Source of the DNA: Marinobacterium lutimaris
Lineage (GTDB): Bacteria; Pseudomonadota; Gammaproteobacteria; Pseudomonadales; Balneatricaceae
Direction: 5' to 3'
Assembly: GCF_900108065.1 (NCBI RefSeq)
Contig: NZ_FNVQ01000001.1
Span: 1,488,001-1,552,000 of the forward strand
DNA: 64,000 bases
The position numbers were made by a program, and so were the translations under genes. The number at the start of each line of letters is the position of its first letter. The first letter of the stretch is position 1. The notes below the pieces were generated by a model that saw only the letters and a list, made by a program, of their open reading frames with translations, was not told where the DNA came from and made no database searches. Below are positions 1 through 64,000 of this stretch, one piece after another.

Positions 1-192
1 GTTTCCCAAGCAACCGGCCCAGATTAAAGACGGTTTACCCACCTAAAGGTAGCAGATTGGGGTTAAAGCAAAGCAAACCTGCCCCTTCGAGTGGTACTTA
101 ATAGAGCGGCCGGTAAGCGGAGCGGTTTATGGGGAATGAAACATGGAGAGCGGAGCATTGAGAGCATCAGCCCCAGCCTCCTAACCGGCAGG

Positions 193-681
193 CTAGAACA
201 CCAGGGCCTTTTCCATCATAACGGCATCATTCCCATAACTGGGGCAGACGCGGGTTGTCCTTACCTCGTTAAAACCAAGCCTCGCCCAGTAGCTTGCTGC
301 CCCCTGCACCGCGACGAGCCTCAGCTTAGTAATCCCGCGCTCACGCGAAACCCTCTCCAGAGCCTCGAACAGCTCGCCACCAACACCCTGTCCCCGTGCC
401 CTGGAGCTTACGGCTATATCATGCAGGTATAAGTGATCTCCCGCCTCAATCACCGGTAACCGGGTAAACAACTTCGGCGGTTGATGGCCACTCCAGAGGT
501 GCGCCAGCAGATAACCCTGTACCTGCCCCTCGTCCGAAAGGCACACAAAGCAGGTCTCGGGGGAAGCTTCCGACTTGCTTTTCAGTACTGCCAAATCCTC
601 GAGGCCGACCTGCTGATAGGCTTCGCTTTGAATCTCCAGAACACCTTCCCAGTGCGCTGATTCGATCGCTTCAATTTTCAT
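193..681 (-). CDS. GNAT family N-acetyltransferase
   Basis: A 162-residue protein with the acetyl-CoA binding fold of GNAT enzymes. Motif A is clear at about residues 86-105: the strand LHDIAV followed by the pyrophosphate loop RARGQGVG. The C-terminal part (LRLVAVQGAASYWARLGF) matches the usual motif B region. The substrate cannot be read from sequence; small-molecule or N-terminal acetylation are both possible. I chose the ATG at 681, which opens directly into the first strand (MKIEAIE). An upstream in-frame ATG at 717 would add 12 hydrophobic residues and has no better ribosome site. It stands alone, with no operon partner. Confidence 0.85.
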   Translation of the reverse strand: MKIEAIESAHWEGVLEIQSEAYQQVGLEDLAVLKSKSEASPETCFVCLSDEGQVQGYLLAHLWSGHQPPKLFTRLPVIEAGDHLYLHDIAVSSRARGQGVGGELFEALERVSRERGITKLRLVAVQGAASYWARLGFNEVRTTRVCPSYGNDAVMMEKALVF

Positions 682-774
682 CGGTATCCAAAAGATATAA
701 GGCGCAATTAGCACCATACTTCAAAGAGCACTGATAGCGCCTTAATCAGCTCCGCTTTACTCCGCTGTGCTTTA

Positions 775-1176
775 TCAGGTTTTATCGCGCATTATTTTCA
801 ATATCTCTCTCGAATGAGCAGCATTTTCTGCCGTCGATTTTGTCACTTCTCCAGCAGCGATAATCAAGAGCCCAGAGATAGAAAAGCCGACACAGGTCAA
901 TACAGCGGGAGGTCCGCCCGACAGCATCAACAGAGATCCAACTGCGCCCAGGGAGAATACAACCCAGCCAATAATGGAAATAAGCAGCGCTATTTTATGG
1001 GTAGACTGAGTCGAGAAATCTACCGTTGTCGATGGCCCTCCTGTAGGAGCAGGCTTTATTAAACCCGCTGCGACCTGATCCATTATTTCCTCAGAAGAAC
1101 TGCATCCGTTACAAAGCACTGCGTTTGAATTACCGTAGTTAATTCCGGTTTCCGCGTTACAAATATCACATTTCAT
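775..1176 (-). CDS. Small zinc-ribbon membrane protein, function unknown
   Basis: A 133-residue protein I do not recognise. The N-terminus carries two CxxC pairs (CDIC at residues 3-6 and CNGC at 22-25), which read as a small zinc ribbon. Two hydrophobic stretches follow at about residues 61-83 and 88-110 and should cross the membrane as a hairpin. The soluble tail ends in basic residues. The ribbon would lie in the cytoplasm if both ends are inside. The ribosome site is weak. No neighbour gives a functional hint. Confidence 0.6.
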   Translation of the reverse strand: MKCDICNAETGINYGNSNAVLCNGCSSSEEIMDQVAAGLIKPAPTGGPSTTVDFSTQSTHKIALLISIIGWVVFSLGAVGSLLMLSGGPPAVLTCVGFSISGLLIIAAGEVTKSTAENAAHSREILKIMRDKT

Positions 1177-1446
1177 ATCTAAACATTAATCAATAAAACA
1201 TCTAAAAAATCGGATAATTAAACCCTAATGGCTATTAGTCATTTAATATCAAATTACTTTCATCTGCCCGCGAGCCGTCTGCTTGTCTCTGTCGCCAAAC
1301 AAGGGATCCGGGGCTTCCAGATCTCCTGAGCCAAGCGGGTTTTGAGGCATACAGCTGTCAACCCATGCGACTCCTAACCCGCGAAACTGTCGCCTGAAAA
1401 GCTCTCTGGTGAAGGGCCTTCACCCTAGCCGCACTGCGAGCAACAA

Positions 1447-1944
1447 TCAGGGTGCAGGAATCGTCGCCGGATCCCAGTGCTCGTCGGCCTTGCCATCCAC
1501 AAAGCGGAAGGTGTCGTACCAAGTGGTGGTGTAGGTCTCACCTTCTTTGGTCGGGTGCGGATAGGTACGGGGCATCATCACCGTTACCAGATCGTCCTCA
1601 GCCATCACCGCCACAACCGGAGTCTTCAGCTCACCACAGTTCTCGGTGGGCTCGCGCTTCAGCACCTGCGTGAAGTAATAGATCACACCTTCCACGCCAG
1701 AAGCGGCATTGGGGTTGTGCTGGATGTACTGCTCGGTCATCCATTCCCGCGCGCGATCCCACTGGTTGCACTGGAGCAGCTCACGCATGATATGTAGCGT
1801 TGCCTGCTTGTTCTTGTGCAGCAGCGGATCCTCATCGACAAACAGTGACTCCGGGTTGGCGACACCGACCACCGGTTCCTGGGCGTGAACGGAGCTGCTG
1901 AGTGCTAGCAGTGCAACGGGGATAAGCTTTGTGAGGGTTTTCAT
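1447..1944 (-). CDS. Secreted SnoaL-like (NTF2 fold) protein
   Basis: A 165-residue exported protein. A signal peptide (KTLTKLIPVALLALSSSVHA) ends in a VHA cleavage site before QEP. The mature part has the features of a SnoaL/NTF2-like domain: a helix with MRELLQCNQWDRAREWM, then YIQHNPNAASG, and late beta strands with YTTTWYDTFRFVDGKADEHWD. Such proteins are small periplasmic cone-shaped barrels, often of unknown substrate. The start at 1944 is preferred over 1965 because AAGGTAG lies just upstream and the signal peptide then begins at once. The short C-terminal motif DEHWDPAT is typical of this group. Confidence 0.7.
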   Translation of the reverse strand: MKTLTKLIPVALLALSSSVHAQEPVVGVANPESLFVDEDPLLHKNKQATLHIMRELLQCNQWDRAREWMTEQYIQHNPNAASGVEGVIYYFTQVLKREPTENCGELKTPVVAVMAEDDLVTVMMPRTYPHPTKEGETYTTTWYDTFRFVDGKADEHWDPATIPAP

Positions 1945-2059
1945 TCTGGCTACCTTATCTGACATCCTTGAAGTACCGGGCTGGATACTCAGCTCCAGCC
2001 CGGTGAGCAGATGAAAGATACTACAGGTATGAGTGAGGGTGGGAATACAAATTATCTTT

Positions 2060-2419
2060 TTATTTGGCGGCTTTACTATGGTGGTAGAACAAATATGCCA
2101 AGCCCACTGGTGCTATAAAAATAGAAAGGAACCAGCACATCACTATAGTGAAAAACTTCACTATCAACATAAAAATAGCATTAACAAAAAATACGTTATC
2201 TCCTAGGACGAAGTTAACAATACTTTCATAGACAAAACGTGAGTATGGATATAGTAGAGTGGCAATAACAGCATAAATGATTGACCCAATATCCATCGAC
2301 TGCTTTGCGTTGATAGTCATAAAAATAAAAAACGCAGCCACAAGTACACCAAAGAAAAACTGGCGTAGGTAATACTGGGTAGTCAGGCCACCGAATGTCT
2401 TTCGAAAAACATCTTGCAT
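2060..2419 (-). CDS. Small multi-spanning membrane protein, unknown
   Basis: A 119-residue protein of unknown function, mostly hydrophobic. I see three to four likely membrane segments (around residues 20-38, 45-63, 75-95 and 92-112). The start at 2419 is set by an excellent AAGGAGG six bases upstream; the longer reading frame from 2446 would place that site inside the gene. The stretch is distinctly more AT-rich than its neighbours, which suggests acquisition or relaxed selection. It stands alone, and nothing nearby explains its job. Confidence 0.55.
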   Translation of the reverse strand: MQDVFRKTFGGLTTQYYLRQFFFGVLVAAFFIFMTINAKQSMDIGSIIYAVIATLLYPYSRFVYESIVNFVLGDNVFFVNAIFMLIVKFFTIVMCWFLSIFIAPVGLAYLFYHHSKAAK

Positions 2420-2720
2420 ATTTCCTCCTTGAATTTTAAAGCTCAATCCTTGAGCCGAGATTTATAGCACTGAAATCATTTACAGAAAGAAACGCGCCTG
2501 TAAATGTATTTACGAAGCATAAAATTCGCTACTATCTTCAGCCCCGACAATTCTGCAATAAACAGCCTGCCCGTTTCAATAGTGAAATGCACCCCTGCTA
2601 TCTCAGGATCATCCTGGCACTTACATCTATAAGTGAATACCAGATTGAAGAAGCTCTAAAAACTCACTTCAAGGCCCTGGTCCGATCGCTACAGCCCGCT
2701 CGAACAGCGGCTGTAAACGA

Positions 2721-2764
2721 CCTGGAAGCAACCTAGAAACAATCTAGAAACAATTTAGAAACAA
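2721..2764. repeat. Four tandem 11-bp repeats
   Basis: Four consecutive 11-base units read cctggaagcaa, cctagaaacaa, tctagaaacaa and tttagaaacaa. The last three differ only at the first two bases. They lie between a small AT-rich membrane gene and the iron-uptake module, next to a hairpin. No known protein-binding repeat is recognised. Confidence 0.75.
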
Positions 2765-2765
2765 C

Positions 2766-2795
2766 AACGCCGCCCCTCGCATGCGGGACGGCGTT
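2766..2795 (-). terminator. Hairpin after the esterase gene
   Basis: AACGCCG pairs with CGGCGTT, with an inner CCC/GGG pairing around a short loop. On the minus strand the hairpin lies 33 bases beyond the esterase stop and is followed by a TTGTTGTTT-type weak U tract. It is probably the end of the iron-module transcript. Confidence 0.5.
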
Positions 2796-2827
2796 CAGGT
2801 GGTCTGGCCAAGCCGCGCTGTCGATTA

Positions 2828-3742
2828 TTATTCGCTACGACTCTGGAGCACCTGCCTCAGCACCCGTGCGCCGATACTAAAGGGTACAGACATGTGGTCT
2901 TCATCATCCGCCACATAGAAGCTGCTACGCAGCCCATAGGCAGACAGCCCCGTTACCCGCTGATAAAGCTGCTCAGCATCCTGTTGCGTCTGCAGTGATT
3001 CCTCTCCACCGACGATCAGCGACAGGCTGCGATGGATAACATCTACCTGCTGGGCTTCAACCTGCTGCCTGAAACGACGCTCATGCTGGAGCAGATAACG
3101 GTCGCTCCACCAGAGGCTTGGGCTAGCCGCGACATAGTGATTAAACATCGCTGGCCGGGTAAACAGGGCGTAGAGAGCAAACATGCCGCCAAACGAGTGC
3201 CCATAAAGGCTTTGCTGACTGGCATTCACCGGAAAGCGTTCTGCCACGGCAGGCATCACTTTAGCGCTGAGAAAATCGAGCAACTCATCCTGCCCGCCCT
3301 GTGGCGGATCATTCTTTCCCTCCGGCGCTGGCGGCGAGAAATCGTAGGCGCGACGCATAAAGTTATGTGGGTCCTCGCCTGGATAAGCAATGCCCACGAT
3401 AATCGCCTGACGAAACTGCTTTTGTGCCCTCTTGGCCTCGTGCAGCGACGCAAAATAGGCGTTGGCATCCAGCACGTAAATCACGGGATATCCGCCGGTA
3501 TAGGGCAGATCCCCCTCCGGTTTACTCACCAGGATTCGGTAGCTGTCGCCCCGCTGGTTCTGCATCTGCCACTCCAGCGTCTGGTCGAGCTCTACGCGTG
3601 ATTCCCGTTGTTCCTGCCCCGTTTCGCGCTCTACCGTCTGCGCCATTACTCTGTCTGCTTGCACTGCTGATACCCCTGTAATCAAACTTATCGTCAAAAT
3701 GGCGCGCGCGAAGAAACCCGGTGTAATACAGATACCTTTCAT
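2828..3742 (-). CDS. Siderophore-type esterase (alpha/beta hydrolase)
   Basis: A 304-residue exported hydrolase of the IroE/Fes-like esterase group. An N-terminal signal sequence ends near VSAVQA. The strand GYPVIYVLDANAYF, the nucleophile elbow GHSFGG (serine at about residue 190) and the late YVADDEDHMSVP (candidate catalytic His) fit the esterase D fold. IroE-like enzymes trim ester-linked siderophores in the periplasm. The gene follows the TonB receptor gene closely (the 3' end of the receptor is about 50 bases away), which supports a role in releasing iron from an imported ester siderophore. The start at 3742 has GGAG upstream and gives a clean signal peptide. Confidence 0.8.
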   Translation of the reverse strand: MKGICITPGFFARAILTISLITGVSAVQADRVMAQTVERETGQEQRESRVELDQTLEWQMQNQRGDSYRILVSKPEGDLPYTGGYPVIYVLDANAYFASLHEAKRAQKQFRQAIIVGIAYPGEDPHNFMRRAYDFSPPAPEGKNDPPQGGQDELLDFLSAKVMPAVAERFPVNASQQSLYGHSFGGMFALYALFTRPAMFNHYVAASPSLWWSDRYLLQHERRFRQQVEAQQVDVIHRSLSLIVGGEESLQTQQDAEQLYQRVTGLSAYGLRSSFYVADDEDHMSVPFSIGARVLRQVLQSRSE

Positions 3743-3791
3743 CACCAGGCTCCCGCTTTTTCGCTGCGGCCAACACCTGCCAGCACACCCA

Positions 3792-6191
3792 TTACCAACG
3801 GTAAGCAAGGCTGGCGATCAGGCTGCGACCCGCCCCCCGGTAGCAGTAAGCACCTTCACAGGAGATATGCTCTTCATCGAACACATTGGTGGCATTGATG
3901 TTCAGACGAACGCCATCGAGAGAGCCGCCAAACTCATAACGGGCGGCGAGATCAACCAGGTGATAGGCCTCATTCTTGTCGCTGTTGGCGTTGTCGATAT
4001 ATTCACTGCCGATATAGCGCGTACCACCGGATAGGGAGAGCCGTTCGATGGCCGGTACATCGTAATCGAGCCAGACCGATGCCAGATGACGCGGGGTGTT
4101 GGCGAGGTCATTACCCTCGTTGCCATCGTTGTCTGCCGAGAGTTCGGCCTGGTTGTAGTTGTAGCTGGCGGTCAGGCGCAGGTTCTCGCTGACGTTGCCC
4201 ACCGCTTCCAGTTCAACGCCTCGGGTGCGCACTTCACCGGTCTGCACGCTGAAACCCGGGTTATCCAGGTCGGTGGTGGTGCGGTTGGATTCGGTAATTT
4301 CATAAAGCGCCGCGGTAAACAGCGCCTCGGTGTCCTGCGGTTGATACTTCAGACCGAGCTCAAACTGTTCACCTTCGGTGGGATCGAAGCTGTTGCCGTT
4401 AACGTCGGATCCACTTTCAGGAACGAAAGACTGGGCATAGCTGAAGTAAGGAGAGATACCGCTATCAAAGGCGTAAAGCGCACCAAAGCGCCAGGTGTTT
4501 TTCTCATCATCGGTTTTATCGGTGATGCCGGTCAGGTTGTTACGTGTTTCATCACGCACCCAGTCACGTCGCACACCAGCTGTCAGATGCCAGTTGTCGA
4601 TCTTCACCTGGTCCTGCAGATAGACGCCGGTTCTATGGGTCTTGCCGCTCGAATCGGTCCAGACACTGGTCGGTCTGGGCACCGACTGGCTGTAATCGGG
4701 GTTGTCCATATCGATGCTTGGCGCACTGCCACCAGCGTAAATAACCTCATGCTCCAGATCGGCGTAATCGAGGCCCAGCAGCACCTTATGTTGCAGTTCC
4801 CCCTGGGCAAAGCGCGCCACCAGGCGGGTATCGGTGCTGAGTGATTGCATATCTTCATAAAGGCCAACGCTGCTGCGGCTCAGTGTAGATCCACTCAAAG
4901 TACCCGGCGACAGATACTGGTTGGTCGTATCGACCTCGCCATAGCGAACGTTCTGCTGCAGTTCCAAGTGTTCGTTGAAAACATGATTCAGCTCGTAACC
5001 CACCGCCCACTGCTCTTGGTCGAGCTTGTCGAAATCCTCATCCCCGGCCCAAAAATGGGTCAGCTTTTCGCCATCCTGGTAGGGTCGTGGCGAAGCTGAG
5101 GTGAGACGCTCCTGATACTGGGAGATAAAGGTAATATCGGTACGGTCGCCGATCTGCCAGTGCAGCGTAGGCGCGAGCATTTTCACATCATTATCGACCT
5201 GCTCAATATCGGTCTGGGCATCACGCACCAAGCCGACCAGGCGCACCTGAACGTCCGGGTTCAGCGAGCCACCTAGATCGAACTGGCCCTGCAGGTGATC
5301 ATGACTGCCCACCTGGACCTGAACCTCCTGCTCAGCATCCTCCCGTGGACGTTTGCTGACACGGTTAACCAGTCCACCCGGCGAAATCTGACCATAAAGC
5401 ACAGAATCCGGGCCTTTGACTACGTCGATCCGCTCCAGGTTATAAGGCTGGGTGGCGAAGTAAGACAGCCAACCCGAGTTTGGCTGACGCAGGCCGTCGA
5501 GGAAGTCACCGTTATAGACGGTCGGAAAGCCTCGCAGCGTAATGACATCGAAACGCGGATCCAGCCCGGAGGCTTCAACCCGCACACCGGCGGTGTAAGC
5601 CACCGCCTGATCCACCGTCTGGGGCTGGCGGTCCTGCAGCTGCTGCTCGGTTATCACACTGATGCTTTGCGCCGTTTCCAGCAGCGGAGTATCGGTTTTG
5701 CTCGCTGAGCGGCTGGAAACTGCCATGTAGCCCTGATTAACGCCTTCACCCAATACCTGAACTGGATCCAGAACAACGGAACCGTCCTGCTCGACCCGCT
5801 CAAGCACATAGTCTGCGGCTCCCTGCTTGACCACATACAGACCGGTGCCAGAAAGCAACTGAGCAAAACCCTGCTCAACATTGTAACGACCGTTTAGCCC
5901 CTGGCTTTGCAAGCTGGCGGTCAGCTCGGCGGAAAACGACAGCACAATATTTGAGTCGCTGGCGAACTGGCTCAATACACTGCCCAGCGAACCCGGCTCG
6001 ATGCTGTAGCTTTGCGCTCCCGGAACACTTTGCTCAGCGGCATGCACCGCTTGCATCGGCAGGAGGACCGCCGGGCTAGTCAGCGCACAGCTGACCGCGA
6101 TGTTTCTCAGCACCCGGCAAACAGGTTTCATGCGAAAAGGAGTCACCGTTGGGAGGGGTTGCTTAGGCGTATTCATTGTCTGCTCGCTCAT
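3792..6191 (-). CDS. TonB-dependent siderophore receptor with STN domain
   Basis: A 799-residue outer-membrane receptor of the FecA/FpvA type. A long leader ends at about residue 51 (AVHA). It is followed by an STN signalling domain (SYSIEPGSLGSVLSQFA to YVLERV), a TonB-box stretch around VVLDPVQVLG, a plug domain (TDTPLLETAQSISVI ... VLYGQISPGGLVN) and a 22-stranded barrel ending in the aromatic-terminal SLAYRW. STN domains contact a periplasmic FecR protein so that ligand binding switches on an ECF sigma factor. The genes for that FecR and sigma factor lie immediately upstream. A ferric siderophore is the probable substrate; its identity cannot be read. The ribosome site is weak, and the start could be the ATG six codons in. 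Confidence 0.93.
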   Translation of the reverse strand: MSEQTMNTPKQPLPTVTPFRMKPVCRVLRNIAVSCALTSPAVLLPMQAVHAAEQSVPGAQSYSIEPGSLGSVLSQFASDSNIVLSFSAELTASLQSQGLNGRYNVEQGFAQLLSGTGLYVVKQGAADYVLERVEQDGSVVLDPVQVLGEGVNQGYMAVSSRSASKTDTPLLETAQSISVITEQQLQDRQPQTVDQAVAYTAGVRVEASGLDPRFDVITLRGFPTVYNGDFLDGLRQPNSGWLSYFATQPYNLERIDVVKGPDSVLYGQISPGGLVNRVSKRPREDAEQEVQVQVGSHDHLQGQFDLGGSLNPDVQVRLVGLVRDAQTDIEQVDNDVKMLAPTLHWQIGDRTDITFISQYQERLTSASPRPYQDGEKLTHFWAGDEDFDKLDQEQWAVGYELNHVFNEHLELQQNVRYGEVDTTNQYLSPGTLSGSTLSRSSVGLYEDMQSLSTDTRLVARFAQGELQHKVLLGLDYADLEHEVIYAGGSAPSIDMDNPDYSQSVPRPTSVWTDSSGKTHRTGVYLQDQVKIDNWHLTAGVRRDWVRDETRNNLTGITDKTDDEKNTWRFGALYAFDSGISPYFSYAQSFVPESGSDVNGNSFDPTEGEQFELGLKYQPQDTEALFTAALYEITESNRTTTDLDNPGFSVQTGEVRTRGVELEAVGNVSENLRLTASYNYNQAELSADNDGNEGNDLANTPRHLASVWLDYDVPAIERLSLSGGTRYIGSEYIDNANSDKNEAYHLVDLAARYEFGGSLDGVRLNINATNVFDEEHISCEGAYCYRGAGRSLIASLAYRW

Positions 6192-6303
6192 ACCAAAATT
6201 GTTGAATTAACCTTGGGTCGAACGAGATCGGAAAAAGGACAATATTTTCTCATTTTTTGCAGGCGCCATTTCAGAGGACCAGAGTCGGACTGATAACGAA
6301 TGC

Positions 6304-7299
6304 CTATAAAAGCGCTGTAACGGTTACCCAGTAATCGGTAATACGTGACACCCTGACAGGCAACGCATTGCTGATCGCCTGCAGCGCCCTCTCGGTATCA
6401 TCCAATGGATAAGCGCCCGATATCCGCAACGCCGCAACCGCCGGATCACAGCGCAGTACGCCGGCACGATAGCGGCTAAGCTCCGCCACCAGCCGGCTCA
6501 ACGGCCAGTCCACCGCCACCAGCAGCCCACGTGTCCAGCTATCCATCTGCGGGCTGGCCGGCGATATGGCCACACCGCCGCTGCTCATCTCAGCCTGCTC
6601 ACCGGCATCCACAAACTCTGATTGGCCCGCAGCCGATACCGGGATCAATTCCACGCGATCTTCAATCACGGTTACCGAGGTCGATACCGGGTGCTTTCGC
6701 ACGGTAAACACAGTCCCGAGAGGGATCACCATGCCCTGTTCCGTATGCACCTGCAGAGGCTTGGCCCCCCTGCCTGGCTCATTGCCAGACACCCCGCTGC
6801 CGGTGCGCACGAAGATCTCGCCGTCATACAGGCGGACTAGCCGTGAGGTGTCAGTCTCCAGCAGATCCAGTGCCGTGTCGGTATTCAGGATCAGTTGCGT
6901 ACCATCATCGAGTGCCAGCTCGCGACGTTCGCCGGTAACGGTGCGATGGCCCGCCGTCCAATCTTTTATCAGGCCGTTAACCGGCGTCTGTCGCCAGGCC
7001 AGGCTGCCCAGGGATGCTCCGCCGGCCAGGAAGGCGAAACTGCGCAGCACGGCGCGCCGTTTCTGGCCTTGCTGCTGTTTGATCTGCAGGGTATGAAAGG
7101 CAGACGCGCCGGGTACCGATTGCAGCTGCTGGCGAAGTTTTTCCACCTGCTGCCAGGCAAGCTGGTGAGAAGGATCAGCCTCTACCCACTCGGCATGTTC
7201 CCGCTTCTGCTGCTCCGTGACATCCTCACCGCAGAGCACTGAATACCAATGCGCCGCGGCTCGAAGAATCTCTTTCTGCGCCGACTGAGAACTACTCAA
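6304..7299 (-). CDS. FecR family sigma regulator, TTG start
   Basis: A 331-residue anti-sigma/sensor protein. The N-terminal cytoplasmic domain (RAAAHWYSVL ... HAEWVEADPSHQLAWQQVEKL) is the sigma-binding DUF4880 segment. A single membrane anchor follows at about residues 85-102, then the periplasmic FecR domain (GERRELALDDGTQLILNTDTALDL ... RLYDGEIFV ... GTVFTVR) and a C-terminal region that would meet the receptor STN domain. The frame opens with TTG; the nearby ATG at 7312 is out of frame and closes after six codons. It lies between the sigma gene and the receptor on one strand, the standard order of a cell-surface signalling module. Confidence 0.9.
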   Translation of the reverse strand: MSSSQSAQKEILRAAAHWYSVLCGEDVTEQQKREHAEWVEADPSHQLAWQQVEKLRQQLQSVPGASAFHTLQIKQQQGQKRRAVLRSFAFLAGGASLGSLAWRQTPVNGLIKDWTAGHRTVTGERRELALDDGTQLILNTDTALDLLETDTSRLVRLYDGEIFVRTGSGVSGNEPGRGAKPLQVHTEQGMVIPLGTVFTVRKHPVSTSVTVIEDRVELIPVSAAGQSEFVDAGEQAEMSSGGVAISPASPQMDSWTRGLLVAVDWPLSRLVAELSRYRAGVLRCDPAVAALRISGAYPLDDTERALQAISNALPVRVSRITDYWVTVTALL

Positions 7300-7349
7300 G
7301 GTGTTTGCTCATAGGTTGTACTCATAGCGGGTTAGATACAGCGAGCTGC

Positions 7350-7874
7350 TTACAACGAGTCTTCGCACATCAGTAAAAGACAGTGCTCGGTGGCCTTGGC
7401 CATATATTTTTTAACTGAACTGACCGACACACCGAGGCGTTCAGCAATTTCGCTGTAGCGCAGTCCTTCAAGCTGCGACAGCAGAAAGGCCTGGCTGACT
7501 TTTTCGCCCAGCCCCTCCAGCATCGCGTCCACCTGGAACAGGGTTTCCAGAATCAGCGTCTGCTCTTCGGCGGAAATGGCCACCGGTTCCGGTTGCTGCT
7601 GCAGCGCTTCCAGCCAGGCCTTTTCCAGCGCGTCACGACGCACGAAGTCTATCCAGACGCGGCGGGCGATGGTGGTGAGATAGCTGCGGGGTTCACGCAC
7701 CTCCGCCAATTGAGCGCTATTACGAGGGGATGTCAGGATACGCAGAAAAGTGTCCTGAGCCAGATCGGCAGCCTGCCAGCTGCAACCGGTTTTGCGCTGC
7801 AGCCAGCCCCGCAGCCAGCCGTGATGCGCATCATACATCTGCGCGAATGGCGTCGTTTTAGCGGAGCTTCGCAT
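7350..7874 (-). CDS. FecI-type ECF sigma factor
   Basis: A 174-residue extracytoplasmic-function sigma factor. Region 2 contains QMYDAHHGWLRGWLQ and AADLAQDTFLRIL; region 4 contains SQAFLLSQLEGLRYSEIAERLGVSVSSVKKYM, a helix-turn-helix for the -35 element. It should direct transcription of the receptor gene when released by the FecR protein. I place the start at 7874 because GAGGGAAG precedes it; an upstream start at 7925 would add 17 residues and overlap the control region. A Fur-like box lies about 60 bases upstream, so iron starvation probably switches the module on. Confidence 0.9.
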   Translation of the reverse strand: MRSSAKTTPFAQMYDAHHGWLRGWLQRKTGCSWQAADLAQDTFLRILTSPRNSAQLAEVREPRSYLTTIARRVWIDFVRRDALEKAWLEALQQQPEPVAISAEEQTLILETLFQVDAMLEGLGEKVSQAFLLSQLEGLRYSEIAERLGVSVSSVKKYMAKATEHCLLLMCEDSL

Positions 7875-7935
7875 CCACTTCCCTCTCAAGTTCGGCACTG
7901 AATCAGAGGGGATTCTAAGCAGCACGACTCATTAA

Positions 7936-7950
7936 CGCAAATCATTCGCA
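7936..7950 (-). promoter_or_regulatory. Candidate Fur box upstream of the sigma gene
   Basis: Read on the minus strand the site is TGCGAATGATTTGCG. It matches the 7-1-7 Fur consensus (TGATAATnATTATCA) at 10 of 14 scored positions, including both AAT/ATT cores. It lies about 60 bases upstream of the sigma start. Confidence 0.45.
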
Positions 7951-7974
7951 TTCGTGTTATTCGAATTTCAGCGA

Positions 7975-8001
7975 CAAAAAAGCCCATCACGATGATGGGC
8001 T
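7975..8001 (-). terminator. Strong rho-independent terminator of the lipoprotein gene
   Basis: A perfect 9-bp stem (AGCCCATCA with TGATGGGCT) around a 3-base loop, followed on the minus strand by six Ts. It lies 74 bases past the stop of the lipoprotein gene and insulates the downstream sigma-factor gene. Confidence 0.9.
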
Positions 8002-8074
8002 GTCTGATCTCTACTAATGGTGTCCCTGCCAACCAGCACCTGGCGCTATCGATAGCAACCCTGGCCGTCTGGGA

Positions 8075-8509
8075 TTACTGCTTCACCACCATAATACGTA
8101 CCGGCTCGCCAGGCTCGCCGGCAAACGGATCGATATGCTCGGTGCTGGTGAACAGCAGCTTACCGTTGTATTCGATTTTTGCTCTCAGCCCGTAGCGCAT
8201 ACGCTCATCAATGGCTGAAGGGTCATACACCAGCCTGAACGTCAAAGGCCCTGCCCCATCTACGATATGGGTATAGTCAGTTATGACCTTGGCAGGCGCG
8301 TCCATACGCGACTGATCTTCAAGCGTTACGTGAACTTCGGCGCCCGGCGGTAAGGCGATGCGCTCGCGATACCAGACCTCACCGGTGATCACCCGCATCA
8401 GCGAGTTGTCAGCTTTCTGAGTTTGTTCCGTCATCGATCCCTCCATACTGCTGCACGCTGCCAGAAACACAGCACAAACACCCAGCAACCAACTTCTAGC
8501 CTGAATCAT
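8075..8509 (-). CDS. YbaY/YscW-type lipoprotein
   Basis: A 144-residue lipoprotein. The leader ends in the lipobox LAAC (Cys at about residue 19) followed by SS, so it should be sorted to the outer membrane. The mature domain (ITGEVWYRERIALPPGAEVHVTLEDQS ... TFRLVYDPSAIDERMRYGLRAKIEYNGKLLFTST) is the small beta-sandwich named after YscW and found in YbaY. Its cellular role is not established. The start at 8509 has AAGGAGGG upstream. It is monocistronic, closed by the terminator at 7975-8001. Confidence 0.85.
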   Translation of the reverse strand: MIQARSWLLGVCAVFLAACSSMEGSMTEQTQKADNSLMRVITGEVWYRERIALPPGAEVHVTLEDQSRMDAPAKVITDYTHIVDGAGPLTFRLVYDPSAIDERMRYGLRAKIEYNGKLLFTSTEHIDPFAGEPGEPVRIMVVKQ

Positions 8510-8929
8510 GTTTCCACCCTCCTTGAGACAATCCATCTAGCCGTTACCTGTTAAACCCACACCCGATAACCGATCGCGGGCAAACAAGTATCTGAAACAA
8601 CCGTTTAGTCTAAGCCTGATCCAAAGATAGCGACTTCAGGGCGAAAAAGCTCGCCACATGAGCGATTTCGCGAATACGGGACCCACAGGCCGCTGCCAAC
8701 TCTGAACGAGACGCAGAGGCGCAGGCCCAGTGATCCGAAGTGTTTTATTCTATCCTGCGTGAAGGGCGCGAACCTCTCCAGAGTTCGCACATCAATCCTC
8801 GCAGTACTCGCAACGGAAATGGTTATAAAGTAACATCCCGGCCGAATCGAGCGCGTGACCACTCAACTGTTACGCACCAGCTTCATCGAACAGTCTCCCC
8901 ACAGCTGTTTCCAGAACCGAAGAGTCACT
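8510..8929. other. Divergent control region
   Basis: No supported gene lies here; the 85-codon frame on the minus strand has no family features. The stretch separates the lipoprotein gene from the COG0523 GTPase gene and contains the Zur-like dyad at 8816-8839. Confidence 0.6.
8816..8839 (+). promoter_or_regulatory. Zur-like operator before the COG0523 gene
   Basis: The site reads GAAATGG-TTATAAAG-TAACATCCC. It resembles the enteric Zur palindrome GAAATGTTATA-n-TATAACATTTC, with one inserted base in the left arm and weaker outer bases on the right. It overlaps a TATAAA hexamer that could serve as a -10. Zinc-controlled COG0523 genes usually have such a box. Distance to the ATG is about 90 bases. 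Confidence 0.5.
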
Positions 8930-9982
8930 ATGAACGAGCAACCCAGAGCCATCCCGACCAATATCATTACCGGCTTCCTTGGTGTCGGCAAAACCACATC
9001 GATCAATTCGCTGCTGGCCAACAAGCCGGAGGGCGAATCCTGGGCGGTGCTGGTGAACGAGTTCGGTCAGGTCGGCATCGACCAGGAGATGATGCCCGAC
9101 CAGGAAGGGCTGCACGTTCAGGAACTGGCCGGCGGCTGCATCTGCTGCGCCCTGGGCCCTTCGCTGCATATGACGGTGAAGAATCTGATTGAACAGGCCA
9201 AACCCGACCGCCTGATTATCGAGCCCACCGGCATCGGTCATCCTGAGGGCATTATCGATACTCTGATGAGCCGAGCGTTCGCCGACAAGCTCGACCTGCG
9301 CGCGACCATCTGCCTGCTGGACCCACGAGTACTGGAGCAGGAAGAGGTGATCAACGATGAAACCTTCCATGACCAGCTGAACCTGGCGGATGTGGTGCTG
9401 ATCAACAAATGCGACCTGGCAGAAGCTGCCCAGGTCGAAACCGCTGAAACCAGCCTGGGCAATATGTTCCCGCCCAAGCAGCATATCGGTCGGATTACCC
9501 GCGGCGTGATCGAACCCGCCCTGCTGGATCTGGTGCGTAATGGCCAGCTCAAGGCGCAGTTCCCCAATGCGCATCAGCACGATCATCATCACGGACACGA
9601 ACATCACCACGACCATGATCATGAACACGCGCATAAGGCTGAATCTGAGCACGTACAGGAAGCCCTGCCCGAGCCCGGCCAGCCGATCCGCAAGGCGGGT
9701 AACGGCAGCGGGCGTTTCAGCTGCGGCTGGATCTTCCACCGCGATGACTGCTTCGATTACTGGGCGCTGGAAGAGATTCTGAACGGGCTGGAAGGCGTTA
9801 ACCGCATCAAGGGCGTGATCCGCATTGGCACCGCCTGGGTGTTCTACAACCGGGTTCAGGACAAACACGATTTCGACAAGGTCGCCTACCGCCGCGACAG
9901 CCGTATCGAGATCATCAGCCCACGGGAGTTGGACTGGGAACAGATCGAGCGGGATATGCTCGCCTGCCAGATCAACGAGTGA
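8930..9982 (+). CDS. COG0523 (CobW/ZigA-like) metal-chaperone GTPase
   Basis: A 350-residue G3E GTPase. The Walker A loop GFLGVGKTT is at residues 14-22, the metal-binding CxCC motif sits in GGCICCAL, and the guanine motif is NKCD. A histidine-rich loop at residues 215-235 has 13 His in 21 positions and should bind zinc. The CobW C-terminal domain follows (GRFSCGWIFHRDDCFDYWALEEIL ... INE). Family members insert metals into client enzymes during zinc limitation. The Zur-like site upstream supports the zinc branch over the cobalamin branch, and no cobalamin genes are near. The start at 8930 begins just before the nucleotide-binding strand; 8855 would add an unlikely 25-residue leader. Confidence 0.9.
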   Translation: MNEQPRAIPTNIITGFLGVGKTTSINSLLANKPEGESWAVLVNEFGQVGIDQEMMPDQEGLHVQELAGGCICCALGPSLHMTVKNLIEQAKPDRLIIEPTGIGHPEGIIDTLMSRAFADKLDLRATICLLDPRVLEQEEVINDETFHDQLNLADVVLINKCDLAEAAQVETAETSLGNMFPPKQHIGRITRGVIEPALLDLVRNGQLKAQFPNAHQHDHHHGHEHHHDHDHEHAHKAESEHVQEALPEPGQPIRKAGNGSGRFSCGWIFHRDDCFDYWALEEILNGLEGVNRIKGVIRIGTAWVFYNRVQDKHDFDKVAYRRDSRIEIISPRELDWEQIERDMLACQINE

Positions 9983-9993
9983 CCGCTCTGAAC

Positions 9994-10025
9994 GCCAAGG
10001 CCTGGTAAACCCGGGCCTTGGCTTT
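9994..10025 (+). terminator. Terminator of the COG0523 gene
   Basis: GCCAAGGCC pairs with GGCCTTGGC over an 11-base loop, followed by TTTAT. It starts 12 bases after the stop. A second hairpin (10032-10055, CCGCAGCTC with GAGCTGTGG) follows directly. Confidence 0.75.
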
Positions 10026-10055
10026 ATCGAACCGCAGCTCAGCACTGAGCTGTGG

Positions 10056-10487
10056 TAACACATCCTCTGCTCAGCCGATTAATCTGTCTGCCTGTAGCCA
10101 GGCCAGACCTGCCTTAAAAGCCTCCCTGCTCGACCTGGTTGAATCTATACATTCACCCCGACGCCACTCTCTGCAACGCCCCGCACTCTCGCCGACGTTA
10201 TCCAAACACCGCACAACATCCAGATTCATTCGCCAATACAAAAGCTTAGCGTTTCCCCGACCGCCAGCACCTTTGTTCTACAAATACCTGACTGCTGAAC
10301 TATGAAATACAAGGTTCCAGTAACGGAACAATAATTTGATTTGAAACTCAAACTATTTGATCAATAATTAACTCATCCGGATATGCGCTCCACAAGAGCT
10401 TTGCCACTCCCGGAAAAGACAGATCGCCATACCAGTCACCCACCGCACTCAAGCGGGCACCGATTTCTTCGAGACAAGCCAGAACCA
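10056..10487 (+). other. Non-coding leader of the exporter operon
   Basis: I see no gene between the terminator hairpins and the FUSC gene; the 95-codon frame at 10018-10305 lacks family features. The right half holds the promoter and operator at 10334-10369 and a 5' leader of about 110 bases. Confidence 0.6.
10334..10369 (+). promoter_or_regulatory. Promoter/operator of exporter operon, shared with marR
   Basis: This 36-base element is identical at 28 positions to 17412-17447 in front of the MarR gene. It contains the dyad TTTGA-N8-TCAAA. A -35 TTGAAA (10341-10346) and a -10 AATAAT (10363-10368) are 16 bases apart, so a repressor on the dyad would cover the -35. The pairing with the MarR gene's own promoter suggests that MarR controls the exporters. 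Confidence 0.65.
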
Positions 10488-11639
10488 ATGAGCCAGTCCA
10501 ACCAAAAACAGACCACAACACCCGATACTGCAGAGATAGGACTCCTGCGCACTGTCATGCATCTGCTGCATGGCCAGCAGGTCAAAAGTTGTGTGTATGT
10601 TGGCAAGCTGCCCTCTTTCCGCAATGAGTGTCTGGCCGGGGCTCAAACCGGCTTGACCGCGGTGCTTGCGTTAATCGCTGTGTACCTGTCGCCCTGGTCG
10701 GATATGGTGGGTTTTGCCGGCATCGGCTCTCTGATTGCGCTGTTTGGCCGCTTCGAGTCACGCTCTGGCCGTAACCGTCTGCTGCTGCAAGCTGCGGCGA
10801 TCCAGACTCTTTCCGTACTGCTCGTCTCCTCTGCTAAGTTCGCCGGACTTCCCGAAGCCGGCCTGCTGCTACTTCTGGCTTTGCTGTGCGGCATCTACCT
10901 GTTTATCTGTGTCACCGGCCGTTATGGCGCGCCGGGCCCGCTGATTTTCGTCTTCGCTGCCGGTTCCTGCATCGGTGGTGACGTGACTCAGCAGGTTATT
11001 CTCGAACGCACCCTGGTCACCGGTGGCGCTGCTCTGCTGGGCTGGTTTATCTGCATCTCCACGGCCTTTCTGCGCCATCCGCCCAGCGCTGAGCGGAATT
11101 TTCCGCAGGTACCGCCAGCCCCACCGGTGAGCCATCGACTGATCGCATCAACACGTACCTTTATCAGCACCGCGGTCGCCATGTTTATTGTTCGCTACGG
11201 CTTTGACGCCCACTACCCTGCCTGGGCCGGCATGGGTGCGCTGGCGGTCACTCAGGGAGCCTATCTGCACGTCAGTATGAACCGCGCCATGCAGCGTATG
11301 GCCGGCACCACTATCGGCGCCATGATGGCCTGGGGAGTGTTGCAGTTTGAGCCCAATATCTGGGGGCTGATCGCCGTTATCGGCGTGTTCCAGACGGTTA
11401 CCGAGATGGTGATTGGCAAGAACTACGCGCTTGGTCAGATGTTCGTAGCCCCCACCGCGCTGCTGGTCACCCACCTGGCTGCGCCCTGGATCCCGAGCGA
11501 AACCCTGGTGCCGGAACGGGTGCTGGATACGGTGATAGGCCCCTGTATCGGTATGCTAGTGGCAGTGATTCTCTCCACCATGGATGACCGGCGTTATCTC
11601 GACAAACTGCGCAAGTCCGCCGCAGAGAAACAGGCGTAA
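10488..11639 (+). CDS. FUSC family inner-membrane exporter component
   Basis: A 383-residue protein with two blocks of membrane helices (about residues 50-195 and 235-360), the duplicated layout of fusaric-acid-resistance/aromatic-acid-exporter (FUSC) proteins. The second block contains YPAWAGMGALAVTQGAYLHVSMNRAMQRMAGTTIG, the conserved region of these transporters. Family members such as AaeB export aromatic carboxylic acids. This one is shorter than full AaeB proteins. It is followed after 10 bases by the MATE pump and preceded by a MarR-type operator. The start at 10488 is chosen because the 35 upstream codons look non-coding; the ribosome site is weak. Confidence 0.8.
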   Translation: MSQSNQKQTTTPDTAEIGLLRTVMHLLHGQQVKSCVYVGKLPSFRNECLAGAQTGLTAVLALIAVYLSPWSDMVGFAGIGSLIALFGRFESRSGRNRLLLQAAAIQTLSVLLVSSAKFAGLPEAGLLLLLALLCGIYLFICVTGRYGAPGPLIFVFAAGSCIGGDVTQQVILERTLVTGGAALLGWFICISTAFLRHPPSAERNFPQVPPAPPVSHRLIASTRTFISTAVAMFIVRYGFDAHYPAWAGMGALAVTQGAYLHVSMNRAMQRMAGTTIGAMMAWGVLQFEPNIWGLIAVIGVFQTVTEMVIGKNYALGQMFVAPTALLVTHLAAPWIPSETLVPERVLDTVIGPCIGMLVAVILSTMDDRRYLDKLRKSAAEKQA

Positions 11640-11649
11640 CGGAGCAACT

Positions 11650-13287
11650 ATGCCTGAGACTAACGCCAATCGCCTCACCGCCGGATCGATTCCGCGCCAG
11701 CTGATCCTCTTCGCCATCCCGACACTGGCCAGCTCCATGCTGCAGTCGGCAGGCGGCTCCATCGACAGCGCCTGGGTCGGTAATCTGCTGGGCGAAGCCT
11801 CACTGGCAGCCACCACCAACGGCAATCTGGTGATGTTTATCATGACCAGCTTTGTGTTCGGCTTTGGCATGGCGGCGACCATCCTCATTGGCCAGTCGAT
11901 TGGTGCGGGTAATCTCGTGCAGGCACGTCGCGTTGTGGGCACCACCGCCGGCAGCTTTGTACCAGCGGTGCTGGCACTAGCCATAGTCGGTTACTTCACC
12001 GCACCCTATCTGTTGCAGCTACTTGGTACCGCGCCAGAGATCATCGAACTGGCGCGCGATTACCTCAAACTCACCTTTGTCGGCCTGCCCGCCGTTCTGC
12101 TGCAGACAATCCTGATGATGGCGCTGCGTGGCTCCGGCGATGCCAACACGCCGCTGAGATTCATGTTACTGGCGGTAATTCTGGCCACCATGCTCAACCC
12201 GGTGTTCATTCTCGGCCTCGGCCCGCTACCGGCGTTCGGTATCGGTGGATCGGCCCTGGCACTGGCGGCTTCAAACTACATCAGCCTGGCGGCCATGGTG
12301 GTCTACATCTATCGCAAGGATCTGCCGCTGCGGCTGCGCGGTGAAGAACTGCGCTGGCTGCGCCCAGATCCACAACTGCTGAAAGTGATGGTGACCAAGG
12401 GTGTGCCGATCGGCCTGCAGATGATTATCGTGACCACGGCGGCGCTGACGGTGCTGCGGATCATCAATGGTGAAGGCGTGAATACCATCGCCGCCTTCGG
12501 CGCCACCCAACAGCTCTGGACTTACGTACAGATGCCCGCCATGGCGCTGGCCGGTGCAGTGTCTGCCATGGCCGCGCAGAATATCGGCGCCGGACGACTG
12601 GATCGGGTTAAACGGATTACCCGCGTTGGCATCGGCTATAACTTTCTCCTCACTGGCGGCCTGATACTGCTGCTGTCCTGGCTCGACCGCTGGGCACTGG
12701 GGATCTTCCTGACCGATTCCGGCGACGCCATGGAGATCGCGATCCATATATTTCAGGTGGCCACCTGGGGCTTTATCGCCTTTGGCATCAGCCATGTGCT
12801 GTTTGGCACCGTCCGCGCAGCCGGTCAGGTGATCTGGCCCATGGTGATTCTGGCCGTTGCACTCTATCCGGTCCGGCTCGGTGCGATTCATCTGCTACAA
12901 CCCACGCTGGGCAGCGATGCGATCTGGTGGAGTTTTCCGGCCGCGTTTATCGCCACCATGCTGATGGCCATGGCCTATTACCTCTGGGGTAACTGGCGTC
13001 AGACCCACCTGGTTATAGACTCTGCGCAGCATCGGCCCAAAGATAGCGAGTATCTGATCGACGAAGGCCCCCGAGTGATCGAAGCGCCCGCCAGTGCCGA
13101 CCCGACCCAGTGTGTCGTCTGCTCGGGTTCAGAGAGAAGCCCCGATCAGAGCCTTAACAATCGCAATGATGAAACGCTGGGCGCTACAGCGAATCGGCGT
13201 TGCAGCAAACACTCTTTCACGGGTGCCGAGGCAGAAGCCAATACCGAAACAAAGGCGAACGCACAGATGACAGAAGGCTACCCGTAA
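11650..13287 (+). CDS. MATE family efflux pump with an unusual C-terminal tail
   Basis: A 545-residue multidrug and toxic-compound extrusion transporter. Twelve membrane helices arranged as two MatE halves span about residues 10-455 (for example SIPRQLILFAIPTLASSMLQ and KVMVTKGVPIGLQMIIVTTAAL). The protein then continues for 88 hydrophilic residues with a CVVC motif, which is not part of the standard fold. GGAG lies seven bases before the ATG, and the gene starts 10 bases after the FUSC stop, so both are one operon. Together with the MarR-type operator this points to inducible efflux of a toxic organic compound. Confidence 0.88.
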   Translation: MPETNANRLTAGSIPRQLILFAIPTLASSMLQSAGGSIDSAWVGNLLGEASLAATTNGNLVMFIMTSFVFGFGMAATILIGQSIGAGNLVQARRVVGTTAGSFVPAVLALAIVGYFTAPYLLQLLGTAPEIIELARDYLKLTFVGLPAVLLQTILMMALRGSGDANTPLRFMLLAVILATMLNPVFILGLGPLPAFGIGGSALALAASNYISLAAMVVYIYRKDLPLRLRGEELRWLRPDPQLLKVMVTKGVPIGLQMIIVTTAALTVLRIINGEGVNTIAAFGATQQLWTYVQMPAMALAGAVSAMAAQNIGAGRLDRVKRITRVGIGYNFLLTGGLILLLSWLDRWALGIFLTDSGDAMEIAIHIFQVATWGFIAFGISHVLFGTVRAAGQVIWPMVILAVALYPVRLGAIHLLQPTLGSDAIWWSFPAAFIATMLMAMAYYLWGNWRQTHLVIDSAQHRPKDSEYLIDEGPRVIEAPASADPTQCVVCSGSERSPDQSLNNRNDETLGATANRRCSKHSFTGAEAEANTETKANAQMTEGYP

Positions 13288-14018
13288 TTTTTTAAGACAC
13301 CGGAATTTAAACCTTTGGGTTTATGCCGATTTAATTGAAAGAAATATATAACTAACGGTTTGATACCAACGGTTAATAGCCCATCCATACTTACGCAAAA
13401 TAGATCACATAAAATGGAACACTAAAAACCCGTATAAAAACGGTCAGCATTAGCAGAATGGAGGTATGATTAAACCATAAATACAACAGAGTAATTTGCA
13501 AAGTATATTAAACTAACTCCTTTTTATTGAGTCATAAAACGTATCGAACATTAAATGCTTTAAAGCTTAACCTGTAACCTTCTCTGCCCAACCTACCGAG
13601 GGTAATTGTTCGACAGAGAGCATCGCAACCCGCTGCCACATCTTATCTTTCAGTGCTGTTGCAACGCCGATGCCTTGCCAGGTTCCAAGGCCCTTAATCC
13701 AGGTGCCTGAATGAGCTTGAAAGCCTTATGAGCTAGGGACTCCACGCTTGGGCGTGTCTGTTCCACAGGAGTTAGTAGAGAAAAAATCTAGTTTTATTTA
13801 TCCAGCCATCAATGTCATGGCGCCAGCATCGTCACGCCTATACACGCCGAACGTTGAATATGGATAAACACTAAGATGCAGAACAACAGGTAAAGCCCGC
13901 GAATAGATAGCACGAATACCAATCCATTAAAGCTATCCAGGACGGGATATTAAAGCATATCGATAGACAGAAATAAGAGGCTATCGGTCGCGCACTAATG
14001 CGCACGGAGGGAATAAAA
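13288..14018. other. AT-rich 731-bp gap
   Basis: This AT-rich stretch separates the exporter operon from the dehydrogenase operon. I see no intact gene. It contains a stop-bounded open stretch on the minus strand (13567-13725) and an inverted repeat CGATAG-N17-CTATCG around 13960-13987. A small hairpin (GCGCA-CTAA-TGCGC, 13990-14003) lies right before the ribosome site of the GMC gene. The function of these is unknown. Confidence 0.55.
13567..13725 (-). pseudogene. Possible 52-codon gene remnant
   Basis: Read on the minus strand, this stretch is open for 52 codons to a TAA, with a stop immediately before it and no start codon at its head. The translation has a natural composition (GTWIKGLGTWQGIGVATAL ... 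MWQRVAML ... SVGWAEKVTG) and higher GC than the surrounding AT-rich DNA. It may be the 3' end of a lost gene. I cannot name a family, and chance is possible. Confidence 0.3.
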
Positions 14019-15638
14019 ATGGCTAATCAAACTTTCGACTATATCATTATCGGCGCCGGCTCTGCCGGTTGTGTGATCGCTTATAACATCCTCACACAAA
14101 CCAACAGCAGCGTACTGCTGCTGGAAGCCGGTGGTAGCGACAACAACCTGTTTATCAAAGCGCCAGGCGGTATGGCCAAGGTGATTCCGACCAAATCCTG
14201 GCCTTATATGGCTGAACCGGAAACCTACACCCAGAACCGTAATATGGATGTGCTGCAAGGCCGCGTGCTCGGCGGCGGTTCATCGATCAACGGCATGGTG
14301 TACGTGCGCGGCCAACGCTCTGACTACGATGCCTGGGAAAACGATTTTGGCGCCACCGGCTGGAACGGCGACTCCATGCTGCACTACTTCATCAAGGCGG
14401 AAAACAACGAAGCCATGGGCAACAGATACCATGGCGATCACGGCCAGCTGTATGTCTCTGAAAACCGCTACCGCCACCCCATGAGCGATGCCTTCGTCCG
14501 CGCGGGTCAGCAGGCCGGTTATGAATATATCGTCGACCACAACGGCGCCCGCATGGAAGGCGTAGGCTTCTACCAGACCACTACCCACAACGGTGAACGC
14601 GCCTCTACCGCCCGCACCTACCTCAAACAGGTGCGCGACCATAAAAACCTGAAGCTGCAACTCAATGCAATGGTCAGCCGTGTCGAGATCGAGAACGGCC
14701 GCGCCAAAGGCGTGACCTACAAGGTACATGGCCATGAGGTCACCGCCAACGCCCGTAAAGAGGTGATCGTATCCGCCGGTGCCATCGGTTCCGCCAAAGT
14801 GCTGCAGCTCTCCGGCGTTGGCCCTGCCGATGTACTTGCCCGTGCCGGTGTAAAACAGATAGCCGAACTGCCGGTGGGCAAAAACTTTCACGATCACCTG
14901 CACATGTCGGTTAACGCTACCATCAAGGAGCCGATCTCTCTCTATGGCCAGGACAAAGGCCTGAAAGCACTGCGCCATGGCATCGAATGGGTATTCATGC
15001 GCTCCGGTGTGCTCACCTCGCCGATCCTGGAAGCCTTTGCCTTTATCGACAGCACCGGCTCCGGTCGGCCGGACGTACAGTTCCACTTCCTGCCGATTCT
15101 GGATACCTGGGATGACCCGGACCTTAACCAGAAAGGCCAGACCCACGGTGTCACCATCAAAGCCGGCCATTTGCAGCCGAAGTCCCGTGGTGAAGTCGAG
15201 ATTCGCTCGGCCAACCCGGAAGATCTGCCCAAAATCCGCGCCGCCTACCTGGAAAAAGAAGAGGACGTACAGGGCCAGATCCGCGCCACCAAACTGGCAC
15301 TCAACTTCTTCGCCCAACCGGCACTGGCCGACCATGTGGTCGAGATCTTTAACCCCAACTGCGCCGCCGATGACGAAGCCGCTCTTGAAGACTATGTCCG
15401 TCGCGTCTCACGCACCGTTTACCACCCGGTCGGCACCTGCCGCATCGGACAGAGCCCGACCGACTCGGTCGTCGATCCAGAACTGAAGGTTCACGGTATC
15501 GAAGGCCTGCGCGTGGCCGACAGTTCGGTCATGCCTCACATCCCATCAGGCAACACCAACGCCCCAACCATAGCCATCGCCGAGAAAGCCAGTGACCTGA
15601 TTCTGGGCATCTCCGACGCTGTTAAAGCGGCTAGTTAA
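14019..15638 (+). CDS. GMC family FAD alcohol dehydrogenase (BetA-like)
   Basis: A 539-residue flavoprotein of the glucose-methanol-choline family. The FAD-binding GAGSAGC lies at residues 11-17, GMC signature 1 at about 80-95 (RVLGGGSSINGMVYVRGQ), signature 2 near 255 (GAIGSAKVLQLSGVG), and the catalytic His/Asn region in YHPVGTCR and GNTNAPT. Length fits choline dehydrogenase. The context does not: there is no betI or choline transporter, and the regulator downstream is MarR. A choline or an aliphatic/aromatic alcohol substrate are both open. The start at 14019 has GGAGGG upstream. The aldehyde dehydrogenase follows 27 bases after the stop, so the pair would take an alcohol to an acid. Confidence 0.88.
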   Translation: MANQTFDYIIIGAGSAGCVIAYNILTQTNSSVLLLEAGGSDNNLFIKAPGGMAKVIPTKSWPYMAEPETYTQNRNMDVLQGRVLGGGSSINGMVYVRGQRSDYDAWENDFGATGWNGDSMLHYFIKAENNEAMGNRYHGDHGQLYVSENRYRHPMSDAFVRAGQQAGYEYIVDHNGARMEGVGFYQTTTHNGERASTARTYLKQVRDHKNLKLQLNAMVSRVEIENGRAKGVTYKVHGHEVTANARKEVIVSAGAIGSAKVLQLSGVGPADVLARAGVKQIAELPVGKNFHDHLHMSVNATIKEPISLYGQDKGLKALRHGIEWVFMRSGVLTSPILEAFAFIDSTGSGRPDVQFHFLPILDTWDDPDLNQKGQTHGVTIKAGHLQPKSRGEVEIRSANPEDLPKIRAAYLEKEEDVQGQIRATKLALNFFAQPALADHVVEIFNPNCAADDEAALEDYVRRVSRTVYHPVGTCRIGQSPTDSVVDPELKVHGIEGLRVADSSVMPHIPSGNTNAPTIAIAEKASDLILGISDAVKAAS

Positions 15639-15665
15639 TTGGATTCAACAAAAGGAAATAACATC

Positions 15666-17156
15666 ATGGCTACTGTAGAACTACTTCCTGAAGTAAAAGC
15701 ATTTCTTGCACGTCAGCAAGGTCATTTCATCAACGGCCGCTCAGTACCCGGCTCCGCCGATGACCGCGAAGAGATCCGCAACCCCGCCAACGGCGAGCTG
15801 ATCGGCACCGTGGCCCGCGCCACCCAGGATGAAGTGGAGGAAGCGATCGCTACCTCTTACGCCGCTTTCAAAGGCGCCTGGGCCGATACCACACCGGCAC
15901 AGAAAGAGCGCATTCTGCTTCGCTTTGCCGATCTGATCGAAGAACACGGCGAAGAGATCGCCCAGCTGGAAACCCTGCAATCCGGCAAACTGCTGAGTCT
16001 GTCGCGCATGATCGAAGTCGGCTGGGCGGCACAGTTCCTGCGCTACTACGCAGGCTGGGCCACCAAGGTATCGGGCCAGACCCTGACCCCATCGGTACCT
16101 TCCGCCAACGGCGAGCGCTACACCGCCATGACCCTGCGTGAACCGCTGGGCGTGGTATTCGGCATCATCCCCTGGAACTTCCCGGTCATGATTCCGATCT
16201 GGAAACTGGGCGCCGCACTGGCAACCGGTAACACCGCGCTGCTGAAGTCCGCCTCCCCCACTCCCTATTCACTGCTGCGCGTGGCAGAGCTGGGTAAAGA
16301 AGCCGGCCTGCCCGACGGCGTGCTCAACGTGATCAACGGCCCGGGCAAACTGGGCGACCAGATCATCCCCGATAGCCGTATCGCCAAGGTGTCGCTGACC
16401 GGCTCCGTGCGCACCGGTCATATCATTGCCGACGAAGCGATGAAGGCAAACCTCAAACACGTCACCCTGGAACTCGGCGGTAAAAATGCTGCGGGCTTCC
16501 TGCCGGATATGAGCGTCGAAGAGATCGTGAACGGCATGTTTGAAGCGGGCTTTATGCATACCGGCCAGATCTGTGCGTCTGCCGAGCGCTTCCTTGTTCA
16601 CTCCAGCCAGATCGATGAGGTGGAGGCTGCCATCCGCGCCCGCCTTGAGGGTATCGAGGCCGGTGATCCCATGGATGAAAATGCCGCTTTCGGCCCCGTT
16701 GCCACTGAAGACCAGTACAACAAAGTGATTCAGGCATTTGAAACCGCCACCAAAGAGGGCGACCGCTTTGTGGTCGGTGGCGAAACCTATAACCGTCCGG
16801 GCTTCTTCGTGAAGCCGACCGTGATCCGCCCGAAATCCCTCGAAAGCACCTCATGGCGTGAAGAGGTGTTCGGCCCGGTAGCCACACTGGTGAGCTATGA
16901 AACCCAAGAGGAGATGGTGCGTGAAATGAACGACACCCCCTATGGCCTCACCGCCTCTGTCTGGACCCACGACCTGTCCAAAGCACTGCGTCTGGTGCCT
17001 CAGGTGGAAGCCGGTACCGTATGGGTGAACATGCACACCATCGTTGATCCGGGCGTACCCTTCGGTGGCGCCAAAGGGTCAGGTATCGGCCGCGAGTATG
17101 GTTCTGCATTTATAGAGGATTACACCGAGCTAAAATCGGTGATGATCCGCTACTAA
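15666..17156 (+). CDS. NAD(P)-dependent aldehyde dehydrogenase
   Basis: A 496-residue ALDH-superfamily enzyme. The Rossmann region carries IIPWNFPVMIPIWKLGAALATGN, the general base is in LELGGKNAA, and the catalytic cysteine is in MHTGQICASAERF (about residue 293). The C-terminal block GVPFGGAKGSGIGREYG is also present. It resembles phenylacetaldehyde and betaine-aldehyde dehydrogenases; substrate cannot be fixed from sequence. It would oxidise the aldehyde produced by the GMC enzyme encoded directly upstream. The start at 15666 follows AAAGGAAAT; the upstream ATG at 15639 abuts the previous stop but has no ribosome site. Confidence 0.92.
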   Translation: MATVELLPEVKAFLARQQGHFINGRSVPGSADDREEIRNPANGELIGTVARATQDEVEEAIATSYAAFKGAWADTTPAQKERILLRFADLIEEHGEEIAQLETLQSGKLLSLSRMIEVGWAAQFLRYYAGWATKVSGQTLTPSVPSANGERYTAMTLREPLGVVFGIIPWNFPVMIPIWKLGAALATGNTALLKSASPTPYSLLRVAELGKEAGLPDGVLNVINGPGKLGDQIIPDSRIAKVSLTGSVRTGHIIADEAMKANLKHVTLELGGKNAAGFLPDMSVEEIVNGMFEAGFMHTGQICASAERFLVHSSQIDEVEAAIRARLEGIEAGDPMDENAAFGPVATEDQYNKVIQAFETATKEGDRFVVGGETYNRPGFFVKPTVIRPKSLESTSWREEVFGPVATLVSYETQEEMVREMNDTPYGLTASVWTHDLSKALRLVPQVEAGTVWVNMHTIVDPGVPFGGAKGSGIGREYGSAFIEDYTELKSVMIRY

Positions 17157-17239
17157 AAAGCCATATTTAGCGCAGTTCCGTCACCCAGGGAGCAGCGGCG
17201 TGGATCATCCCTCCATAGCGCCCCCTGTTCCCACAAACA

Positions 17240-17286
17240 GCGCCCCGACCTTTACTGGTCCGGGGCGCACAACAGCGGCTTTTTTA
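17240..17286 (+). terminator. Probable terminator after the dehydrogenase pair
   Basis: GCGCCCCGACC pairs with GGTCCGGGGCGC with one bulged C and a 6-base loop. Six Ts come about 12 bases later. It lies 83 bases past the aldehyde dehydrogenase stop. Confidence 0.5.
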
Positions 17287-17411
17287 AACACAGCAAAGCA
17301 ACATCCTTTCAACGGCAAGCTGCTCTGGGAACAGATAACGTACCACCACGAAATCAAAGCGGTGCAAACCAGGCGCTCAGGCATCACCCACGTTTAGCCC
17401 CTGCAAGACTT

Positions 17412-17447
17412 ATTTGATTTGCATTTCAAACCAGTTTGCCAATAATT
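17412..17447 (+). promoter_or_regulatory. marR promoter with TTTGA-N8-TCAAA dyad
   Basis: The -35 is TTGCAT (17419-17424) and the -10 AATAAT (17441-17446), spaced 16 bases. The dyad TTTGA (17413-17417) and TCAAA (17426-17430) covers the -35. The element shares 28 of 36 bases with 10334-10369. Only six bases separate the -10 from the ATG, so the transcript is probably leaderless or nearly so. Confidence 0.65.
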
Positions 17448-17452
17448 GCGCC

Positions 17453-17923
17453 ATGACCACTATGACTACTCCCCGTGCCCGTTTTGGCCTTCAATTCTCG
17501 CTGATCGCCCGCCAATGGCGCCGCGTGATGCAAACACACCTGGCGTCCATCGGCCTGACCGATACCACCTGGGTCCCCCTGGTACACCTGAGCGAATGCG
17601 AAGATGGCATCACCCTGAAAGATTTGGCGTTACGGGTGGGGGTGGGCGGCTCCAGCCTGGTTCGTATCATCGACTCGCTGGAACGTGATGGGCTAATAGA
17701 ACGCAAACGCGATGCCGCCGATGGCCGCGCCAAACAGATCGTTCTGACACCGGCCGGGCAAAGCCGCGTTGACTGCATCCGTAACGAGCTCAGCCGCTTT
17801 GAGGAAACCCTGCTAATCGACCTGAGCGATGAAGAGCTGGAGGCAATGGCCGGTGCATTTGAGCGCCTGCAGAAGCGTCTTGATGCGTATGAGAGCAATG
17901 CGGGGGCAGAGGCTTCGACCTGA
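17453..17923 (+). CDS. MarR family transcriptional regulator
   Basis: A 156-residue winged-helix repressor. The recognition region reads ITLKDLALRVGVGGSSLVRIIDSLERDGLIERKRDAADGRAKQIVLT (about residues 45-95), with the wing DAADGRAK typical of MarR proteins. Terminal helices form the dimer interface. The family responds to phenolic or other small organic ligands and often represses efflux genes. The shared promoter element at 10334-10369 makes the FUSC-MATE operon the likely target, along with itself. No ribosome site precedes the ATG, in line with a leaderless message. A second ATG lies three codons in. Confidence 0.88.
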   Translation: MTTMTTPRARFGLQFSLIARQWRRVMQTHLASIGLTDTTWVPLVHLSECEDGITLKDLALRVGVGGSSLVRIIDSLERDGLIERKRDAADGRAKQIVLTPAGQSRVDCIRNELSRFEETLLIDLSDEELEAMAGAFERLQKRLDAYESNAGAEAST

Positions 17924-17929
17924 TCCGAG

Positions 17930-18211
17930 CTAATCCTGCTCTCTGACCGTGTAATGCCGCTCTACGTTGGTGGTGATCGCGCCCCAGGCCGATTGCCTTA
18001 CACGCTGCTGATGTAATTCAAATGCAGACTGGTCGACAAACTCCTCATAAACATTGAAAACGTTCGGGGCGCCGGGCTTCTGTGTCACCTGAAACAACAG
18101 GCACCCCTCCTCTTCGTGAGTTAACGCTATATGGGTTGGGAGCTCTGCGGATACGGCTTCGAGATCATCATCTGGAACGACGATATAACCCTCGAGGATT
18201 ATTTTGGACAT
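17930..18211 (-). CDS. Antibiotic biosynthesis monooxygenase (ABM) domain protein
   Basis: A 93-residue single-domain protein with the dimeric ferredoxin-like fold of ABM/YgiN proteins. Recognisable parts are the first strand IILEGYIVVPDDD, the HEEEGCLLFQVTQ strand, NVYEEFVDQSAFELHQ and the histidine of the last helix. Members oxidise quinols or related aromatic compounds, or act without a known reaction. It is convergent with the MarR gene, with only six bases between stops. If the exporter/dehydrogenase region handles aromatic compounds, this enzyme could belong to it; that is inference. The start at 18211 is preferred over 18232 because the domain begins there. Confidence 0.7.
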   Translation of the reverse strand: MSKIILEGYIVVPDDDLEAVSAELPTHIALTHEEEGCLLFQVTQKPGAPNVFNVYEEFVDQSAFELHQQRVRQSAWGAITTNVERHYTVREQD

Positions 18212-18295
18212 GCGGTTTCTCAATAATTTCAAATACGTAAGGTGCTGGCCACCAGGTTACAGCGATACGGATATAAGAATATCTCTAGTGCTTAG

Positions 18296-18841
18296 CTAAT
18301 GCCCGTGTTCGGTATTAGCCCGGCGTTGGCGCTCCCGTTCCTTCATCTCCTCCAGGCGCTCTTCGAGAGAGTTCAGCCCAAGCCGTGCACGGCGCTCATT
18401 AACGCCGGCGGCATCCTCGATAGGAAACGGCGTCGGCCAGCCCTCATCATCAATATCAAACTGGGTGCCGTAATACTGCGGCTTACCAGCTAGCGTACAT
18501 ACCCGATCCTGAAGGAACGCCAGTTGCCAGCCCGCGACATCGGACCGCCCAACAGCGGCTTCCAGCAAGCCGACACACTCCGCCATAAACTCAGGGTCTG
18601 AAACAGAATGCTGAGCCACCAGCCATGCCGCTTTGGCGCCCTCTTCACCCACTAACGAAATGCCGGGCCAGCCGTGCGCGCTGATCATCTCTTTCAGTCG
18701 GGAGGTATTGGCCTGGTGCAGGGCTTTTATCCGGGGATGATAAGCATCGGAGGGCAGCTCACCGGAGTCGAAAAGCTGCTGCAATAACTGCTGGTCTTCG
18801 GTCATCATGCTGATGAGTTCATCTGCGAGGCTTTGACTCAT
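18296..18841 (-). CDS. DUF6624 domain protein
   Basis: A 181-residue cytoplasmic protein of unknown function. The diagnostic pieces are HGWPGISLVGEEGAKAAWLVAQHSVSDPEFMAECVGLLEAA and the later LQDRVCTLAGKPQYYGTQF, which match the DUF6624 pattern. The C-terminal 30 residues are a charged helix rich in Arg and Glu (NSLEERLEEMKERERQRR). It stands alone between the ABM gene and the GST gene. Its biochemical role is not known. Confidence 0.7.
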   Translation of the reverse strand: MSQSLADELISMMTEDQQLLQQLFDSGELPSDAYHPRIKALHQANTSRLKEMISAHGWPGISLVGEEGAKAAWLVAQHSVSDPEFMAECVGLLEAAVGRSDVAGWQLAFLQDRVCTLAGKPQYYGTQFDIDDEGWPTPFPIEDAAGVNERRARLGLNSLEERLEEMKERERQRRANTEHGH

Positions 18842-19196
18842 GGATTCCTTTTCCTGCTAACACCCTGATTGCCTTTCACTTCTACGCCAATAACCACCCA
18901 ATCTATCGTGCCAGCGGGAAAGCTGATGGCAACCGCGACCTACAGGGCTAGATTGGCAATGCCCTGATGGGTTTCAAAGCCGGCCGTATACCGAGTTTTG
19001 ATGGGCTAGGTGCTGCGCCAGGTTCAGGGCTAACCAGGGTTCATCCTTGGTTCTTTTGAGGGCTTTACCCTATCTATTGGTAAAACCATCGTAGCGAGCG
19101 TGGGACGAAAAAGCAGTAAGCGATTGAAATAACCAGAGTTGTTATTGGCTATACCGGCTGCTTTGCACAGCCGATATAGCAACAGGCCAGCCTTTA
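18842..19196. other. Non-coding 355-bp gap
   Basis: I find no gene here. The only structure is an imperfect hairpin (19148-19180) just beyond the GST stop. Confidence 0.55.
19148..19180 (-). terminator. Hairpin after the GST gene
   Basis: GCTATACCGGCTG pairs with CAGCCGATATAGC over 13 bp with one mismatch and a 7-base loop. It lies 17 bases beyond the GST stop on the minus strand. There is no U tract, so it may protect the 3' end rather than terminate. Confidence 0.45.
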
Positions 19197-19790
19197 CTAA
19201 ATACCCGGCATATCGATGTAGCCCGGCAGCTGCTTGATACGCCCAATCCAGGCCTGAATGGCCGGATATTCGTCCAGCGTTACGCCACCCTCCCAACCCA
19301 GCGCCACATAAGGGAATACCGCCAGATCGGCAATCGTCGGGCGATCCAGAGCCAACCATTCATTGCGCTGCAGATGCTGCTCCAGCAACGGCAAAATGTG
19401 AGCACTGACGGCCAGAGCGCGCTCCTTATCCAGGGCTAAGCCGAATTTGTCGACCAGTCGCGCGGCATTGGGGCCGTTGAATATTTCGTTGGCAGCAGTC
19501 GACAGCCACTGCATCACCTCGCCTTGCTGGGCAGCGCCGTCCGGCCACCACTGGTGTCCACCGTATTGGCGCGCCAGGTACACCAGAATGGCTTGCGAAT
19601 CGCGCAATACCACCTCGCCATCCACTAGCACCGGCAATTCGCCAAACGGGTTGAGGTCGATCACCGGTAAGCGTTTGTGAGCACCGTCAAGGAAGTCGAC
19701 CGGCTCGATGTCGAGCTCCACACCAATCAGCGCCGCCAGCAGGCGCACCTTGTAGCAGTTACCGGAGAGTTCAAGATCGTAGAGTTTCAT
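19197..19790 (-). CDS. Glutathione S-transferase
   Basis: A 197-residue GST. The thioredoxin-like domain opens with MKLYDLELSGNCYKVRLLAAL, has the cis-proline segment GELPVLVDGEVVLRDSQAIL (about residues 50-70), and leads to an all-helical C-terminal domain with the N-capping motif TIADLAVFPYVAL. It conjugates or reduces electrophiles with glutathione in the cytoplasm; the substrate is unknown. AAAGG lies nine bases before the ATG. The VOC-family gene is 69 bases upstream on the same strand, and a LysR gene points the other way, so the three may form one detoxification unit. Confidence 0.88.
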   Translation of the reverse strand: MKLYDLELSGNCYKVRLLAALIGVELDIEPVDFLDGAHKRLPVIDLNPFGELPVLVDGEVVLRDSQAILVYLARQYGGHQWWPDGAAQQGEVMQWLSTAANEIFNGPNAARLVDKFGLALDKERALAVSAHILPLLEQHLQRNEWLALDRPTIADLAVFPYVALGWEGGVTLDEYPAIQAWIGRIKQLPGYIDMPGI

Positions 19791-19859
19791 TTCAATACCT
19801 TTGGGGTTTTATTGTTATCTAACGGTGGTTAAATCCGCACCGGCTCGGGAAATCAACGG

Positions 19860-20276
19860 TCACGACTCAGGCACAGCCAACAGCTGATTGAATTCCAGCA
19901 CGTTACGGTCAGGGTCGCGGATAAACAGAGTGATGCGTCGCGGGCCAATTGGATGAATACCTTCGGTAATGGCGATGCCCTGCTGATCAAGCCAATCTTT
20001 CATGGCGTGGAGGTCATCCACTACAAACGCGGCGTGAGTGACGCCGGGCAGTTTGACCGGCTCGTCGAGCAACGCATTACGCCCGCACCGCGCCTTGCTC
20101 GCATTGAAAATAAGATTAATGCGCACGCCGTCCGGCGATTCCATTTCATTGGCTTCATAGGCGCCAAAGCAGCGCACCTCTTCAAAGCCCAACTGCTGGT
20201 AAAACGCCACCGCAGTCTGGCGGTCGCTGACACGAATTCCGACATGGTCGAAGGCACGAATAGCTTGTGGGTTCAC
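19860..20276 (-). CDS. VOC (glyoxalase/dioxygenase) family protein
   Basis: A 138-residue vicinal-oxygen-chelate protein. The first module starts at IRAFDHVGIRVSDRQTAVAFYQQLGF and the second at PGVTHAAFVVDDLHAMKDWL; the C-terminal strand ends RDPDRNVLEFNQ. Metal-ligand candidates are the His of FDHVGI, the His of THAAF and the Glu of LEF. I place the start at a GTG (20276) with GGAG in good spacing. An ATG at 20381 or further upstream would prepend residues with no family match and run into the divergent LysR gene. It is probably cotranscribed with the GST gene downstream. Confidence 0.78.
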   Translation of the reverse strand: MNPQAIRAFDHVGIRVSDRQTAVAFYQQLGFEEVRCFGAYEANEMESPDGVRINLIFNASKARCGRNALLDEPVKLPGVTHAAFVVDDLHAMKDWLDQQGIAITEGIHPIGPRRITLFIRDPDRNVLEFNQLLAVPES

Positions 20277-20402
20277 AACGGGCTCCAAAGTACGAGAAGA
20301 CGCCCCCAGTAAACGCCTTTCGGACAGTGCAATAAATGTCGCTGGGCTGTAAGGTTTATTGAGTTTTTTGCACAAATACATTTTTACGGTGGGCAGACGG
20401 CG
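20277..20402. promoter_or_regulatory. Divergent promoter region of VOC-GST and lysR
   Basis: A 126-bp spacer between a LysR gene and the divergent VOC gene is the usual site of LysR control. I could not pick a single convincing T-N11-A dyad by eye. Confidence 0.4.
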
Positions 20403-21341
20403 ATGGATAAGCTCAAAGCCATGACAACCTTTGTGGCGATTGTGGATCACGGCAGCATGAGTGCAGCAGCAGAGCAGCTATCTCGCTCCCCCGCTGCGGT
20501 GGTGCGAAGCCTGGCCGAACTGGAAAAGCAGCTCGGCGTGCGCTTGCTAAATCGCAGTACCCGCAGACTGGCGCTGACCGATGAGGGACGTGACTACCTG
20601 CAACACTGCAGGCAGATTCTGGCAGACATCGATGCGGCCGAATTCCAGCTCGACAGCCGACGGGCCAACCCGGCAGGCAAGTTAGCGATCACCGCGCCGA
20701 TCATGTTCGGTCGCTTGCATATTGCCCCGGTGCTGACCCAATGGCTGCAACAACACCCTTCCATGAGTGCCGAGCTGACCTTGCTCGATCGTACCGTCGA
20801 TCTGATTGAGGAAGGCTTTGATCTGGCTTTGCGCATAGGATGGTTGGCCGACTCATCGCTGGTTGCCAAGCCTGTCGGGGCCGTGAAGTGGGTTCTGTGC
20901 GCGAGCCCGACGCTGCTTGAATCCCTGCAGCTGAAATATGGAGCGATTAAACAGCCCGATCAGTTAAGCCAGCTACCAACGCTTGGCTTTGCGGCCGCTG
21001 GCAACCAGTGGCAATTTAACGAACATGGCCGCGATCTAAGCGTGCCAGTTAATCCGCTATTCACCTGTAATCAGATCGATACCCTGCTCCAGGCCTGCCG
21101 CGATGGTCTTGGAATAATCCGGGTATTGTCGTATCAAGCGCAACGGGATTTTGAACGAGGCACCCTGGTCCCCCTGTTCCCCGACTTCGGCCCGGCGCCA
21201 TTGCCGGTTCAATTCGTGATGCCGCACAACCGGCTGGTTTCACCCAGAGTGCGGAGCTTTTTGAGGAGCGCGACAGAGCCTCTGCAACAGCGCCTCACGA
21301 CGGTAGAAACCACGCTATCTGCTTGCTCCATATCCCTGTAG
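20403..21341 (+). CDS. LysR family regulator
   Basis: A 312-residue LysR-type regulator. The winged helix occupies residues 1-60 (MTTFVAIVDHGSMSAAAEQLSRSPAAVVRSLAELEKQLGVRLLNRSTRRLALT). A linker helix and a periplasmic-binding-protein-like effector domain follow. It is of the AaeR/DsdC-like subgroup in which the regulator is divergent from its targets; here those would be the VOC and GST genes. The effector is unknown. The ATG at 20403 is the only start giving a full helix-turn-helix. Confidence 0.9.
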   Translation: MDKLKAMTTFVAIVDHGSMSAAAEQLSRSPAAVVRSLAELEKQLGVRLLNRSTRRLALTDEGRDYLQHCRQILADIDAAEFQLDSRRANPAGKLAITAPIMFGRLHIAPVLTQWLQQHPSMSAELTLLDRTVDLIEEGFDLALRIGWLADSSLVAKPVGAVKWVLCASPTLLESLQLKYGAIKQPDQLSQLPTLGFAAAGNQWQFNEHGRDLSVPVNPLFTCNQIDTLLQACRDGLGIIRVLSYQAQRDFERGTLVPLFPDFGPAPLPVQFVMPHNRLVSPRVRSFLRSATEPLQQRLTTVETTLSACSISL

Positions 21342-21477
21342 TCCTGACGGCAGGTGAGCCTTGGCGATGTGAATACAACGGTGATTGACACCCATCTATT
21401 GAAGCAAGCTGCTCTGGGAGTGCGGAGTTCCCTTCTCATAAAAGGCCCTACAGCGGGAGCTGGCCCCTGTCTCCGCC

Positions 21478-23013
21478 TCAACTGTCGTTCTGTGCCTCAA
21501 TAAGCGCGACCAGATCTTTGAAGCTAGTCGGTTTACCGAACAGGTAGCCCTGACCATAATGCACCCCTACATCGACCAGTGCCTTTTGCTGCCTGCTGGT
21601 TTCGATACCTTCGGCAACCACTTCCGCGCCTATTTTAGCGGCGATATCGACAATATGCGGGATCAACGTAGAACGCACCGAGCCCCCATCCATAGCGCTG
21701 ATAAAGCTGCGATCAATCTTCAGGGTATTGCATTGAAAGTCCCGGATCTGGCTCAGGTTCGAATACCCGGTGCCGAAGTCATCGACCGCGACCTGGAAGC
21801 CATTCTCTGCCATGGTCACCAGCACGTCTGAGCTCTCCAGCGTGGAGAGGCGCTCATTCTCGGTCACTTCAAGCACATACTGAATGCCCTCCCGTTGTAG
21901 CTCACTGCTGGAGAGCAACTCCAGTATGCGGGCATTCTCGATATCCTGGGCGAAGAAGTTGATATTGATCTTGAACGGCTTCGGCAATATAGCGATTGAC
22001 CCCACATCATCCAGCATTCGGTTGATGATCAGCTGCGTAAAGGGCCAGGTTTTGTTTCTGGAATGAATCACCGGAATAAACAGATCGGGGCCTATATCGC
22101 CATTAGCATCCCGGAAACGGGCCAAAGCCTCACAGCCGATAATCTTGCCGCTGCGAAGCTCTACGATGGGTTGATAAAGGCAATGAAAGGCATCGGCATT
22201 AAGCCCACGCATGACCCGTGCCTCGGTGGAACGGTAACGGCGGATAAAGCTCGCAACGCCTAACGCGCTGAACAGCGCCAATAAAAACGAAACGGCCACC
22301 CAGCCCACCAGAGCCTGGTAATACTGCCGGTGGAAAAACAGATTGGTCGCAGTAATCGTGATACAGAACGGCAGGGTCTTTATGCAGTCGTGTACTTTGA
22401 ATGCTTTACCCAGTCTGCGCGCAGGCCCTGCAGCAACGAGACTGTCTTCCAGACGACTGGTTACTCCGTCCGCCACATCGAGACGCCAGGCGGTATCCAG
22501 AGTAACCAGTTTCTCAAGAAAATCACGATGGATAACCCCGCTGAAGCTACCGGACTGGATAACCATCGCCTGAAGCTCTTTATCGGTCAGCCGGATCGGC
22601 ACATCTATCCAGACCGAAGCGCCACTGTCGGTAATAAAATCCGGCTCTTCAATCTTTACGGCCTGCTCCAGCCGCCCCAACGCGGCGCTGCAGATCAGAT
22701 ACCCCTCTTTTACAAAACTGACGCCCTTGATGTTGGCTGAGACAAACATCGCCTGGCGCATCTCAAGCAGCGTATCGGCATCGCAATCCTGACTGCGGCC
22801 GGCATCGAGTGCATTAAGCGTATCGAGTGTCGACAGTACATCGTCGGCGACCACTTCGATCTGATTCAGACTGGCGCTAGCCTGACGCTGAAGAGAAGCC
22901 TCAAAGTCCCCTTTTAACAGGATGTAGCTGGTGAAATAGGTCGACAGGCCCACAAGTACGCTGATGAAAATCACGCAGACCTTGTCAAATACTCCGTTTG
23001 CAGTGCTGTTCAC
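21478..23013 (-). CDS. CSS-EAL c-di-GMP phosphodiesterase
   Basis: A 511-residue membrane phosphodiesterase. A first membrane helix (residues 10-32) leads to a periplasmic CSS-motif sensing domain with cysteines in SQDCDAD and YLICSA. A second helix (about 235-257) leads to a cytoplasmic EAL domain. Catalytic parts are present: CEALARF, NINFFAQ, EVTENE, DDFGTGYSN, the Lys of LKIDRSF, and VVAEGIET. In E. coli PdeC-type proteins the periplasmic cysteines set activity by redox state. The gene is convergent with the LysR gene and alone, so its input is presumably envelope redox state. Confidence 0.92.
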   Translation of the reverse strand: MNSTANGVFDKVCVIFISVLVGLSTYFTSYILLKGDFEASLQRQASASLNQIEVVADDVLSTLDTLNALDAGRSQDCDADTLLEMRQAMFVSANIKGVSFVKEGYLICSAALGRLEQAVKIEEPDFITDSGASVWIDVPIRLTDKELQAMVIQSGSFSGVIHRDFLEKLVTLDTAWRLDVADGVTSRLEDSLVAAGPARRLGKAFKVHDCIKTLPFCITITATNLFFHRQYYQALVGWVAVSFLLALFSALGVASFIRRYRSTEARVMRGLNADAFHCLYQPIVELRSGKIIGCEALARFRDANGDIGPDLFIPVIHSRNKTWPFTQLIINRMLDDVGSIAILPKPFKININFFAQDIENARILELLSSSELQREGIQYVLEVTENERLSTLESSDVLVTMAENGFQVAVDDFGTGYSNLSQIRDFQCNTLKIDRSFISAMDGGSVRSTLIPHIVDIAAKIGAEVVAEGIETSRQQKALVDVGVHYGQGYLFGKPTSFKDLVALIEAQNDS

Positions 23014-23377
23014 CCTAGGCCCCTACTCAGACACTTTCCGTGTGGTTATCCGCTAACCCGAATGCAATCCACCGCACTTTGGGATCAGCTGCCTTTCGAT
23101 AATCCTGTTCTTATATCTTTGCGTTAAGGGTCCTGTAGCTCAATCCAGCCCAGCGCTGAACCACCAGGGAGCCCTGCGCCTTAGCCTTTAATAGATCGCA
23201 TGTTCTCGGGAGCAACATTTCCATCACGCTCCCAGATTATAGATCGCCAGGGGGGCACAGATGACCGAGTGACGGGAATGAACTCGCTGGCCGCAGCGAG
23301 CCGCGGCTGGCTCACTTTTTGGGCGGAGGTGCTCTGGCTATCTGAGGCAGCCACTGAGCGAAGATAACAGCCTGTGG
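23014..23377. other. Non-coding 364-bp gap left of the integron
   Basis: No gene is supported. Two small hairpins near 23289-23314 (CGCTG-GCCG-CAGCG, then GAGCC-GCGGCT-GGCTC) are followed by five Ts on the plus strand. A hairpin with two extra bases (GGCT-GT-TATCT with AGATA-GCC, minus strand, about 23337-23373) lies just beyond the small membrane gene and could be a degenerate cassette end. Confidence 0.45.
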
Positions 23378-23623
23378 CTATGCGTTATTACTGCACCGCC
23401 GCCGATTGATAAGATACAAGACTAAGCTGAAGAACGCCCCGCCTGCGACACAGACAACCGCAAACCAACCGACCCACAACATGAACAAATAAAGCCAGTC
23501 CACCGAACCATCACTGTGGAGTTCACATTGAACGTTGTGTTGCCAGCCGATGTAACTCATTAGCAAACCAACTAATGCTCCAACTACACTGCTGGTTTTA
23601 AGGGCCGTTGCTATCGTTTTCAT
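23378..23623 (-). CDS. Small hydrophobic protein, possible integron cassette
   Basis: An 81-residue protein with one membrane helix near residues 10-27 and a long hydrophobic segment at 44-72 that could cross once or twice; a basic tail (NRRRCSNNA) ends it. I do not recognise a family. It follows an attC-like hairpin by about 24 bases and is transcribed away from the integrase pseudogene. Small membrane proteins of this kind are common in chromosomal integron cassettes. There is no Shine-Dalgarno site before the ATG. Confidence 0.5.
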   Translation of the reverse strand: MKTIATALKTSSVVGALVGLLMSYIGWQHNVQCELHSDGSVDWLYLFMLWVGWFAVVCVAGGAFFSLVLYLINRRRCSNNA

Positions 23624-23644
23624 GTCAATGTGGGTACATTAGGC

Positions 23645-23693
23645 CTGTAACACTTGACCGGAAAAGCGTAGTTTTTTTGGGTCAAGTGCTTAC
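23645..23693 (-). other. attC-like hairpin between two cassette-like genes
   Basis: CACTTGACC (23651-23659) and GGTCAAGTG (23680-23688) form a perfect 9-bp stem. One base (C23689) is extrahelical, and GTAA/TTAC extends the stem outward. On the minus strand the structure ends in GTTACAG (23651-23645). A cassette core should read GTTRRRY, so only the GTT is canonical. Imperfect stems with unpaired bases are typical of attC. An ordinary terminator is the alternative; a run of seven Ts lies in the loop. Confidence 0.4.
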
Positions 23694-23704
23694 GTTTTTT
23701 ATGC

Positions 23705-24604
23705 CTATTTCTTTAAGTTCATGTATTTTTTACATACCCACTTGAATTGTTCTGTAGGAATGTATTCCGCATGTTGAGGAATGGGTTGGTCCTCTGTTCC
23801 TTCACCTATAAATAGCAAAGGAGATGTATCCTTTGGAATCCCAAAAATTTTGTAAAATGTAGATATATAAGAATTACACGATATTAGATCTTCAGCGTGT
23901 AGATCAATATATTTAACCAGTAATTTTTTAAGGATACCGAAATAAATATCTACAAGAGGAATGATATCTATATTTTCACCCTGATTTTCTATTTCCGCCC
24001 TTAATTTTCTCCAATTAAAATCATCTTCCAAAAGGCTATTTCGAGACACATACACAGATAATTCAATAGACTTATCGTTTGTGAGCATATTATCTATTAA
24101 AACATTATGCCCTGATATAGGAAGACCATAATGCTGAGAGTAATTCCGTAGATCGTACATAAATCGATAGGCAAAACTCTCTTCATGCATACTTCGTCTA
24201 TACTCATTCCATGAAGCTAGCTCACTAGATTTTTTACCAAATACTTTTTTAATAAGCACTTCACTATTAGTTAAATATAAACTAGCAGAAGCTAGAAAGT
24301 TACTAACTCTCTGAGCAAAAATCACCATAGCATCAAGTGATTCATCAACAACTATAGGACTAGGTGCTTTCACACTTTTTAGGTCTTCGATATGCTCTTC
24401 AACTGAAGATTTAATTTCATGAATATTATTTTGAACAATCTCGAAAGAAGTAATAGCTGGTTTTATTTTATTTATTACGTCTGTTATATGGTTCAACTCA
24501 GCATAGCATTCATCATCGAAGTCTTGGCTGTGAATGGAAATATCAAAACCGCCATTTTCCCCTTCTTTAAAAAAGCCTACTCTTCGACGAATACTTGAAC
24601 TCAC
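23705..24604 (-). CDS. AT-rich protein with HEPN-like RxxxxH motif
   Basis: A 299-residue protein I cannot assign to a named family. It is largely helical. Residues 153-158 read RNYSQH inside YDLRNYSQHYGL, which is the R-[N/D/H]-x3-H signature of HEPN ribonucleases. Helices rich in Glu/Lys precede it, and the C-terminal half contains DIYFGILKKLLVKYIDLH. The coding region is far more AT-rich than its neighbours, a sign of transfer. It starts with GTG behind GGAGAAA and lies in the first-cassette position next to a decayed integron integrase. The HEPN call rests on the motif and helical context only. Confidence 0.6.
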   Translation of the reverse strand: MSSSIRRRVGFFKEGENGGFDISIHSQDFDDECYAELNHITDVINKIKPAITSFEIVQNNIHEIKSSVEEHIEDLKSVKAPSPIVVDESLDAMVIFAQRVSNFLASASLYLTNSEVLIKKVFGKKSSELASWNEYRRSMHEESFAYRFMYDLRNYSQHYGLPISGHNVLIDNMLTNDKSIELSVYVSRNSLLEDDFNWRKLRAEIENQGENIDIIPLVDIYFGILKKLLVKYIDLHAEDLISCNSYISTFYKIFGIPKDTSPLLFIGEGTEDQPIPQHAEYIPTEQFKWVCKKYMNLKK

Positions 24605-24625
24605 GATGATACTTTCTCCATATAA

Positions 24626-24641
24626 GCATAACAGCCTGTTA
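24626..24641 (-). other. Candidate integron attI core next to the first cassette
   Basis: On the minus strand the sequence reads TAACAG-G-CTGTTATGC, a perfect 6-bp inverted repeat ending in GTTATGC (24632-24626). This resembles the recombination core GTTRRRY except at one purine position. It lies 22 bases before the GTG of the HEPN-like gene and 78 bases from the integrase ATG, the expected place for attI. Confidence 0.4.
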
Positions 24642-24718
24642 AAGGGGCATCGTGCTCGACGGATGCCAGCTCCAGGGGATACAACGTTTTCAAAAATTTC
24701 ATGGATAAGGTGTTACAC

Positions 24719-25714
24719 ATGGCAAGATCCCCTTTTCTTCAATCCGTCGAAAATTATATGCGGGTACACCGTTACAGCCGGCGGACCATTGATTCCTACC
24801 TGTACTGGATCAAATTTTTCATTCTGTTCTGGAACAAACGGCATCCGTCCGAGCTTGGTGATGCTGAGATCGAGGGTTTTCTTACCTTTCTCGCGACGGA
24901 GCGCAACGTATCGGCGGGCAGCTAAGCATTGGCGTTGAATGCGATCGTATTCCTGTAAACCAAATTTCTGAAACAAACGGTAGGCGACGTCTCCGGCTTC
25001 AGCAGGTCTCAACGACAACCTAAACTGCCAGTCGTTTTGACACATAACGAGGTGAGTGCATTGCTCTCGACGCTCAGCGGACACCACTACCTTATGGCCG
25101 CTTTGCTTTACGGATCTGGGTTGCGGCGTATCGAACTTATTCGCCTTAGAGTGAAAGATGTCGATTTTAGCTTTTGACAGATTACGCGGCAGATTCGAGT
25201 GAACTACGGCAAAGGCGGCAAGCACCGACTTGCAACCTTGGCTGATGAACTCCCTGAACCTTTGAATAGCCAGGTAAAGAAAGTTAAAGCCTTCCTGGGG
25301 ATGGATAAAGCTGCCGATGGGTATTCCGGCGTATGGTTGCCAGATGCACTGGCCCGGAAATATCCAAGCGCACCTTTTGAGCTTGGTTGGCACTATCTCT
25401 TCCCTGCCTCTCGCTTGAGTATCGATCCTGAAAGCGGCTGTTTACGGCGACATCACTTTGACGAGCATAACCTTAATAAAATTGTGAAGAAAGCGGCCAG
25501 GGAATCCGGCATCAGGAAGAATGTCTCCTGTCATACCCTAAGACATTCATTTGCGACTCACCTGCTGGAGTCGGGAGTAGATATCCGAAGTGTCCAACAG
25601 CAACTCGGCCATGCCGATGTAAAGACCACAGAGATATACACCCATGTATTAAAGCAAGGCACTCAGGGTGTGAGGAGTCCACTGAGTGGACTGACCCGGC
25701 AAAGGGAAAACTAA
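24719..25714 (+). pseudogene. intI: Integron integrase IntI, inactivated by three stops
   Basis: A full-length tyrosine recombinase of the integron type, open in one frame except for TAA at 24923, TAA at 24956 and TGA at 25175. The N-terminus (ARSPFLQSVENYMRVHRYS ... RHPSELG) and the catalytic domain ([44 protein letters not shown]) are clear. The IntI-specific insertion ([17 protein letters not shown] ... [19 protein letters not shown]) separates it from other Xer-like recombinases. About eight extra residues seem to lie near the third stop (QITRQIRV). No frameshift is needed, so decay looks recent or the stops may be read through; loss of function is the simple reading. Confidence 0.92.
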
Positions 25715-25766
25715 GAACGCCCTCGCTTTCGCCTGGTAACCAACAGCATCAACTTCTCAGACACGC

Positions 25767-26060
25767 TCATGCAACGGCAAAATCCATAGGCTCAATACCA
25801 TCAAGATCGACGGTATTACGCGCCACCCAAAGATCATACTTATCCTGCATGGCGAGCCAGCTTTCCGGCGTACGGCCAAGCACTTTAGAGAGGCGCAGCG
25901 CCATTTCCGGGCTGATGCCGCTGGTGGCTTTCAGCACACGCGTCAGCGTTGAGGGCGAGACGCCCAGCTTTTTCGCCAGCTGCCTTGCGCTGATCGCGTA
26001 AGGTTCCATGTAAACATCATGGATGAACTCACCGGGGTGTGGCGGATTATGCATGGTCAT
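25767..26060 (-). CDS. higA: HigA-type antitoxin
   Basis: A 97-residue helix-turn-helix protein of the HigA/VapI addiction-module family. The N-terminus has the family hallmark HPGEFI, then the HTH (ISARQLAKKLGVSPSTLTRVLKATSGISPEMALRLSKVLG) and the tail SWLAMQDKYDLW. It neutralises the HigB toxin and represses the pair's promoter. The order toxin-then-antitoxin is normal for hig loci, and the start codon shares one base with the toxin stop (TGATG). It lies just past the 3' end of the integrase pseudogene. Confidence 0.93.
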   Translation of the reverse strand: MTMHNPPHPGEFIHDVYMEPYAISARQLAKKLGVSPSTLTRVLKATSGISPEMALRLSKVLGRTPESWLAMQDKYDLWVARNTVDLDGIEPMDFAVA

Positions 26061-26338
26061 CAGTGATAATCCTCGTAATCAAGAATGTAGGCATTCCCAT
26101 CGCGAAACTCGAAGGTGAGACGCCAGTTGCCATTGATCCATATGGACCAACGGTCTTTGTCTTTTCCCTTCAGCGGATGGAATCGGAAGCTTGGGATATC
26201 CATATCATCGATGGTCATGGCCGTATCCAAAGCCGCCAGTTGCATGCGCAGTTTACGAGCATGATCTGCCCGGATTCCCGCTGTGCTTCCCGATAAATAA
26301 AACCGCTTCAGTCCTTTGTGGCGGAATGATTTAATCAT
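26060..26338 (-). CDS. higB: HigB-type toxin (RelE/ParE fold)
   Basis: A 92-residue toxin of the plasmid-maintenance HigB family. It begins MIKSFRHKGLKRFYLSG and ends with the RelE-fold strands RWSIWINGNWRLTFEF and AYILDYEDYH. The segment FRFHPLKGKDKDRWSIWINGNWRL is the conserved core. HigB proteins cut mRNA on the ribosome. I take the ATG at 26338, since the 28 residues before it in the frame are not part of the family. Promoter and operator should lie between 26339 and 26400. Confidence 0.93.
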   Translation of the reverse strand: MIKSFRHKGLKRFYLSGSTAGIRADHARKLRMQLAALDTAMTIDDMDIPSFRFHPLKGKDKDRWSIWINGNWRLTFEFRDGNAYILDYEDYH

Positions 26339-26405
26339 AAGGCCCAGTGTAGACCGTTGCGCACTGTGCAACAACCTTGGCGCTGAATGACGTGATCGGG
26401 GCAAA

Positions 26406-26439
26406 CAAAAACGCCGCCCCACAAATGTGGCGCGGCGTT
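26406..26439 (-). terminator. Terminator of the carboxynorspermidine operon
   Basis: AACGCCGC pairs with GCGGCGTT, an inner CCAC/GTGG extends it past one mismatch, and five Ts follow on the minus strand. It lies 30 bases beyond the dehydrogenase stop. Confidence 0.9.
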
Positions 26440-26469
26440 CAGAATCAGCTAAGGCTGATCGTACAGGAC

Positions 26470-27708
26470 TTACTCGAAAGAGACCGGACGGTCGCCCTCT
26501 TCGTCCTTGATGCGGGTTGGCAGGCCGATTTTGTTCAGGATGTTGATGAACGGACGCGGGTCCAGTTCTTCAACGTTGACCATGGTCTTGGCATCCCACT
26601 CGCCGGTAGCGACGAGCATGGCGGCAGCGACCGGCGGTACGCCTGCGGTGTAGGAGATGCCCTGGCTGCCCACTTCGTTGTAGGCTTCCTTGTGGTCTGC
26701 AACGTTGTAGATGAAGACCTCTTTCTCCTTGCCGTCTTTGGTGCCCTTGACGAAGTCACCGATGCAGGTTTTGCCGGTGTAGTTCGGCGCCAGTGAAGAC
26801 GGGTCCGGCAGTACGGCCTTGACCACTTTCAGCGGTACCACTTCCTGACCTTCTGCGGTCATGACCGGCTGCTCGGAGAGCAGGCCCAGGCTCTGCAGAA
26901 CGGTGAAGACGTTGATGTAGTGCTCGCCAAAGCCCATCCAGAAGCGCACGTTAGCCACGCCCAGGTTCTGGGACAGGGAGTGAACTTCATCGTGGCCGCT
27001 CATGTAGGTGGTCTGCGAACCCACCACCGGCAGATCATCGGTACGGCTGACTTCGAACATCTTGTTGGACTGCCAGGCGTTGTTCTGCCAGGAGTAAACA
27101 GTGCCGGTGAACTCGCGGAAGTTGATCTCCGGATCGAAGTTGGTGGCGAAGTACTTGCCGTGGTTACCGGCGTTCACGTCGACGATATCGACGGACTCAA
27201 CGGTATCGAGCATATCGCAGCCGAGGCGCGCATAGGCGTTAACCACACCCGGGTCGAAGCCGACGCCGAGGATCGCGGTCAGGCCCTTGGCCTTGAACTC
27301 GTCGCGACGCTTCCACTCGTAGTTGGCGTACCAGGGCGGCTGCTCGCAGATCTTGTCCGGCTCTTCGTGGATCGCGGTATCCAGGTAGGCCACTTCCGCT
27401 TCGAGACAGGCGCTCATTACGGACATGTTAAGGAACGCGGTTCCCACGTTGATAACAATCTCGGAACCGGTTTCGCGGATCAACTCGACCGTGGCGTTCA
27501 CATCCAGGGCATTCAGTTCGTGAGCGGTCAGCTGACCATCCACTTTCATGGCGCCCTTTTCTTTGACACTGGCCACAATCTCTTCGCACTTGGAAAGTGT
27601 GCGCGATGCGATTGCGATATTACCCAGTACGTCGTTGTTCTGGGCACACTTGTGCGCCACAACCTGTGCGACGCCCCCTGCCCCGATAATCAACACGTTT
27701 TTGCTCAT
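26470..27708 (-). CDS. Carboxynorspermidine/carboxyspermidine dehydrogenase
   Basis: A 412-residue saccharopine-dehydrogenase-like enzyme. The NAD(P) loop is VLIIGAGGVAQVVAHKCAQ at residues 4-22. It would reduce the Schiff base of aspartate semialdehyde and a diamine to carboxynorspermidine or carboxyspermidine. The decarboxylase gene directly upstream completes the pathway, which marks this over other saccharopine-like enzymes. The ATG at 27708 follows GAGG by six bases; the alternative is a TTG four codons earlier. Cytoplasmic. Whether the diamine is putrescine or 1,3-diaminopropane is not visible, as no diaminobutyrate decarboxylase gene is nearby. Confidence 0.9.
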   Translation of the reverse strand: MSKNVLIIGAGGVAQVVAHKCAQNNDVLGNIAIASRTLSKCEEIVASVKEKGAMKVDGQLTAHELNALDVNATVELIRETGSEIVINVGTAFLNMSVMSACLEAEVAYLDTAIHEEPDKICEQPPWYANYEWKRRDEFKAKGLTAILGVGFDPGVVNAYARLGCDMLDTVESVDIVDVNAGNHGKYFATNFDPEINFREFTGTVYSWQNNAWQSNKMFEVSRTDDLPVVGSQTTYMSGHDEVHSLSQNLGVANVRFWMGFGEHYINVFTVLQSLGLLSEQPVMTAEGQEVVPLKVVKAVLPDPSSLAPNYTGKTCIGDFVKGTKDGKEKEVFIYNVADHKEAYNEVGSQGISYTAGVPPVAAAMLVATGEWDAKTMVNVEELDPRPFINILNKIGLPTRIKDEEGDRPVSFE

Positions 27709-27744
27709 CGCGTTCCTCAACTTCTTTTATCGCTGGGTGAATCC

Positions 27745-28842
27745 TCAAGAGAGGTTTTTTACAAAATCCTGATAGTCAAAATCCCGCACCAGGCGTTCGC
27801 TGCCATCGAGCTCACGCACGGCGATGGCCGGCATCTTGACTCCGTTAAACCAGTTTTTCTTTACCATCGTGTAACCGGCGGCATCTTTAAAAGAGAGCCG
27901 ATCCCCGATCTTGAGTTCATTCGGGAAGTTAAATTCGCCGAAAATATCGCCTGCCAGGCAGGACTTGCCGCACACTTCATAGGTGTGCGGACCTTCGTTC
28001 GGTTCCATCTTCGCTGTTTCGCGGTAGATCAGCAGATCGAGCATATGTGCTTCGATCGATGCATCGACCACCGCCAGGTTCTTGCCGTTGAACAGGGTGT
28101 CCAATACCGTGACTTCCAGTGAGGTGGTCTTGGTGATGGCCGCTTCGCCCGGCTCCAGGTAAACCTGCACGCCGTAGGTTTCAGAGAAGCTACGCAGACG
28201 GTCGCAGAACTGATCAACCGGATAGCCTTCACCGGTAAAGTGGATGCCGCCACCGAGGCTGACCCAGTCCACTTTATGGATCAGATGGCCGAAGCGCTCT
28301 TCGATCTGGCAGAGCATCTCGTCAAAACGCTCGAAGCTGTCGTTCTCACAGTTGTTGTGGAACATGAAGCCGGAGACCTTATCGATCACTGTTTCGATCT
28401 TCTCCGGGTCCCACTCGCCCAGACGGCTGAACGGGCGCGCAGGGTCAGCGATGATAAAGTCGGAGGTGCTCACCTTCGGGTTAACGCGCAGACCTCGGAT
28501 CACGCTTTCAGACTGGTCGCTGAAACGTTCCAGCTGGCTGATGGAGTTGAAGATGATCTTGTCGCAGTTGGCGATCACCTCTTCAATTTCTTCATCGGAG
28601 TACGCCACGCTGTAGGCGTGAGTCTCGCCGGCGAACTTCTCGCGGCCCAGCTTCACCTCGAACAGGGAAGACGAAGTGGTGCCGTCCATGTACTCCTGCA
28701 TCAGGTCGAACACAGACCAGGTGGCAAAGCATTTGAGCGCCAGCAGGGCCTTGGCTCCGGAGCGCTCACGCACGTAGGCGATCTTCTCCATGTTGGCTTT
28801 GAGGCTGGCCTTGTCGATCAGGTAGTAAGGTGTCTTAAGCAT
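27745..28842 (-). CDS. nspC: Carboxynorspermidine decarboxylase
   Basis: A 365-residue fold-III PLP decarboxylase. The PLP lysine is in LLALKCFA (about residue 37). GGGIHFTGEGYP binds the phosphate, and EPGEAA and CGKSCLAGDIFGEF carry the active-site residues of the second subunit. It converts carboxy(nor)spermidine to the triamine, the last step of the alternative polyamine route used by vibrios and many marine bacteria. It is first in a two-gene operon with the dehydrogenase (36 bases apart) and ends at the terminator near 26.4 kb. Confidence 0.93.
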   Translation of the reverse strand: MLKTPYYLIDKASLKANMEKIAYVRERSGAKALLALKCFATWSVFDLMQEYMDGTTSSSLFEVKLGREKFAGETHAYSVAYSDEEIEEVIANCDKIIFNSISQLERFSDQSESVIRGLRVNPKVSTSDFIIADPARPFSRLGEWDPEKIETVIDKVSGFMFHNNCENDSFERFDEMLCQIEERFGHLIHKVDWVSLGGGIHFTGEGYPVDQFCDRLRSFSETYGVQVYLEPGEAAITKTTSLEVTVLDTLFNGKNLAVVDASIEAHMLDLLIYRETAKMEPNEGPHTYEVCGKSCLAGDIFGEFNFPNELKIGDRLSFKDAAGYTMVKKNWFNGVKMPAIAVRELDGSERLVRDFDYQDFVKNLS

Positions 28843-29012
28843 CTCGATCCGGGCTGAAAATTAAAAGTCGTGCATTGTAGTGAAGCGGCACAGCGGGGGC
28901 CATTCCCCGGGCGGCAAAAATAGTATTTTTTGCGTTTTTTTCCTGTACCGGCCCCTTATCTTAGCCGATCCAGGCCGGTATTGATGTGACAGAGCCGCTT
29001 AGTCGGGAAAAT

Positions 29013-30185
29013 CTAATCGGTCAGTGGCTTCGAAACCTGGATGATCGCCTCGATAAATCGCCGCTCGATCAGCTCCTGTTTACGCCGGTTTCCCTGACTG
29101 CATGAGGTGAACGGCCCGAAGCGGCCGATGGCTCTGCCGCCGCTACTGGCGATGGGCGCAAGGCCCGCAGAACGTTCGGGGAGCGATTTCAGCCCGCGGC
29201 CAGCAACACCGGCCAGCAGGTTGTTTGACAAGACTTTCCCGTTAGCGGCCAATACTTTGGCCGGGTGCGTAGCTGAGGTTCGCGGGCGGGATGATATCCA
29301 GCCCAGGGCGATTAGATTCGGGTGGGAATTACTGCGCTGACAGCCATCGACGCTGATTCGGCCCTTTTCCGTCATTTGCAGCCCGGCAGTTTCCAGCCAG
29401 GGCGGCAATGCGGGGGTATCGACGATAATCAGACCGTCTGGGCTGAGCAGCTGACCATCGCTCAGGCGCAGTTGGTTGTTTTCCAGCCGCACCGAAGTTT
29501 GCTGCAGTTTGATCCCGGCCTGCTCAAGCTCACGTACTGCTCGCTGGCGGATACCGGATGGGTACTGCGCCAGCAGGGTTTGCTGACCGGTGTACAGGCT
29601 TATATTCAGGGACGCACTGGATTGAGACTCACGAATCGCCAGCGCCAACTCTACCACTCTCGGGCCACTACCGACCAACGCCAGCTCTGCGCCTGGCTTT
29701 TTGCCGAATGACTTTTCAGCCAGGGATTCGCTGAGGTTTTTCCAGCCACGCAGAAAGCGCTCGCCGGTTTCATAGCGCAGCAGGTTATCGGCCCCAATAT
29801 CGATATCGGTCAGATCTTCGCCGAGATCCAGAGAGAGCCACTCGTAGCCCACCTCGGTATCGTCATCGAGCACCAGGGCGTTATTTTCAAGATCCAGCAG
29901 TACCGGCGTCTGTTCGATAAAGCGGATACCGGCGCGCTGCGCCAGGTTGCGCAGATCAATGCGGCACTGCTCCTTGCTGTATTGGCCGGAGATCACACCG
30001 GCGATCAGCCCCGGCGGATAGAACCAGCGCGATGGCGATACCCAGGCCGCATCGGGGCAGACTTTTTCACCCTCGATCATCGCCGCCAGCGCATACAGCT
30101 GAGCGTAACCGGCACCCACCAGCAGCAGTTGATGCGGGCTACCCGGGCGCTTGGTGGGCTTGATGGCGAGCTTTCTCACAGGCAT
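29013..30185 (-). CDS. FAD/NAD(P) oxidoreductase of the SelD-associated type
   Basis: A 390-residue two-dinucleotide-fold flavoprotein. The first FAD loop reads LLLVGAGYAQLYALAAM, slightly divergent (GxGxxxL). The segment WFYPPGLIAGVISGQYSKEQCRIDLRNLAQRAGIRFI and then YEWLSLDLGE match the group often fused to, or found beside, selenophosphate synthase. A second loop is VGSGPRVVELALAI. Electron partners are unknown. No selD is in the window. The start at 30185 has AGGAG in ideal spacing. The C-terminus ends in a basic, Ser-rich tail unlike typical NDH-2 enzymes, with no obvious membrane anchor. Confidence 0.75.
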   Translation of the reverse strand: MPVRKLAIKPTKRPGSPHQLLLVGAGYAQLYALAAMIEGEKVCPDAAWVSPSRWFYPPGLIAGVISGQYSKEQCRIDLRNLAQRAGIRFIEQTPVLLDLENNALVLDDDTEVGYEWLSLDLGEDLTDIDIGADNLLRYETGERFLRGWKNLSESLAEKSFGKKPGAELALVGSGPRVVELALAIRESQSSASLNISLYTGQQTLLAQYPSGIRQRAVRELEQAGIKLQQTSVRLENNQLRLSDGQLLSPDGLIIVDTPALPPWLETAGLQMTEKGRISVDGCQRSNSHPNLIALGWISSRPRTSATHPAKVLAANGKVLSNNLLAGVAGRGLKSLPERSAGLAPIASSGGRAIGRFGPFTSCSQGNRRKQELIERRFIEAIIQVSKPLTD

Positions 30186-30217
30186 GGCGTGGCTCCTGAA
30201 ATAGACTTCGGCTCTAT

Positions 30218-32137
30218 TTACGCACATTCAACCCGGTTACGCCCGCTGTGTTTGGCCTTGTAGAGCGCCCCATCGGCACGCCGCAACAGGTCGCTGGCAT
30301 CACGCTCATTCTGCTTGAGTTCACAGATCCCCACGGACAGTGTCATGGAGATCTCATCCCCCGCCTCAGAGCGGGTCGTAGAATTTTCAACCTGTTCGCG
30401 CAGACGCTCCGCCAGAATACGGGCGCCTTCGATATCGGTATCCGGCAGCAGCACAGCGAGTTCCTCACCGCCGATGCGGCCCAGCACGTCGGTCTCACGC
30501 AAACACTGGCGCGCCAGCTCCGACACATGCTGCAGCACCCGGTCGCCGGCATCGTGACCGTAGGTATCGTTGATCTGCTTGAAGTGATCGAAGTCGATCA
30601 TCATCACCGCACTGTTGGCGCCGCTACGGTGCAAACGCGCAATCTCGGCAGAGATCGCCGCCATCAGCGCCCGGCGATTCAGCAGGCCGGTCAGCTCATC
30701 AACGGTGGCGAGACGCGCCAGCCGCTCCTCCATTTTTTTACGCTCGGTGATATCGCGGAACACGGTCACCACGCCGGCGATGTGTCCATCCTCTATCATC
30801 GGCCGGCTGGTGACGACAACCGGGAAGCCACTGCCATCCCTATGCATAAACCATTCGTCGCCCTCGTAGGGCACGCCGGTTTGCAGGGTTTTAAGAATCG
30901 GACAGGGCGCCCCCTTATCATCGGGGCCGTGCCGATGGATGAGCGAATGTATATCGCTGTTCAACAGCTCTTCAGGGCTATAACCGGTGAGCTGACAGGC
31001 GCTGCGGTTGACGTAGACCGACTCGCCTCTGTGGCCCAGAACGAAGATCCCCTCGCCCACCGCGGCGCTGATCGCGTCCATGCTGCGGTTGTTGCGTCGC
31101 AGACGGTTGTGCTGAAACGACAGCACCGCCAACAGAATGCTAATGACTGAAATCACCAGTAACCCAACGGTGAGATCATGACGGTAATCCTTTTCTACGC
31201 GGGCCAGCAGCGGCGCATCGCCGTAGGAAACCAGGTAAGCCGCCACCTGCTGATCCACATCAAACACCGGCACAAACGCGGCTTTATAGACGCGACCGTC
31301 CAGGCTGAGCGAAAGACTGAACGCTTTTTCACTCGCCAGCCCCTCTGTAAGCCCCTCGGCTTCGGCAAATAGCGGCGCCAATCGATCTCGTGGAATCGGC
31401 GTACCGGTAGTCGAGCCTTTGGCGGTTTCATCGATCACCAGGTAATTCGGTAACAGCTGGGACTGAAGCAGTGGCTGCCGCTCCCGGTAGCGGTTCAATG
31501 TCACCGACTCGACGGGGTTGGCGCGCAGCAGAAACTGGTAGGAGTTGCCGGGTTCGATCTCGGTCAGCTGCTCACGAACGCGCTGAAAGGAAACCGCCAT
31601 TTCGACGGAGCCAATCAGCCGCTCATTGATAAACAGTGGCTGGATATGGCGGAAACCGATAAACAGCCGCCCCACCTCGAACACATCCATCGGCTGCCGG
31701 CTGTCGGCCAGTAATCTTAATGAAGGACGGTAAGGCAGCAGAAAGTCGTCGTGACGGTCCGGCGCATGAAAACGCAGGTAGCTGTAGCCATCCGGGGTAT
31801 GAAACTGCAGATCGGTGAAGCCCTCTGACTGCAGGCGTTCGTAACTGGCGGTCAGGTCCGCATGCAACTGCGCACGCAGCAGATCACGCTTGTTACCCTC
31901 AGCCTTGATACCGGAATCCAGCAGGTATTTGATATTGTCGTTGTTGGCGGCTTCATTCAGAAATACCGACATCGCCGTGTCGAACCGCCCACGGCTATAG
32001 GTCAATGCCAGTTCACTCAGCGCTGTCGTCTGAGCGAGGTACTGCTTTACCGTCGTGTCCCTGACCTCACGCAGATGCGCGTAAGCCATCAGGGCAAAAA
32101 CGACCGGCACCAGCAGGTAAACGAAACGCCGCATCAT
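30218..32137 (-). CDS. Membrane sensor diguanylate cyclase (dCache-PAS-GGDEF)
   Basis: A 639-residue c-di-GMP synthase. A membrane helix (residues 5-20), a periplasmic double-Cache-like sensor (about 25-310, with TPDGYSYLRFHAPDRHDDF) and a second helix (about 320-338) come first. A PAS domain (AISAAVGEGIFVLGHRGESVYVN ... VVTVFRDITERK) leads to the GGDEF domain. The active loop is GGEELAVLLPD, and an RETD inhibitory site lies five residues before it, so the enzyme should be active and product-inhibited. The stop lies 33 bases upstream of the flavoprotein start. The periplasmic ligand is unknown. Confidence 0.92.
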   Translation of the reverse strand: MMRRFVYLLVPVVFALMAYAHLREVRDTTVKQYLAQTTALSELALTYSRGRFDTAMSVFLNEAANNDNIKYLLDSGIKAEGNKRDLLRAQLHADLTASYERLQSEGFTDLQFHTPDGYSYLRFHAPDRHDDFLLPYRPSLRLLADSRQPMDVFEVGRLFIGFRHIQPLFINERLIGSVEMAVSFQRVREQLTEIEPGNSYQFLLRANPVESVTLNRYRERQPLLQSQLLPNYLVIDETAKGSTTGTPIPRDRLAPLFAEAEGLTEGLASEKAFSLSLSLDGRVYKAAFVPVFDVDQQVAAYLVSYGDAPLLARVEKDYRHDLTVGLLVISVISILLAVLSFQHNRLRRNNRSMDAISAAVGEGIFVLGHRGESVYVNRSACQLTGYSPEELLNSDIHSLIHRHGPDDKGAPCPILKTLQTGVPYEGDEWFMHRDGSGFPVVVTSRPMIEDGHIAGVVTVFRDITERKKMEERLARLATVDELTGLLNRRALMAAISAEIARLHRSGANSAVMMIDFDHFKQINDTYGHDAGDRVLQHVSELARQCLRETDVLGRIGGEELAVLLPDTDIEGARILAERLREQVENSTTRSEAGDEISMTLSVGICELKQNERDASDLLRRADGALYKAKHSGRNRVECA

Positions 32138-32245
32138 CTGAACCTGAAATATAAAGGTATCCTAATGAAGTGTAGCTCCGCGCCTCCGCGCGGCACAGCA
32201 TTTCGTCTACTATTTAAGTCAAAAGAACTCCAACTCACGCATCTT

Positions 32246-33592
32246 TTAATCTACCTCAGCGCCGAGCGCCATTTTGAACGGGGTCGCCACATCGATCTTG
32301 GCGCCAAAGCGCGCCGCCATCAAATAAAGACCGGCCATTTTTCGGTGCAGGAAGAGCACATCCGGCGGTGGTGTGTGCCAATCCTCCGGGTCTTTGCTCA
32401 CGGACATACCGCGGCTGTGAATACGGCGGGCCAGATCAGAAGCACCAAAATCGTAGGGGCCGCTCTGGCGCAGCGGCTCTGCCGCCATCAGGAAGATATC
32501 CAGCACCACATCGCGGTTGGCCACATCCGCTCCGCTGCGGAAAAAGCCCAGCACCTCCAGCGCATGGGCCAGTTGCTGGCGGTCATTATCGGCAGCAGCA
32601 TTGAGCGCAGCGCCATAGCGGCCGACAAAATCGGCAGAGAAGTGACGCACGGCGCCGAAGTCCAGTAACACCAGCCTGTCTTCGGCCCGGTTGTAAAGAT
32701 AGTTGGCAGGATTGGGGTCGGTCTGTACCGCATGGAACTGGAACAGCTCAGCGAAGAACAGCTCCATCAGCAAAGACAGCACCCGGTTAGCCAGGTCAGG
32801 ACGAACCGTCAAAATCTGCTCCAGCGGTTCTCCATCCAGATAATCCATCGCCAGAATACGGTCCGTGGAAAGCGCCTGGTGAAAGCCCGGGATCGCCAGC
32901 TCATCCCGACGCGCAAAGCCGGTCAGCAGATTGCGATAGTGCTCCAACTGGGTGCCTTCATGCCGGTAATCGGCCTCCTGCTTCAGTTGGTATCGCGCTT
33001 CATCGATCAGCGGCTCTATATCCTGGCTGCGCGGCAGCAGACCGGCCATACGCAGCAGCGAGCAGACGTTGGCGATATCGCTGTCGATGCTTTCGCGAAC
33101 GCCCGGATACTGAATCTTGATTGCCAGCCGCTCGCCATCGTGACTCAGCGCTTCGTGTACCTGACCAATGGAAGCGGCAGCCACCGGCTCGAAAGAAAAC
33201 CGCGCCAGCTTGCGATCCCACTCTTCGCCCCAGTTGCTCTCAAGCACTGACACCAGCTGTGCCGACGGCATGATCACCGCATCCTGACGCAGTCGGTCCA
33301 GGATAGACGAGAGCTCCCGAGGCAACACCGTGCCCGCATCCATGGAGATCAGCTGCCCCACTTTCATGGCGGCACCGCGCATGGTCGCCAGTTTGTCCGC
33401 GACCTGGGTAAGGTTGCGCGGCGTCAGCAGCAGATCATTGATCGCCGGCCGTTTACCCTGCGCCAGGTGACGGCTGCCATCGGCCAGCACGTTGCCGGCG
33501 ATACGACCGGCGAGGCCACCCAGACGAACCATCCGTGAGAAACGCCCCTGTGGAACGGCGGCTGATCGGCGTTGCGGCTTGTCGTTGGACAT
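32246..33592 (-). CDS. ABC1/UbiB family atypical kinase
   Basis: A 448-residue protein-kinase-like protein of the AarF/ABC1/UbiB family. The family-specific KxGQ motif is in MKVGQLISMD, the Ala-rich nucleotide loop in AAASIGQVHEA, the VAIK-type lysine in LAIKIQYPG, the catalytic loop in QTDPNPANYL, and the metal-binding DFG in LLDFGAV. It lacks the C-terminal membrane helices of UbiB and is shorter, so it is a soluble paralogue. ABC1 proteins bear on quinone and lipid homeostasis as ATPases. It is divergent from the exonuclease/GIY-YIG gene. Confidence 0.88.
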   Translation of the reverse strand: MSNDKPQRRSAAVPQGRFSRMVRLGGLAGRIAGNVLADGSRHLAQGKRPAINDLLLTPRNLTQVADKLATMRGAAMKVGQLISMDAGTVLPRELSSILDRLRQDAVIMPSAQLVSVLESNWGEEWDRKLARFSFEPVAAASIGQVHEALSHDGERLAIKIQYPGVRESIDSDIANVCSLLRMAGLLPRSQDIEPLIDEARYQLKQEADYRHEGTQLEHYRNLLTGFARRDELAIPGFHQALSTDRILAMDYLDGEPLEQILTVRPDLANRVLSLLMELFFAELFQFHAVQTDPNPANYLYNRAEDRLVLLDFGAVRHFSADFVGRYGAALNAAADNDRQQLAHALEVLGFFRSGADVANRDVVLDIFLMAAEPLRQSGPYDFGASDLARRIHSRGMSVSKDPEDWHTPPPDVLFLHRKMAGLYLMAARFGAKIDVATPFKMALGAEVD

Positions 33593-33707
33593 CTCTAATC
33601 CCTGAAAGAGTGTTTACTGATTGGCTGAAGTTATGGGCTTGATACGCAATAAAACGGGCGCTGGATTCTGCTTAATCCAGTTTCAGCGCCGCCCCGTACA
33701 ACAAGGC

Positions 33708-35147
33708 ATGACAACAGGATTCCCCGACCAGTACCTGGTGCTTGATTGTCAAAGCACCGGCCCACGCCCCACTCGTGACCGTTTGATCGCTGTCACGCTG
33801 ACGCTCATTGAGCAGAGCAAGGTGCGCAACCAGTGGCAGACGCTGATCAATCCGCAGATGCGGGTAGCTGATCGAAGCTTCGCACCGCTGGGGATTGCGA
33901 ACGGCGATCTCGACGCCGCTCCCGATTTTGCCAGTATCGCCTCGTTGCTGGAGACCATGCTGACAGGCCGGGTTCTGCTCGCTCATCACGCACGGCTTCA
34001 ATACGCCTTTCTTAAGCAGGAGTTTCGCCGGGTCGGTGTCAGGTTCAATGCCCGACCGATCTGTACGCTTAAACTGTTGCGGCAGCTGCTACCGGGCCAA
34101 CAGGACTATACCCTGAATCATCTCTGCTCTCTGTTCGGAATCTCAGCATCCCACTATCGCGACATTGCTCAAAACAGCGACCGGCTGGTTCAGCTGCTGG
34201 CCGCGCTGGAACGGGAACTGCCCGCGGCACAGCTTGAATCGGCATACCGTTCGCAGCTTAGCCATCGCGCCCTGCCTGCGGCTATCAGTAAGCAGATGCT
34301 TGATGCCATCCCCGACCTGCCCGGCGTGTACCGCTTTTACGGCGACAACGACCGCCTGCTTTATATTGGTAAATCGGTGGGTCTGCGCAGCCGTATCCTC
34401 AGCCACTTCAACCAGGACCACAGCGACCATCGCGAAATGCGGCTGGCGGAAACGGTCCAGCGCATCGAACATGAACTCTGTCTATCTGACTTCAGCGCCC
34501 AACTGCTGGAAAGCGAGCAGATCAAGGCACTGAGCCCGGCGTACAACCGGCGCCTGAGACGCACTCAGACACTCTGGCAGATTGTGCTCAAACCGGACGC
34601 TAACGGCTATCTCGGCATCAGTTTTGTTTCCGCCGGGATGGATGAGCCGGATCTGATCACCCAGCGTTATGGCCTGTTCCGTAACCGCACCCAGGCGCAA
34701 CAGCGGATCACCCGGCTCATTGATGAGCAGGGTATTTGCCGTAAAACCGCGTGGTTGGAAAAAGGCGCCTTGGGCAAGCCTTGCTTCGGCTTTCAACTGC
34801 ACCGCTGTCGGGGAGCCTGTTGCGGCAAAGAAAGCCCGAAAGATTTTAACGCAAGGCTGCTGGCTGCCATGGATAAACTGCGTAACCAGACCTGGCCCTG
34901 GCAAGGCCCCGTGTTGGTCGAAGAATCCGGCGATGCGCGCAAAGACCTGCATCTGATCGAACAGTGGGTTTACTACGGTAAGGTCCGCGGTCAGGATAAG
35001 GCCCACGAAAGGCTCGCATCCGATGAACGGCCAGCCTTCGATCTGGACAGCTACCGTATACTGCTGCGGTTTCTCAGTGATGAGACGCTGATGAGAACTA
35101 ACCGGCTGAGAATCCAGCCGCTCTTCAAGGAGGATACACCCCAATGA
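33708..35147 (+). CDS. Exonuclease-like plus GIY-YIG nuclease fusion
   Basis: A 479-residue fusion. Residues 5-165 have the DnaQ-like exonuclease fold, but key acids are changed: motif I reads LDCQSTG instead of the usual D-x-E, and motif II reads LLAHHARLQYAFL with Gln for Asp. Residues about 204-280 hold a GIY-YIG endonuclease of the UvrC/Cho type (PGVYRFYG ... LLYIGKSVGLRSRI; Glu in SEQIKAL). A UvrC-like cysteine cluster follows (CFGFQLHRCRGACCG). Damage-specific incision is plausible. It overlaps the next gene by four bases (ATGA). The start is uncertain; ATGs exist at 33621 and 33633. Confidence 0.8.
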   Translation: MTTGFPDQYLVLDCQSTGPRPTRDRLIAVTLTLIEQSKVRNQWQTLINPQMRVADRSFAPLGIANGDLDAAPDFASIASLLETMLTGRVLLAHHARLQYAFLKQEFRRVGVRFNARPICTLKLLRQLLPGQQDYTLNHLCSLFGISASHYRDIAQNSDRLVQLLAALERELPAAQLESAYRSQLSHRALPAAISKQMLDAIPDLPGVYRFYGDNDRLLYIGKSVGLRSRILSHFNQDHSDHREMRLAETVQRIEHELCLSDFSAQLLESEQIKALSPAYNRRLRRTQTLWQIVLKPDANGYLGISFVSAGMDEPDLITQRYGLFRNRTQAQQRITRLIDEQGICRKTAWLEKGALGKPCFGFQLHRCRGACCGKESPKDFNARLLAAMDKLRNQTWPWQGPVLVEESGDARKDLHLIEQWVYYGKVRGQDKAHERLASDERPAFDLDSYRILLRFLSDETLMRTNRLRIQPLFKEDTPQ

Positions 35148-35557
35148 CACCCTGGCACTCACGACTCGGTTACGCCGGCCTGATTCCCTTTATCGGCCTG
35201 AGTGCCCTGGCGCTGCAGTCTTTTCCCGGCGCTTCCTACTGGCTGCTCACCTACGCGGCACTGATCCTCAGCTTTCTCGGAGGCCTGCTCTGGTGCGCGA
35301 GCCTCAACCGGCAGGTGCCCACCCATGCCCTGTTTGTCTCGGTCGGCGTGATGATCTGGGCCTGGGTCTGGTTGCTGATGCCGCAGTTCAGCTGGTATCT
35401 GCCGGGGGCGATCACCTTTGTACTGCTCTGGCTTTATGAACGTATCTACCTGTCCGATGCCTACCCACGCGAATTCATGCGCCTGCGCGAGTGGTTAACA
35501 GGCTTGGCAGCACTCAGCCTGTTTCTGGCGGGCAGCTTCGCAACCCCGGGGGTATAA
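35144..35557 (+). CDS. DUF3429 membrane protein
   Basis: A 137-residue inner-membrane protein with five hydrophobic segments. GYAGLIPFIGLSALAL and the block YAALILSFLGGLLWCASL mark it as DUF3429. Its function is unknown. The start overlaps the stop of the nuclease gene in an ATGA, with AAGGAGG about ten bases upstream, so translation is coupled. It sits between two nuclease genes, which is odd for a membrane protein. Confidence 0.82.
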   Translation: MTPWHSRLGYAGLIPFIGLSALALQSFPGASYWLLTYAALILSFLGGLLWCASLNRQVPTHALFVSVGVMIWAWVWLLMPQFSWYLPGAITFVLLWLYERIYLSDAYPREFMRLREWLTGLAALSLFLAGSFATPGV

Positions 35558-35602
35558 TCCCGCTGTTCCGGTCTTACTCGCATACCAGAAGCCTGATATC
35601 AG

Positions 35603-37303
35603 ATGCCCACAAGCAGCACCGACCTGTTCCAGTTAGATACGCCTAAAGGCGCTGATTTGGACGATCCCCGCTATTACCTGCGCAACTTCCATACCCTGAC
35701 CGACTGGGTGGAGACCTACCACGGCGATCTGCTGCTGGATAGCGAACGGAAGCGGCTGGCGGCGCTGCGGGATCTGCCGGAAGAAGCGCGCTGTCTGCTG
35801 GTGCGGATGGTGATGCGCTCCGGTGAGCTGTTTCGGCAGAGCAAGCTGAACTACTTAGAGATCGGCGATATCGCTACGCCCCTTCAGTTACTGGAGCAGC
35901 AGGGCTGGGTAGAACTGGACCCCGCCATCGATGTTGTTCATTTCTGTGCCCTGGTAACCCGTCCGGAACTCAGTGCAGCCTTTAAAGATGAACTGGCCCC
36001 CCTTCCCGCTTCGGCAAAAAAAGCGAATCAGATCGCCCTGTTGGCGGACCTATATGGTGACGAACTCAAACCGTTCAGCCAGTGGTGGCCCGAAAGCCAG
36101 GACCTACTGGCGAGACTTACCGATGATGACCTGCTCAGCCGTCTGCGGCTGATGTTCTTTGGCAACCTGAGCCAGGACTGGAGCACCTTTGTGCTGACCG
36201 AGCTGGGCCATCACCGTTACGAAAGCGTGGCGTTCTCACCGGAATCCCGCGCCTTCGCCAGTCGCGACGAGGTGGATCATTATCTGCAGATGCACGCGCT
36301 TAGAGATCTGTTGGATTGCGCTGAAAACCCTGCGGATATCTACCATGCTCTGCCGACAAGGCCCGAAAACAGCTGGCTGCAAAGCCGCTACAGCCGCCTG
36401 CTGTTCCAGATCGCCCGTGAGGCGGAACGTGCCGGTGACAGCGAGTTTGCCGCAGAACTTTATGCGCAAAGCCAGCATCGTGAGGCTTTGATCCGGCGCT
36501 TTCGTGTGCTGGAAAAACTGACACCGACCGAGGCGACGCTGGCAGTTCTGCGCGAACAGATGGATGATCAGCTGCGCCCGGAGGTTCAGGAGGCACTGGA
36601 GCGTATAGAACATCGCTTGGCCCGTAAGCTGGGCGAAAAAAAGAGCGCCTCTCGCAAGACCGACAACCTGCCCCGTATGGATCTAAGCCTGCCGGCATCG
36701 GGCTACGTGGAAGGTGCCGTGGCAGAGCATCTCGGCAGTGAATCAGCGCCCTGTCTGCATGTGGAGAACAGCCTGATAAACGGCCTCTTTGCCCTGCTCT
36801 GCTGGGATGTGCTCTACGCACCGCTGCCCGGTGCTTTCTTTCATCCCTTTCACGCGGCTCCCGCCGACCTTAATCGACCCGACTTTGTCGAACGGCGCCG
36901 GGCGCTGTTTGAAGAGCGCCTGGCGGGCCTGACCAGCGATGAGTACAAAATCCTTATCCGACAGAACCTGGCCGACAAATGGGGTATCACCAACCGCTTT
37001 GTACACTGGGGGCTGCTGACGGCAGACGTTGTTGAGCTCGCCCTGGAGTGCATCCCCGCAGCGGATCTGAAGGTCTGCTTCCGCCGTCTGCTGGAGGATA
37101 TTCCCGCCCACCGCTCTGGCCTGCCGGATCTGGTGCAGTTCTTCCCGGCAGAGCGCCGCTATCGCCTGATCGAGGTAAAAGGCCCCGGCGACCGCCTGCA
37201 GGATCACCAGCGCCGCTGGCTCGATTTCTGTCTGGCAAAGGGTATGGATGTGAGCGTCTGCTATGTGACCTGGTCGGATCTGGCTGATCTGTCCGATGCT
37301 TAG
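35603..37303 (+). CDS. FAN1-like VRR-NUC nuclease
   Basis: A 566-residue nuclease. An N-terminal helical SAP-like region (YYLRNFHTLTDWVETYH ... LLVRMVMRSGELFRQSKLNYLEIGD) precedes a TPR-like middle. The C-terminal VRR-NUC domain reads SGLPDLVQFFPAERRYRLIEVKGPGDRLQDHQRRWL (about residues 508-543), with the PD and ExK catalytic residues in place. Bacterial FAN1 proteins cut 5' flaps and help repair DNA crosslinks. It is the third gene of the operon with the GIY-YIG fusion. Its TAG stop overlaps the TAA of the convergent LysR gene. Confidence 0.9.
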   Translation: MPTSSTDLFQLDTPKGADLDDPRYYLRNFHTLTDWVETYHGDLLLDSERKRLAALRDLPEEARCLLVRMVMRSGELFRQSKLNYLEIGDIATPLQLLEQQGWVELDPAIDVVHFCALVTRPELSAAFKDELAPLPASAKKANQIALLADLYGDELKPFSQWWPESQDLLARLTDDDLLSRLRLMFFGNLSQDWSTFVLTELGHHRYESVAFSPESRAFASRDEVDHYLQMHALRDLLDCAENPADIYHALPTRPENSWLQSRYSRLLFQIAREAERAGDSEFAAELYAQSQHREALIRRFRVLEKLTPTEATLAVLREQMDDQLRPEVQEALERIEHRLARKLGEKKSASRKTDNLPRMDLSLPASGYVEGAVAEHLGSESAPCLHVENSLINGLFALLCWDVLYAPLPGAFFHPFHAAPADLNRPDFVERRRALFEERLAGLTSDEYKILIRQNLADKWGITNRFVHWGLLTADVVELALECIPAADLKVCFRRLLEDIPAHRSGLPDLVQFFPAERRYRLIEVKGPGDRLQDHQRRWLDFCLAKGMDVSVCYVTWSDLADLSDA

Positions 37304-38220
37304 ATTCCCGAAGCTTGACCAAACTGACGCGAGCGCATCTCCAGCGCCATCGACACAAAAAGCTGGATCTCCGGCAGATGGGTGCGCGACTTCAGCCAGA
37401 CCAGGTGCTCCTGCACCTCCTGGCTTGCCTCTTTGATCGGCACCGCGCTGTAGCTCGGGTCAGGCCGGATATCGTGGCTTAGCGCAAACCCCACCCCCAA
37501 CCCCTGAGCCACCGCTTCGCAGATATCGGAGCGCACGTTCATCAGGATATTGGAGCTGGGCGCGAGCCCCTCGCCCGCGAATGCTGCATCTACCATCTGC
37601 TGGGTGAAGGACTCTCTGCGCGAGAAGATCAATGACTCATCGATCAGGTCATGGACGCTGACACTTTCATCAGCGGCGAGAGGATGTTCAGGATGCAGGA
37701 TCGCCACCAGCTGATGCGCATGAAAGGTCAGGTGGGAGAGTCCAGCACCAGGTTTAGGCAACGGAAACAGACCTATATCCACCTCCCGCGCCAGCACATG
37801 TTCACGGCATTCGTCGGTCGTGCCAGAGGTTATCTTCAGCGTCGCCTCGGGGTATTGCTGGCGAAACGCGGCCAGCAGCGGCATAAAGACGAGCGGCGAT
37901 GCGGTGGCGATATGGATCTCCAGCGAGCGCTCGTCACCGGCAGGGTTGATCAGCGACTGCACCGAGGCATCCAGGTCCACATACTGACGGGTAATCTTGT
38001 ACAGGCGCTGGCCCAGATCGGTGGCCCTGACCCCCTTGCTGGTGCGCTCCAGCAGTGGCACATCGAAGCGGCCTTCGATCTTGCGGATCTGCGCCGTAAC
38101 CGCGGGCTGGCTGACACCGAGCAGATCAGCGGCGCGGGTAAAGTTGCCCTGCTGAATGGTGGCGTTAAAGGCGCGGATCTCGGTCAACGTAAGATCCGAT
38201 ACCGACTCTTTCTTCAGCAT
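37300..38220 (-). CDS. LysR regulator of the ABC/phosphonate operon
   Basis: A 306-residue LysR-type regulator. The helix-turn-helix is at about residues 12-70 (LTEIRAFNATIQQGNFTRAADLLGVSQPAVTAQIRKIEGRFDVPLLERT). The effector domain contains LEIHIATASPLVFMPLLAAFRQQYP. It closely follows the CbbR/CysB-like layout. The gene starts inside the last codons of the ABC ATPase gene (7-base overlap) and is the final gene of that operon, so it is coexpressed with the importer. Control of the importer and perhaps of phnWX is the likely role. Confidence 0.88.
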   Translation of the reverse strand: MLKKESVSDLTLTEIRAFNATIQQGNFTRAADLLGVSQPAVTAQIRKIEGRFDVPLLERTSKGVRATDLGQRLYKITRQYVDLDASVQSLINPAGDERSLEIHIATASPLVFMPLLAAFRQQYPEATLKITSGTTDECREHVLAREVDIGLFPLPKPGAGLSHLTFHAHQLVAILHPEHPLAADESVSVHDLIDESLIFSRRESFTQQMVDAAFAGEGLAPSSNILMNVRSDICEAVAQGLGVGFALSHDIRPDPSYSAVPIKEASQEVQEHLVWLKSRTHLPEIQLFVSMALEMRSRQFGQASGI

Positions 38221-39884
38221 CTGGCGATAACTGGCTCACGACTGGGCGCTTCAATCACCGGAATCGCCGAGATCAAACGACGCGTGTACTCCTCCTGCGG
38301 GTCTAGGAAGATCTGTCGCACACTGCCCTGTTCCACCAGCTTGCCGTGCTGCATGACGCAGATATGGTCGCAGAGGTTCGCCACCACACTGAGGTCGTGG
38401 GAGATAAACAGAATCGTCAGGCCCAGCTCATCGCGCAGTTCCCGCAGCAGGGTCAGAATCTCTGCCTGAATCGATACATCCAGCGCAGCTACCGCCTCAT
38501 CCGCTACCAGAAACTGGGGATCGGACACCAGCGCCCGGGCGATACTGATGCGCTGCCGCTGACCGCCGGAAAACGCATGGGGAAAGCGGCGCAGATGACT
38601 GACCTCCAGATGGCAGCGTTTGGCCACCGCGATCACTCGCTGATCCACCTCTTCGCGGGAGGAGCAGATTTTCATCGCCTCCAGCGGCTCGGCGATGATA
38701 TCGCGCACGGTCATGCGCGGGTTCAGCGAGCTGTAGGGATCCTGAAATACCAGTTGCGCCACCCGGGCGAACTTGCGTCGGTTGATCCGGCTCTTGCCAT
38801 CCAGCCGGATCGGCGAATCTACATGGTAAACCACCTCGCCAGCGCTGATCGGCGCAGCGCCAAGCAGCGCCTTACCCAGCGAGGTTTTGCCCGAGCCACT
38901 TTCGCCCACCAGCCCGATAATCTGCCCCCTGGGCAGATCCAGGCTCACATCAGGTACCGCGTTGAACGCTTCCGCCTTGCGCCGCCCGGACTGAGGGTAG
39001 CTGATCGACAGGTTACGCACCGACAGCAGCGGCTCGGGTTTATGCGCCGGCGGCTGCGGCAGGTTATTCAGGTGCGGCAGCGCATCCAGCAGCTTGCGGG
39101 TGTAGTCATGCATCGGCGCATGCAGCACCGCCTGGGCGTGGCCTTCTTCCACCATGCGGCCGCGCTTCATCACCGTGAGCCGGTCAGCCACCTTGGAGAT
39201 CACACCCAGGTCATGGGTGATAAACAGGATCGCCATGCCGAGCTGTTCGCGCAGCTCCATCATCAGATCCAGCACCTGGGCCTGTATGGTCACATCCAGC
39301 GCCGTGGTGGGTTCATCGGCGATCAGCAGTTTCGGTTTGGTGGCCAGCGCCATGGCGATCATGGCGCGCTGGCGCATACCGCCGGAGAGTTCGAACACAT
39401 ACTGATCGAAGCGCTTCTCCGGCTCGCGGATACCGACCCGCTCGAAGAGTTCGATACCGATCTTACGGGCGGTCTGCTTATCGTGGCCGAGGTGCAGGCG
39501 GATGGTTTCCACGATCTGGTCACCGATGCGGATCGCCGGGGCGAAACTGGCCATCGGCTCCTGGAAGATCATCGATACTTCGCCACCGCGGACGATGCGC
39601 AGGTCCTTCCCGCGCAGTTTCAGTACATCCACACTGGGATCACGATGCAGCTGGATACGGCTCTGGCGCTGGATCATCGCATTGCCGGGATTGAGCCGCA
39701 TGATCGTTTTGGCGGTGATCGACTTGCCGGAACCGCTCTCACCCACCAGCCCCATCACCTCGCCCGGTTCGATATGCAGGTTGAGATGATCGACGGCGCG
39801 GATCTGGCCTTCCGGGGTGTTGAAGTCCACGGTCAGATCGTTGATTTCGAGTAATGGCATACGGGGCTTCTGCTCCAGTCTCAT
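38214..39884 (-). CDS. Opp/Dpp-type ABC transporter, fused double ATPase
   Basis: A 556-residue protein with two ABC ATPase domains, equivalent to separate D and F subunits. The first has Walker A GESGSGKS, signature LSGGMRQR and Walker B LLIADEPT; the second has [16 protein letters not shown] and [12 protein letters not shown]. In the second, the Walker B glutamate lies in ADEAVAA rather than ADEPT, seen in some family members. It powers uptake through the two permeases encoded upstream. Start overlaps the permease stop by four bases; a second ATG eight codons in also fits. Confidence 0.93.
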
Positions 39885-41122
39885 TGGTTGCGCTCCGAAT
39901 AGGGATCGGCGGCATCTCGCAGGGCATCACCCACGAAAACAAACGCCATGATCAGGGCAACGAACACCACCACCGGGAAGAACTGCCACACCATGTTCTG
40001 CTGGATATCCGGATCCTGGGCTTTCTGCAGCAGCACACCCAAGCTGTTGACCGGCTCGGTCAGGCCTAACCCAAGGAAGCTCAGGCTGGTCTCGGCGAGG
40101 ATCACGTAGGGGAAGTTGATCAACGTATCGACGATGATGTAGCTGGAAAAACTCGGCACCAGGTGGCGCCAGATAATACGCCCGGTGGAGGCGCCGGAGA
40201 GCTGCGCCGCCAGCACGTAATCCTGGTTGCGCTCTACCAGGATATGGGTGCGCAGGCGCCGACCCAGGGTGGCGAAGTCCAGCGCGCCGATTACCAGGGC
40301 GATGGCAAAATAACGCTGCACCGGGGTCAGATCGATCTGCGACAGCGCCACGGCGCAGGCCAGGTAGATCGGGATCGGCGGAATCACCCGCACCGCCTCG
40401 GTAAAGCTCATCAGCACCGCGTCCACCCGGCCACCAAAGTAGCCGCTGACGCCGCCCACCAGCAGCGAGGTGAACAGCTTTACGATCAGCGCGACGATGG
40501 CGATGCTGATGGTGACCCAGACCGCATGCAGGGTGCGGCTGAACACATCCTTGCCATCCTCATCCGTGCCCATCAGATGCAGCTTGCCCTGCTCCACGCC
40601 AAACAGATGCAGGTCGGAGCGGAGATCGATACCGAGCCAGCCGATCTCCAGCAGGCTGTATTCCCAGCCGCGTACGAAAAACTGCAGGTAGCGGCGCTGC
40701 TCCCTGTCTTCGATAAATTTGTTCTGTGACGAGGCGCTCAACGCACCGCTGGAGGTGAGCTGATCCAGCGCATTCAGATCGCCACCGGCCAGCGCGCTGA
40801 GATCGAACTTCGGCTTCTCTTTCGAATAGGTGTAACTGAACGGGCGCAGCGAGCAGCCGTTCTCATCGCAGAAGTTCAGCGCCTGGGGCGCACCGCGACG
40901 ATACTCGGCATCGGCACCGCGGATGGTCGGGTCCACCGGTGAGAAGAACGGCGCAAACAGCCCCATCAACACCAGCGCCAGCAGAATAGTCCCGGCGATC
41001 AGGCCACTGGTTTTCTTCATGAACCGGGCGCGGATCAGCGCGAACTGTCCGGCGGTGTAATAGGCCTCCTCCTCGGAGGCGGCTCCCTTGCGGCGCCACT
41101 TGGCGGGAATGGCAAACATCAC
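39881..41122 (-). CDS. ABC permease, DppC/OppC type
   Basis: A 413-residue inner-membrane permease. A first helix at about residues 40-60 is followed by a long periplasmic segment (about 60-185), then the core helices with the EAA-type loop (LRTHILVERNQDYVLAAQLSGASTGRIIWRHLVP). The extended N-terminal periplasmic insert makes it longer than classical DppC (about 300 residues), as in YejE-like permeases. It overlaps the partner permease gene and the ATPase gene by four bases each, so the three are translationally coupled. Confidence 0.9.
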   Translation of the reverse strand: MMFAIPAKWRRKGAASEEEAYYTAGQFALIRARFMKKTSGLIAGTILLALVLMGLFAPFFSPVDPTIRGADAEYRRGAPQALNFCDENGCSLRPFSYTYSKEKPKFDLSALAGGDLNALDQLTSSGALSASSQNKFIEDREQRRYLQFFVRGWEYSLLEIGWLGIDLRSDLHLFGVEQGKLHLMGTDEDGKDVFSRTLHAVWVTISIAIVALIVKLFTSLLVGGVSGYFGGRVDAVLMSFTEAVRVIPPIPIYLACAVALSQIDLTPVQRYFAIALVIGALDFATLGRRLRTHILVERNQDYVLAAQLSGASTGRIIWRHLVPSFSSYIIVDTLINFPYVILAETSLSFLGLGLTEPVNSLGVLLQKAQDPDIQQNMVWQFFPVVVFVALIMAFVFVGDALRDAADPYSERNQ

Positions 41123-42306
41123 TGGCCTCCTGAAATAACACTGCGGCGTACGCGGGGGTCCACGGCGGCCAGAATCACGTCGGTGAGCAGGTTCATACCG
41201 ATCACCACCAGCGCCACCAGAAACAGGATTGCGGCGGCCAGCTCCTGATCGTTGGTCATCGCCAGCGCCTCGATCAGCAGACCGGCGGCATCGGTGAGGC
41301 CGATCACCACGGCCACAATTGGCAGGTCATTGAACACACGCTGGAAGTCGAAACCGACGGAGTTGAACAGCGGGCTGATGGAGTGGCGCACCGGGTAGCG
41401 AGCCCAGAGCGAGAAACCCTCGACGCCGCGCGCCCGGGCCGCCTCGACGTAGAGTTTGTTGGACTCATCCACCACCAGCGCACGCACGGTCTGCAGCTGC
41501 AGCGCAGTGGCAGCCCAGCCGATAACGAAGATCGGCAGCCAGATATGACCGAGGAAGTCGCTAAGCTTGCCGAACTGGAAACCGCTGTCGGTAAACCAGG
41601 GCACGTTTCGCCACTCATCGGAGAACAGGCCAGTCGGCGTGGGTTCGCCGGCAAAGACGTAAAGCAGGATGATCGACAGTGCCAGCAGGAAGTTGGGCAG
41701 CGCTAAACCTAAGTAGCTGATGATGCGCAGCTGCAGGTCGATCAGCTTATTGAAGCCGAGCAGCAGCGTATTGGTGAAGCGCTCACGCGGAGAGCTCTGC
41801 GGATCACGATCCGCCCATGGCTTGTTCAGCACATAGGCAGAGAGGATGCCGAACGGCACCGCGATCAGGTATGCCAGCAGCAAACCCGCCAGACAGAAAC
41901 CCAGGCTCATCCAGAAACGGTCGCCCACCGCGAGGTTCACCGACTGGCGCTTGGCGCAGCTGAAGCCCAGATCGCCACGCAGGGTAAGGTCGGTCACCCA
42001 GTTGCCCCAGCGCTGCAGCATCGGCTGATCCAGCCCCATGCGGGCGCGCTCGGCATCGATGGTGGCCTGACTGATCATCTCCCCCTGGGTGTTTTTGTAG
42101 GCGATGTACTTCTCGGCGCAATCGCCGGGCAACACCTCCATCAGACCAAAGACGACAAAGCTGACCAGCAGCAGCGTGCCCAGCGCCATCAGGTAGCGGT
42201 GCAGTACGTAATGAAAGTAGTCGCTGTTGCGCGCCGCCAGCCAGAGCACGGCGCCGGTGATGAGCAGAATCCAGAGCAGCCAGGTGTTGGCAAAAAAGTC
42301 GATCAT
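41119..42306 (-). CDS. ABC permease, DppB/OppB type
   Basis: A 395-residue inner-membrane permease. An extra N-terminal helix (LWILLITGAVLWLAARN) precedes the usual first helix (YLMALGTLLLVSFVVFGLMEVLPGDCAEKYI). The coupling loop reads LVVDESNKLYVEAARARGVEGFSLWARYPVRHSISPLFN. It is longer than classical DppB and resembles the YejB branch. Together with the DppC-type protein it forms the channel. A strong hairpin lies between the binding-protein gene and this gene, and would lower permease expression relative to the binding protein. Confidence 0.9.
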   Translation of the reverse strand: MIDFFANTWLLWILLITGAVLWLAARNSDYFHYVLHRYLMALGTLLLVSFVVFGLMEVLPGDCAEKYIAYKNTQGEMISQATIDAERARMGLDQPMLQRWGNWVTDLTLRGDLGFSCAKRQSVNLAVGDRFWMSLGFCLAGLLLAYLIAVPFGILSAYVLNKPWADRDPQSSPRERFTNTLLLGFNKLIDLQLRIISYLGLALPNFLLALSIILLYVFAGEPTPTGLFSDEWRNVPWFTDSGFQFGKLSDFLGHIWLPIFVIGWAATALQLQTVRALVVDESNKLYVEAARARGVEGFSLWARYPVRHSISPLFNSVGFDFQRVFNDLPIVAVVIGLTDAAGLLIEALAMTNDQELAAAILFLVALVVIGMNLLTDVILAAVDPRVRRSVISGGQ

Positions 42307-42397
42307 GCTGCGTTCCAGTTAACTATCGGATATTTCGGAAGAGGCGTGTCCTTCTGCGAAAGGTCGCCGCGGGTGCGTACGGCACTTCCAGAAAGAG

Positions 42398-42423
42398 GCC
42401 GGTACCGCGGCTGCGGCACCGGC
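42398..42423 (-). other. Intercistronic stem-loop after the binding-protein gene
   Basis: GCCGGT-A-CCGC pairs with GCGG-C-ACCGGC around a GGCT loop. It lies 36 bases past the binding-protein stop with no U tract. Such hairpins stabilise the upstream message so the binding protein is made in excess of the permeases. Confidence 0.6.
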
Positions 42424-42458
42424 ACTTAACCTTGCAAAGAGCGCTTATAAAGCGAGTC

Positions 42459-44513
42459 TTACTCGGTCAGGAACCACTGCTTGGGCTGGTACGGATAATC
42501 CCAGTAGTAGTCGGCAGATGCTGTCTTCTGAACGTTGAAGTTCTTCAGCTTGTTGTTGTAGTAGATCGGGCTCACCGCCTTCACGGTACCGATGATGAAC
42601 AGATCATCCACGGTGCGCTTGGCGATCTCGAGGCCTACCTTCTGCGACTCTTCGCTGCCCAGCTCCAGGGTGCCGAACTGCTCGGCCAGCTTCTGCATCT
42701 CGTAGACGGTCTGCGGCGGCTTGGTGCCTTCGGCACCGTTGGAGCTCAGGTACTGCCCCCACTCCATACCGGTACGCAGTTCGAAGAAGGTGCCATACGG
42801 CGGCAGCATCCATGCAGGGTCGGTGGCCAGGGAGAACTGCGGCTTGCCCATGTTCCAGACGCTGACTTCCAGATCGTTTGCGGTCTGGGAGTTGCGGTAC
42901 TCGTCGCTGGTTACTTCCTTGATGCTGGTTTTCACGCCCACATCGGTCCAGTTGGCGGCGACCATCTCAACCACCTTGGTAGCTACGCCCTGGGTGGTGT
43001 ACTGGATATCCAGTTCGAACTTGGCGCCGGAAGGCAGATCGCGCAGGCCATCGCCATCCTTGTCGATCACGCCGGCGGCATCCAGCAGCTCGGCGGCATT
43101 GGCGGTGTCGAACTCGGTCCAGGCTGACTTCACCTCATCGGTAACGAACGGCGCGGTATCGGCATCGAACGCGGTGTACTGGGCCGGTTTACCCAGGCCA
43201 AAGTAGGCTACCTCGTTGATCTGGTCGCGGTTGATCGCCACGGACATGGCGCGACGGAAGTTGACGTCGTTGAAGACTTCACGCTTCTCCGCATCCTTTT
43301 CGGTCAGGTTGAACGAGAAGGTGGTCATGCCGATGGTCGGACGTAGCGCCACCTGGTAGCCGCCCTTCTCCTTGTTCTCCAGCAGTACCGGTGCGGAGGT
43401 CAGGTTGACCGCCTGGGTTTTGTAGTCGATCTCGCCGGCGATCATCTTGGCGCTCTGGATATCCTCGTCGCCGATGTAAACCTCGCTGATCTCGTTGATA
43501 TACGGCAGCTGGTTACCGGCGGTATCCACCTGGAAGAAGTACGGGTTGGCCACCAGGCGACGGCCTTCCAGCGTATCCTCAACCACGATGTGAGATTCCA
43601 GCGTCGGTGCGGTGGCGGTGAAGCCAGCGTCGACCAATGCCTTGGCCTTGGCGGCATCCTTCAGCAGTGGTGTCGGTACGTCTTTCCAGTCGGACTGACC
43701 GTAGTAGAACTTCACCGCTTCGTAACCATTCTCGAAACCGAGTGACTGCGCCAGCTTGTCGGCGTCCGGGTTAACCTCCGGGTGGAACTTGCCGATGAGG
43801 TGCTTGGGCTGGAACGGCTGAGCGTAATCGGAGGCGAACATGGAGGTCATGCCCGGCTTCGGCAGGTTCAGGGTAAAGCGCACGGTGGTGTCGTCCACCG
43901 CTTCAACCTTCATCGGCTTGCCATCGGAAAGGAAGCGCGCGTTCGGCTCGGCGATCACGTTCTTGTCGAGAATCAGGTTGTTGTACCAGAAGACGATATC
44001 TTCAGCGGTGAACGGCGCGCCATCGGACCACTTGTGACCTTCACGCAGCTTCAGCGTCAGCTCAGTGTAGTCGTCGTTCCAGCTCCAGGAGCGGGCCACG
44101 TTAGGCACCACGGTGCTCAGGTCATCGCTGAAACGAAGCAGGTTCACATGACGCACAGAGAGCAGATCGGAGGTACCGGACTCGGTGGCCTTGGAGATAC
44201 CATCCAGCACGCCACCGTAGCGACCCACTTCGCTGTAAGGCACAACCACCAGCGGCTCCTGCGGAATGCGGTTAGCCAGCGCGGGCAGTTCCGGGTTTCC
44301 GGCGATGCGTGCGTTCAGCTCGGCAATTTCCGGGTTGGCGCTGAAGTTCATCACGCAGTCATGACTCGCCTCGAATTCGTCCTTTTCGAACAGGTGCGGG
44401 TACTTGCCGCCCTGCTCCGGACCTGCCACGGTGGGGCAAGCGGCCAGCGCGCTGCCTGTCACCAGCGTTGCAATACCGGCTGCGATACTTTTCGCTAGGA
44501 ACTGCTTGGTCAT
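42459..44513 (-). CDS. ABC substrate-binding protein, SBP_bac_5 family
   Basis: A 684-residue periplasmic binding protein of the OppA/DppA/YejA family. The leader MTKQFLAKSIAAGIATLV runs into SALAAC, which is both a signal peptidase I site and a plausible lipobox. The mature protein has the family features LTLKLREGHKWSDGAPFTAEDIVFWYNN and RRAMSVAINRDQINEVAYFG. It is larger than classic DppA. Family members bind peptides, glycosides or phosphonate/nickel complexes; the ligand is unknown. Its placement after a phosphatase-superfamily gene and beside phnWX makes an organophosphonate or ester a reasonable guess. Confidence 0.92.
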   Translation of the reverse strand: MTKQFLAKSIAAGIATLVTGSALAACPTVAGPEQGGKYPHLFEKDEFEASHDCVMNFSANPEIAELNARIAGNPELPALANRIPQEPLVVVPYSEVGRYGGVLDGISKATESGTSDLLSVRHVNLLRFSDDLSTVVPNVARSWSWNDDYTELTLKLREGHKWSDGAPFTAEDIVFWYNNLILDKNVIAEPNARFLSDGKPMKVEAVDDTTVRFTLNLPKPGMTSMFASDYAQPFQPKHLIGKFHPEVNPDADKLAQSLGFENGYEAVKFYYGQSDWKDVPTPLLKDAAKAKALVDAGFTATAPTLESHIVVEDTLEGRRLVANPYFFQVDTAGNQLPYINEISEVYIGDEDIQSAKMIAGEIDYKTQAVNLTSAPVLLENKEKGGYQVALRPTIGMTTFSFNLTEKDAEKREVFNDVNFRRAMSVAINRDQINEVAYFGLGKPAQYTAFDADTAPFVTDEVKSAWTEFDTANAAELLDAAGVIDKDGDGLRDLPSGAKFELDIQYTTQGVATKVVEMVAANWTDVGVKTSIKEVTSDEYRNSQTANDLEVSVWNMGKPQFSLATDPAWMLPPYGTFFELRTGMEWGQYLSSNGAEGTKPPQTVYEMQKLAEQFGTLELGSEESQKVGLEIAKRTVDDLFIIGTVKAVSPIYYNNKLKNFNVQKTASADYYWDYPYQPKQWFLTE

Positions 44514-44528
44514 GCTTATCTTCCTGTA

Positions 44529-45272
44529 TTAAGCGGTTTCGGGAGTGTTGGATCGCGGTGTCACGGAATCGCGGGGTGCTGCCCCCTGCACAAAGCAGAT
44601 ATTTTCCGGGTCATCCCAGCGCAGAATCGGCCAGCCGCGGCGTTCGGCGATTTTTGTCAGCCGCTCATCCGGGTTGGTGGCAAAGGGGGTATCGACCTGT
44701 TCCAGCAGTGCCAGGTCATTGATCGAATCGGTGTAGAAACGGGCGCCCGCCAGCGTCTTCTGCTGCTGTTCCAGCCAGGCGTGCAGGCGGGAAACCTTGC
44801 CTTCGCGGTAGGTCGGAATACCCTCAATCGCGCCGGTATAGCGGCCGCGTTCAGACAGTTCCAGATCGATGGCCAGCACATCGGCCACGCCCAGTTCCCC
44901 GGCCACCGCCTGCACCAGAAACGCAGGGGTTGCCGAGATAATCAGCGGGAAGCGCCCTTTCTCACGCTGATGCTGGATCAGCGCCCGCGCCTGCGGATAG
45001 ATACGCTCGCGTACATAGCCATCGATAAACGCCGGCATCAGCGCCTGCACCTCTGCCGCCGGGATATGCCGCAGCGGCTTGAGCATGAACGCCACATATT
45101 CCGGCATCGACAGGGTCTCGTCGGCGTAGCGCTGCATCAGCTCCTGTTCGTGATCGACAAAGGTGCCATCGGCAAGCCCGGTATCGACCATGAAGCGGCA
45201 GAACAGCGAGGCGGTATCGCCGCGAACCAGGGTTTCATCCAGATCGAAAATCGCCAGTGTCTCAAGCGTCAT
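44529..45272 (-). CDS. HAD-IB phosphatase (SerB-like)
   Basis: A 247-residue HAD-superfamily hydrolase. The nucleophile motif I is FDLDETL (first Asp at residue 9), motif II is the Ser of IISATP, a motif III Lys is in REGKVSRL, and motif IV is YTDSINDLALL. The helical cap between motifs I and II is of the subfamily IB type, as in phosphoserine phosphatase. Substrate unknown. It follows the hydrolase gene with a one-base overlap and precedes the binding-protein gene by 15 bases. It could remove phosphate from the second product of the ester hydrolase, which is inference. Confidence 0.88.
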   Translation of the reverse strand: MTLETLAIFDLDETLVRGDTASLFCRFMVDTGLADGTFVDHEQELMQRYADETLSMPEYVAFMLKPLRHIPAAEVQALMPAFIDGYVRERIYPQARALIQHQREKGRFPLIISATPAFLVQAVAGELGVADVLAIDLELSERGRYTGAIEGIPTYREGKVSRLHAWLEQQQKTLAGARFYTDSINDLALLEQVDTPFATNPDERLTKIAERRGWPILRWDDPENICFVQGAAPRDSVTPRSNTPETA

Positions 45273-46090
45273 CAGGGCGTCTCCTTCAACAGCGCGCGGA
45301 TCTCCGGATTCTCGCTGCGCTGGATGCCTAGCAGCTCAAGCGCCAGCGGGCAGATTTCGGTCTGGCGCAACGCCGAGTGTTCCACCTGGCTGAAGCGCCC
45401 GCCGATGGTGAACAGCGGCACTTCGCGCTCCTCCGCCAAAGTGCCGCCGTGGGAGCAGTCGTTATTCATGCCATGATCGGCGGTGATCAGAATCTGGTAG
45501 CCGGCGCGGATCCATTCCGGCAGATGGTGCGACAGGGCCACATCGGTCATGCGTGCGGCGTTGCGATAACGGCTGCTGTCGAGGCCTTCCTTGTGGCCAG
45601 CATCGTCGATATTCATCGGGTGGATCAGCAGAAAATCCGGGTCGTGCTTGCGACGCAGCCACTCGCCGTCGAGCATCAGGTGGTCGTCCGGGTAGTGGTC
45701 CAGGTGGTAAAAGCAGCCGTGCTGGATCGGCAGTTCCGGATCGTCGGTGAAGCGGTCTCGTACTGCATCGTAGGGGGTGCGGTTGTACAGCTCGGAGATC
45801 CAGTGGTAAGCCGCAGCGGCCGTCACCATGCCGGCATCACGTGCGCGGTGGAAGATGCTGCGCTGGTTGGAGTTGCGGGTGATGTTGTTGTGACTGATAC
45901 CGCTGAGCGCAGGTGTCACGCCGGTGAGAATAGTTTCGTAGAGCGGGCGTGATAGAGAGGGTAACTCACACTCCAGCTTATACAGCCGGGCGATTCCCTG
46001 CTCCGTCAGGGCATGCATAAAGCCCATGCAGCTGCGGGCCGTTTCATATGCGAGGCCGTCCAGTACGACCAGTATCACCTTGTCTCTCAT
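45272..46090 (-). CDS. Alkaline-phosphatase-superfamily phosphodiesterase-like hydrolase
   Basis: A 272-residue cytoplasmic enzyme of the alkaline phosphatase/nucleotide pyrophosphatase superfamily. Metal ligands are visible: the Asp in VLDGL, the Asp/His pair in NIDDAGH, the Asp-His of TADHGM and the His of CSHGG. The nucleophile is probably the Ser in PSLSRP (Thr in many relatives). No signal peptide is present, unlike most secreted phosphodiesterases. It is shorter than phosphonoacetate hydrolase. First gene of the importer operon, downstream of phnWX; a role in cleaving an imported phosphonate or phosphate ester is inferred. The ATG at 46090 is favoured over a GTG at 46105. Confidence 0.8.
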   Translation of the reverse strand: MRDKVILVVLDGLAYETARSCMGFMHALTEQGIARLYKLECELPSLSRPLYETILTGVTPALSGISHNNITRNSNQRSIFHRARDAGMVTAAAAYHWISELYNRTPYDAVRDRFTDDPELPIQHGCFYHLDHYPDDHLMLDGEWLRRKHDPDFLLIHPMNIDDAGHKEGLDSSRYRNAARMTDVALSHHLPEWIRAGYQILITADHGMNNDCSHGGTLAEEREVPLFTIGGRFSQVEHSALRQTEICPLALELLGIQRSENPEIRALLKETP

Positions 46091-46253
46091 AAATACCTGA
46101 ATCACGGGTTAGTGTGCCCAACAGGTTAAAAATAAGAGATTGCCGATTCGTGACGGCTTAAAGATATATTGATGACCAGCTTATGTATTTGCTTAGAGAC
46201 CCAAGGATTATTTATGCGATGACTTCAAACCGTCATCACTTTTTCCTGGCCAG

Positions 46254-46303
46254 CAAAAAGCCCCGCTGCCACCGCCCTTTTCTGGGGAAGTTACAACGGG
46301 GCT
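46254..46303 (-). terminator. Terminator of the phnWX transcript
   Basis: AGCCCCG (46259-46265) pairs with CGGGGCT (46297-46303) over a long loop, followed on the minus strand by five Ts. It separates phnWX from the importer operon. Confidence 0.7.
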
Positions 46304-46326
46304 GAATGTTTTAGTGCGATCAAGCG

Positions 46327-47160
46327 CTAACCTGCAGGATGCTCTCCCTTGGCCAGACGGCGTTCGATCTCTTCAATCACCGGAATGATATCGGCCACCG
46401 AATCGATGACGTAATGGGCACCGGATCTGGCCATAATATCCGTCGCCGCGGCTCTTTTTTCCGCCTGTTCATTGATGCTGAGGGCCTGCCACTGCGGCAG
46501 ATCCAGCCCCACCTGGTTGCCGCTAATAGCAACACCGATGGTCCACATACCGGCGTTAAGCCCTTCCTCTATTCCCGTGGGCGTATCGTCCACCTTGATG
46601 CAGGCGGCCAGATTACTGACACCCAGTTCCATGGCGTTACGCAGACTCATATGCGGCCAGGGTCGCGCCTTGGGGACTTCGGTGGCACAGACATTGGAGC
46701 CGGGTGCATAGCCTTGGTTTGCCGCGAGTTGCAGCAACTCAGGTACCATTTCCGTGGCGTAACCGGTGTTGCCACCCAGGCCGATGCCGCGTTTGCCGGC
46801 CCAGGCGGCGAACTCCGCCATACCGGGAATCAGCGTTGCGCGCTCGCGGATCGATTCCACCTGCAGCGGGATCAGCTTCTCGTAAAGACGATCCACATCT
46901 GCACTACTCGGCACTGAGCCAAACCGGGCCTTCCAGCTTTCAGCCACGCGCGGCATCTCGCAGATCAGCCGCACATGTTCGCGCTTCTCACTGCCCATGG
47001 GCTTGCGCGCCTCTGCTTCGGTGATAGGAACACCTTCTGCTGCGAACAAGCGGGTAAATGCATGGATAGGCGCCAGTGAACCGAAGTCCACCGTAGTGCC
47101 GGCCCAATCCAGAATCACGGCCTGAACGGGGCCGGTATAGTGTCGTTTATACGAGTACAT
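46327..47160 (-). CDS. phnX: Phosphonoacetaldehyde hydrolase
   Basis: A 277-residue HAD-superfamily phosphonatase. The nucleophile aspartate is in VILDWAGTTVDFG, the Schiff-base lysine in RKPMGSEKREHVR, and the metal site in IKVDDTPTGIEEG. It splits phosphonoacetaldehyde to acetaldehyde and phosphate in the cytoplasm. The transaminase gene ends 10 bases upstream, so both are cotranscribed. The start at 47160 has GAGG in good spacing; an upstream frame extension to 47187 lies inside phnW and is not used. Confidence 0.96.
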   Translation of the reverse strand: MYSYKRHYTGPVQAVILDWAGTTVDFGSLAPIHAFTRLFAAEGVPITEAEARKPMGSEKREHVRLICEMPRVAESWKARFGSVPSSADVDRLYEKLIPLQVESIRERATLIPGMAEFAAWAGKRGIGLGGNTGYATEMVPELLQLAANQGYAPGSNVCATEVPKARPWPHMSLRNAMELGVSNLAACIKVDDTPTGIEEGLNAGMWTIGVAISGNQVGLDLPQWQALSINEQAEKRAAATDIMARSGAHYVIDSVADIIPVIEEIERRLAKGEHPAG

Positions 47161-47170
47161 AGTCAGTTCC

Positions 47171-48322
47171 TCAGGCTTGGGTGGCATTGCTGACCCGGTT
47201 GGGCAGTGTGATATTCATCTCATCAAGCGCGGCGCTGACAGCATCCAGCAGCTCCTTAATATCCTCAGAATAAAGCTGGCCGATCACACCCAGCCGAAAG
47301 GTTTCCGCCTGGGTCAACTTGCCGGGATAGATAATGAATCCGCGTTTTTTCATCGCCGCATAGAAGCGAGCAAAAACAAAATGTTCGTCGGCCGGTGAGA
47401 GAAAAGTGATGATCACCGGCGAGAGCCAGTTGTCATCCAGCAGGGTTTCAAAGCCAAGGCCTCGCATGCCGCTCACCAGCAGATCACGATTGCGGCTGTA
47501 TCGGGCAAGCCTGCCTTCCACACCGCCCTCTTCTGCATGCTCCTTCACCGCCTGCAGCGCTGCCGCTACCACATGGGTCGGCGGCGTGTAACGCCACTGC
47601 CCGCTGCGCTGCAGATAGCGCCACTGATCGTAAAGATCCAGGCTCAGCGAGTGCGCACGCCCTTCGGCTTGTTGAAGTACCGTCTCGCGGATCAGCGCAA
47701 ACGCGAACCCGGGCACCCCTTCAAGGCACTTGTTCATGGAGGAGATCAGCGCGTCGAAGCGGATCCGCTGCGCATCGACAGGGATAGCACCGAAACTACT
47801 CATCGCATCGATTATCAGCGACCGCCCTTCACGTTCGACCAGCTCGGCGATCTCTTCCAGCGGATTTAATATGCCGGAGCTGGTTTCACAGTGAACCAGC
47901 GCCACCTGGGTAATTTCTGGATCGGCTGCCAGCGCAGCACGCACATCCTCGGCACGCGGTGGCTCGTAATCGCCCTTGTCGAGCAGTACAAAGGGGCGGC
48001 GTAAACGGGAAAGAATCGCGGCGATACGCTGGCCGTATGCACCGTTCGCCAGCACCAGCACCTTGTCCTCAGGGCCAACTAAGGTGCCCAGCGTCGCCTC
48101 CACCGCAAAGGTGCCGCTGCCCTGCACTGGCACACAGACATGGCTGGAGCCCGCGTTGGCAATATCGGTAAGTTGGCAGCAGAGCGAGGCTGTCAGCTCG
48201 CTAAAATCACTGTCCCAGGAACCCCAGTCTTTCAGCATCGCCTTTTTCACGCTGGCGGTCGTGGTTATGGGACCCGGCGTCAGCAGCTTGGCCGGCTTAT
48301 CGATGGCTGGATCATCACACAT
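47171..48322 (-). CDS. phnW: 2-Aminoethylphosphonate:pyruvate transaminase
   Basis: A 383-residue PLP-dependent class V aminotransferase. It begins [26 protein letters not shown], the hallmark of PhnW. The PLP lysine is in [12 protein letters not shown], and [10 protein letters not shown] binds the phosphate. It transfers the amino group of 2-aminoethylphosphonate to pyruvate, giving phosphonoacetaldehyde for PhnX. First gene of the phnWX transcript. The regulatory region upstream runs from 48323 to the tRNA; I see no clear operator. Confidence 0.96.
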
Positions 48323-48536
48323 GCAGTTATCCCGTTCCTGTTGGTCTGGAATAGCACTCTAAGCCAAGGCGACCGGGAGAAGCGTGACGTTTGGGTGACC
48401 GTAAAAAAGCTGCAGTTAGCGCTATAAGAAACGGTTATGGACGAGATCCGTTACTTAACTCTTTGCAACGAAGCGCAATAGGAATACGGGTCAGAGGTGA
48501 GAAGCTTGAGAAGTCGCCGAAACGAAGGGAAAGGAG

Positions 48537-48610
48537 TGGAGCGGGTGATGGGAATCGAACCCACGTTAAGAGCTTGGGAAGCTCCCGTTCTACCATTGAA
48601 CTACACCCGC
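48537..48610 (-). tRNA. tRNA-Gly (anticodon CCC)
   Basis: The minus strand folds into a complete cloverleaf. The acceptor stem is GCGGGTG/CACCCGC, the D arm GTTC-AATGGTA-GAAC, the anticodon stem GGAGC/GCTCT with loop TTCCCAA (anticodon CCC), and the T arm GTGGG-TTCGATT-CCCAT. Discriminator U and a genomically encoded CCA follow. It is 74 bases with CCA. Confidence 0.96.
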
Positions 48611-48678
48611 TCTACGAGCTACTCGATTAGAGCACAGCTTAGCCAAATGGCGCAACGTACTGATTGAAAGGGGTTAAA

Positions 48679-48711
48679 CCAGTTAGCCCCGATAAAACTC
48701 GGGGGCACTGG
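48679..48711 (-). terminator. Hairpin after the 79-residue gene
   Basis: CCAGT pairs with ACTGG, and inside it GCCCCGA with TCGGGGGC. On the minus strand TTTAA follows. It is 22 bases past the stop of the small gene and upstream of the tRNA. Confidence 0.5.
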
Positions 48712-48732
48712 CTTCGCTAGGGGTTCTGCCGC

Positions 48733-48969
48733 TTAGTGGCTGAACACGCGCCCGGTCATGGAAGACAGGGATGCGAAAAAGTGTTTGATCTGGTTTGCAA
48801 CCTGGCCTTTGAACTCTTTCATGGCAAGGGTCCGCAGTTCGTCTTCGCTCAGCTGGCAAAGCTCAAGTGCAACCTTGAAGCCTTCGTCGATATCCTGACG
48901 ATAGCGGTCCCCGCCCAGGTTGTATGCAGATCTCATATGTGAGTTGTAGTAAGCATACGGATATTTCAT
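48733..48969 (-). CDS. Small conserved-looking cytoplasmic protein, unknown
   Basis: A 78-residue protein I do not recognise. It begins with an aromatic, Tyr-rich stretch (MKYPYAYYNSHMRSAYNLGGDRY) and continues with two amphipathic helices (DEGFKVALELCQLSEDELRTLAMKEFKGQVANQIKHFFASL). There is no signal or membrane segment. The start at 48969 is supported by AAGGTG nine bases upstream. It stands alone between tcdA and the tRNA. Confidence 0.6.
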   Translation of the reverse strand: MKYPYAYYNSHMRSAYNLGGDRYRQDIDEGFKVALELCQLSEDELRTLAMKEFKGQVANQIKHFFASLSSMTGRVFSH

Positions 48970-49161
48970 GCGGGTCACCTTAGTATCTAATTCGTACCTG
49001 TTTGAGAGACTGGCTATCCTCTTTCACCCATTTAATGGCTGGTTGAGGAGGATTATCGCTCTCGACAGGTATTAGACTAACGTCTTAGATCCTGAATGAC
49101 TAACGCTTAGATGTACACCAAAAGATGAATATAATTCATCTATATTGCAGCTACTGAATTC

Positions 49162-49959
49162 TCAGCCGGCGTTGGCCCGCTGATGACGCTCATACAGTTT
49201 CAGCAAGACGCGCGATACCGCCACAAAACCGAAGGTGGCGGTAACACAGGTGGATGCGCCAAAGCCACCGGAGCAATCGAGACGGGTCTGGCCATCGTGC
49301 AGGGTTTTCTGCTGGCAGACGGAGCCATCCGGCTGGGGATAACGCAGCTGCTCGGTGGAGTAGACGCAATCTACGGCAAAACGGCGACCGCTCTTGCTGA
49401 AACCGAAGTGGCGACGCAGCAGGTTGCGCAGCTTGGCGGCCAGCGGGTCGTGTTCGGTACGGCTCAGATCCGCAATGGTGATGCAAGTGGGGTCGATCTG
49501 ACCGCCGGCGCCGCCCACGGTGATGACCGGGATCTTGTTGCGCTTGCAGTGGGCGATAATCGCGGCCTTCACGCCAACGGAATCGATGGCATCGATGACG
49601 TAATCAAAGCGGTCATCGAGCAGATCGCGCACATTGTCCTGGGTAACAAAGGACTCCACCTCATGTACCAGACAATCAGGGTTGATATCACGCATGCGAT
49701 CCGCCATAACCGCCACCTTGGACTGCCCCACCGTTGAGCTGAGCGCATGGATCTGGCGGTTAGTGTTGGTGACACAGACATCATCCAGATCGATCAGCGT
49801 AATCTCGCCCACGGCAGAACGGGCCAGCGCTTCCGCTGCCCAGGAACCGACGCCGCCGATGCCGATCACCGCGATATGGGCGTTGCGGTAAAGCTCCACC
49901 GCTTCCTGCCCGTAAAGCCTTTCGGTGCCGCCAAACCGCTGGTCCTGCTCTGCTGTCAC
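49162..49959 (-). CDS. tcdA: tRNA threonylcarbamoyladenosine dehydratase
   Basis: A 265-residue E1-like enzyme (TcdA/CsdL). The ATP-binding loop is VIGIGGVGSWAAEALARS, and DLDDVCVTNTNRQIHA and DAIDSVGVKAA are conserved family segments. A C-terminal cysteine is in GGFGASTCVTATFG. It cyclises t6A37 to ct6A in ANN-decoding tRNAs and is distinguished from MoeB/ThiF by the tail RRFAVDCVYSTE. Monocistronic in appearance. The first codon position is a good ATG with family N-terminus RFGGTERLYG. Confidence 0.94.
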   Translation of the reverse strand: MTAEQDQRFGGTERLYGQEAVELYRNAHIAVIGIGGVGSWAAEALARSAVGEITLIDLDDVCVTNTNRQIHALSSTVGQSKVAVMADRMRDINPDCLVHEVESFVTQDNVRDLLDDRFDYVIDAIDSVGVKAAIIAHCKRNKIPVITVGGAGGQIDPTCITIADLSRTEHDPLAAKLRNLLRRHFGFSKSGRRFAVDCVYSTEQLRYPQPDGSVCQQKTLHDGQTRLDCSGGFGASTCVTATFGFVAVSRVLLKLYERHQRANAG

Positions 49960-50016
49960 AATCCGCCTCGATGCTCTTTAATAGGGATAGAATATGGATA
50001 AAAGTCTAGATGATGG

Positions 50017-50232
50017 TCAGAAATCGTCGTCGGTCAGTTCGGTGAGAACCGTCTCGCCGCATTTGTTGCAGCGTCCTTCGATAAAGATGATGCCGTAGAG
50101 TTCGTACTCTTTCGGTTCGCTCATGCCCAGGTTCAGCTCCTGGCAGTTGTCGCACCAGGTTTCCTGCAGGAACAGCGCCTGCTCGTCGGCATCGCGCGCA
50201 TAGAAGTCTCGGGGAATGGCTGTTTCACTCAT
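50017..50232 (-). CDS. Small zinc-ribbon protein, unknown
   Basis: A 71-residue acidic protein with two CxxC pairs, CDNC and CNKC, that form a probable zinc ribbon. The rest is short strands (YELYGIIFIEGR) and an acidic tail (ELTDDDF). No family name is certain. It is followed 27 bases later on the same strand by the pseudouridine synthase end and may be independent. The size and sequence style suggest a conserved small protein of the Oceanospirillales. Confidence 0.65.
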   Translation of the reverse strand: MSETAIPRDFYARDADEQALFLQETWCDNCQELNLGMSEPKEYELYGIIFIEGRCNKCGETVLTELTDDDF

Positions 50233-50259
50233 CGCTTTGCCTCCGCTAAAACCGGCGCA

Positions 50260-50964
50260 TCATACCGCCGGGTGTCCTGCCTTGCCAGCGGAGCGCCATT
50301 TCAGCGCAGCAGGATCACCGATAGCAGCGATGGCATCGATCACCTCCACTCGCTGAAACAGCTCGCCCTGCTGCGGATCGGCGCGAAAGACATACTCCTG
50401 CGCATCCAGTGTGAAGCTTAGCTGCCAGGCGTGCAGGTAACCGCGATCCGGCGCTTCAGTTACCGCCTCGTGGTAGATCGGATCACCGATGATCGGCGCG
50501 CCCACGCTTTTCAGCGCGACACGAATCTGGTGGGTTCGGCCGGTGCCTGGCTTACAGAGAAGCAGTCGCAGACCAGGAGCGGCGGAGTAGCTGTAAAACT
50601 CGGTGATTGCCGGATTCTCGCGGCTGCGCAGCAGTTTCCAGCTACCGCGACGGCCCCGTTCCATATCACCGATCACCTGCCCCTGCTTTTTAGTGGGCTT
50701 TTTATCGCTGAGCGCGAGGTAGAACTTTTCCACCCGCTGCTCACGAAACAGCTCGGCCAGGCGGTTACAGGCATCGGCGGAACGGGCCAGCAGAAGCAGC
50801 CCGGAGGTGATGCGATCGAGGCGGTGCACCAGCCAGAGCTTCTCGCCCCGGTCCTGCTCCACCTGCATCACCAGACCCGTTTCGGACTGGTCGCGATGCA
50901 CACTGATACCAGGTGCTTTATCAATCACCAGGAAGTGTTCGGTCTCTGCATGGAGTCTGTACAT
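50260..50964 (-). CDS. RluA-family pseudouridine synthase
   Basis: A 234-residue RNA pseudouridine synthase. The catalytic loop is VHRLDRITSGLLLLARS (Asp at about residue 50). KPGTGRTHQIRVALKSVGAPIIGDPIYH is the second conserved block. There is no S4 domain, and the enzyme is short, as in the TIGR01621-like group. It acts on rRNA or tRNA; the target is unknown. I start at 50964 because the longer reading frame (to 51165) would add 67 residues without family match and overlap the neighbouring gene. The ribosome site is weak. Confidence 0.87.
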   Translation of the reverse strand: MYRLHAETEHFLVIDKAPGISVHRDQSETGLVMQVEQDRGEKLWLVHRLDRITSGLLLLARSADACNRLAELFREQRVEKFYLALSDKKPTKKQGQVIGDMERGRRGSWKLLRSRENPAITEFYSYSAAPGLRLLLCKPGTGRTHQIRVALKSVGAPIIGDPIYHEAVTEAPDRGYLHAWQLSFTLDAQEYVFRADPQQGELFQRVEVIDAIAAIGDPAALKWRSAGKAGHPAV

Positions 50965-51019
50965 CGGCTGATCCGGCGGCGTTAGGGAGACGCGATTTTC
51001 CGGAAAAGCCGATGGGGGA

Positions 51020-51442
51020 TCAAGCGGATGCGGACAAAAGCCGGGCGATCTGCTCAGCCTGACCGCTGAAAATACGCAGCTCCCAGTAGCCGTGCAGATG
51101 GTCTGTGCAGCGCTCCGCATCCAGGTGCAGCTCAAGACATCCCGGCGTGGGCAGTTCCAGTTCAAGGAAACCGTCAGGCTGACGCGGCCGGATCACGTCG
51201 AGCACGATCAGCCCGGTACTCGAAGCGATCAAGCGCGATGGAGCCACAGCCACGCTGCCATGAAACCAATGACGCGCCATTACCGCGCGGGTGCCGCGAA
51301 GCGGCGAGACCCGGTGCGCCAGTGTCATCCTGACATCGGGGATTTCGAGCCAGTAGAGACTCTCTTCCCCAGCCGTGTCATCCATGGAGACACTTTCCGG
51401 ACAGGGGAAAGATCGAGATTGAACCACCGAAGCATCAAACAT
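51020..51442 (-). CDS. Hypothetical protein of 140 residues
   Basis: A 140-residue cytoplasmic protein with no family I recognise. It is rich in beta strands with alternating hydrophobic residues (SLYWLEIPDVRMTLAHRVSPLRGTRAVMARHWF, LIVLDVIRPRQPDGFLELELPTPGCLELHLDAERC), in the style of a PilZ-like or small beta-barrel domain, but without the PilZ RxxxR motif in the usual place. A very good GGAGG lies six bases before the ATG. It ends 55 bases upstream of the pseudouridine synthase and may be cotranscribed with it. Confidence 0.65.
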   Translation of the reverse strand: MFDASVVQSRSFPCPESVSMDDTAGEESLYWLEIPDVRMTLAHRVSPLRGTRAVMARHWFHGSVAVAPSRLIASSTGLIVLDVIRPRQPDGFLELELPTPGCLELHLDAERCTDHLHGYWELRIFSGQAEQIARLLSASA

Positions 51443-51626
51443 GCAGTCCTCCCAAAACGGATTCGTTAAGGCAGTCTTGTTAAGGCCAAGTATCGTTTAG
51501 GCAAAGCACTCCCGAACCGGTGCACACTAGGTGCGTCCGCTGTTCAGAATTCACTCAAGCATAAAACTTTCGGTGGATGAGAATGTGAAGCTGTGGTGAC
51601 GTCTTGATGACAACGCTGGAAGCGTC

Positions 51627-52334
51627 TTACCAATCCATCACCTGTTTGACGAAGGGCACGGTGATGCGGCGCTGAGCGCTGAGAGATTCGTGATCGAGCT
51701 TATCGAGGGTAACCAACAGGTTGGCCATATCGCGGCTGCCGTGATGCATCAGGTAACGCACCACCTCGTCGCTCAGCTTCAGGCCGCGGGCCTCGGCGCG
51801 GGCCTTGAGGGCGATCTCCTTGGTCTCATCGTCAAGCGGGCGTACCTGGAACACCAGACCCCAGTTCAGGCGCGATTCCAGGTCCGGCAGTTTCAGCCCC
51901 AGAGAACGCGGCGAACGGTCCGCCGCCAAAATCAGTACATGACCAATGGCACGCATGCGGTTGAACAGGTGGAACAGCGCCTCTTCCCATTCCGGTTGCC
52001 CGGCCACACGTTCGACATTATCGATACAGACCAGCTGCAGCTGGTCGAGATCTTCCAGCAGCTCGGGGCCTGCATGGCTCAACTCGGCCAGCGGCATGTA
52101 GACAGCGGTACGGCGCACCGGATCGGCGGCATGGCAGCAGGACTGCAGCAGATGAGAACAACCGACGCCGGCATGGCCCCAGAGGTAGATATACTGCTCC
52201 CCCTGCCCCTGAGCGGCACGCTCGAGCTCGGCACGGGCCAGCCCGTTGTCGCCCGACACGAAGTTCTCGAACCGCGCGTCGTCACGCAGGCCGATACCCA
52301 GAGGTAGCTGAATTGGCGCCTTTTTCCTACTCAT
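51627..52334 (-). CDS. hda: DnaA inactivator Hda
   Basis: A 235-residue AAA+ protein, regulator of replication initiation. The clamp-binding motif QLPLGI lies at residues 9-14, and the DnaA-like ATPase core follows (WGHAGVGCSHLLQS; LVCIDNVERVAG; LKLPDLESRLNWGLVFQV). The P-loop lysine is replaced by Cys, as expected in an Hda that need not resemble DnaA exactly. With the loaded clamp, it drives hydrolysis of DnaA-bound ATP. It sits just downstream of the PerM-like permease gene (one base apart), a common gammaproteobacterial arrangement. Confidence 0.94.
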   Translation of the reverse strand: MSRKKAPIQLPLGIGLRDDARFENFVSGDNGLARAELERAAQGQGEQYIYLWGHAGVGCSHLLQSCCHAADPVRRTAVYMPLAELSHAGPELLEDLDQLQLVCIDNVERVAGQPEWEEALFHLFNRMRAIGHVLILAADRSPRSLGLKLPDLESRLNWGLVFQVRPLDDETKEIALKARAEARGLKLSDEVVRYLMHHGSRDMANLLVTLDKLDHESLSAQRRITVPFVKQVMDW

Positions 52335-52335
52335 T

Positions 52336-53424
52336 TCACTCTACTTCACCGGTCGATTCCGGCTTGTCGGAGCTATACAGCCGACTGCTTTTATAGCCTT
52401 CGTGCAGGTGCCGCAGCAAAACCATGATTACTGCAGCCACCGGCAGCGCCAGCAACACACCCACAAATCCGAACAGCTGGCCGCCCGCCATAATGGCGAA
52501 GATCACGGCAACCGGATGCAGACCGATGCGATCACCCACCAGCAGCGGCGTGAGCACCATCCCTTCCAGCGCCTGACCGATACCGAACACCAAACCAACC
52601 CAGATCAGAACCATGGGTTCCTGAAACTGTACGTAGGCCGCAACCGCAGCCACCACGATGCCAACGAAGAACCCCATGTAGGGAACGATGCTCGCAAGGC
52701 CGGCAAGCATACCAATGAGCAGCGCAAGATCAAGTCCGACTATCGATAACCCCAATGCATAGATCACGCCCAGGGCGCACATCACCAGCAGCTGACCCTT
52801 GATAAACGCACCCAGCACCTCGTCGCACTCCCGCGCCCACAAGGTTACCCGCGGCTCCAGGTTGCGCGGCAGCAGACGCTGAATTTTCTCCATCATCAGG
52901 TCCCAGTCGCGCAGCAGGTAAAAGGTCACCACAGGGATAAGCACCAGGTTGGCCACCCAGGCGGCTACGGCAAGGCCGGAACGGGTCAAGCTGCCCATGA
53001 TCTGCGCCGCGAGGTTGCCGGTCTGCTGCCAGTGACTGCGGAAGAACTCCCGCACGCTGTCGATATCCGGACGGTTAATCGGCACACCCAGGGTGTTTTC
53101 GATCCACGGCAGCAGACGGTTATGCAGCACATCCAATGCCAGCGGGATCTGCCGGATCATGGTCTGGATCTGTTCGCTGAGCTGCGGAATCAGCAGCAGC
53201 ACCGCCGCCACCATGATCAGCGACAGGAACAGGAACACGATCACCACGGCAAGGGTACGACTGGCCCCGCGCGCTTCCAGACGGTCGGCGACAGGGTCAG
53301 TCAGATACGCCAGCAGCGCCCCGACCAAAAAAGGAGAAAGTATCGGGGCAAGCAGGTAAACCAGTACACCGACGACCAGCGTCGTGATCAGTAAAAACCA
53401 GCGTTGGGACTCACTCAGTTCCAT
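52336..53424 (-). CDS. AI-2E/PerM family membrane protein
   Basis: A 362-residue inner-membrane protein with seven to eight helices. It matches the AI-2E transporter/PerM family: the first pair FLLITTLVVGVLVYLLAPILSPFLVGALLAYLTDPVADRLEARG, the amphipathic periplasmic part, and the C-terminal PYMGFFVGIVVAAVAAYVQ and PLLVGDRIGLHPVAVIFAIMAGGQLFGFVGVLLALPVAAVIMVL. Role in most bacteria is unclear; some act in ion/proton exchange or quorum-signal export. Neighbouring hda and DUF2066 match the usual gammaproteobacterial order. Start at 53424 has GGAGG upstream. Confidence 0.9.
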   Translation of the reverse strand: MELSESQRWFLLITTLVVGVLVYLLAPILSPFLVGALLAYLTDPVADRLEARGASRTLAVVIVFLFLSLIMVAAVLLLIPQLSEQIQTMIRQIPLALDVLHNRLLPWIENTLGVPINRPDIDSVREFFRSHWQQTGNLAAQIMGSLTRSGLAVAAWVANLVLIPVVTFYLLRDWDLMMEKIQRLLPRNLEPRVTLWARECDEVLGAFIKGQLLVMCALGVIYALGLSIVGLDLALLIGMLAGLASIVPYMGFFVGIVVAAVAAYVQFQEPMVLIWVGLVFGIGQALEGMVLTPLLVGDRIGLHPVAVIFAIMAGGQLFGFVGVLLALPVAAVIMVLLRHLHEGYKSSRLYSSDKPESTGEVE

Positions 53425-54487
53425 CCAGTTGTTCCTCCGTTTCCCCACTCGGGAGTTCTTCTACCGCCGGGGCGGTGACCTGAGGCCCCACCCAGGAGTA
53501 GACGCCGCTACTCAATTCCGTGATACGGCTGTCGCCCACCAGCAGTGAGCGCAGGCTCGGGCCGGTGCCATCCAGTTCGATAATCAGTTTGAGTCCGCTG
53601 CCGGTGCGACCGGCGGTCACCACCCGGGTCACACCCGGCTGCTGGTTGAGCCAGCCACTCAGGGTCAGATAAGCAGCAGCGCTGTTGAGCCCCTGTATCT
53701 CGATCTCTTCGCCTGATGGCAGGTATTCGTCAACTGCAACCGGCTGCAGCGGCAGAGAACGCTGACCGCCGCTGATCTCCTCAACGCCAAAAAGACTGTT
53801 GGCGACCTGATCGACCATGCGGCGCAGATCGATCGGTTCGAGCTCGCTGTTAAGGCTGACCTGGCTGGCATCGCTGAGCAGCATCCAGTCCGCATTGGAC
53901 TCCATCAGATGACCTACCAGCACCGCATCCGTGCCATAGCGCTGCGAAGCCTGAAGCACCGCTTCGGTGGCAAATCCCGCGAGCTGTGACGGCTCCAGCG
54001 CCAGTTGATCGGTCAAATCCAGCAGCGGATCGCGCATCGGCAGGCCGCGTTCGGCGGCGGATGCGTGCAGCTGGCGGTAAATCTCGGCTGAGGGTTCGAC
54101 AAGACTGGCGTCGGCGCCGTTGCCGCGTACCAGCCAGACCAGCAGTTCGGGGCGATCTTCCGGCATCACCGGCATATCCAGGCTGTTCATCAGCTTGGTC
54201 AGGGCCAGCGGATCAAAGGCGATACGATCCGGCTCCGCGGCGGGAGCCAGCAGCAGAGAGGCGTTATCGAGCACCGTCTCATAGGCGGGATTATCCAGAA
54301 TCTCACGACGTCCGCTCACCTTCACCATCACCTGCGCCAGGGCGCTGCGCAGCTGCTGCTCCTGCGGCGCCTGAGCGTTAACACTGGCACTGAACAGTTG
54401 CTCTACCGGCGCCGCAGCCACCGACAGGGGCATCACGGGCAGAAGAGCAAGAAACAGGTTTCTAAGCGTGGACTTGAACAACAACAT
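53411..54487 (-). CDS. DUF2066 periplasmic protein
   Basis: A 358-residue exported protein. A signal peptide (LFKSTLRNLFLALLPVMPLSVAAA) leads into the DUF2066 core: VNAQAPQEQQLRSALAQVMVKVSGRREILDNPAY, then a long alpha/beta region with LLVWLVR and ADWMLLSDASQ. Its function is unknown. It overlaps the permease gene by 14 bases, so the order DUF2066, perM-like, hda is one operon, as in Pseudomonas and relatives. The divergent purM gene starts 283 bases away. AAGG precedes the ATG at 54487. Confidence 0.87.
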   Translation of the reverse strand: MLLFKSTLRNLFLALLPVMPLSVAAAPVEQLFSASVNAQAPQEQQLRSALAQVMVKVSGRREILDNPAYETVLDNASLLLAPAAEPDRIAFDPLALTKLMNSLDMPVMPEDRPELLVWLVRGNGADASLVEPSAEIYRQLHASAAERGLPMRDPLLDLTDQLALEPSQLAGFATEAVLQASQRYGTDAVLVGHLMESNADWMLLSDASQVSLNSELEPIDLRRMVDQVANSLFGVEEISGGQRSLPLQPVAVDEYLPSGEEIEIQGLNSAAAYLTLSGWLNQQPGVTRVVTAGRTGSGLKLIIELDGTGPSLRSLLVGDSRITELSSGVYSWVGPQVTAPAVEELPSGETEEQLDGTE

Positions 54488-54770
54488 CAGCGCCTTTTCC
54501 TCTGGCTGGGGCAAACACCGGTATCAGCCCTCCCTGCGCCGCACTGAGCAGCTAGGGGCCGGTTCATCATGGGCGCTGCCAACTCTATCACAGAACGAAG
54601 AAAACTATGATTAGCACTGTAGCCAGCCTCACACATTGAGGCGCCACGAATTTGTTCAGCCTTTCCTGAACAAGGGTGGCGCGAAAACTGGCCTTACACC
54701 CACCCGGCGCTGTAAACTAGGCGCCTTCTTTAACGCTACTCTTCCCGCTGTTGAAAGGTTGATTCGATCC

Positions 54771-55829
54771 ATGTCTACAGGTTCTGAGAAAACATCCCTG
54801 AGCTACAAGGATGCAGGTGTTGATATCGATGCCGGCAATGCGCTTGTCGAACGTATCAAAGGCGTCGCCAAACGCACCTCGCGCCCCGAAGTGATGGGCG
54901 GTCTGGGCGGCTTCGGCGCACTGTGCGAACTGCCCGCCGGATATCGCAAGCCGGTACTGGTCACTGGTACCGACGGCGTCGGCACCAAGCTGCGCCTGGC
55001 GATGGACCTGGGCAAACATGACACCATCGGTATCGACCTGGTGGCCATGTGCGTCAACGACCTGGTCGTTGCCGGTGCCGAGCCGCTGATATTCCTCGAC
55101 TACTACGCTACCGGCCACCTGAACGTGGATATGGCCGCTGACGTGGTGACCGGCATCGGTGCTGGTTGTGAACTGGCAGGCGCTGCGCTGGTTGGCGGTG
55201 AAACCGCCGAAATGCCGGGCATGTACGAAGGCGACGACTACGATCTGGCCGGCTTCTGTGTCGGCGTGGTCGAAAAAGACGACATCATCGACGGCAGCAA
55301 GGTCAGCACCGGCGACACCCTGATCGCCCTCGCCTCTTCCGGCCCGCATTCCAACGGCTACTCCCTGATCCGCAAGATCTTGGAAGTCAGCGATGCAGAC
55401 CTGCAGATGCCCATGGGTGACAAGACCCTGGCCGACGCACTACTGGAACCGACCCGGATCTACGTCAAACAGCTGCTGAAACTGATCAAGGAAAGCCAGG
55501 TTAACGCCCTGTCCCATATCACTGGTGGCGGCCTGCTGGAAAACATCCCCCGCGTACTGCCGGACAACGCCAAGGCAGTGATCGATACCAACTCCTGGGA
55601 AATCCCGGCCGTGTTCAAATGGCTGCAGGAGCAGGGTAACGTCGAGCAGCGCGAAATGTACCGCACCCTGAACTGCGGCGTGGGCATGGTGATCTGCGTT
55701 CCGGCCGACAAGGCTCAGGAAGCACTGGACCTGCTGGCTGGCGAAGGCGAAACCGCCTGGGTGATCGGCTCCATCGAAGAAGCCGCCGCAGGCGAAGAAC
55801 AGGTGGAACTGCGGGGACTCAGCGCCTGA
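54771..55829 (+). CDS. purM: Phosphoribosylformylglycinamidine cyclo-ligase
   Basis: A 352-residue AIR synthetase. It begins [23 protein letters not shown], continues with [15 protein letters not shown], and the catalytic and ATP-binding glycine-rich segments [11 protein letters not shown] and [15 protein letters not shown] are all present. It closes the imidazole ring in purine synthesis. The start at 54771 gives the standard length; 45 upstream codons in the same frame are not coding. purN follows one base after the stop. No PurR site is obvious in the spacer. Confidence 0.98.
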
Positions 55830-55830
55830 G

Positions 55831-56481
55831 ATGAGTGACAAAAGGATCGTCGTACTGATCTCCGGCAGTGGCTCCAACCTGCAGGCGATCATTGATCAGA
55901 TCGACAGCGGCCGGATCTCCGGCCGCATCGCTGCGGTTATCTCCAACAAGGAAGAAGCGTACGGCCTGACCCGTGCGGCGAATGCCGGTATTGCCACGAC
56001 GGTGCTGAACCACCGCGACTACGCGGACCGGGAAGCGTTCGATGGCGCCCTGCAGGCGACCATCGATGCCCATTCACCGGACCTGGTGGTACTCGCCGGC
56101 TTCATGCGGATTCTGACTCCGGAGTTTGTGCGTCACTACGCCGGACGCCTGTTCAATATCCACCCGTCACTGCTACCCAAGTACAAAGGACTGCACACTC
56201 ATCAGCGCGCGCTGGAAGCGGGTGATGCGGAACACGGTTGCACCGTGCATTTCGTCACTGAGGAACTGGATGGCGGTCCGCTGGTCGTACAGGCAGCCAC
56301 CCCGGTGCAGAGCGGGGACGATGCCGACAGCCTGCAGCAGCGTGTACATCGACTCGAGCACCGGATCTATCCACTGGCGGTAGAGTGGTTCTGCAGCGAT
56401 CGCCTGCGCCTCGATAACGGCCAGGTGCTTCTGGACGGAGCCCCCCTTCCCTCATCGGGATACCGCTACGCTAACGAGTAG
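55831..56481 (+). CDS. purN: Phosphoribosylglycinamide formyltransferase
   Basis: A 216-residue GAR transformylase. It begins with the strand RIVVLISGSGSNLQAIID, has the catalytic HPSLLPKYKGLHTHQRALEAG (Asn-His-Asp set including N in FNIHPSLLP) and EELDGGPLVVQAA. It transfers a formyl group from 10-formyl-tetrahydrofolate in the third step of purine synthesis. It starts one base after purM, the usual order. Confidence 0.98.
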   Translation: MSDKRIVVLISGSGSNLQAIIDQIDSGRISGRIAAVISNKEEAYGLTRAANAGIATTVLNHRDYADREAFDGALQATIDAHSPDLVVLAGFMRILTPEFVRHYAGRLFNIHPSLLPKYKGLHTHQRALEAGDAEHGCTVHFVTEELDGGPLVVQAATPVQSGDDADSLQQRVHRLEHRIYPLAVEWFCSDRLRLDNGQVLLDGAPLPSSGYRYANE

Positions 56482-56489
56482 TAGTCTTG

Positions 56490-57206
56490 ATGCGACAGAG
56501 CCTTAGCACTCTGCTGTTTGTATTGAAAGGGATGTTTGTATTTGCCGCGCTGGCCCCAGCGGTCAGCGCGGATACTCTTACGCCCTTTCGCGCCAATTAC
56601 ACCGCCAGCCTCGACGCAGGGGTTGAACTAAACGCCAACGCCTACCGTGAACTGCGCCAGCAGGAAGACGGCAGCTGGGTGTTCGACTCCACCGCTGACG
56701 CCGTGGTCGCACGCCAGCACGAAGGCTCCCACTTTACCTACAGCAATAACGAGATTCAGCCGCTGGAATACCGCTACGAGCGCAAGCTCCTGGGGCGGGA
56801 ACGGCTGGTGGATCTGAAGTTCAACTGGTCCGATAACCAGGTAACCACCACGGTGGAAGAGAAGCCCTGGCGGATGAAAATACCCGCCGGCACCCAGGAC
56901 AAGCTCAGCTACCAGTTGCAGCTGCGGCTGGACCTGGCAGCGGGCAAAACGGATCTTGTCTACCAGGTCGCTGATGGTGGTTTGCTGTCGGAATATCACT
57001 TCCGCGTGATCGGTGAGGAGACGGTAGAAACGCCTGCGGGCAAGTTCAACGCGCTGAAAGTGGAGCGCGTGCGGGGTGAAGACGCCAAACGCACTACCCA
57101 TCTCTGGTTTGCGCCGGAGCTGGAATACCTGATCGTAAAACTTTACCAGGTGGAGTCCGATGGCAAGGAATACGGGCTCCTGCTGAATCAACTGGAGAAT
57201 GAATGA
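56490..57206 (+). CDS. DUF3108 exported protein
   Basis: A 238-residue exported protein. A signal peptide (LKGMFVFAALAPAVSA) is followed by the DUF3108 beta-rich domain (TPFRANYTASLDAGVELNANAYREL ... YRYERKLLGRERLVDLKFNW ... LWFAPELEYLIVKLYQVESDGKEYGLLLNQLE). Its role is unknown; it lies after purMN in many gammaproteobacteria. The ATG at 56490 is preceded by TTG in frame. It overlaps yfcL by four bases (ATGA). Confidence 0.88.
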   Translation: MRQSLSTLLFVLKGMFVFAALAPAVSADTLTPFRANYTASLDAGVELNANAYRELRQQEDGSWVFDSTADAVVARQHEGSHFTYSNNEIQPLEYRYERKLLGRERLVDLKFNWSDNQVTTTVEEKPWRMKIPAGTQDKLSYQLQLRLDLAAGKTDLVYQVADGGLLSEYHFRVIGEETVETPAGKFNALKVERVRGEDAKRTTHLWFAPELEYLIVKLYQVESDGKEYGLLLNQLENE

Positions 57207-57487
57207 GCGCTTTTGAACAGGCCGCAGACCAGGCCTATAACCAGCTGACCCAAATGGAAACCGAAGCAGGCTTTGACGATAACGATAAACGCTTCTTCGC
57301 CAGCTACCTGCTTGGCCATCTGAGCCTGGTCGCCGCCGAGGGTGGCGACGACCTGGAAGCGCTGGACCGCGAGGTCAACGCCAGCCTGGATAAAGCGTTC
57401 AGCGTTGACCGTCTTTCCGATCAGGACAAGCTGGGCATCCGGTCGCTCTGGCAGGCGATTAACGCCGACATCGGCCGCGGGCTCTGA
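57203..57487 (+). CDS. yfcL: YfcL family protein
   Basis: A 94-residue helical cytoplasmic protein. The pattern DDNDKRFFASYLLGHLSLVAAE ... DLEALDREVNASLDKAF marks YfcL. Its role is unknown. It starts inside the DUF3108 stop (ATGA). Unusually, its last 67 bases overlap the 3' end of the convergent EAL gene, so the two coding regions share DNA on opposite strands. Confidence 0.85.
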   Translation: MSAFEQAADQAYNQLTQMETEAGFDDNDKRFFASYLLGHLSLVAAEGGDDLEALDREVNASLDKAFSVDRLSDQDKLGIRSLWQAINADIGRGL

Positions 57488-58668
57488 GCCCGGTCGACCA
57501 CATCCACCAGCAGCACCCGGCGCTCATCCAGCGCCAGCGACAGCGTATGGCAGACCCGACCAGTCGATATATCGCTGTAGCTGGTTGAGCTCATCACCCG
57601 GGTGTTGTAATCGTCCGATCCCACCAGCTGATAGAAGTACGGACGCCAGCTCCAGTTGGCGCCGATCACCCGTTCATCCGCGCACCACTGCTCATCCTTG
57701 AACGACCAGTTCGGTGAAATCTGGTTGCCCTGGCGATCACAGATGTAGAACCGCAGAATGTCCGGGTCGGGGCGGAAACTGGACAGGTGGGTATCGCCAC
57801 CAGCCAGCAGCAGTTCACGTAGCGCCATCAACTCAGACTTAAGCCCCTCATGATGAAACTGACGCCGGGCGGTTTCATCGATGGCCAGATCCAGATGGTT
57901 CTCCAGCAAACCCTTTACCTGCGCCTTGAAACACTCTCGCGGCGCCAGCTCTGCCTGGGCCGGCGAAAACAGAAAGCCCTGGATATGGCTCGCGTTACAG
58001 TGCAGCGCGAGGAAAAACTCATCCTCGGTCTCCACCCCTTCGAAGACCACCTTGCAGCCCATGCGCGCACCAAGGTCACCCACCATCTGCATCAGCGCGC
58101 GTTTTTGGTGCGTGATCTCGCCAGCGCTGAACATGCGGATATCCACCTTGATCACATCCGGCGTGAACGCCATAAGGCGATCAAGTTGCTGGAAGCCGGC
58201 ACCAAAGTCGTCATAGGCAACACGCACCCCCGCCTTGCGGTAAAGCGTGGCCAGTTCACGAATGCGATCGATATCGCCGTTGATCTCGGTAATTTCGAGC
58301 AGTACCTGCTCCGGCTTAACACCGGCTTCGCGGATCATATCCAGGGTGGGCAGGTTCTCGAACGACTCCAGGGAGTCGATCCACTCAGGGGAAAGGTTCA
58401 GCGCCAGCACCTGGCCGGCTTCAGCCTTGGCGGCGAACATTTTCAGCGCCTGGACACGCAGGCTGCGATCAAGCTCCAGCCGCTGCTCCGGGGAGGAGCT
58501 GTTATCGGCTCTGAGCAGATGAGCGGCAGACACCACTTCGCCCTGCTCGTTATAGCGCCGGGCCAGCGCCTCGTATCCGATGATCGTCCCCGTAGCCACA
58601 TCCACAACCGGCTGAAACCAGGGAAACACGTTATTAGATGTTATTGTTGAATTCGTATCTTTTTGCAT
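57421..58668 (-). CDS. EAL phosphodiesterase with YkuI-type C-terminal domain
   Basis: A 415-residue cytoplasmic c-di-GMP phosphodiesterase. The EAL domain spans about residues 15-255 with all key parts: YEALARR, LNLSPEW, EITEINGD, DDFGAGFQQLDRL, Lys in VIKVDIRMF, and VFEGVETEDE. A PAS-like YkuI-C/sensor domain follows (RFYICDRQGNQISPNWSF ... WSWRPYFYQLVG), which in YkuI binds a ligand or supports dimers. No membrane helix. Its 3' end runs 67 bases into yfcL. The ATG at 58668 gives a complete EAL domain. Confidence 0.92.
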   Translation of the reverse strand: MQKDTNSTITSNNVFPWFQPVVDVATGTIIGYEALARRYNEQGEVVSAAHLLRADNSSSPEQRLELDRSLRVQALKMFAAKAEAGQVLALNLSPEWIDSLESFENLPTLDMIREAGVKPEQVLLEITEINGDIDRIRELATLYRKAGVRVAYDDFGAGFQQLDRLMAFTPDVIKVDIRMFSAGEITHQKRALMQMVGDLGARMGCKVVFEGVETEDEFFLALHCNASHIQGFLFSPAQAELAPRECFKAQVKGLLENHLDLAIDETARRQFHHEGLKSELMALRELLLAGGDTHLSSFRPDPDILRFYICDRQGNQISPNWSFKDEQWCADERVIGANWSWRPYFYQLVGSDDYNTRVMSSTSYSDISTGRVCHTLSLALDERRVLLVDVVDRAQSPRPMSALIACQSDRMPSLS

Positions 58669-58831
58669 AGCTACCTCAAATCATGCGCCTGCGCATTAAG
58701 CAAAGCCCGGGCCAGAGTCCTGCAGACAACCGTCAGACGGGAATATCGCTAAGCATCAATTCTAAAGGTAGCACCAGAGTTGTAGGTGGGAAGCGTCTTA
58801 TTATCATCGGCCCAACAATTCAGCCGCCGCC
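58669..58831. other. Spacer between the EAL gene and the last gene of the PASTA operon
   Basis: A 163-bp stretch holding the EAL promoter region; no gene. I see no clear terminator hairpin for the operon that ends at 58832. Confidence 0.5.
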
Positions 58832-59494
58832 CTATTCAGCCAGTGTTAGTTTGATCGAATCCCCCACCCTGGCGATGCCGCCGGCGACTGGTTCCTGGCT
58901 CAAAATCTCGGGATCGGCGTCTTCAGCCGGATCGGCATCAATCTCAAGTTCCAGCTCGTAAGCCTCCAGCAGCAGCCGTGCCTGCGACAGCTTTTTGCCT
59001 GTCAGTTCCGGCACCAGGCGCAGCTCGTCGACACCTTCCGGCGGCGGTATCGGCACGATGCGAAAGGTGAGCTTGGCACTGATATCAGCGCTGTAGCCGT
59101 ATTGGTTGCTGTAACCTGCGTCCACCGGAGAAGCGTAAAGTTTCTGACTCAGATTCAAGCCACGAGCGCCCAACCGGGCCATCACAGCCGTTGGCGCCGA
59201 GCTCTTGCTTACCGCCTTGGCTGACGAAGCGCCGGCAGCACCCTGTCCGAGCTTCAGCGCCACCCGCACCTCACCCGTGGTATCGGGCAGCGTATAAAAG
59301 GTAGGGCGGTAACCGATTTCACGCAGCAGCTGCATTTTTGCATCATCACCATCGGCATACAGCTCAAGCACCGCCGCCAGCGAGCCCTCATCCAGAGCAT
59401 GTTGGGCCGCGGCCACTCCTTCACCCACCGAGGCAATAACATCACCCAGAGGCGCCGCCACCACATCGTTCACCAGGTTGCGTATATTCTTCAT
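58832..59494 (-). CDS. LGF-FY family protein ending in a PASTA domain
   Basis: A 220-residue protein and the last gene of the operon. The N-terminal part shares the family pattern of three neighbours: a helix (PLGDVIASVGEGVAAAQHALDEGS), the block LLREIGYRPTFYTLPDTTGEVRVALKL and the block YSNQYGYSADISAKLTFRIVPIPPPE. The C-terminal 65 residues are a PASTA domain (LRLVPELTGKKLSQARLLLEAYELELEI ... VAGGIARVGDSIKLTLAE). There is no signal peptide or membrane segment, so the PASTA domain would be intracellular, unlike in kinases or penicillin-binding proteins. Unknown function. AGGAGG lies upstream. Confidence 0.75.
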   Translation of the reverse strand: MKNIRNLVNDVVAAPLGDVIASVGEGVAAAQHALDEGSLAAVLELYADGDDAKMQLLREIGYRPTFYTLPDTTGEVRVALKLGQGAAGASSAKAVSKSSAPTAVMARLGARGLNLSQKLYASPVDAGYSNQYGYSADISAKLTFRIVPIPPPEGVDELRLVPELTGKKLSQARLLLEAYELELEIDADPAEDADPEILSQEPVAGGIARVGDSIKLTLAE

Positions 59495-59511
59495 CGCCCT
59501 AAGCCTCCTGA

Positions 59512-60672
59512 TCAGACTGAATCGCCCGAGCCTTCACCAAACACCACCATCACCTCGCTTCCGTGCGGCAGCGCCCCACCGGCAGCCGGGTGCTGACCTA
59601 TCGCCTGCCCCGGCACACCCTGCCCCGGCTTCAACTGCTGATGGGCGACACTCATGCGTAACCCAACCGAACGCAGCACCCGTCGCGCCGCCGATTCGGT
59701 CAACCCCTGAATGGCGGGCACGGGTACCTTCACCTCTTCGCCGGCGGTTTCCTCATTGATCAGCTCGGTGCTGATCACGCCCCCCTCGCCAAACACCAGG
59801 GACTTGCCATCCGCCGTTAACGCGCCGTGCAGATCCACTTTGATATTGCCGATACGGTAAGGCAGCTGCTGTTTCTGCATCTGCTTACGCGAAGCATCCA
59901 GTTTGCTGCCGAGCCCAAGCAGCATCCCCTCGATCTCCGCCGGCTGCTTCGTCCTGGCCTTGATCAGCTCCAACTCCCGGTTCAATGTCTGCCTTTCGAC
60001 CTGGATAGAAGCCAGATCCCGCTCCAGCAGCGCGATACGCTTGTCGGCAGTGGCGATCTGCTCCACATAGAGAGTGTTCTCCCGGGTTTTGTCCATCAGG
60101 TCCGCGTTCAGCTCCAGCTCCCTGGCCTTAAGTACCTGTAGCTCTTTATTCTTCAATAGCTCCGCCTGAATCAGCGGCGTCGCGGTAATCTTCGGGTCCA
60201 CCTCGGCGGCCAGATTGACGCCGGTGAACAGCTGCGGATTCGCGATGGCGACACGGTTCAGTGTCAGCCGGGAGGTCTGTGCCGGCACCGCTGCGGCGCC
60301 AGCCACAGTTTCACCGTTTTGTGCGAAGCGGGTTTGCGTGTGCTGCAGCGCATGGGCGGTTTCCTCAAGACGCTCGACCTTGCCAAAATCCAGATACAGC
60401 AACTGCGAACGGGGAACATAGGACATCAAGCCACCATGGGCGAGCACGCGGGGAGCGGGATTGCCCGCCTCCACCAGCCGCAGCGATGGCGCCAATGCTC
60501 CGCTGACCACACCCGCCGTCATCTGGATATTGCCTTTGGCATCGGTCTTGCCACTGGCCACCGCCAGCCAGGCATTTCGCTCCAGGTTAAAAGCTTCAAG
60601 CTTCAGCGTATGCCCCGACGCCGGCTTGCCCTCATCAGTAAACAGCTGGACCGTTGCGACCACCTTAGCCAT
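59512..60672 (-). CDS. Ig-like, coiled-coil and PASTA protein
   Basis: A 386-residue protein of unknown function. Residues about 1-75 form a beta domain like a carboxypeptidase-regulatory/Ig fold (VVATVQLFTDEGKPASGHTLKLEAFNL ... GKTDAKGNIQ). A long coiled coil occupies about 165-255. A short beta block (PYRIGNIKVDLHGALTADGKSLVFGE) precedes a C-terminal PASTA domain (VPVPAIQGLTESAARRVLRSVGL ... GSEVMVVFGE). No signal peptide. The ATG shares a base with the upstream stop (TGATG) and has AAGGAG in place. The coiled coil suggests oligomers or a scaffold. Confidence 0.72.
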   Translation of the reverse strand: MAKVVATVQLFTDEGKPASGHTLKLEAFNLERNAWLAVASGKTDAKGNIQMTAGVVSGALAPSLRLVEAGNPAPRVLAHGGLMSYVPRSQLLYLDFGKVERLEETAHALQHTQTRFAQNGETVAGAAAVPAQTSRLTLNRVAIANPQLFTGVNLAAEVDPKITATPLIQAELLKNKELQVLKARELELNADLMDKTRENTLYVEQIATADKRIALLERDLASIQVERQTLNRELELIKARTKQPAEIEGMLLGLGSKLDASRKQMQKQQLPYRIGNIKVDLHGALTADGKSLVFGEGGVISTELINEETAGEEVKVPVPAIQGLTESAARRVLRSVGLRMSVAHQQLKPGQGVPGQAIGQHPAAGGALPHGSEVMVVFGEGSGDSV

Positions 60673-61313
60673 CACGCTATCTCCTTGCCGATTACCACAC
60701 GCAGACGCTCAGCGCCCAGTTCTGCCACCAGCACGATCACGGCCTTGGTCTGCAGCGCAGGCCCGAGCGTCACTTCGACTGCTGCCTCGCCGGCCTCATC
60801 GGTCTGCACCAACGCCCGCGCCAGCTGTACCGATGCCAGCTTGGGAGCGGCAACACCGGCCGCACTGGACAGACCTATCGAGGCTTCCCTGTCCAGGTTC
60901 AACTCGATTTCGGCGCCCTGCAGCAGTTGCCCGGCGCTGGTACTGGCCTGCAACACCAGGGTTCGTTTCGCGCCCTCGGACAGTACCTCAGCCTCAAGCC
61001 TGGGCACCGGCATCCCCTCGCCGGGGGGCACGGCAATGAATCGGCCGCTGATTCGGCTCGCTACCTCCCTTGAGCTTTTCTCCTGCTTCAGCGGCAGAAA
61101 CTTGAGGCGGAAACCGCCGGCGGGAGTCGACTCCGACTTCAACTCAAAGCCGATCTCAAAATCCAGATGGGGAATGCGGTACTGCGGCATGGGCCTGCCA
61201 TAGCTATCCAGCGGAGCCAGGGTGTTCAGCTCCTCCTGGGCCTCGCGCAGACTTTCGGCCATACCGGCGAGCAGGCTTTCCAGGGTATCTGCGATGAACT
61301 GTCCTTCGCTCAT
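60672..61313 (-). CDS. DUF2589-like protein with an Ig-like C-terminal half
   Basis: A 213-residue protein with no sure family. Residues 5-95 contain an Ala/Glu-rich helix (LESLLAGMAESLREAQEELNTLAP), then YRIPHLDFEIGFELKSE and a strand SRISGRFIAVPPGEG. This resembles the helix-then-beta pattern of DUF2589 proteins only loosely. The C-terminal half (TLVLQASTSAGQLLQGAEIELNLDRE ... LVQTDEAGEAAVEVTLG) looks like a bacterial Ig-like domain. No signal peptide. GAGG precedes the ATG. The stop overlaps the start of the next gene, indicating coupled translation. Confidence 0.65.
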   Translation of the reverse strand: MSEGQFIADTLESLLAGMAESLREAQEELNTLAPLDSYGRPMPQYRIPHLDFEIGFELKSESTPAGGFRLKFLPLKQEKSSREVASRISGRFIAVPPGEGMPVPRLEAEVLSEGAKRTLVLQASTSAGQLLQGAEIELNLDREASIGLSSAAGVAAPKLASVQLARALVQTDEAGEAAVEVTLGPALQTKAVIVLVAELGAERLRVVIGKEIA

Positions 61314-61388
61314 TCCAACAACCTCATACAGGTGACTTCATAGAGATGACTGCATACAGATAAGCAACAAGGTTCTATGTACCGGGCA

Positions 61389-62348
61389 CTAGCCTTCAGT
61401 TTCTTCCCGTTGACGTTCACGGTGTTTCTCTCTGGCACGCTGCCGACGCTGCTCGTCGCGTTGTTCTTGCAGCATCGCATCACGTCGGCGCTCCAGCGCA
61501 CGCTGGCGATTAGCCCGCATCCGCTCAAACAGATCGCCGGAGCCACCCCGCTCCAGCGACATTTGTTGTTCGCGGCGCTCGGCATAACCGGAGTACCTAT
61601 CCATGGCGCCGGTGATCTTCCGCTGCCGACCGAGCCAGCCGGATTCGATCTGTTCCGCTGCCCGTTTCGGCCTGTCCATTACTGCGTTGACCCGATCCAA
61701 TACGGCGCCGGCCTTGTCGATTTTGTCGCCATGGAGCGCCTTTCGCACTTCGCTTCGCTCCGCGTCCGATACCCCTTCGCTGGCAAGCTGGCGATCAAGA
61801 TCACGCAACTGGGTGCGTGCACCGCTGACAGAGCGCTGCGCACTGTCGAGCGTATCGCTCAGCGGCCGCACCGCCTCCGCGCTCCTGGCCAGCGCACTGC
61901 GCGCTGCACCCAAGCCACTGCTGAACCGGTCGCCTATACCTCCAGCCAAACCACTACGCCCCGCCAGCCCTGCATCCATTCGTCCTTCCAACGGAGATGG
62001 ACCCAACTGTCGTTCAGACCGACCGGTCCCACTGCGTTGCTGACCCGCGGCACGCTGGACCGCCCAGGCCTGCTCCTGCGCACGTCGTTCGGCAAAGCTG
62101 GCCACCGGGAAGCGTTGTCGCATCGCATCATCGGCGCTTTCTTCGCCGGTGACCTGCCGAAGTCTGGCTTCAAGCTCATTACGCTTCTCAAGTAAGCGGC
62201 CCAGCTCAGTACCCGGTGCGAGATTGGCGGCCTGTTCCAGGTTGCCCTGTGCGCCGGGCGTGATGGATGGCAGCCCGGGAAACAACGCCGCCGACGACTC
62301 CGTATCAGCAGCGGTGGCTTCCAGGTCTCGCCAGCTACGCCTGGGCAT
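61389..62348 (-). CDS. Arg/Glu-rich helical protein, unknown
   Basis: A 319-residue protein I do not recognise. It is almost all helix and loop, rich in Arg, Glu, Ala and Gly, with a disordered N-terminal 100 residues, a glycine-rich patch (GLAGRSGLAGGIGDRFSSGLG) and a strongly charged C-terminal coiled coil (MRANRQRALERRRDAMLQEQRDEQRRQRAREKHRERQREE). No signal or membrane segment. It begins 3 bases after the upstream stop, with weak ribosome site, so translation is probably coupled. A scaffold or nucleic-acid-binding role is conceivable but not shown. Confidence 0.65.
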   Translation of the reverse strand: MPRRSWRDLEATAADTESSAALFPGLPSITPGAQGNLEQAANLAPGTELGRLLEKRNELEARLRQVTGEESADDAMRQRFPVASFAERRAQEQAWAVQRAAGQQRSGTGRSERQLGPSPLEGRMDAGLAGRSGLAGGIGDRFSSGLGAARSALARSAEAVRPLSDTLDSAQRSVSGARTQLRDLDRQLASEGVSDAERSEVRKALHGDKIDKAGAVLDRVNAVMDRPKRAAEQIESGWLGRQRKITGAMDRYSGYAERREQQMSLERGGSGDLFERMRANRQRALERRRDAMLQEQRDEQRRQRAREKHRERQREETEG

Positions 62349-62351
62349 GAT

Positions 62352-62918
62352 TCAGCCGTTATCCGCTTCGGCCTGGGTGGCGGCGATCATCGCGCGAATC
62401 CGTTCTTCGAGAATCGCCGGCGGCGGCACCGGGACCAACTTGGTGCGCAACAACGACGAGCCCTCGGCTGAGTACTGGTACTTGGAGGAATAACTCGCCG
62501 AAACTGAGCTGACGCTCATTTTGGCTGAGGCAGAGAAGAACCCCACCTTGCCGCTGACCGAAGCGTTTACCTGGGTAGACGAACGCTTGAAGTTGGTCTC
62601 CCGTGACATGGAGATCGAGAGCTTGAGTTCGATCAGCGTATCGACAAACTGGTAGAAGGTCGGTACGAAACCGAGCTCAAGCAGCGAGTACTCCTGACCA
62701 TCGCCCAGCTTCACCAGTATGTTGCGCTCCGGCGGCTCCGCAGCCGGCGGCGACGGTTCCCCCTCTTCCGGCTCAGGATCCGGCGCGTAGCCCGCCATCA
62801 TCCTGGCAATCTTCAGCGACACCAGATCGAGCTCGTACTGGGCCTCTGCGATACCCACCCCCAGCGCCCGCACCATCTCGGGGAAGGGGGTATTCTGCAT
62901 TTCTGTGCCAATAGACAT
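62352..62918 (-). CDS. LGF-FY family paralogue (188 residues)
   Basis: A 188-residue member of the operon's repeated family. It has the N-terminal helix (TPFPEMVRALGVGIAEAQYELDLVSLKIARMM), an acidic Pro-rich loop, the block LLELGFVPTFYQFVDTLIELKLSISMSRE, a Ser-rich stretch and the C-terminal block YSSKYQYSAEGSSLLRTKLVPVPPPAILEERI. Function unknown. Close to the 245-residue paralogue upstream, so local duplication is likely. AGAGGG precedes the ATG. Intracellular by lack of a leader. Confidence 0.75.
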   Translation of the reverse strand: MSIGTEMQNTPFPEMVRALGVGIAEAQYELDLVSLKIARMMAGYAPDPEPEEGEPSPPAAEPPERNILVKLGDGQEYSLLELGFVPTFYQFVDTLIELKLSISMSRETNFKRSSTQVNASVSGKVGFFSASAKMSVSSVSASYSSKYQYSAEGSSLLRTKLVPVPPPAILEERIRAMIAATQAEADNG

Positions 62919-62958
62919 GGGCTTACCCTCTGCTTGGTAGCGAACAAAGGCTCAGGCG

Positions 62959-63696
62959 TCAGCTGTTGTCGGCCTCTTCAAGACTGGCATTACGCCGCGC
63001 CTCTTCAGTTTCCATAAACGAACGGATGCGATCCTCCAGCACTGCCGGTGGCGGCACGGGGACGATTTTTGTCCGCAGAATCGACGCGCCCTCCGCCGAG
63101 TAGGAGTACTTGCTCGAGTAGGTTGCATCGACCTGGCTGGTGGCTACCGAGCTGCTGCTACCACTGGAGCGGCTGGTCCCCCAGAAGGAGCGCTTGCGTT
63201 TATAGGCGTTGGCCTTGTCGGTTTTGGTGTCGCTGCGGGTACGGCTATATTCGCGCTCGCGGGTGATCTTGATGGCTATCTTCACCTCGATGATGGTATC
63301 GACGAACTGGTAGAAGGTCGGTGTAAAACCCAGCTCCATCATCGAATGCCGCACCGGCACGCGGATCTCCGCGTTTTCATCAAGCCCTTCGATCAGCGGC
63401 GCCAGCACCTCGGTAAGCTTGATGACGTCATCGCCGAGGGTGCCGCTGAGCGCATCGTCCACGGCGGCGTAGGCAACCGCCTCCTTAACGGTCATATATT
63501 CGTAGCCGAAGAAGACCCGGCTATCGTCAAAGCTGACCTTGCCTCTCTCGTCGTAAACCGTGGTCAGGCCGCCCATCATCTCGGCCACGTTGATGGAGTT
63601 TTCGTCGAGCTGGTACTGACCGTCGGCGATGGCAAAGGCCATCTGCCGGATCATGTCCCCCATAGGTACGTTAAGCAGTTCCTGTCCGATAGCCAT
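62959..63696 (-). CDS. LGF-FY family paralogue (245 residues)
   Basis: A 245-residue member of the same family. It carries the helix VPMGDMIRQMAFAIADGQYQLDENS, an insertion of about 60 residues (MMGGLTTVYDERGKVSFDDSR ... ), the block MMELGFTPTFYQFVDTIIEVKIAIKITRE, a basic, Ser-rich linker (RSDTKTDKANAYKRKRSFWG ... SSSSVATSQ) and the C-terminal block YSSKYSYSAEGASILRTKIVPVPPPAVLEDRI. Function unknown. AAAGGAG precedes the ATG. Starts 12 bases after the partial gene upstream. Confidence 0.75.
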   Translation of the reverse strand: MAIGQELLNVPMGDMIRQMAFAIADGQYQLDENSINVAEMMGGLTTVYDERGKVSFDDSRVFFGYEYMTVKEAVAYAAVDDALSGTLGDDVIKLTEVLAPLIEGLDENAEIRVPVRHSMMELGFTPTFYQFVDTIIEVKIAIKITREREYSRTRSDTKTDKANAYKRKRSFWGTSRSSGSSSSVATSQVDATYSSKYSYSAEGASILRTKIVPVPPPAVLEDRIRSFMETEEARRNASLEEADNS

Positions 63697-63708
63697 CGTC
63701 GTTCTCCT

Positions 63709-64000
63709 TTAGATCTCTTGCTGATACTGCTGCTTGAGCAGCAGCAGAAACGTCTCCGGGGCCGGCAGTGAAACCAGGCGCGCCGCGATGGACGACATCC
63801 CCTCCGCCGACACGGAAAACTTGCGCGCATAGCCCACATCCACCGATGCCGCCGCCATGAAGATGCCGTAGTTGACGCCCGCCTGGACGCCCACATTGAC
63901 CGAGGTTTCGGTGCTTTCGGTCATACTGAAACTGAGCTTCGCCTCCACCGTAGCTTCGGTGAAGGCATAGAAACTCGGTACAAACCCCAGCGACAGCAGG
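63709..64000 (-). CDS. LGF-FY family paralogue, partial (runs off the window)
   Basis: The 3' part of a fourth paralogue; the start lies beyond 64000. The visible 96 codons include LLSLGFVPSFYAFTEATVEAKLSFSMTE, then VGVQAGVNYGIFMAAASVDVGYARKFSVSAEGMSSIAARLVSLPAPETFLLLL, aligning with both conserved blocks of the neighbours. The final KQQYQQEI replaces the charged tail seen in the others. The operon therefore continues to the right of this window. Confidence 0.72.
   Translation of the reverse strand, partial: LLSLGFVPSFYAFTEATVEAKLSFSMTESTETSVNVGVQAGVNYGIFMAAASVDVGYARKFSVSAEGMSSIAARLVSLPAPETFLLLLKQQYQQEI

Follow-up and report, generated by a model that had tools for sequence, protein, structure and literature searches.

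Contractile injection systems and phage tails are built from parts that lack leader peptides, carry wall-binding domains and are accompanied by a wall hydrolase. PASTA domains usually occur on a membrane kinase or a PBP. The orphan family DUF2589 (Pfam PF11655) often comes in pairs. Seven of eight genomes had two matches to it, although in G524 the two may belong to a single frame. DUF2589 genes lie near GH19, GH24 or Amidase_3 genes at three of six chromosomal loci, and a peptidoglycan-hydrolase or peptidoglycan-binding gene is close to several of the pairs. In one report that mentions DUF2589 (PMC3949148), AF0414-AF0417 are up-regulated on lactate.

We describe an operon from a Marinobacterium species that, by analogy, may be likened to injection systems and phage tails, with leaderless parts, wall-binding domains and an accompanying wall hydrolase. 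It differs from contractile injection systems, T6SS and tailocins in having no sheath, tube, baseplate or ATPase recognizable in Pfam (ten products) or in NCBIfam and PHROGs (nine products, all but T), and in having no viral relatives that we could find. The phages searched gave no match, and two scans of viral contigs returned pattern matches but no confirmed relative. Together these searches argue against a phage origin. Pfam, PHROGs, NCBIfam and PADLOC gave matches only at the level of single domains, and full-text literature searches found no description of such a system. As far as these searches show, the remark in the preliminary description that no such system was known to its author still stands.

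Organization and spread of the operon

We analyzed a window of 64,000 nucleotides and the sequence beyond its end. Seven minus-strand open reading frames lie inside the window, spaced by 17, -4, 75, 3, 40 and 12 bp, in keeping with the close (3-75 bases apart) or overlapping genes noted previously. The operon was also correctly said to run off the window: the gene cut by the window end encodes 154 aa, and three further genes, A1 (596 aa), T (206 aa) and U (375 aa), lie past it. The complete operon has ten genes in the order U-T-A1-A2-A3-A4-R-B-C-D, and the seven in the window are its 3' part. The features are as follows (window coordinates).

63709..64000, continuing to 64173 (L002:11709-12173), minus strand: A2, minimal LGF/DUF2589-like subunit, 154 aa (96 aa inside the window)
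62959..63696, minus strand: A3, LGF subunit, 245 aa (open reading frame and alignment)
62352..62918, minus strand: A4, LGF subunit, 188 aa (open reading frame and alignment)
61389..62348, minus strand: R, Arg/Glu-rich protein, 319 aa (open reading frame and composition)
60672..61313, minus strand: B, 213 aa, N-terminal helix and LGF-resembling hairpin followed by an Ig-like domain
59512..60675, minus strand: C, 387 aa, coiled coil and C-terminal PASTA domain (Pfam)
58832..59494, minus strand: D, 220 aa, LGF module then PASTA domain, final gene of the operon (Pfam and alignment)
57421..58668, minus strand: EAL + YkuI_C protein, a chromosomal gene flanking the inserted block and outside the system (Pfam)

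The gene set is conserved across phyla. A locus scan confirmed 245 loci, and we analyzed the best 80 of these. A3 was the query for the survey of relatives and the first row of the query alignment in the locus scan. The identical ten genes in identical order were present in 63 of the best 80 of 245 loci, in Gamma-, Alpha- and Betaproteobacteria and in Bacteroidota, and A2 had an orthologue in all 63. We interpreted most of the other 17 loci as truncated at a contig end, going by contig position alone. T was over-extended in L057, L086 and L089, and R was split in L082. The apparent true departures were L050, which has A1-A4 only, and L121 and L122, in which R was not found. Purifying selection acts on each of the ten genes, with dN/dS of 0.017-0.175 relative to the nearest operon and 0.031-0.270 relative to the next (0.017-0.031 for A2). 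A3 is 92% identical to its counterpart in M. mangrovicola. In Amphritea and Neptuniibacter, extra clade-specific genes (104-117 aa and 471-720 aa) lie 3' of D.

Distribution of the operon is patchy. LGF genes and full-length U occurred together in the same 6 of 57 near genomes, and the other 51 had neither. In an evenly sampled set of 398 Pseudomonadota genomes, the A4 profile was found in the window's own genome only, indicating that the system is rare. Alphaproteobacterial operons nest inside gammaproteobacterial ones. The ten-gene set is apparently a self-contained module that moves horizontally. A survey of homologue neighborhoods, as proposed in the preliminary description, did reveal a conserved gene set. 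Homologues standing alone in unrelated contexts did not turn up, nor did a match of the whole set to a named system.

LGF paralogues and their partners

The two sequence blocks previously said to be shared by four products (LGF/FY...E-x-K and Y-S-A-E-G...P-x-P) are real, but the count needs revision: there are five LGF paralogues (A1-A4 and D), and B carries a weaker version. Eight residues are invariant in 23 aligned proteins (A24, Q27, D31, G123, P126, Y129, P215 and P217, numbered as in the 245-aa protein). In a quick tree, into which A1 was entered by its ends only, the paralogues clustered by operon position, with 4 label changes for 5 groups of 20, the minimum, compared to an average of 60.9 for shuffles. 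A1, A3 and D each fell on one side of a branch (support 100 for D); A2 and A4 taken alone required two changes each. This grouping by position indicates that the duplications are older than the spread of the operon.

Profile comparison shows that the LGF family is remotely related to DUF2589. The resemblance had been called loose, but the profile-profile score was 43.9 (hhalign probability 88.6%, E 2.6e-6), compared to 7.7 and 12.7 for reversed controls and at most 6.0 for 40 column shuffles. The similarity is collinear and includes an N-terminal helix, a short P-containing segment, an acidic/basic strand, a long hairpin and a closing helix. At the gathering score no LGF protein matched PF11655 in Pfam, and a family search found no match in the window genome. 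DUF2589 also differs in having no ten-gene system. B scored 32.7 against the LGF profile. Among 38 parsed shuffles (of 40) one reached 126.8 and the next 9.0, making this control less clean. Direct comparison of B with DUF2589 was not significant (probability 5.8). A third Sphaerotilus protein considered as B-like was unsupported (probability 5.9), and a TelA-type gene near the Sphaerotilus plasmid locus, more than 12 kb away, was taken as chance.

Sequence profiles found no LGF or DUF2589 relative in the PDB (best E-values 0.045 and 0.55). An AlphaFold2 model of A4, of low confidence (mean pLDDT 59.8), has a helix (12-41), strands (88-105 and 148-164) and a C-terminal helix. A fold search with this model gave nothing at E 0.001 and is not meaningful because the model is poor. 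We consider it very unlikely that the LGF hairpins insert in a membrane as an oligomeric barrel, acting as a pore or in holin-like lysis. The helix and long hairpin of the A4 model are compatible with such a barrel, as are the amphipathic strands that a beta-moment test (null of 300 column permutations per family) detected at the hairpin base of A1, B and D. However, a soluble sheet is equally expected to give amphipathic strands, and A2, A3 and A4 had only 3 or 4 windows above the 99% null, compared to 1.4-2.4 expected, with none in the outer hairpin. Clear amphipathicity is confined to the hairpin base, which leaves the pore as a weak alternative. Endolysin-like neighbors are found at 11 of the best 80 of 245 loci. 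The locus differs from a phage holin-endolysin cassette in that TM-like segments occur in 4, 0 and 0 of 63 A2, A3 and A4 proteins.

The three remaining products of the window had been described as combining Ig-like, coiled-coil and Arg/Glu-rich parts. The C-terminal domain of B is Ig-like, and a second structure search matched B over this domain only. Across 63 orthologues of R, Arg accounts for 13.6% of residues and Glu for 9.1%. R has no match in Pfam, NCBIfam or PHROGs at E 0.01 and is likely a scaffold. Two stretches of the U profile, 7-77 and 229-294, align with chains of bL12 (E 2.6e-5, to 1ctf, and 9.8e-4). U thus resembles the C-terminal domain of ribosomal protein bL12 by sequence profile, but differs from bL12 in its length of 375 aa, in carrying two or more of these domains and in that full-length U was confined to operon-bearing genomes among 57 relatives. 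T in the window genome scored 43.7 bits to TPR_1 (Pfam cut-off 27.8), and 6 of 10 T proteins reached the cut-off of a TPR family. Cross-phylum gene order and positional orthology support the earlier suggestion of a multi-subunit assembly of paralogues with scaffold-like partners.

Wall-binding domains, export signals and neighboring hydrolases

PASTA domains were recognized by Pfam in D (30.5 bits) and C (25.3 bits; cut-off 23.2). In a scan of 93 proteins (31 each of C, D and A1), PASTA matched 58 at E 0.01 (62 of the proteins are C or D) and OmpA matched 26; at least 5 of 31 A1 proteins have no detectable OmpA domain. Coiled-coil families were scattered among the scanned proteins. The OmpA match of the window genome's A1 is borderline (27.2 bits, equal to the cut-off). 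In the long A1 proteins, the predicted wall-binding pair is conserved, Asp in 48 of 53 and Arg in all 53, although one of the 53 (L108) aligns doubtfully. In contrast to the usual contexts of these domains, the OmpA domain of A1 is inserted within an LGF protein that has no signal peptide, and PASTA in C and D is carried by neither a membrane kinase nor a PBP.

Signal peptides were assessed by hydropathy alone. In each of the ten roles, at most 1 of 63 proteins had an N-terminal hydrophobic segment. TM-like stretches anywhere in the chain were found in 17 of 63 U proteins and 10 of 63 B proteins. Cysteine makes up 0.112% of residues in the eight structural roles, compared to 1.50% in U and T and 0.93% in a set of 302 more distant genes, and is absent from A2 in 62 of 63 orthologues. 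Most neighboring hydrolases have several cysteines. Tryptophan is also low in seven of the eight structural roles, so the depletion of cysteine may also reflect composition.

A peptidoglycan-hydrolase-type gene (M15, CHAP, Amidase_2 or M74) adjoins the window's own operon and 11 of the best 80 of 245 loci; the other 69 have no adjoining hydrolase of these kinds. We checked 10 of these genes, from 9 loci, together with the hydrolase gene of the window, and hydropathy revealed no N-terminal signal in any product. Pfam identified PG_binding_1 (6), Amidase_2 (4) and CHAP (3) in 119 adjacent genes (121, with two over 900 aa omitted). In 119 distant genes, drawn randomly from those of at most 900 aa among 344, none of the three ranked in the 25 commonest families, a comparison in which single far matches could be hidden. 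This is the unbiased comparison; in a phmmer check most queries were near genes, so its all-near outcome was partly built in. A divergent patatin-like gene lies beside one locus and a divergent, weakly lipase-like gene (24.0 bits, cut-off 27) beside one locus.

In the window genome, the M15 peptidase gene sits in the same inserted block as the operon. Among 57 relatives, full-length M15 was found only in two Marinobacterium genomes that have the operon at the same site; one genus member lacks both at the insertion site. M. zhoushanense (G005) has the operon but not the M15 gene. There is a terminator-like hairpin between the M15 gene and U, so the two may not be co-transcribed. On the other side, the EAL + YkuI_C gene is 163 bp from D. 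Its counterparts (66-70% identity) are present in four operon-free genus members, in one of which it adjoins a YjbQ-like and a small gene, with neither operon nor M15 between.

Possible functions of the assembly

The title of the preliminary description placed the PASTA domains inside the cell. Both the 220-aa and the 387-aa protein do contain the domain, but an intracellular location is unsupported and probably wrong, because the OmpA ligand residues are kept, peptidoglycan hydrolases adjoin in some lineages and cysteine is nearly absent. For these reasons a purely intracellular scaffold, in which PASTA and OmpA folds merely make protein contacts, seems unlikely to us, even though it would account for the missing signal peptides (by hydropathy), the lack of consistent TM segments and the many loci without a wall hydrolase.

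It is possible, if doubtful, that the operon encodes a lysis device or a particle that delivers toxins or enzymes. It would exit the cell or break the wall so that leaderless hydrolases, joined in some lineages by other enzymes that attack the envelope, reach competitors, and would thus resemble a phage tail or injection system in action but not in its parts, which are unrelated. The leaderless hydrolases, the patatin- and lipase-like genes, the extra genes of Amphritea and Neptuniibacter and the patchy, nested distribution are consistent with this. The lack of a recognizable sheath, tube, baseplate or ATPase, the 69 loci without an adjoining hydrolase and the searches for viral relatives argue against it.

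Patchy transfer and differing neighbor enzymes would also fit abortive infection, with a conserved core sensing phage and freeing a variable suicidal effector (peptidoglycan hydrolase or phospholipase). We think this quite improbable. PADLOC-DB 2.0.0 gave no whole-protein match to the ten proteins, only partial ones to the PASTA part of PD-T4-6 (3.5e-5) and the OmpA part of ZorB (1.4e-4), with weaker ones at 0.004-0.007. No sensor or nucleotide-handling domain was recognized in Pfam, and the cysteine depletion suggests work outside the cytoplasm.

We favor, at about even chances, an assembly that is made in the cytoplasm and acts on peptidoglycan outside, serving a hydrolase in some lineages. 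A1, A2, A3, A4, D and, more remotely, B would form a hetero-oligomer of position-specific DUF2589-like subunits, with R as a charged scaffold and C as a coiled-coil/PASTA rod. Building would take place in the cytoplasm, probably helped by U, through its L7/L12-CTD-like domains, and T, through its TPR. The finished assembly would be active outside the reducing cytoplasm, at peptidoglycan, where A1, through its OmpA domain, and C and D, through PASTA, would hold it in place. In some lineages its partner would be the leaderless peptidoglycan hydrolase encoded next to it (M15 here), to which it may supply a route to substrate. It is inferred that the subunits co-assemble, that their product leaves the cytoplasm and binds the wall, and that it serves the hydrolase.

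We regard this strictly ordered, transferred ten-gene operon, unnamed as far as we searched, as a strong candidate for a novel macromolecular machine. Its hosts include environmental bacteria that are not pathogens. More tentatively, and with the chances against it, the operon may represent a new class of nanomachine, unrelated to phage tails and built in the cytoplasm from DUF2589-superfamily subunits, that takes leaderless wall-degrading or other envelope-attacking enzymes across or onto envelopes, with DUF2589-lysozyme pairs as its minimal form. The orphan family DUF2589 gains a first testable role, in wall-directed assemblies with peptidoglycan hydrolases.

The ten-gene operon, its borders and its distribution

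We found that the seven minus-strand genes of the preliminary description are real, and reading into the flanking contig gave the full operon of ten genes, U-T-A1-A2-A3-A4-R-B-C-D. The window spans positions 1488001-1552000 of contig C18 in a Marinobacterium genome. Purifying selection acts on all ten genes, and the constraint is strongest on A2. The operon and its borders are as follows.

Genes 5' to 3' on the minus strand, with protein length and gap to the next gene (58832..64000 of the window holds part of A2 through D)
M15 peptidase gene with a peptidoglycan-binding domain, U side of the operon, with 413 bp between its stop codon and U
U, 375 aa, -4 bp
T, 206 aa, 30 bp
A1, 596 aa, 19 bp
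A2, 154 aa, 12 bp
A3, 245 aa, 40 bp
A4, 188 aa, 3 bp
R, 319 aa, 75 bp
B, 213 aa, -4 bp
C, 387 aa, 17 bp
D, 220 aa
EAL/YkuI_C gene, 163 bp after D

A terminator-like hairpin sits between the M15 gene and U, so in this genome M15 is probably transcribed separately from the operon. In this location, the M15 gene and the operon behave as a single inserted block. A full-length M15 gene was found in only two of 57 genomes related to the window genome, and these are the two Marinobacterium genomes with the operon at this position. In a member of the genus that lacks the operon, the EAL gene adjoins a small gene and a gene that we take to be YjbQ-like, with neither M15 nor the operon between. M. zhoushanense has the operon at a different site, without the M15 gene. 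A stretch of the same contig lying outside the window, some 15 kb from the operon on its upstream side (C18:1571201-1574991; L003), encodes an RCC1-like repeat and phage-tail-like proteins, as judged by eye, and is perhaps a prophage remnant.

We scanned one genome per species (84,980 genomes) with a degenerate pattern. It matched 284 stretches, 245 of them encoding relatives, and the best 80 of the 245 were analyzed. The complete gene order was present in 63 of these 80 loci: 34 belong to Gammaproteobacteria, 17 to Alphaproteobacteria, 11 to Bacteroidota and 1 to Betaproteobacteria. Of the remaining 17, most were apparently cut by contig ends or by the ORF-start rule used; as far as can be seen, three loci (L050, L121 and L122) are genuine departures from this order. 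Partial or divergent gene sets occur in records named Latescibacterota, Myxococcales and Acidobacteriota.

The system is rare and patchy. Genes for LGF proteins (the paralogues A1-A4 and D) were found in 6 of the 57 relatives, and full-length U in those same 6; weaker U matches in other relatives were ORFs mostly of 122-140 aa, the size of bL12. The sole match among 398 evenly drawn Pseudomonadota genomes was the window genome itself. The operon has probably been transferred, since in a quick tree 5 Paracoccaceae-type operons grouped with 4 Marinobacterium and Saccharospirillum operons (support 99) within a mixed clade. A Sphaerotilus plasmid carries a reduced locus (L034:14992-17422) encoding two LGF proteins, a third protein and a coiled-coil-like protein. 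The N-terminus of the third protein appeared similar by eye, a reading that hhalign did not support.

LGF paralogues and the domains of their partners

The five LGF proteins cluster by operon position. In a tree from 20 loci, the five groups required 4 label changes, which is the minimum, compared to a mean of 60.9 for shuffled labels. A1, A3 and D are each separated from the rest by a single branch; for A2 and for A4, considered singly, two changes are required. Because the paralogues group in this way, the duplications predate the spread of the operon. Each LGF copy probably does a different job, which would fit a hetero-oligomer.

The LGF profile aligned end to end with DUF2589 (Pfam PF11655; hhalign 88.6%, E 2.6e-6). 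A local rerun scored 43.9; reversed profiles reached 7.7 and 12.7, and none of 40 shuffled ones exceeded 6.0. None of the LGF proteins in the window reached the Pfam DUF2589 model, and no solved structural relative of LGF or DUF2589 was found by sequence profile. An AlphaFold2 model of A4 was poor, which may happen when subunits fold solely within an assembly.

The N-terminus of B is an LGF-related module (probability 77; the shuffle control had one odd outlier), and its C-terminal end is an Ig-like domain of the intimin/invasin type. U has two or more L7/L12-CTD-like domains, and T belongs to the TPR proteins: the T of this operon scored 43.7 bits, and 6 of 10 T proteins reached a TPR cut-off. 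PASTA domains in C and D matched in 58 proteins and the OmpA domain of A1 in 26 (31 each of C, D and A1 scanned). The OmpA domain separates the LGF module into two halves. In long A1 proteins its ligand residues are conserved (Asp in 48/53, Arg in 53/53; one of the 53, from L108, aligned doubtfully). The role of these residues is known from work on OmpA and Pal.

Nine loci from Amphritea and Neptuniibacter (L105-L107, L109, L110, L112 and L118-L120) have two extra genes after D, encoding 104-117 aa and 471-720 aa. Two of the longer products were scanned, and both had hydrophobic stretches and no Pfam match. At these loci A1 is short and its insert is absent.

The preliminary description knew of no described system with this content, and our searches agree. 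Pfam, NCBIfam, PHROGs and PADLOC gave single-domain matches and no named system; no relative was found in phages and viral contigs; and a full-text literature search, covering few subscription papers or preprints, found no description. The only paper found naming DUF2589 refers to a lactate-induced gene cluster of Archaeoglobus (PMC3949148). The ten-gene system belongs to none of the systems tested and is a remote relative of DUF2589. Its leaderless, tail-like logic may be likened to that of phage tails.

Cysteine content and predicted location

No role consistently had an N-terminal hydrophobic segment by hydropathy (at most 1 of 63 proteins per role). TM-like stretches anywhere in the chain occurred in U (17/63) and B (10/63) and were rarer in the remaining roles. 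The eight presumed structural proteins contain 162 cysteines in 144,798 residues (0.112%). In contrast, U and T contain 547 in 36,388 (1.50%, a figure that may shift as some T reading frames were over-extended N-terminally), and 302 genes farther out at the same loci have 0.93%. A2 was cysteine-free in 62 of 63 species, as was A4; among 155 local control genes with products of 140-300 aa, 14% lacked cysteine. Because cysteine is nearly absent from the eight and not from U and T, the simplest reading is that the eight would act outside the reducing cytoplasm and that U and T would remain inside. Composition could contribute to the depletion.

Peptidoglycan-hydrolase neighbors and a possible function

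A peptidoglycan-hydrolase-type gene directly adjoined the operon at 11 of the best 80 of 245 loci (in one case a fragment of 63 aa where the contig ends), with the window's own additional; the remaining 69 of the 80 had no such neighbor. The types were M15, CHAP, Amidase_2 and M74, upstream or downstream, and the linked loci occupy about nine places on the operon tree, read by eye. In an unbiased Pfam search, PG_binding_1 (6), Amidase_2 (4) and CHAP (3) matched among 119 adjacent genes; none of the three was one of the 25 families most often matched in 119 genes farther out. The neighboring hydrolases examined had no N-terminal signal by hydropathy, and several do contain cysteine. DUF2589 genes have similar neighbors: GH19, GH24 and Amidase_3 genes at 3 of 6 chromosomal loci examined, and, on 2 of 5 plasmid stretches (one of the five has no annotation), genes annotated as peptidoglycan-binding no more than a few kb away.

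Several other genes lie near these loci. Downstream of D in two loci (L104:14687-15793 and L116:14718-15752), an Amidase_2 domain and a CobU (cobinamide kinase) domain are fused in one frame, which may reflect fusion to the operon that follows. The Oceanobacter locus (L099:15317-18802) encodes, after D, two wall-related proteins that have the pattern RGYxLxGMxSP...LIGRVGT in common near the N-terminus; it may be a tag for sorting or docking. Divergent genes upstream of the operon encode a patatin-like phospholipase in Roseomonas (L057:5054-6199) and a weakly lipase-like protein in Marinobacter (L061:4243-5772). Beside DUF2589 pairs, a protein of 1756 aa that contains the motif HEAWHVVQQ, and that we take to resemble DUF4157, adjoins a GH19 gene (L139:770-6040), and a gene after an Amidase_3 gene (L141:9517-11316) encodes what is presumably a DUF2235-like protein related to Tle1-type lipases.

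The gene set, the orthology of its members, their domains, the conserved ligand residues, the cysteine pattern and, at a minority of loci, the hydrolase linkage are read directly from the data. We infer co-assembly of the products, their exit from the cytoplasm, wall binding and service to a hydrolase. Alternatively, the complex may transfer enzymes to other cells, lyse its own host, or protect against phage. Most likely, U and T would aid the assembly, in the cytoplasm, of A1-A4, B, C, D and R into a particle or a spanning complex. The assembled complex would contact peptidoglycan via OmpA and PASTA and, in some lineages, would serve a leaderless wall hydrolase.
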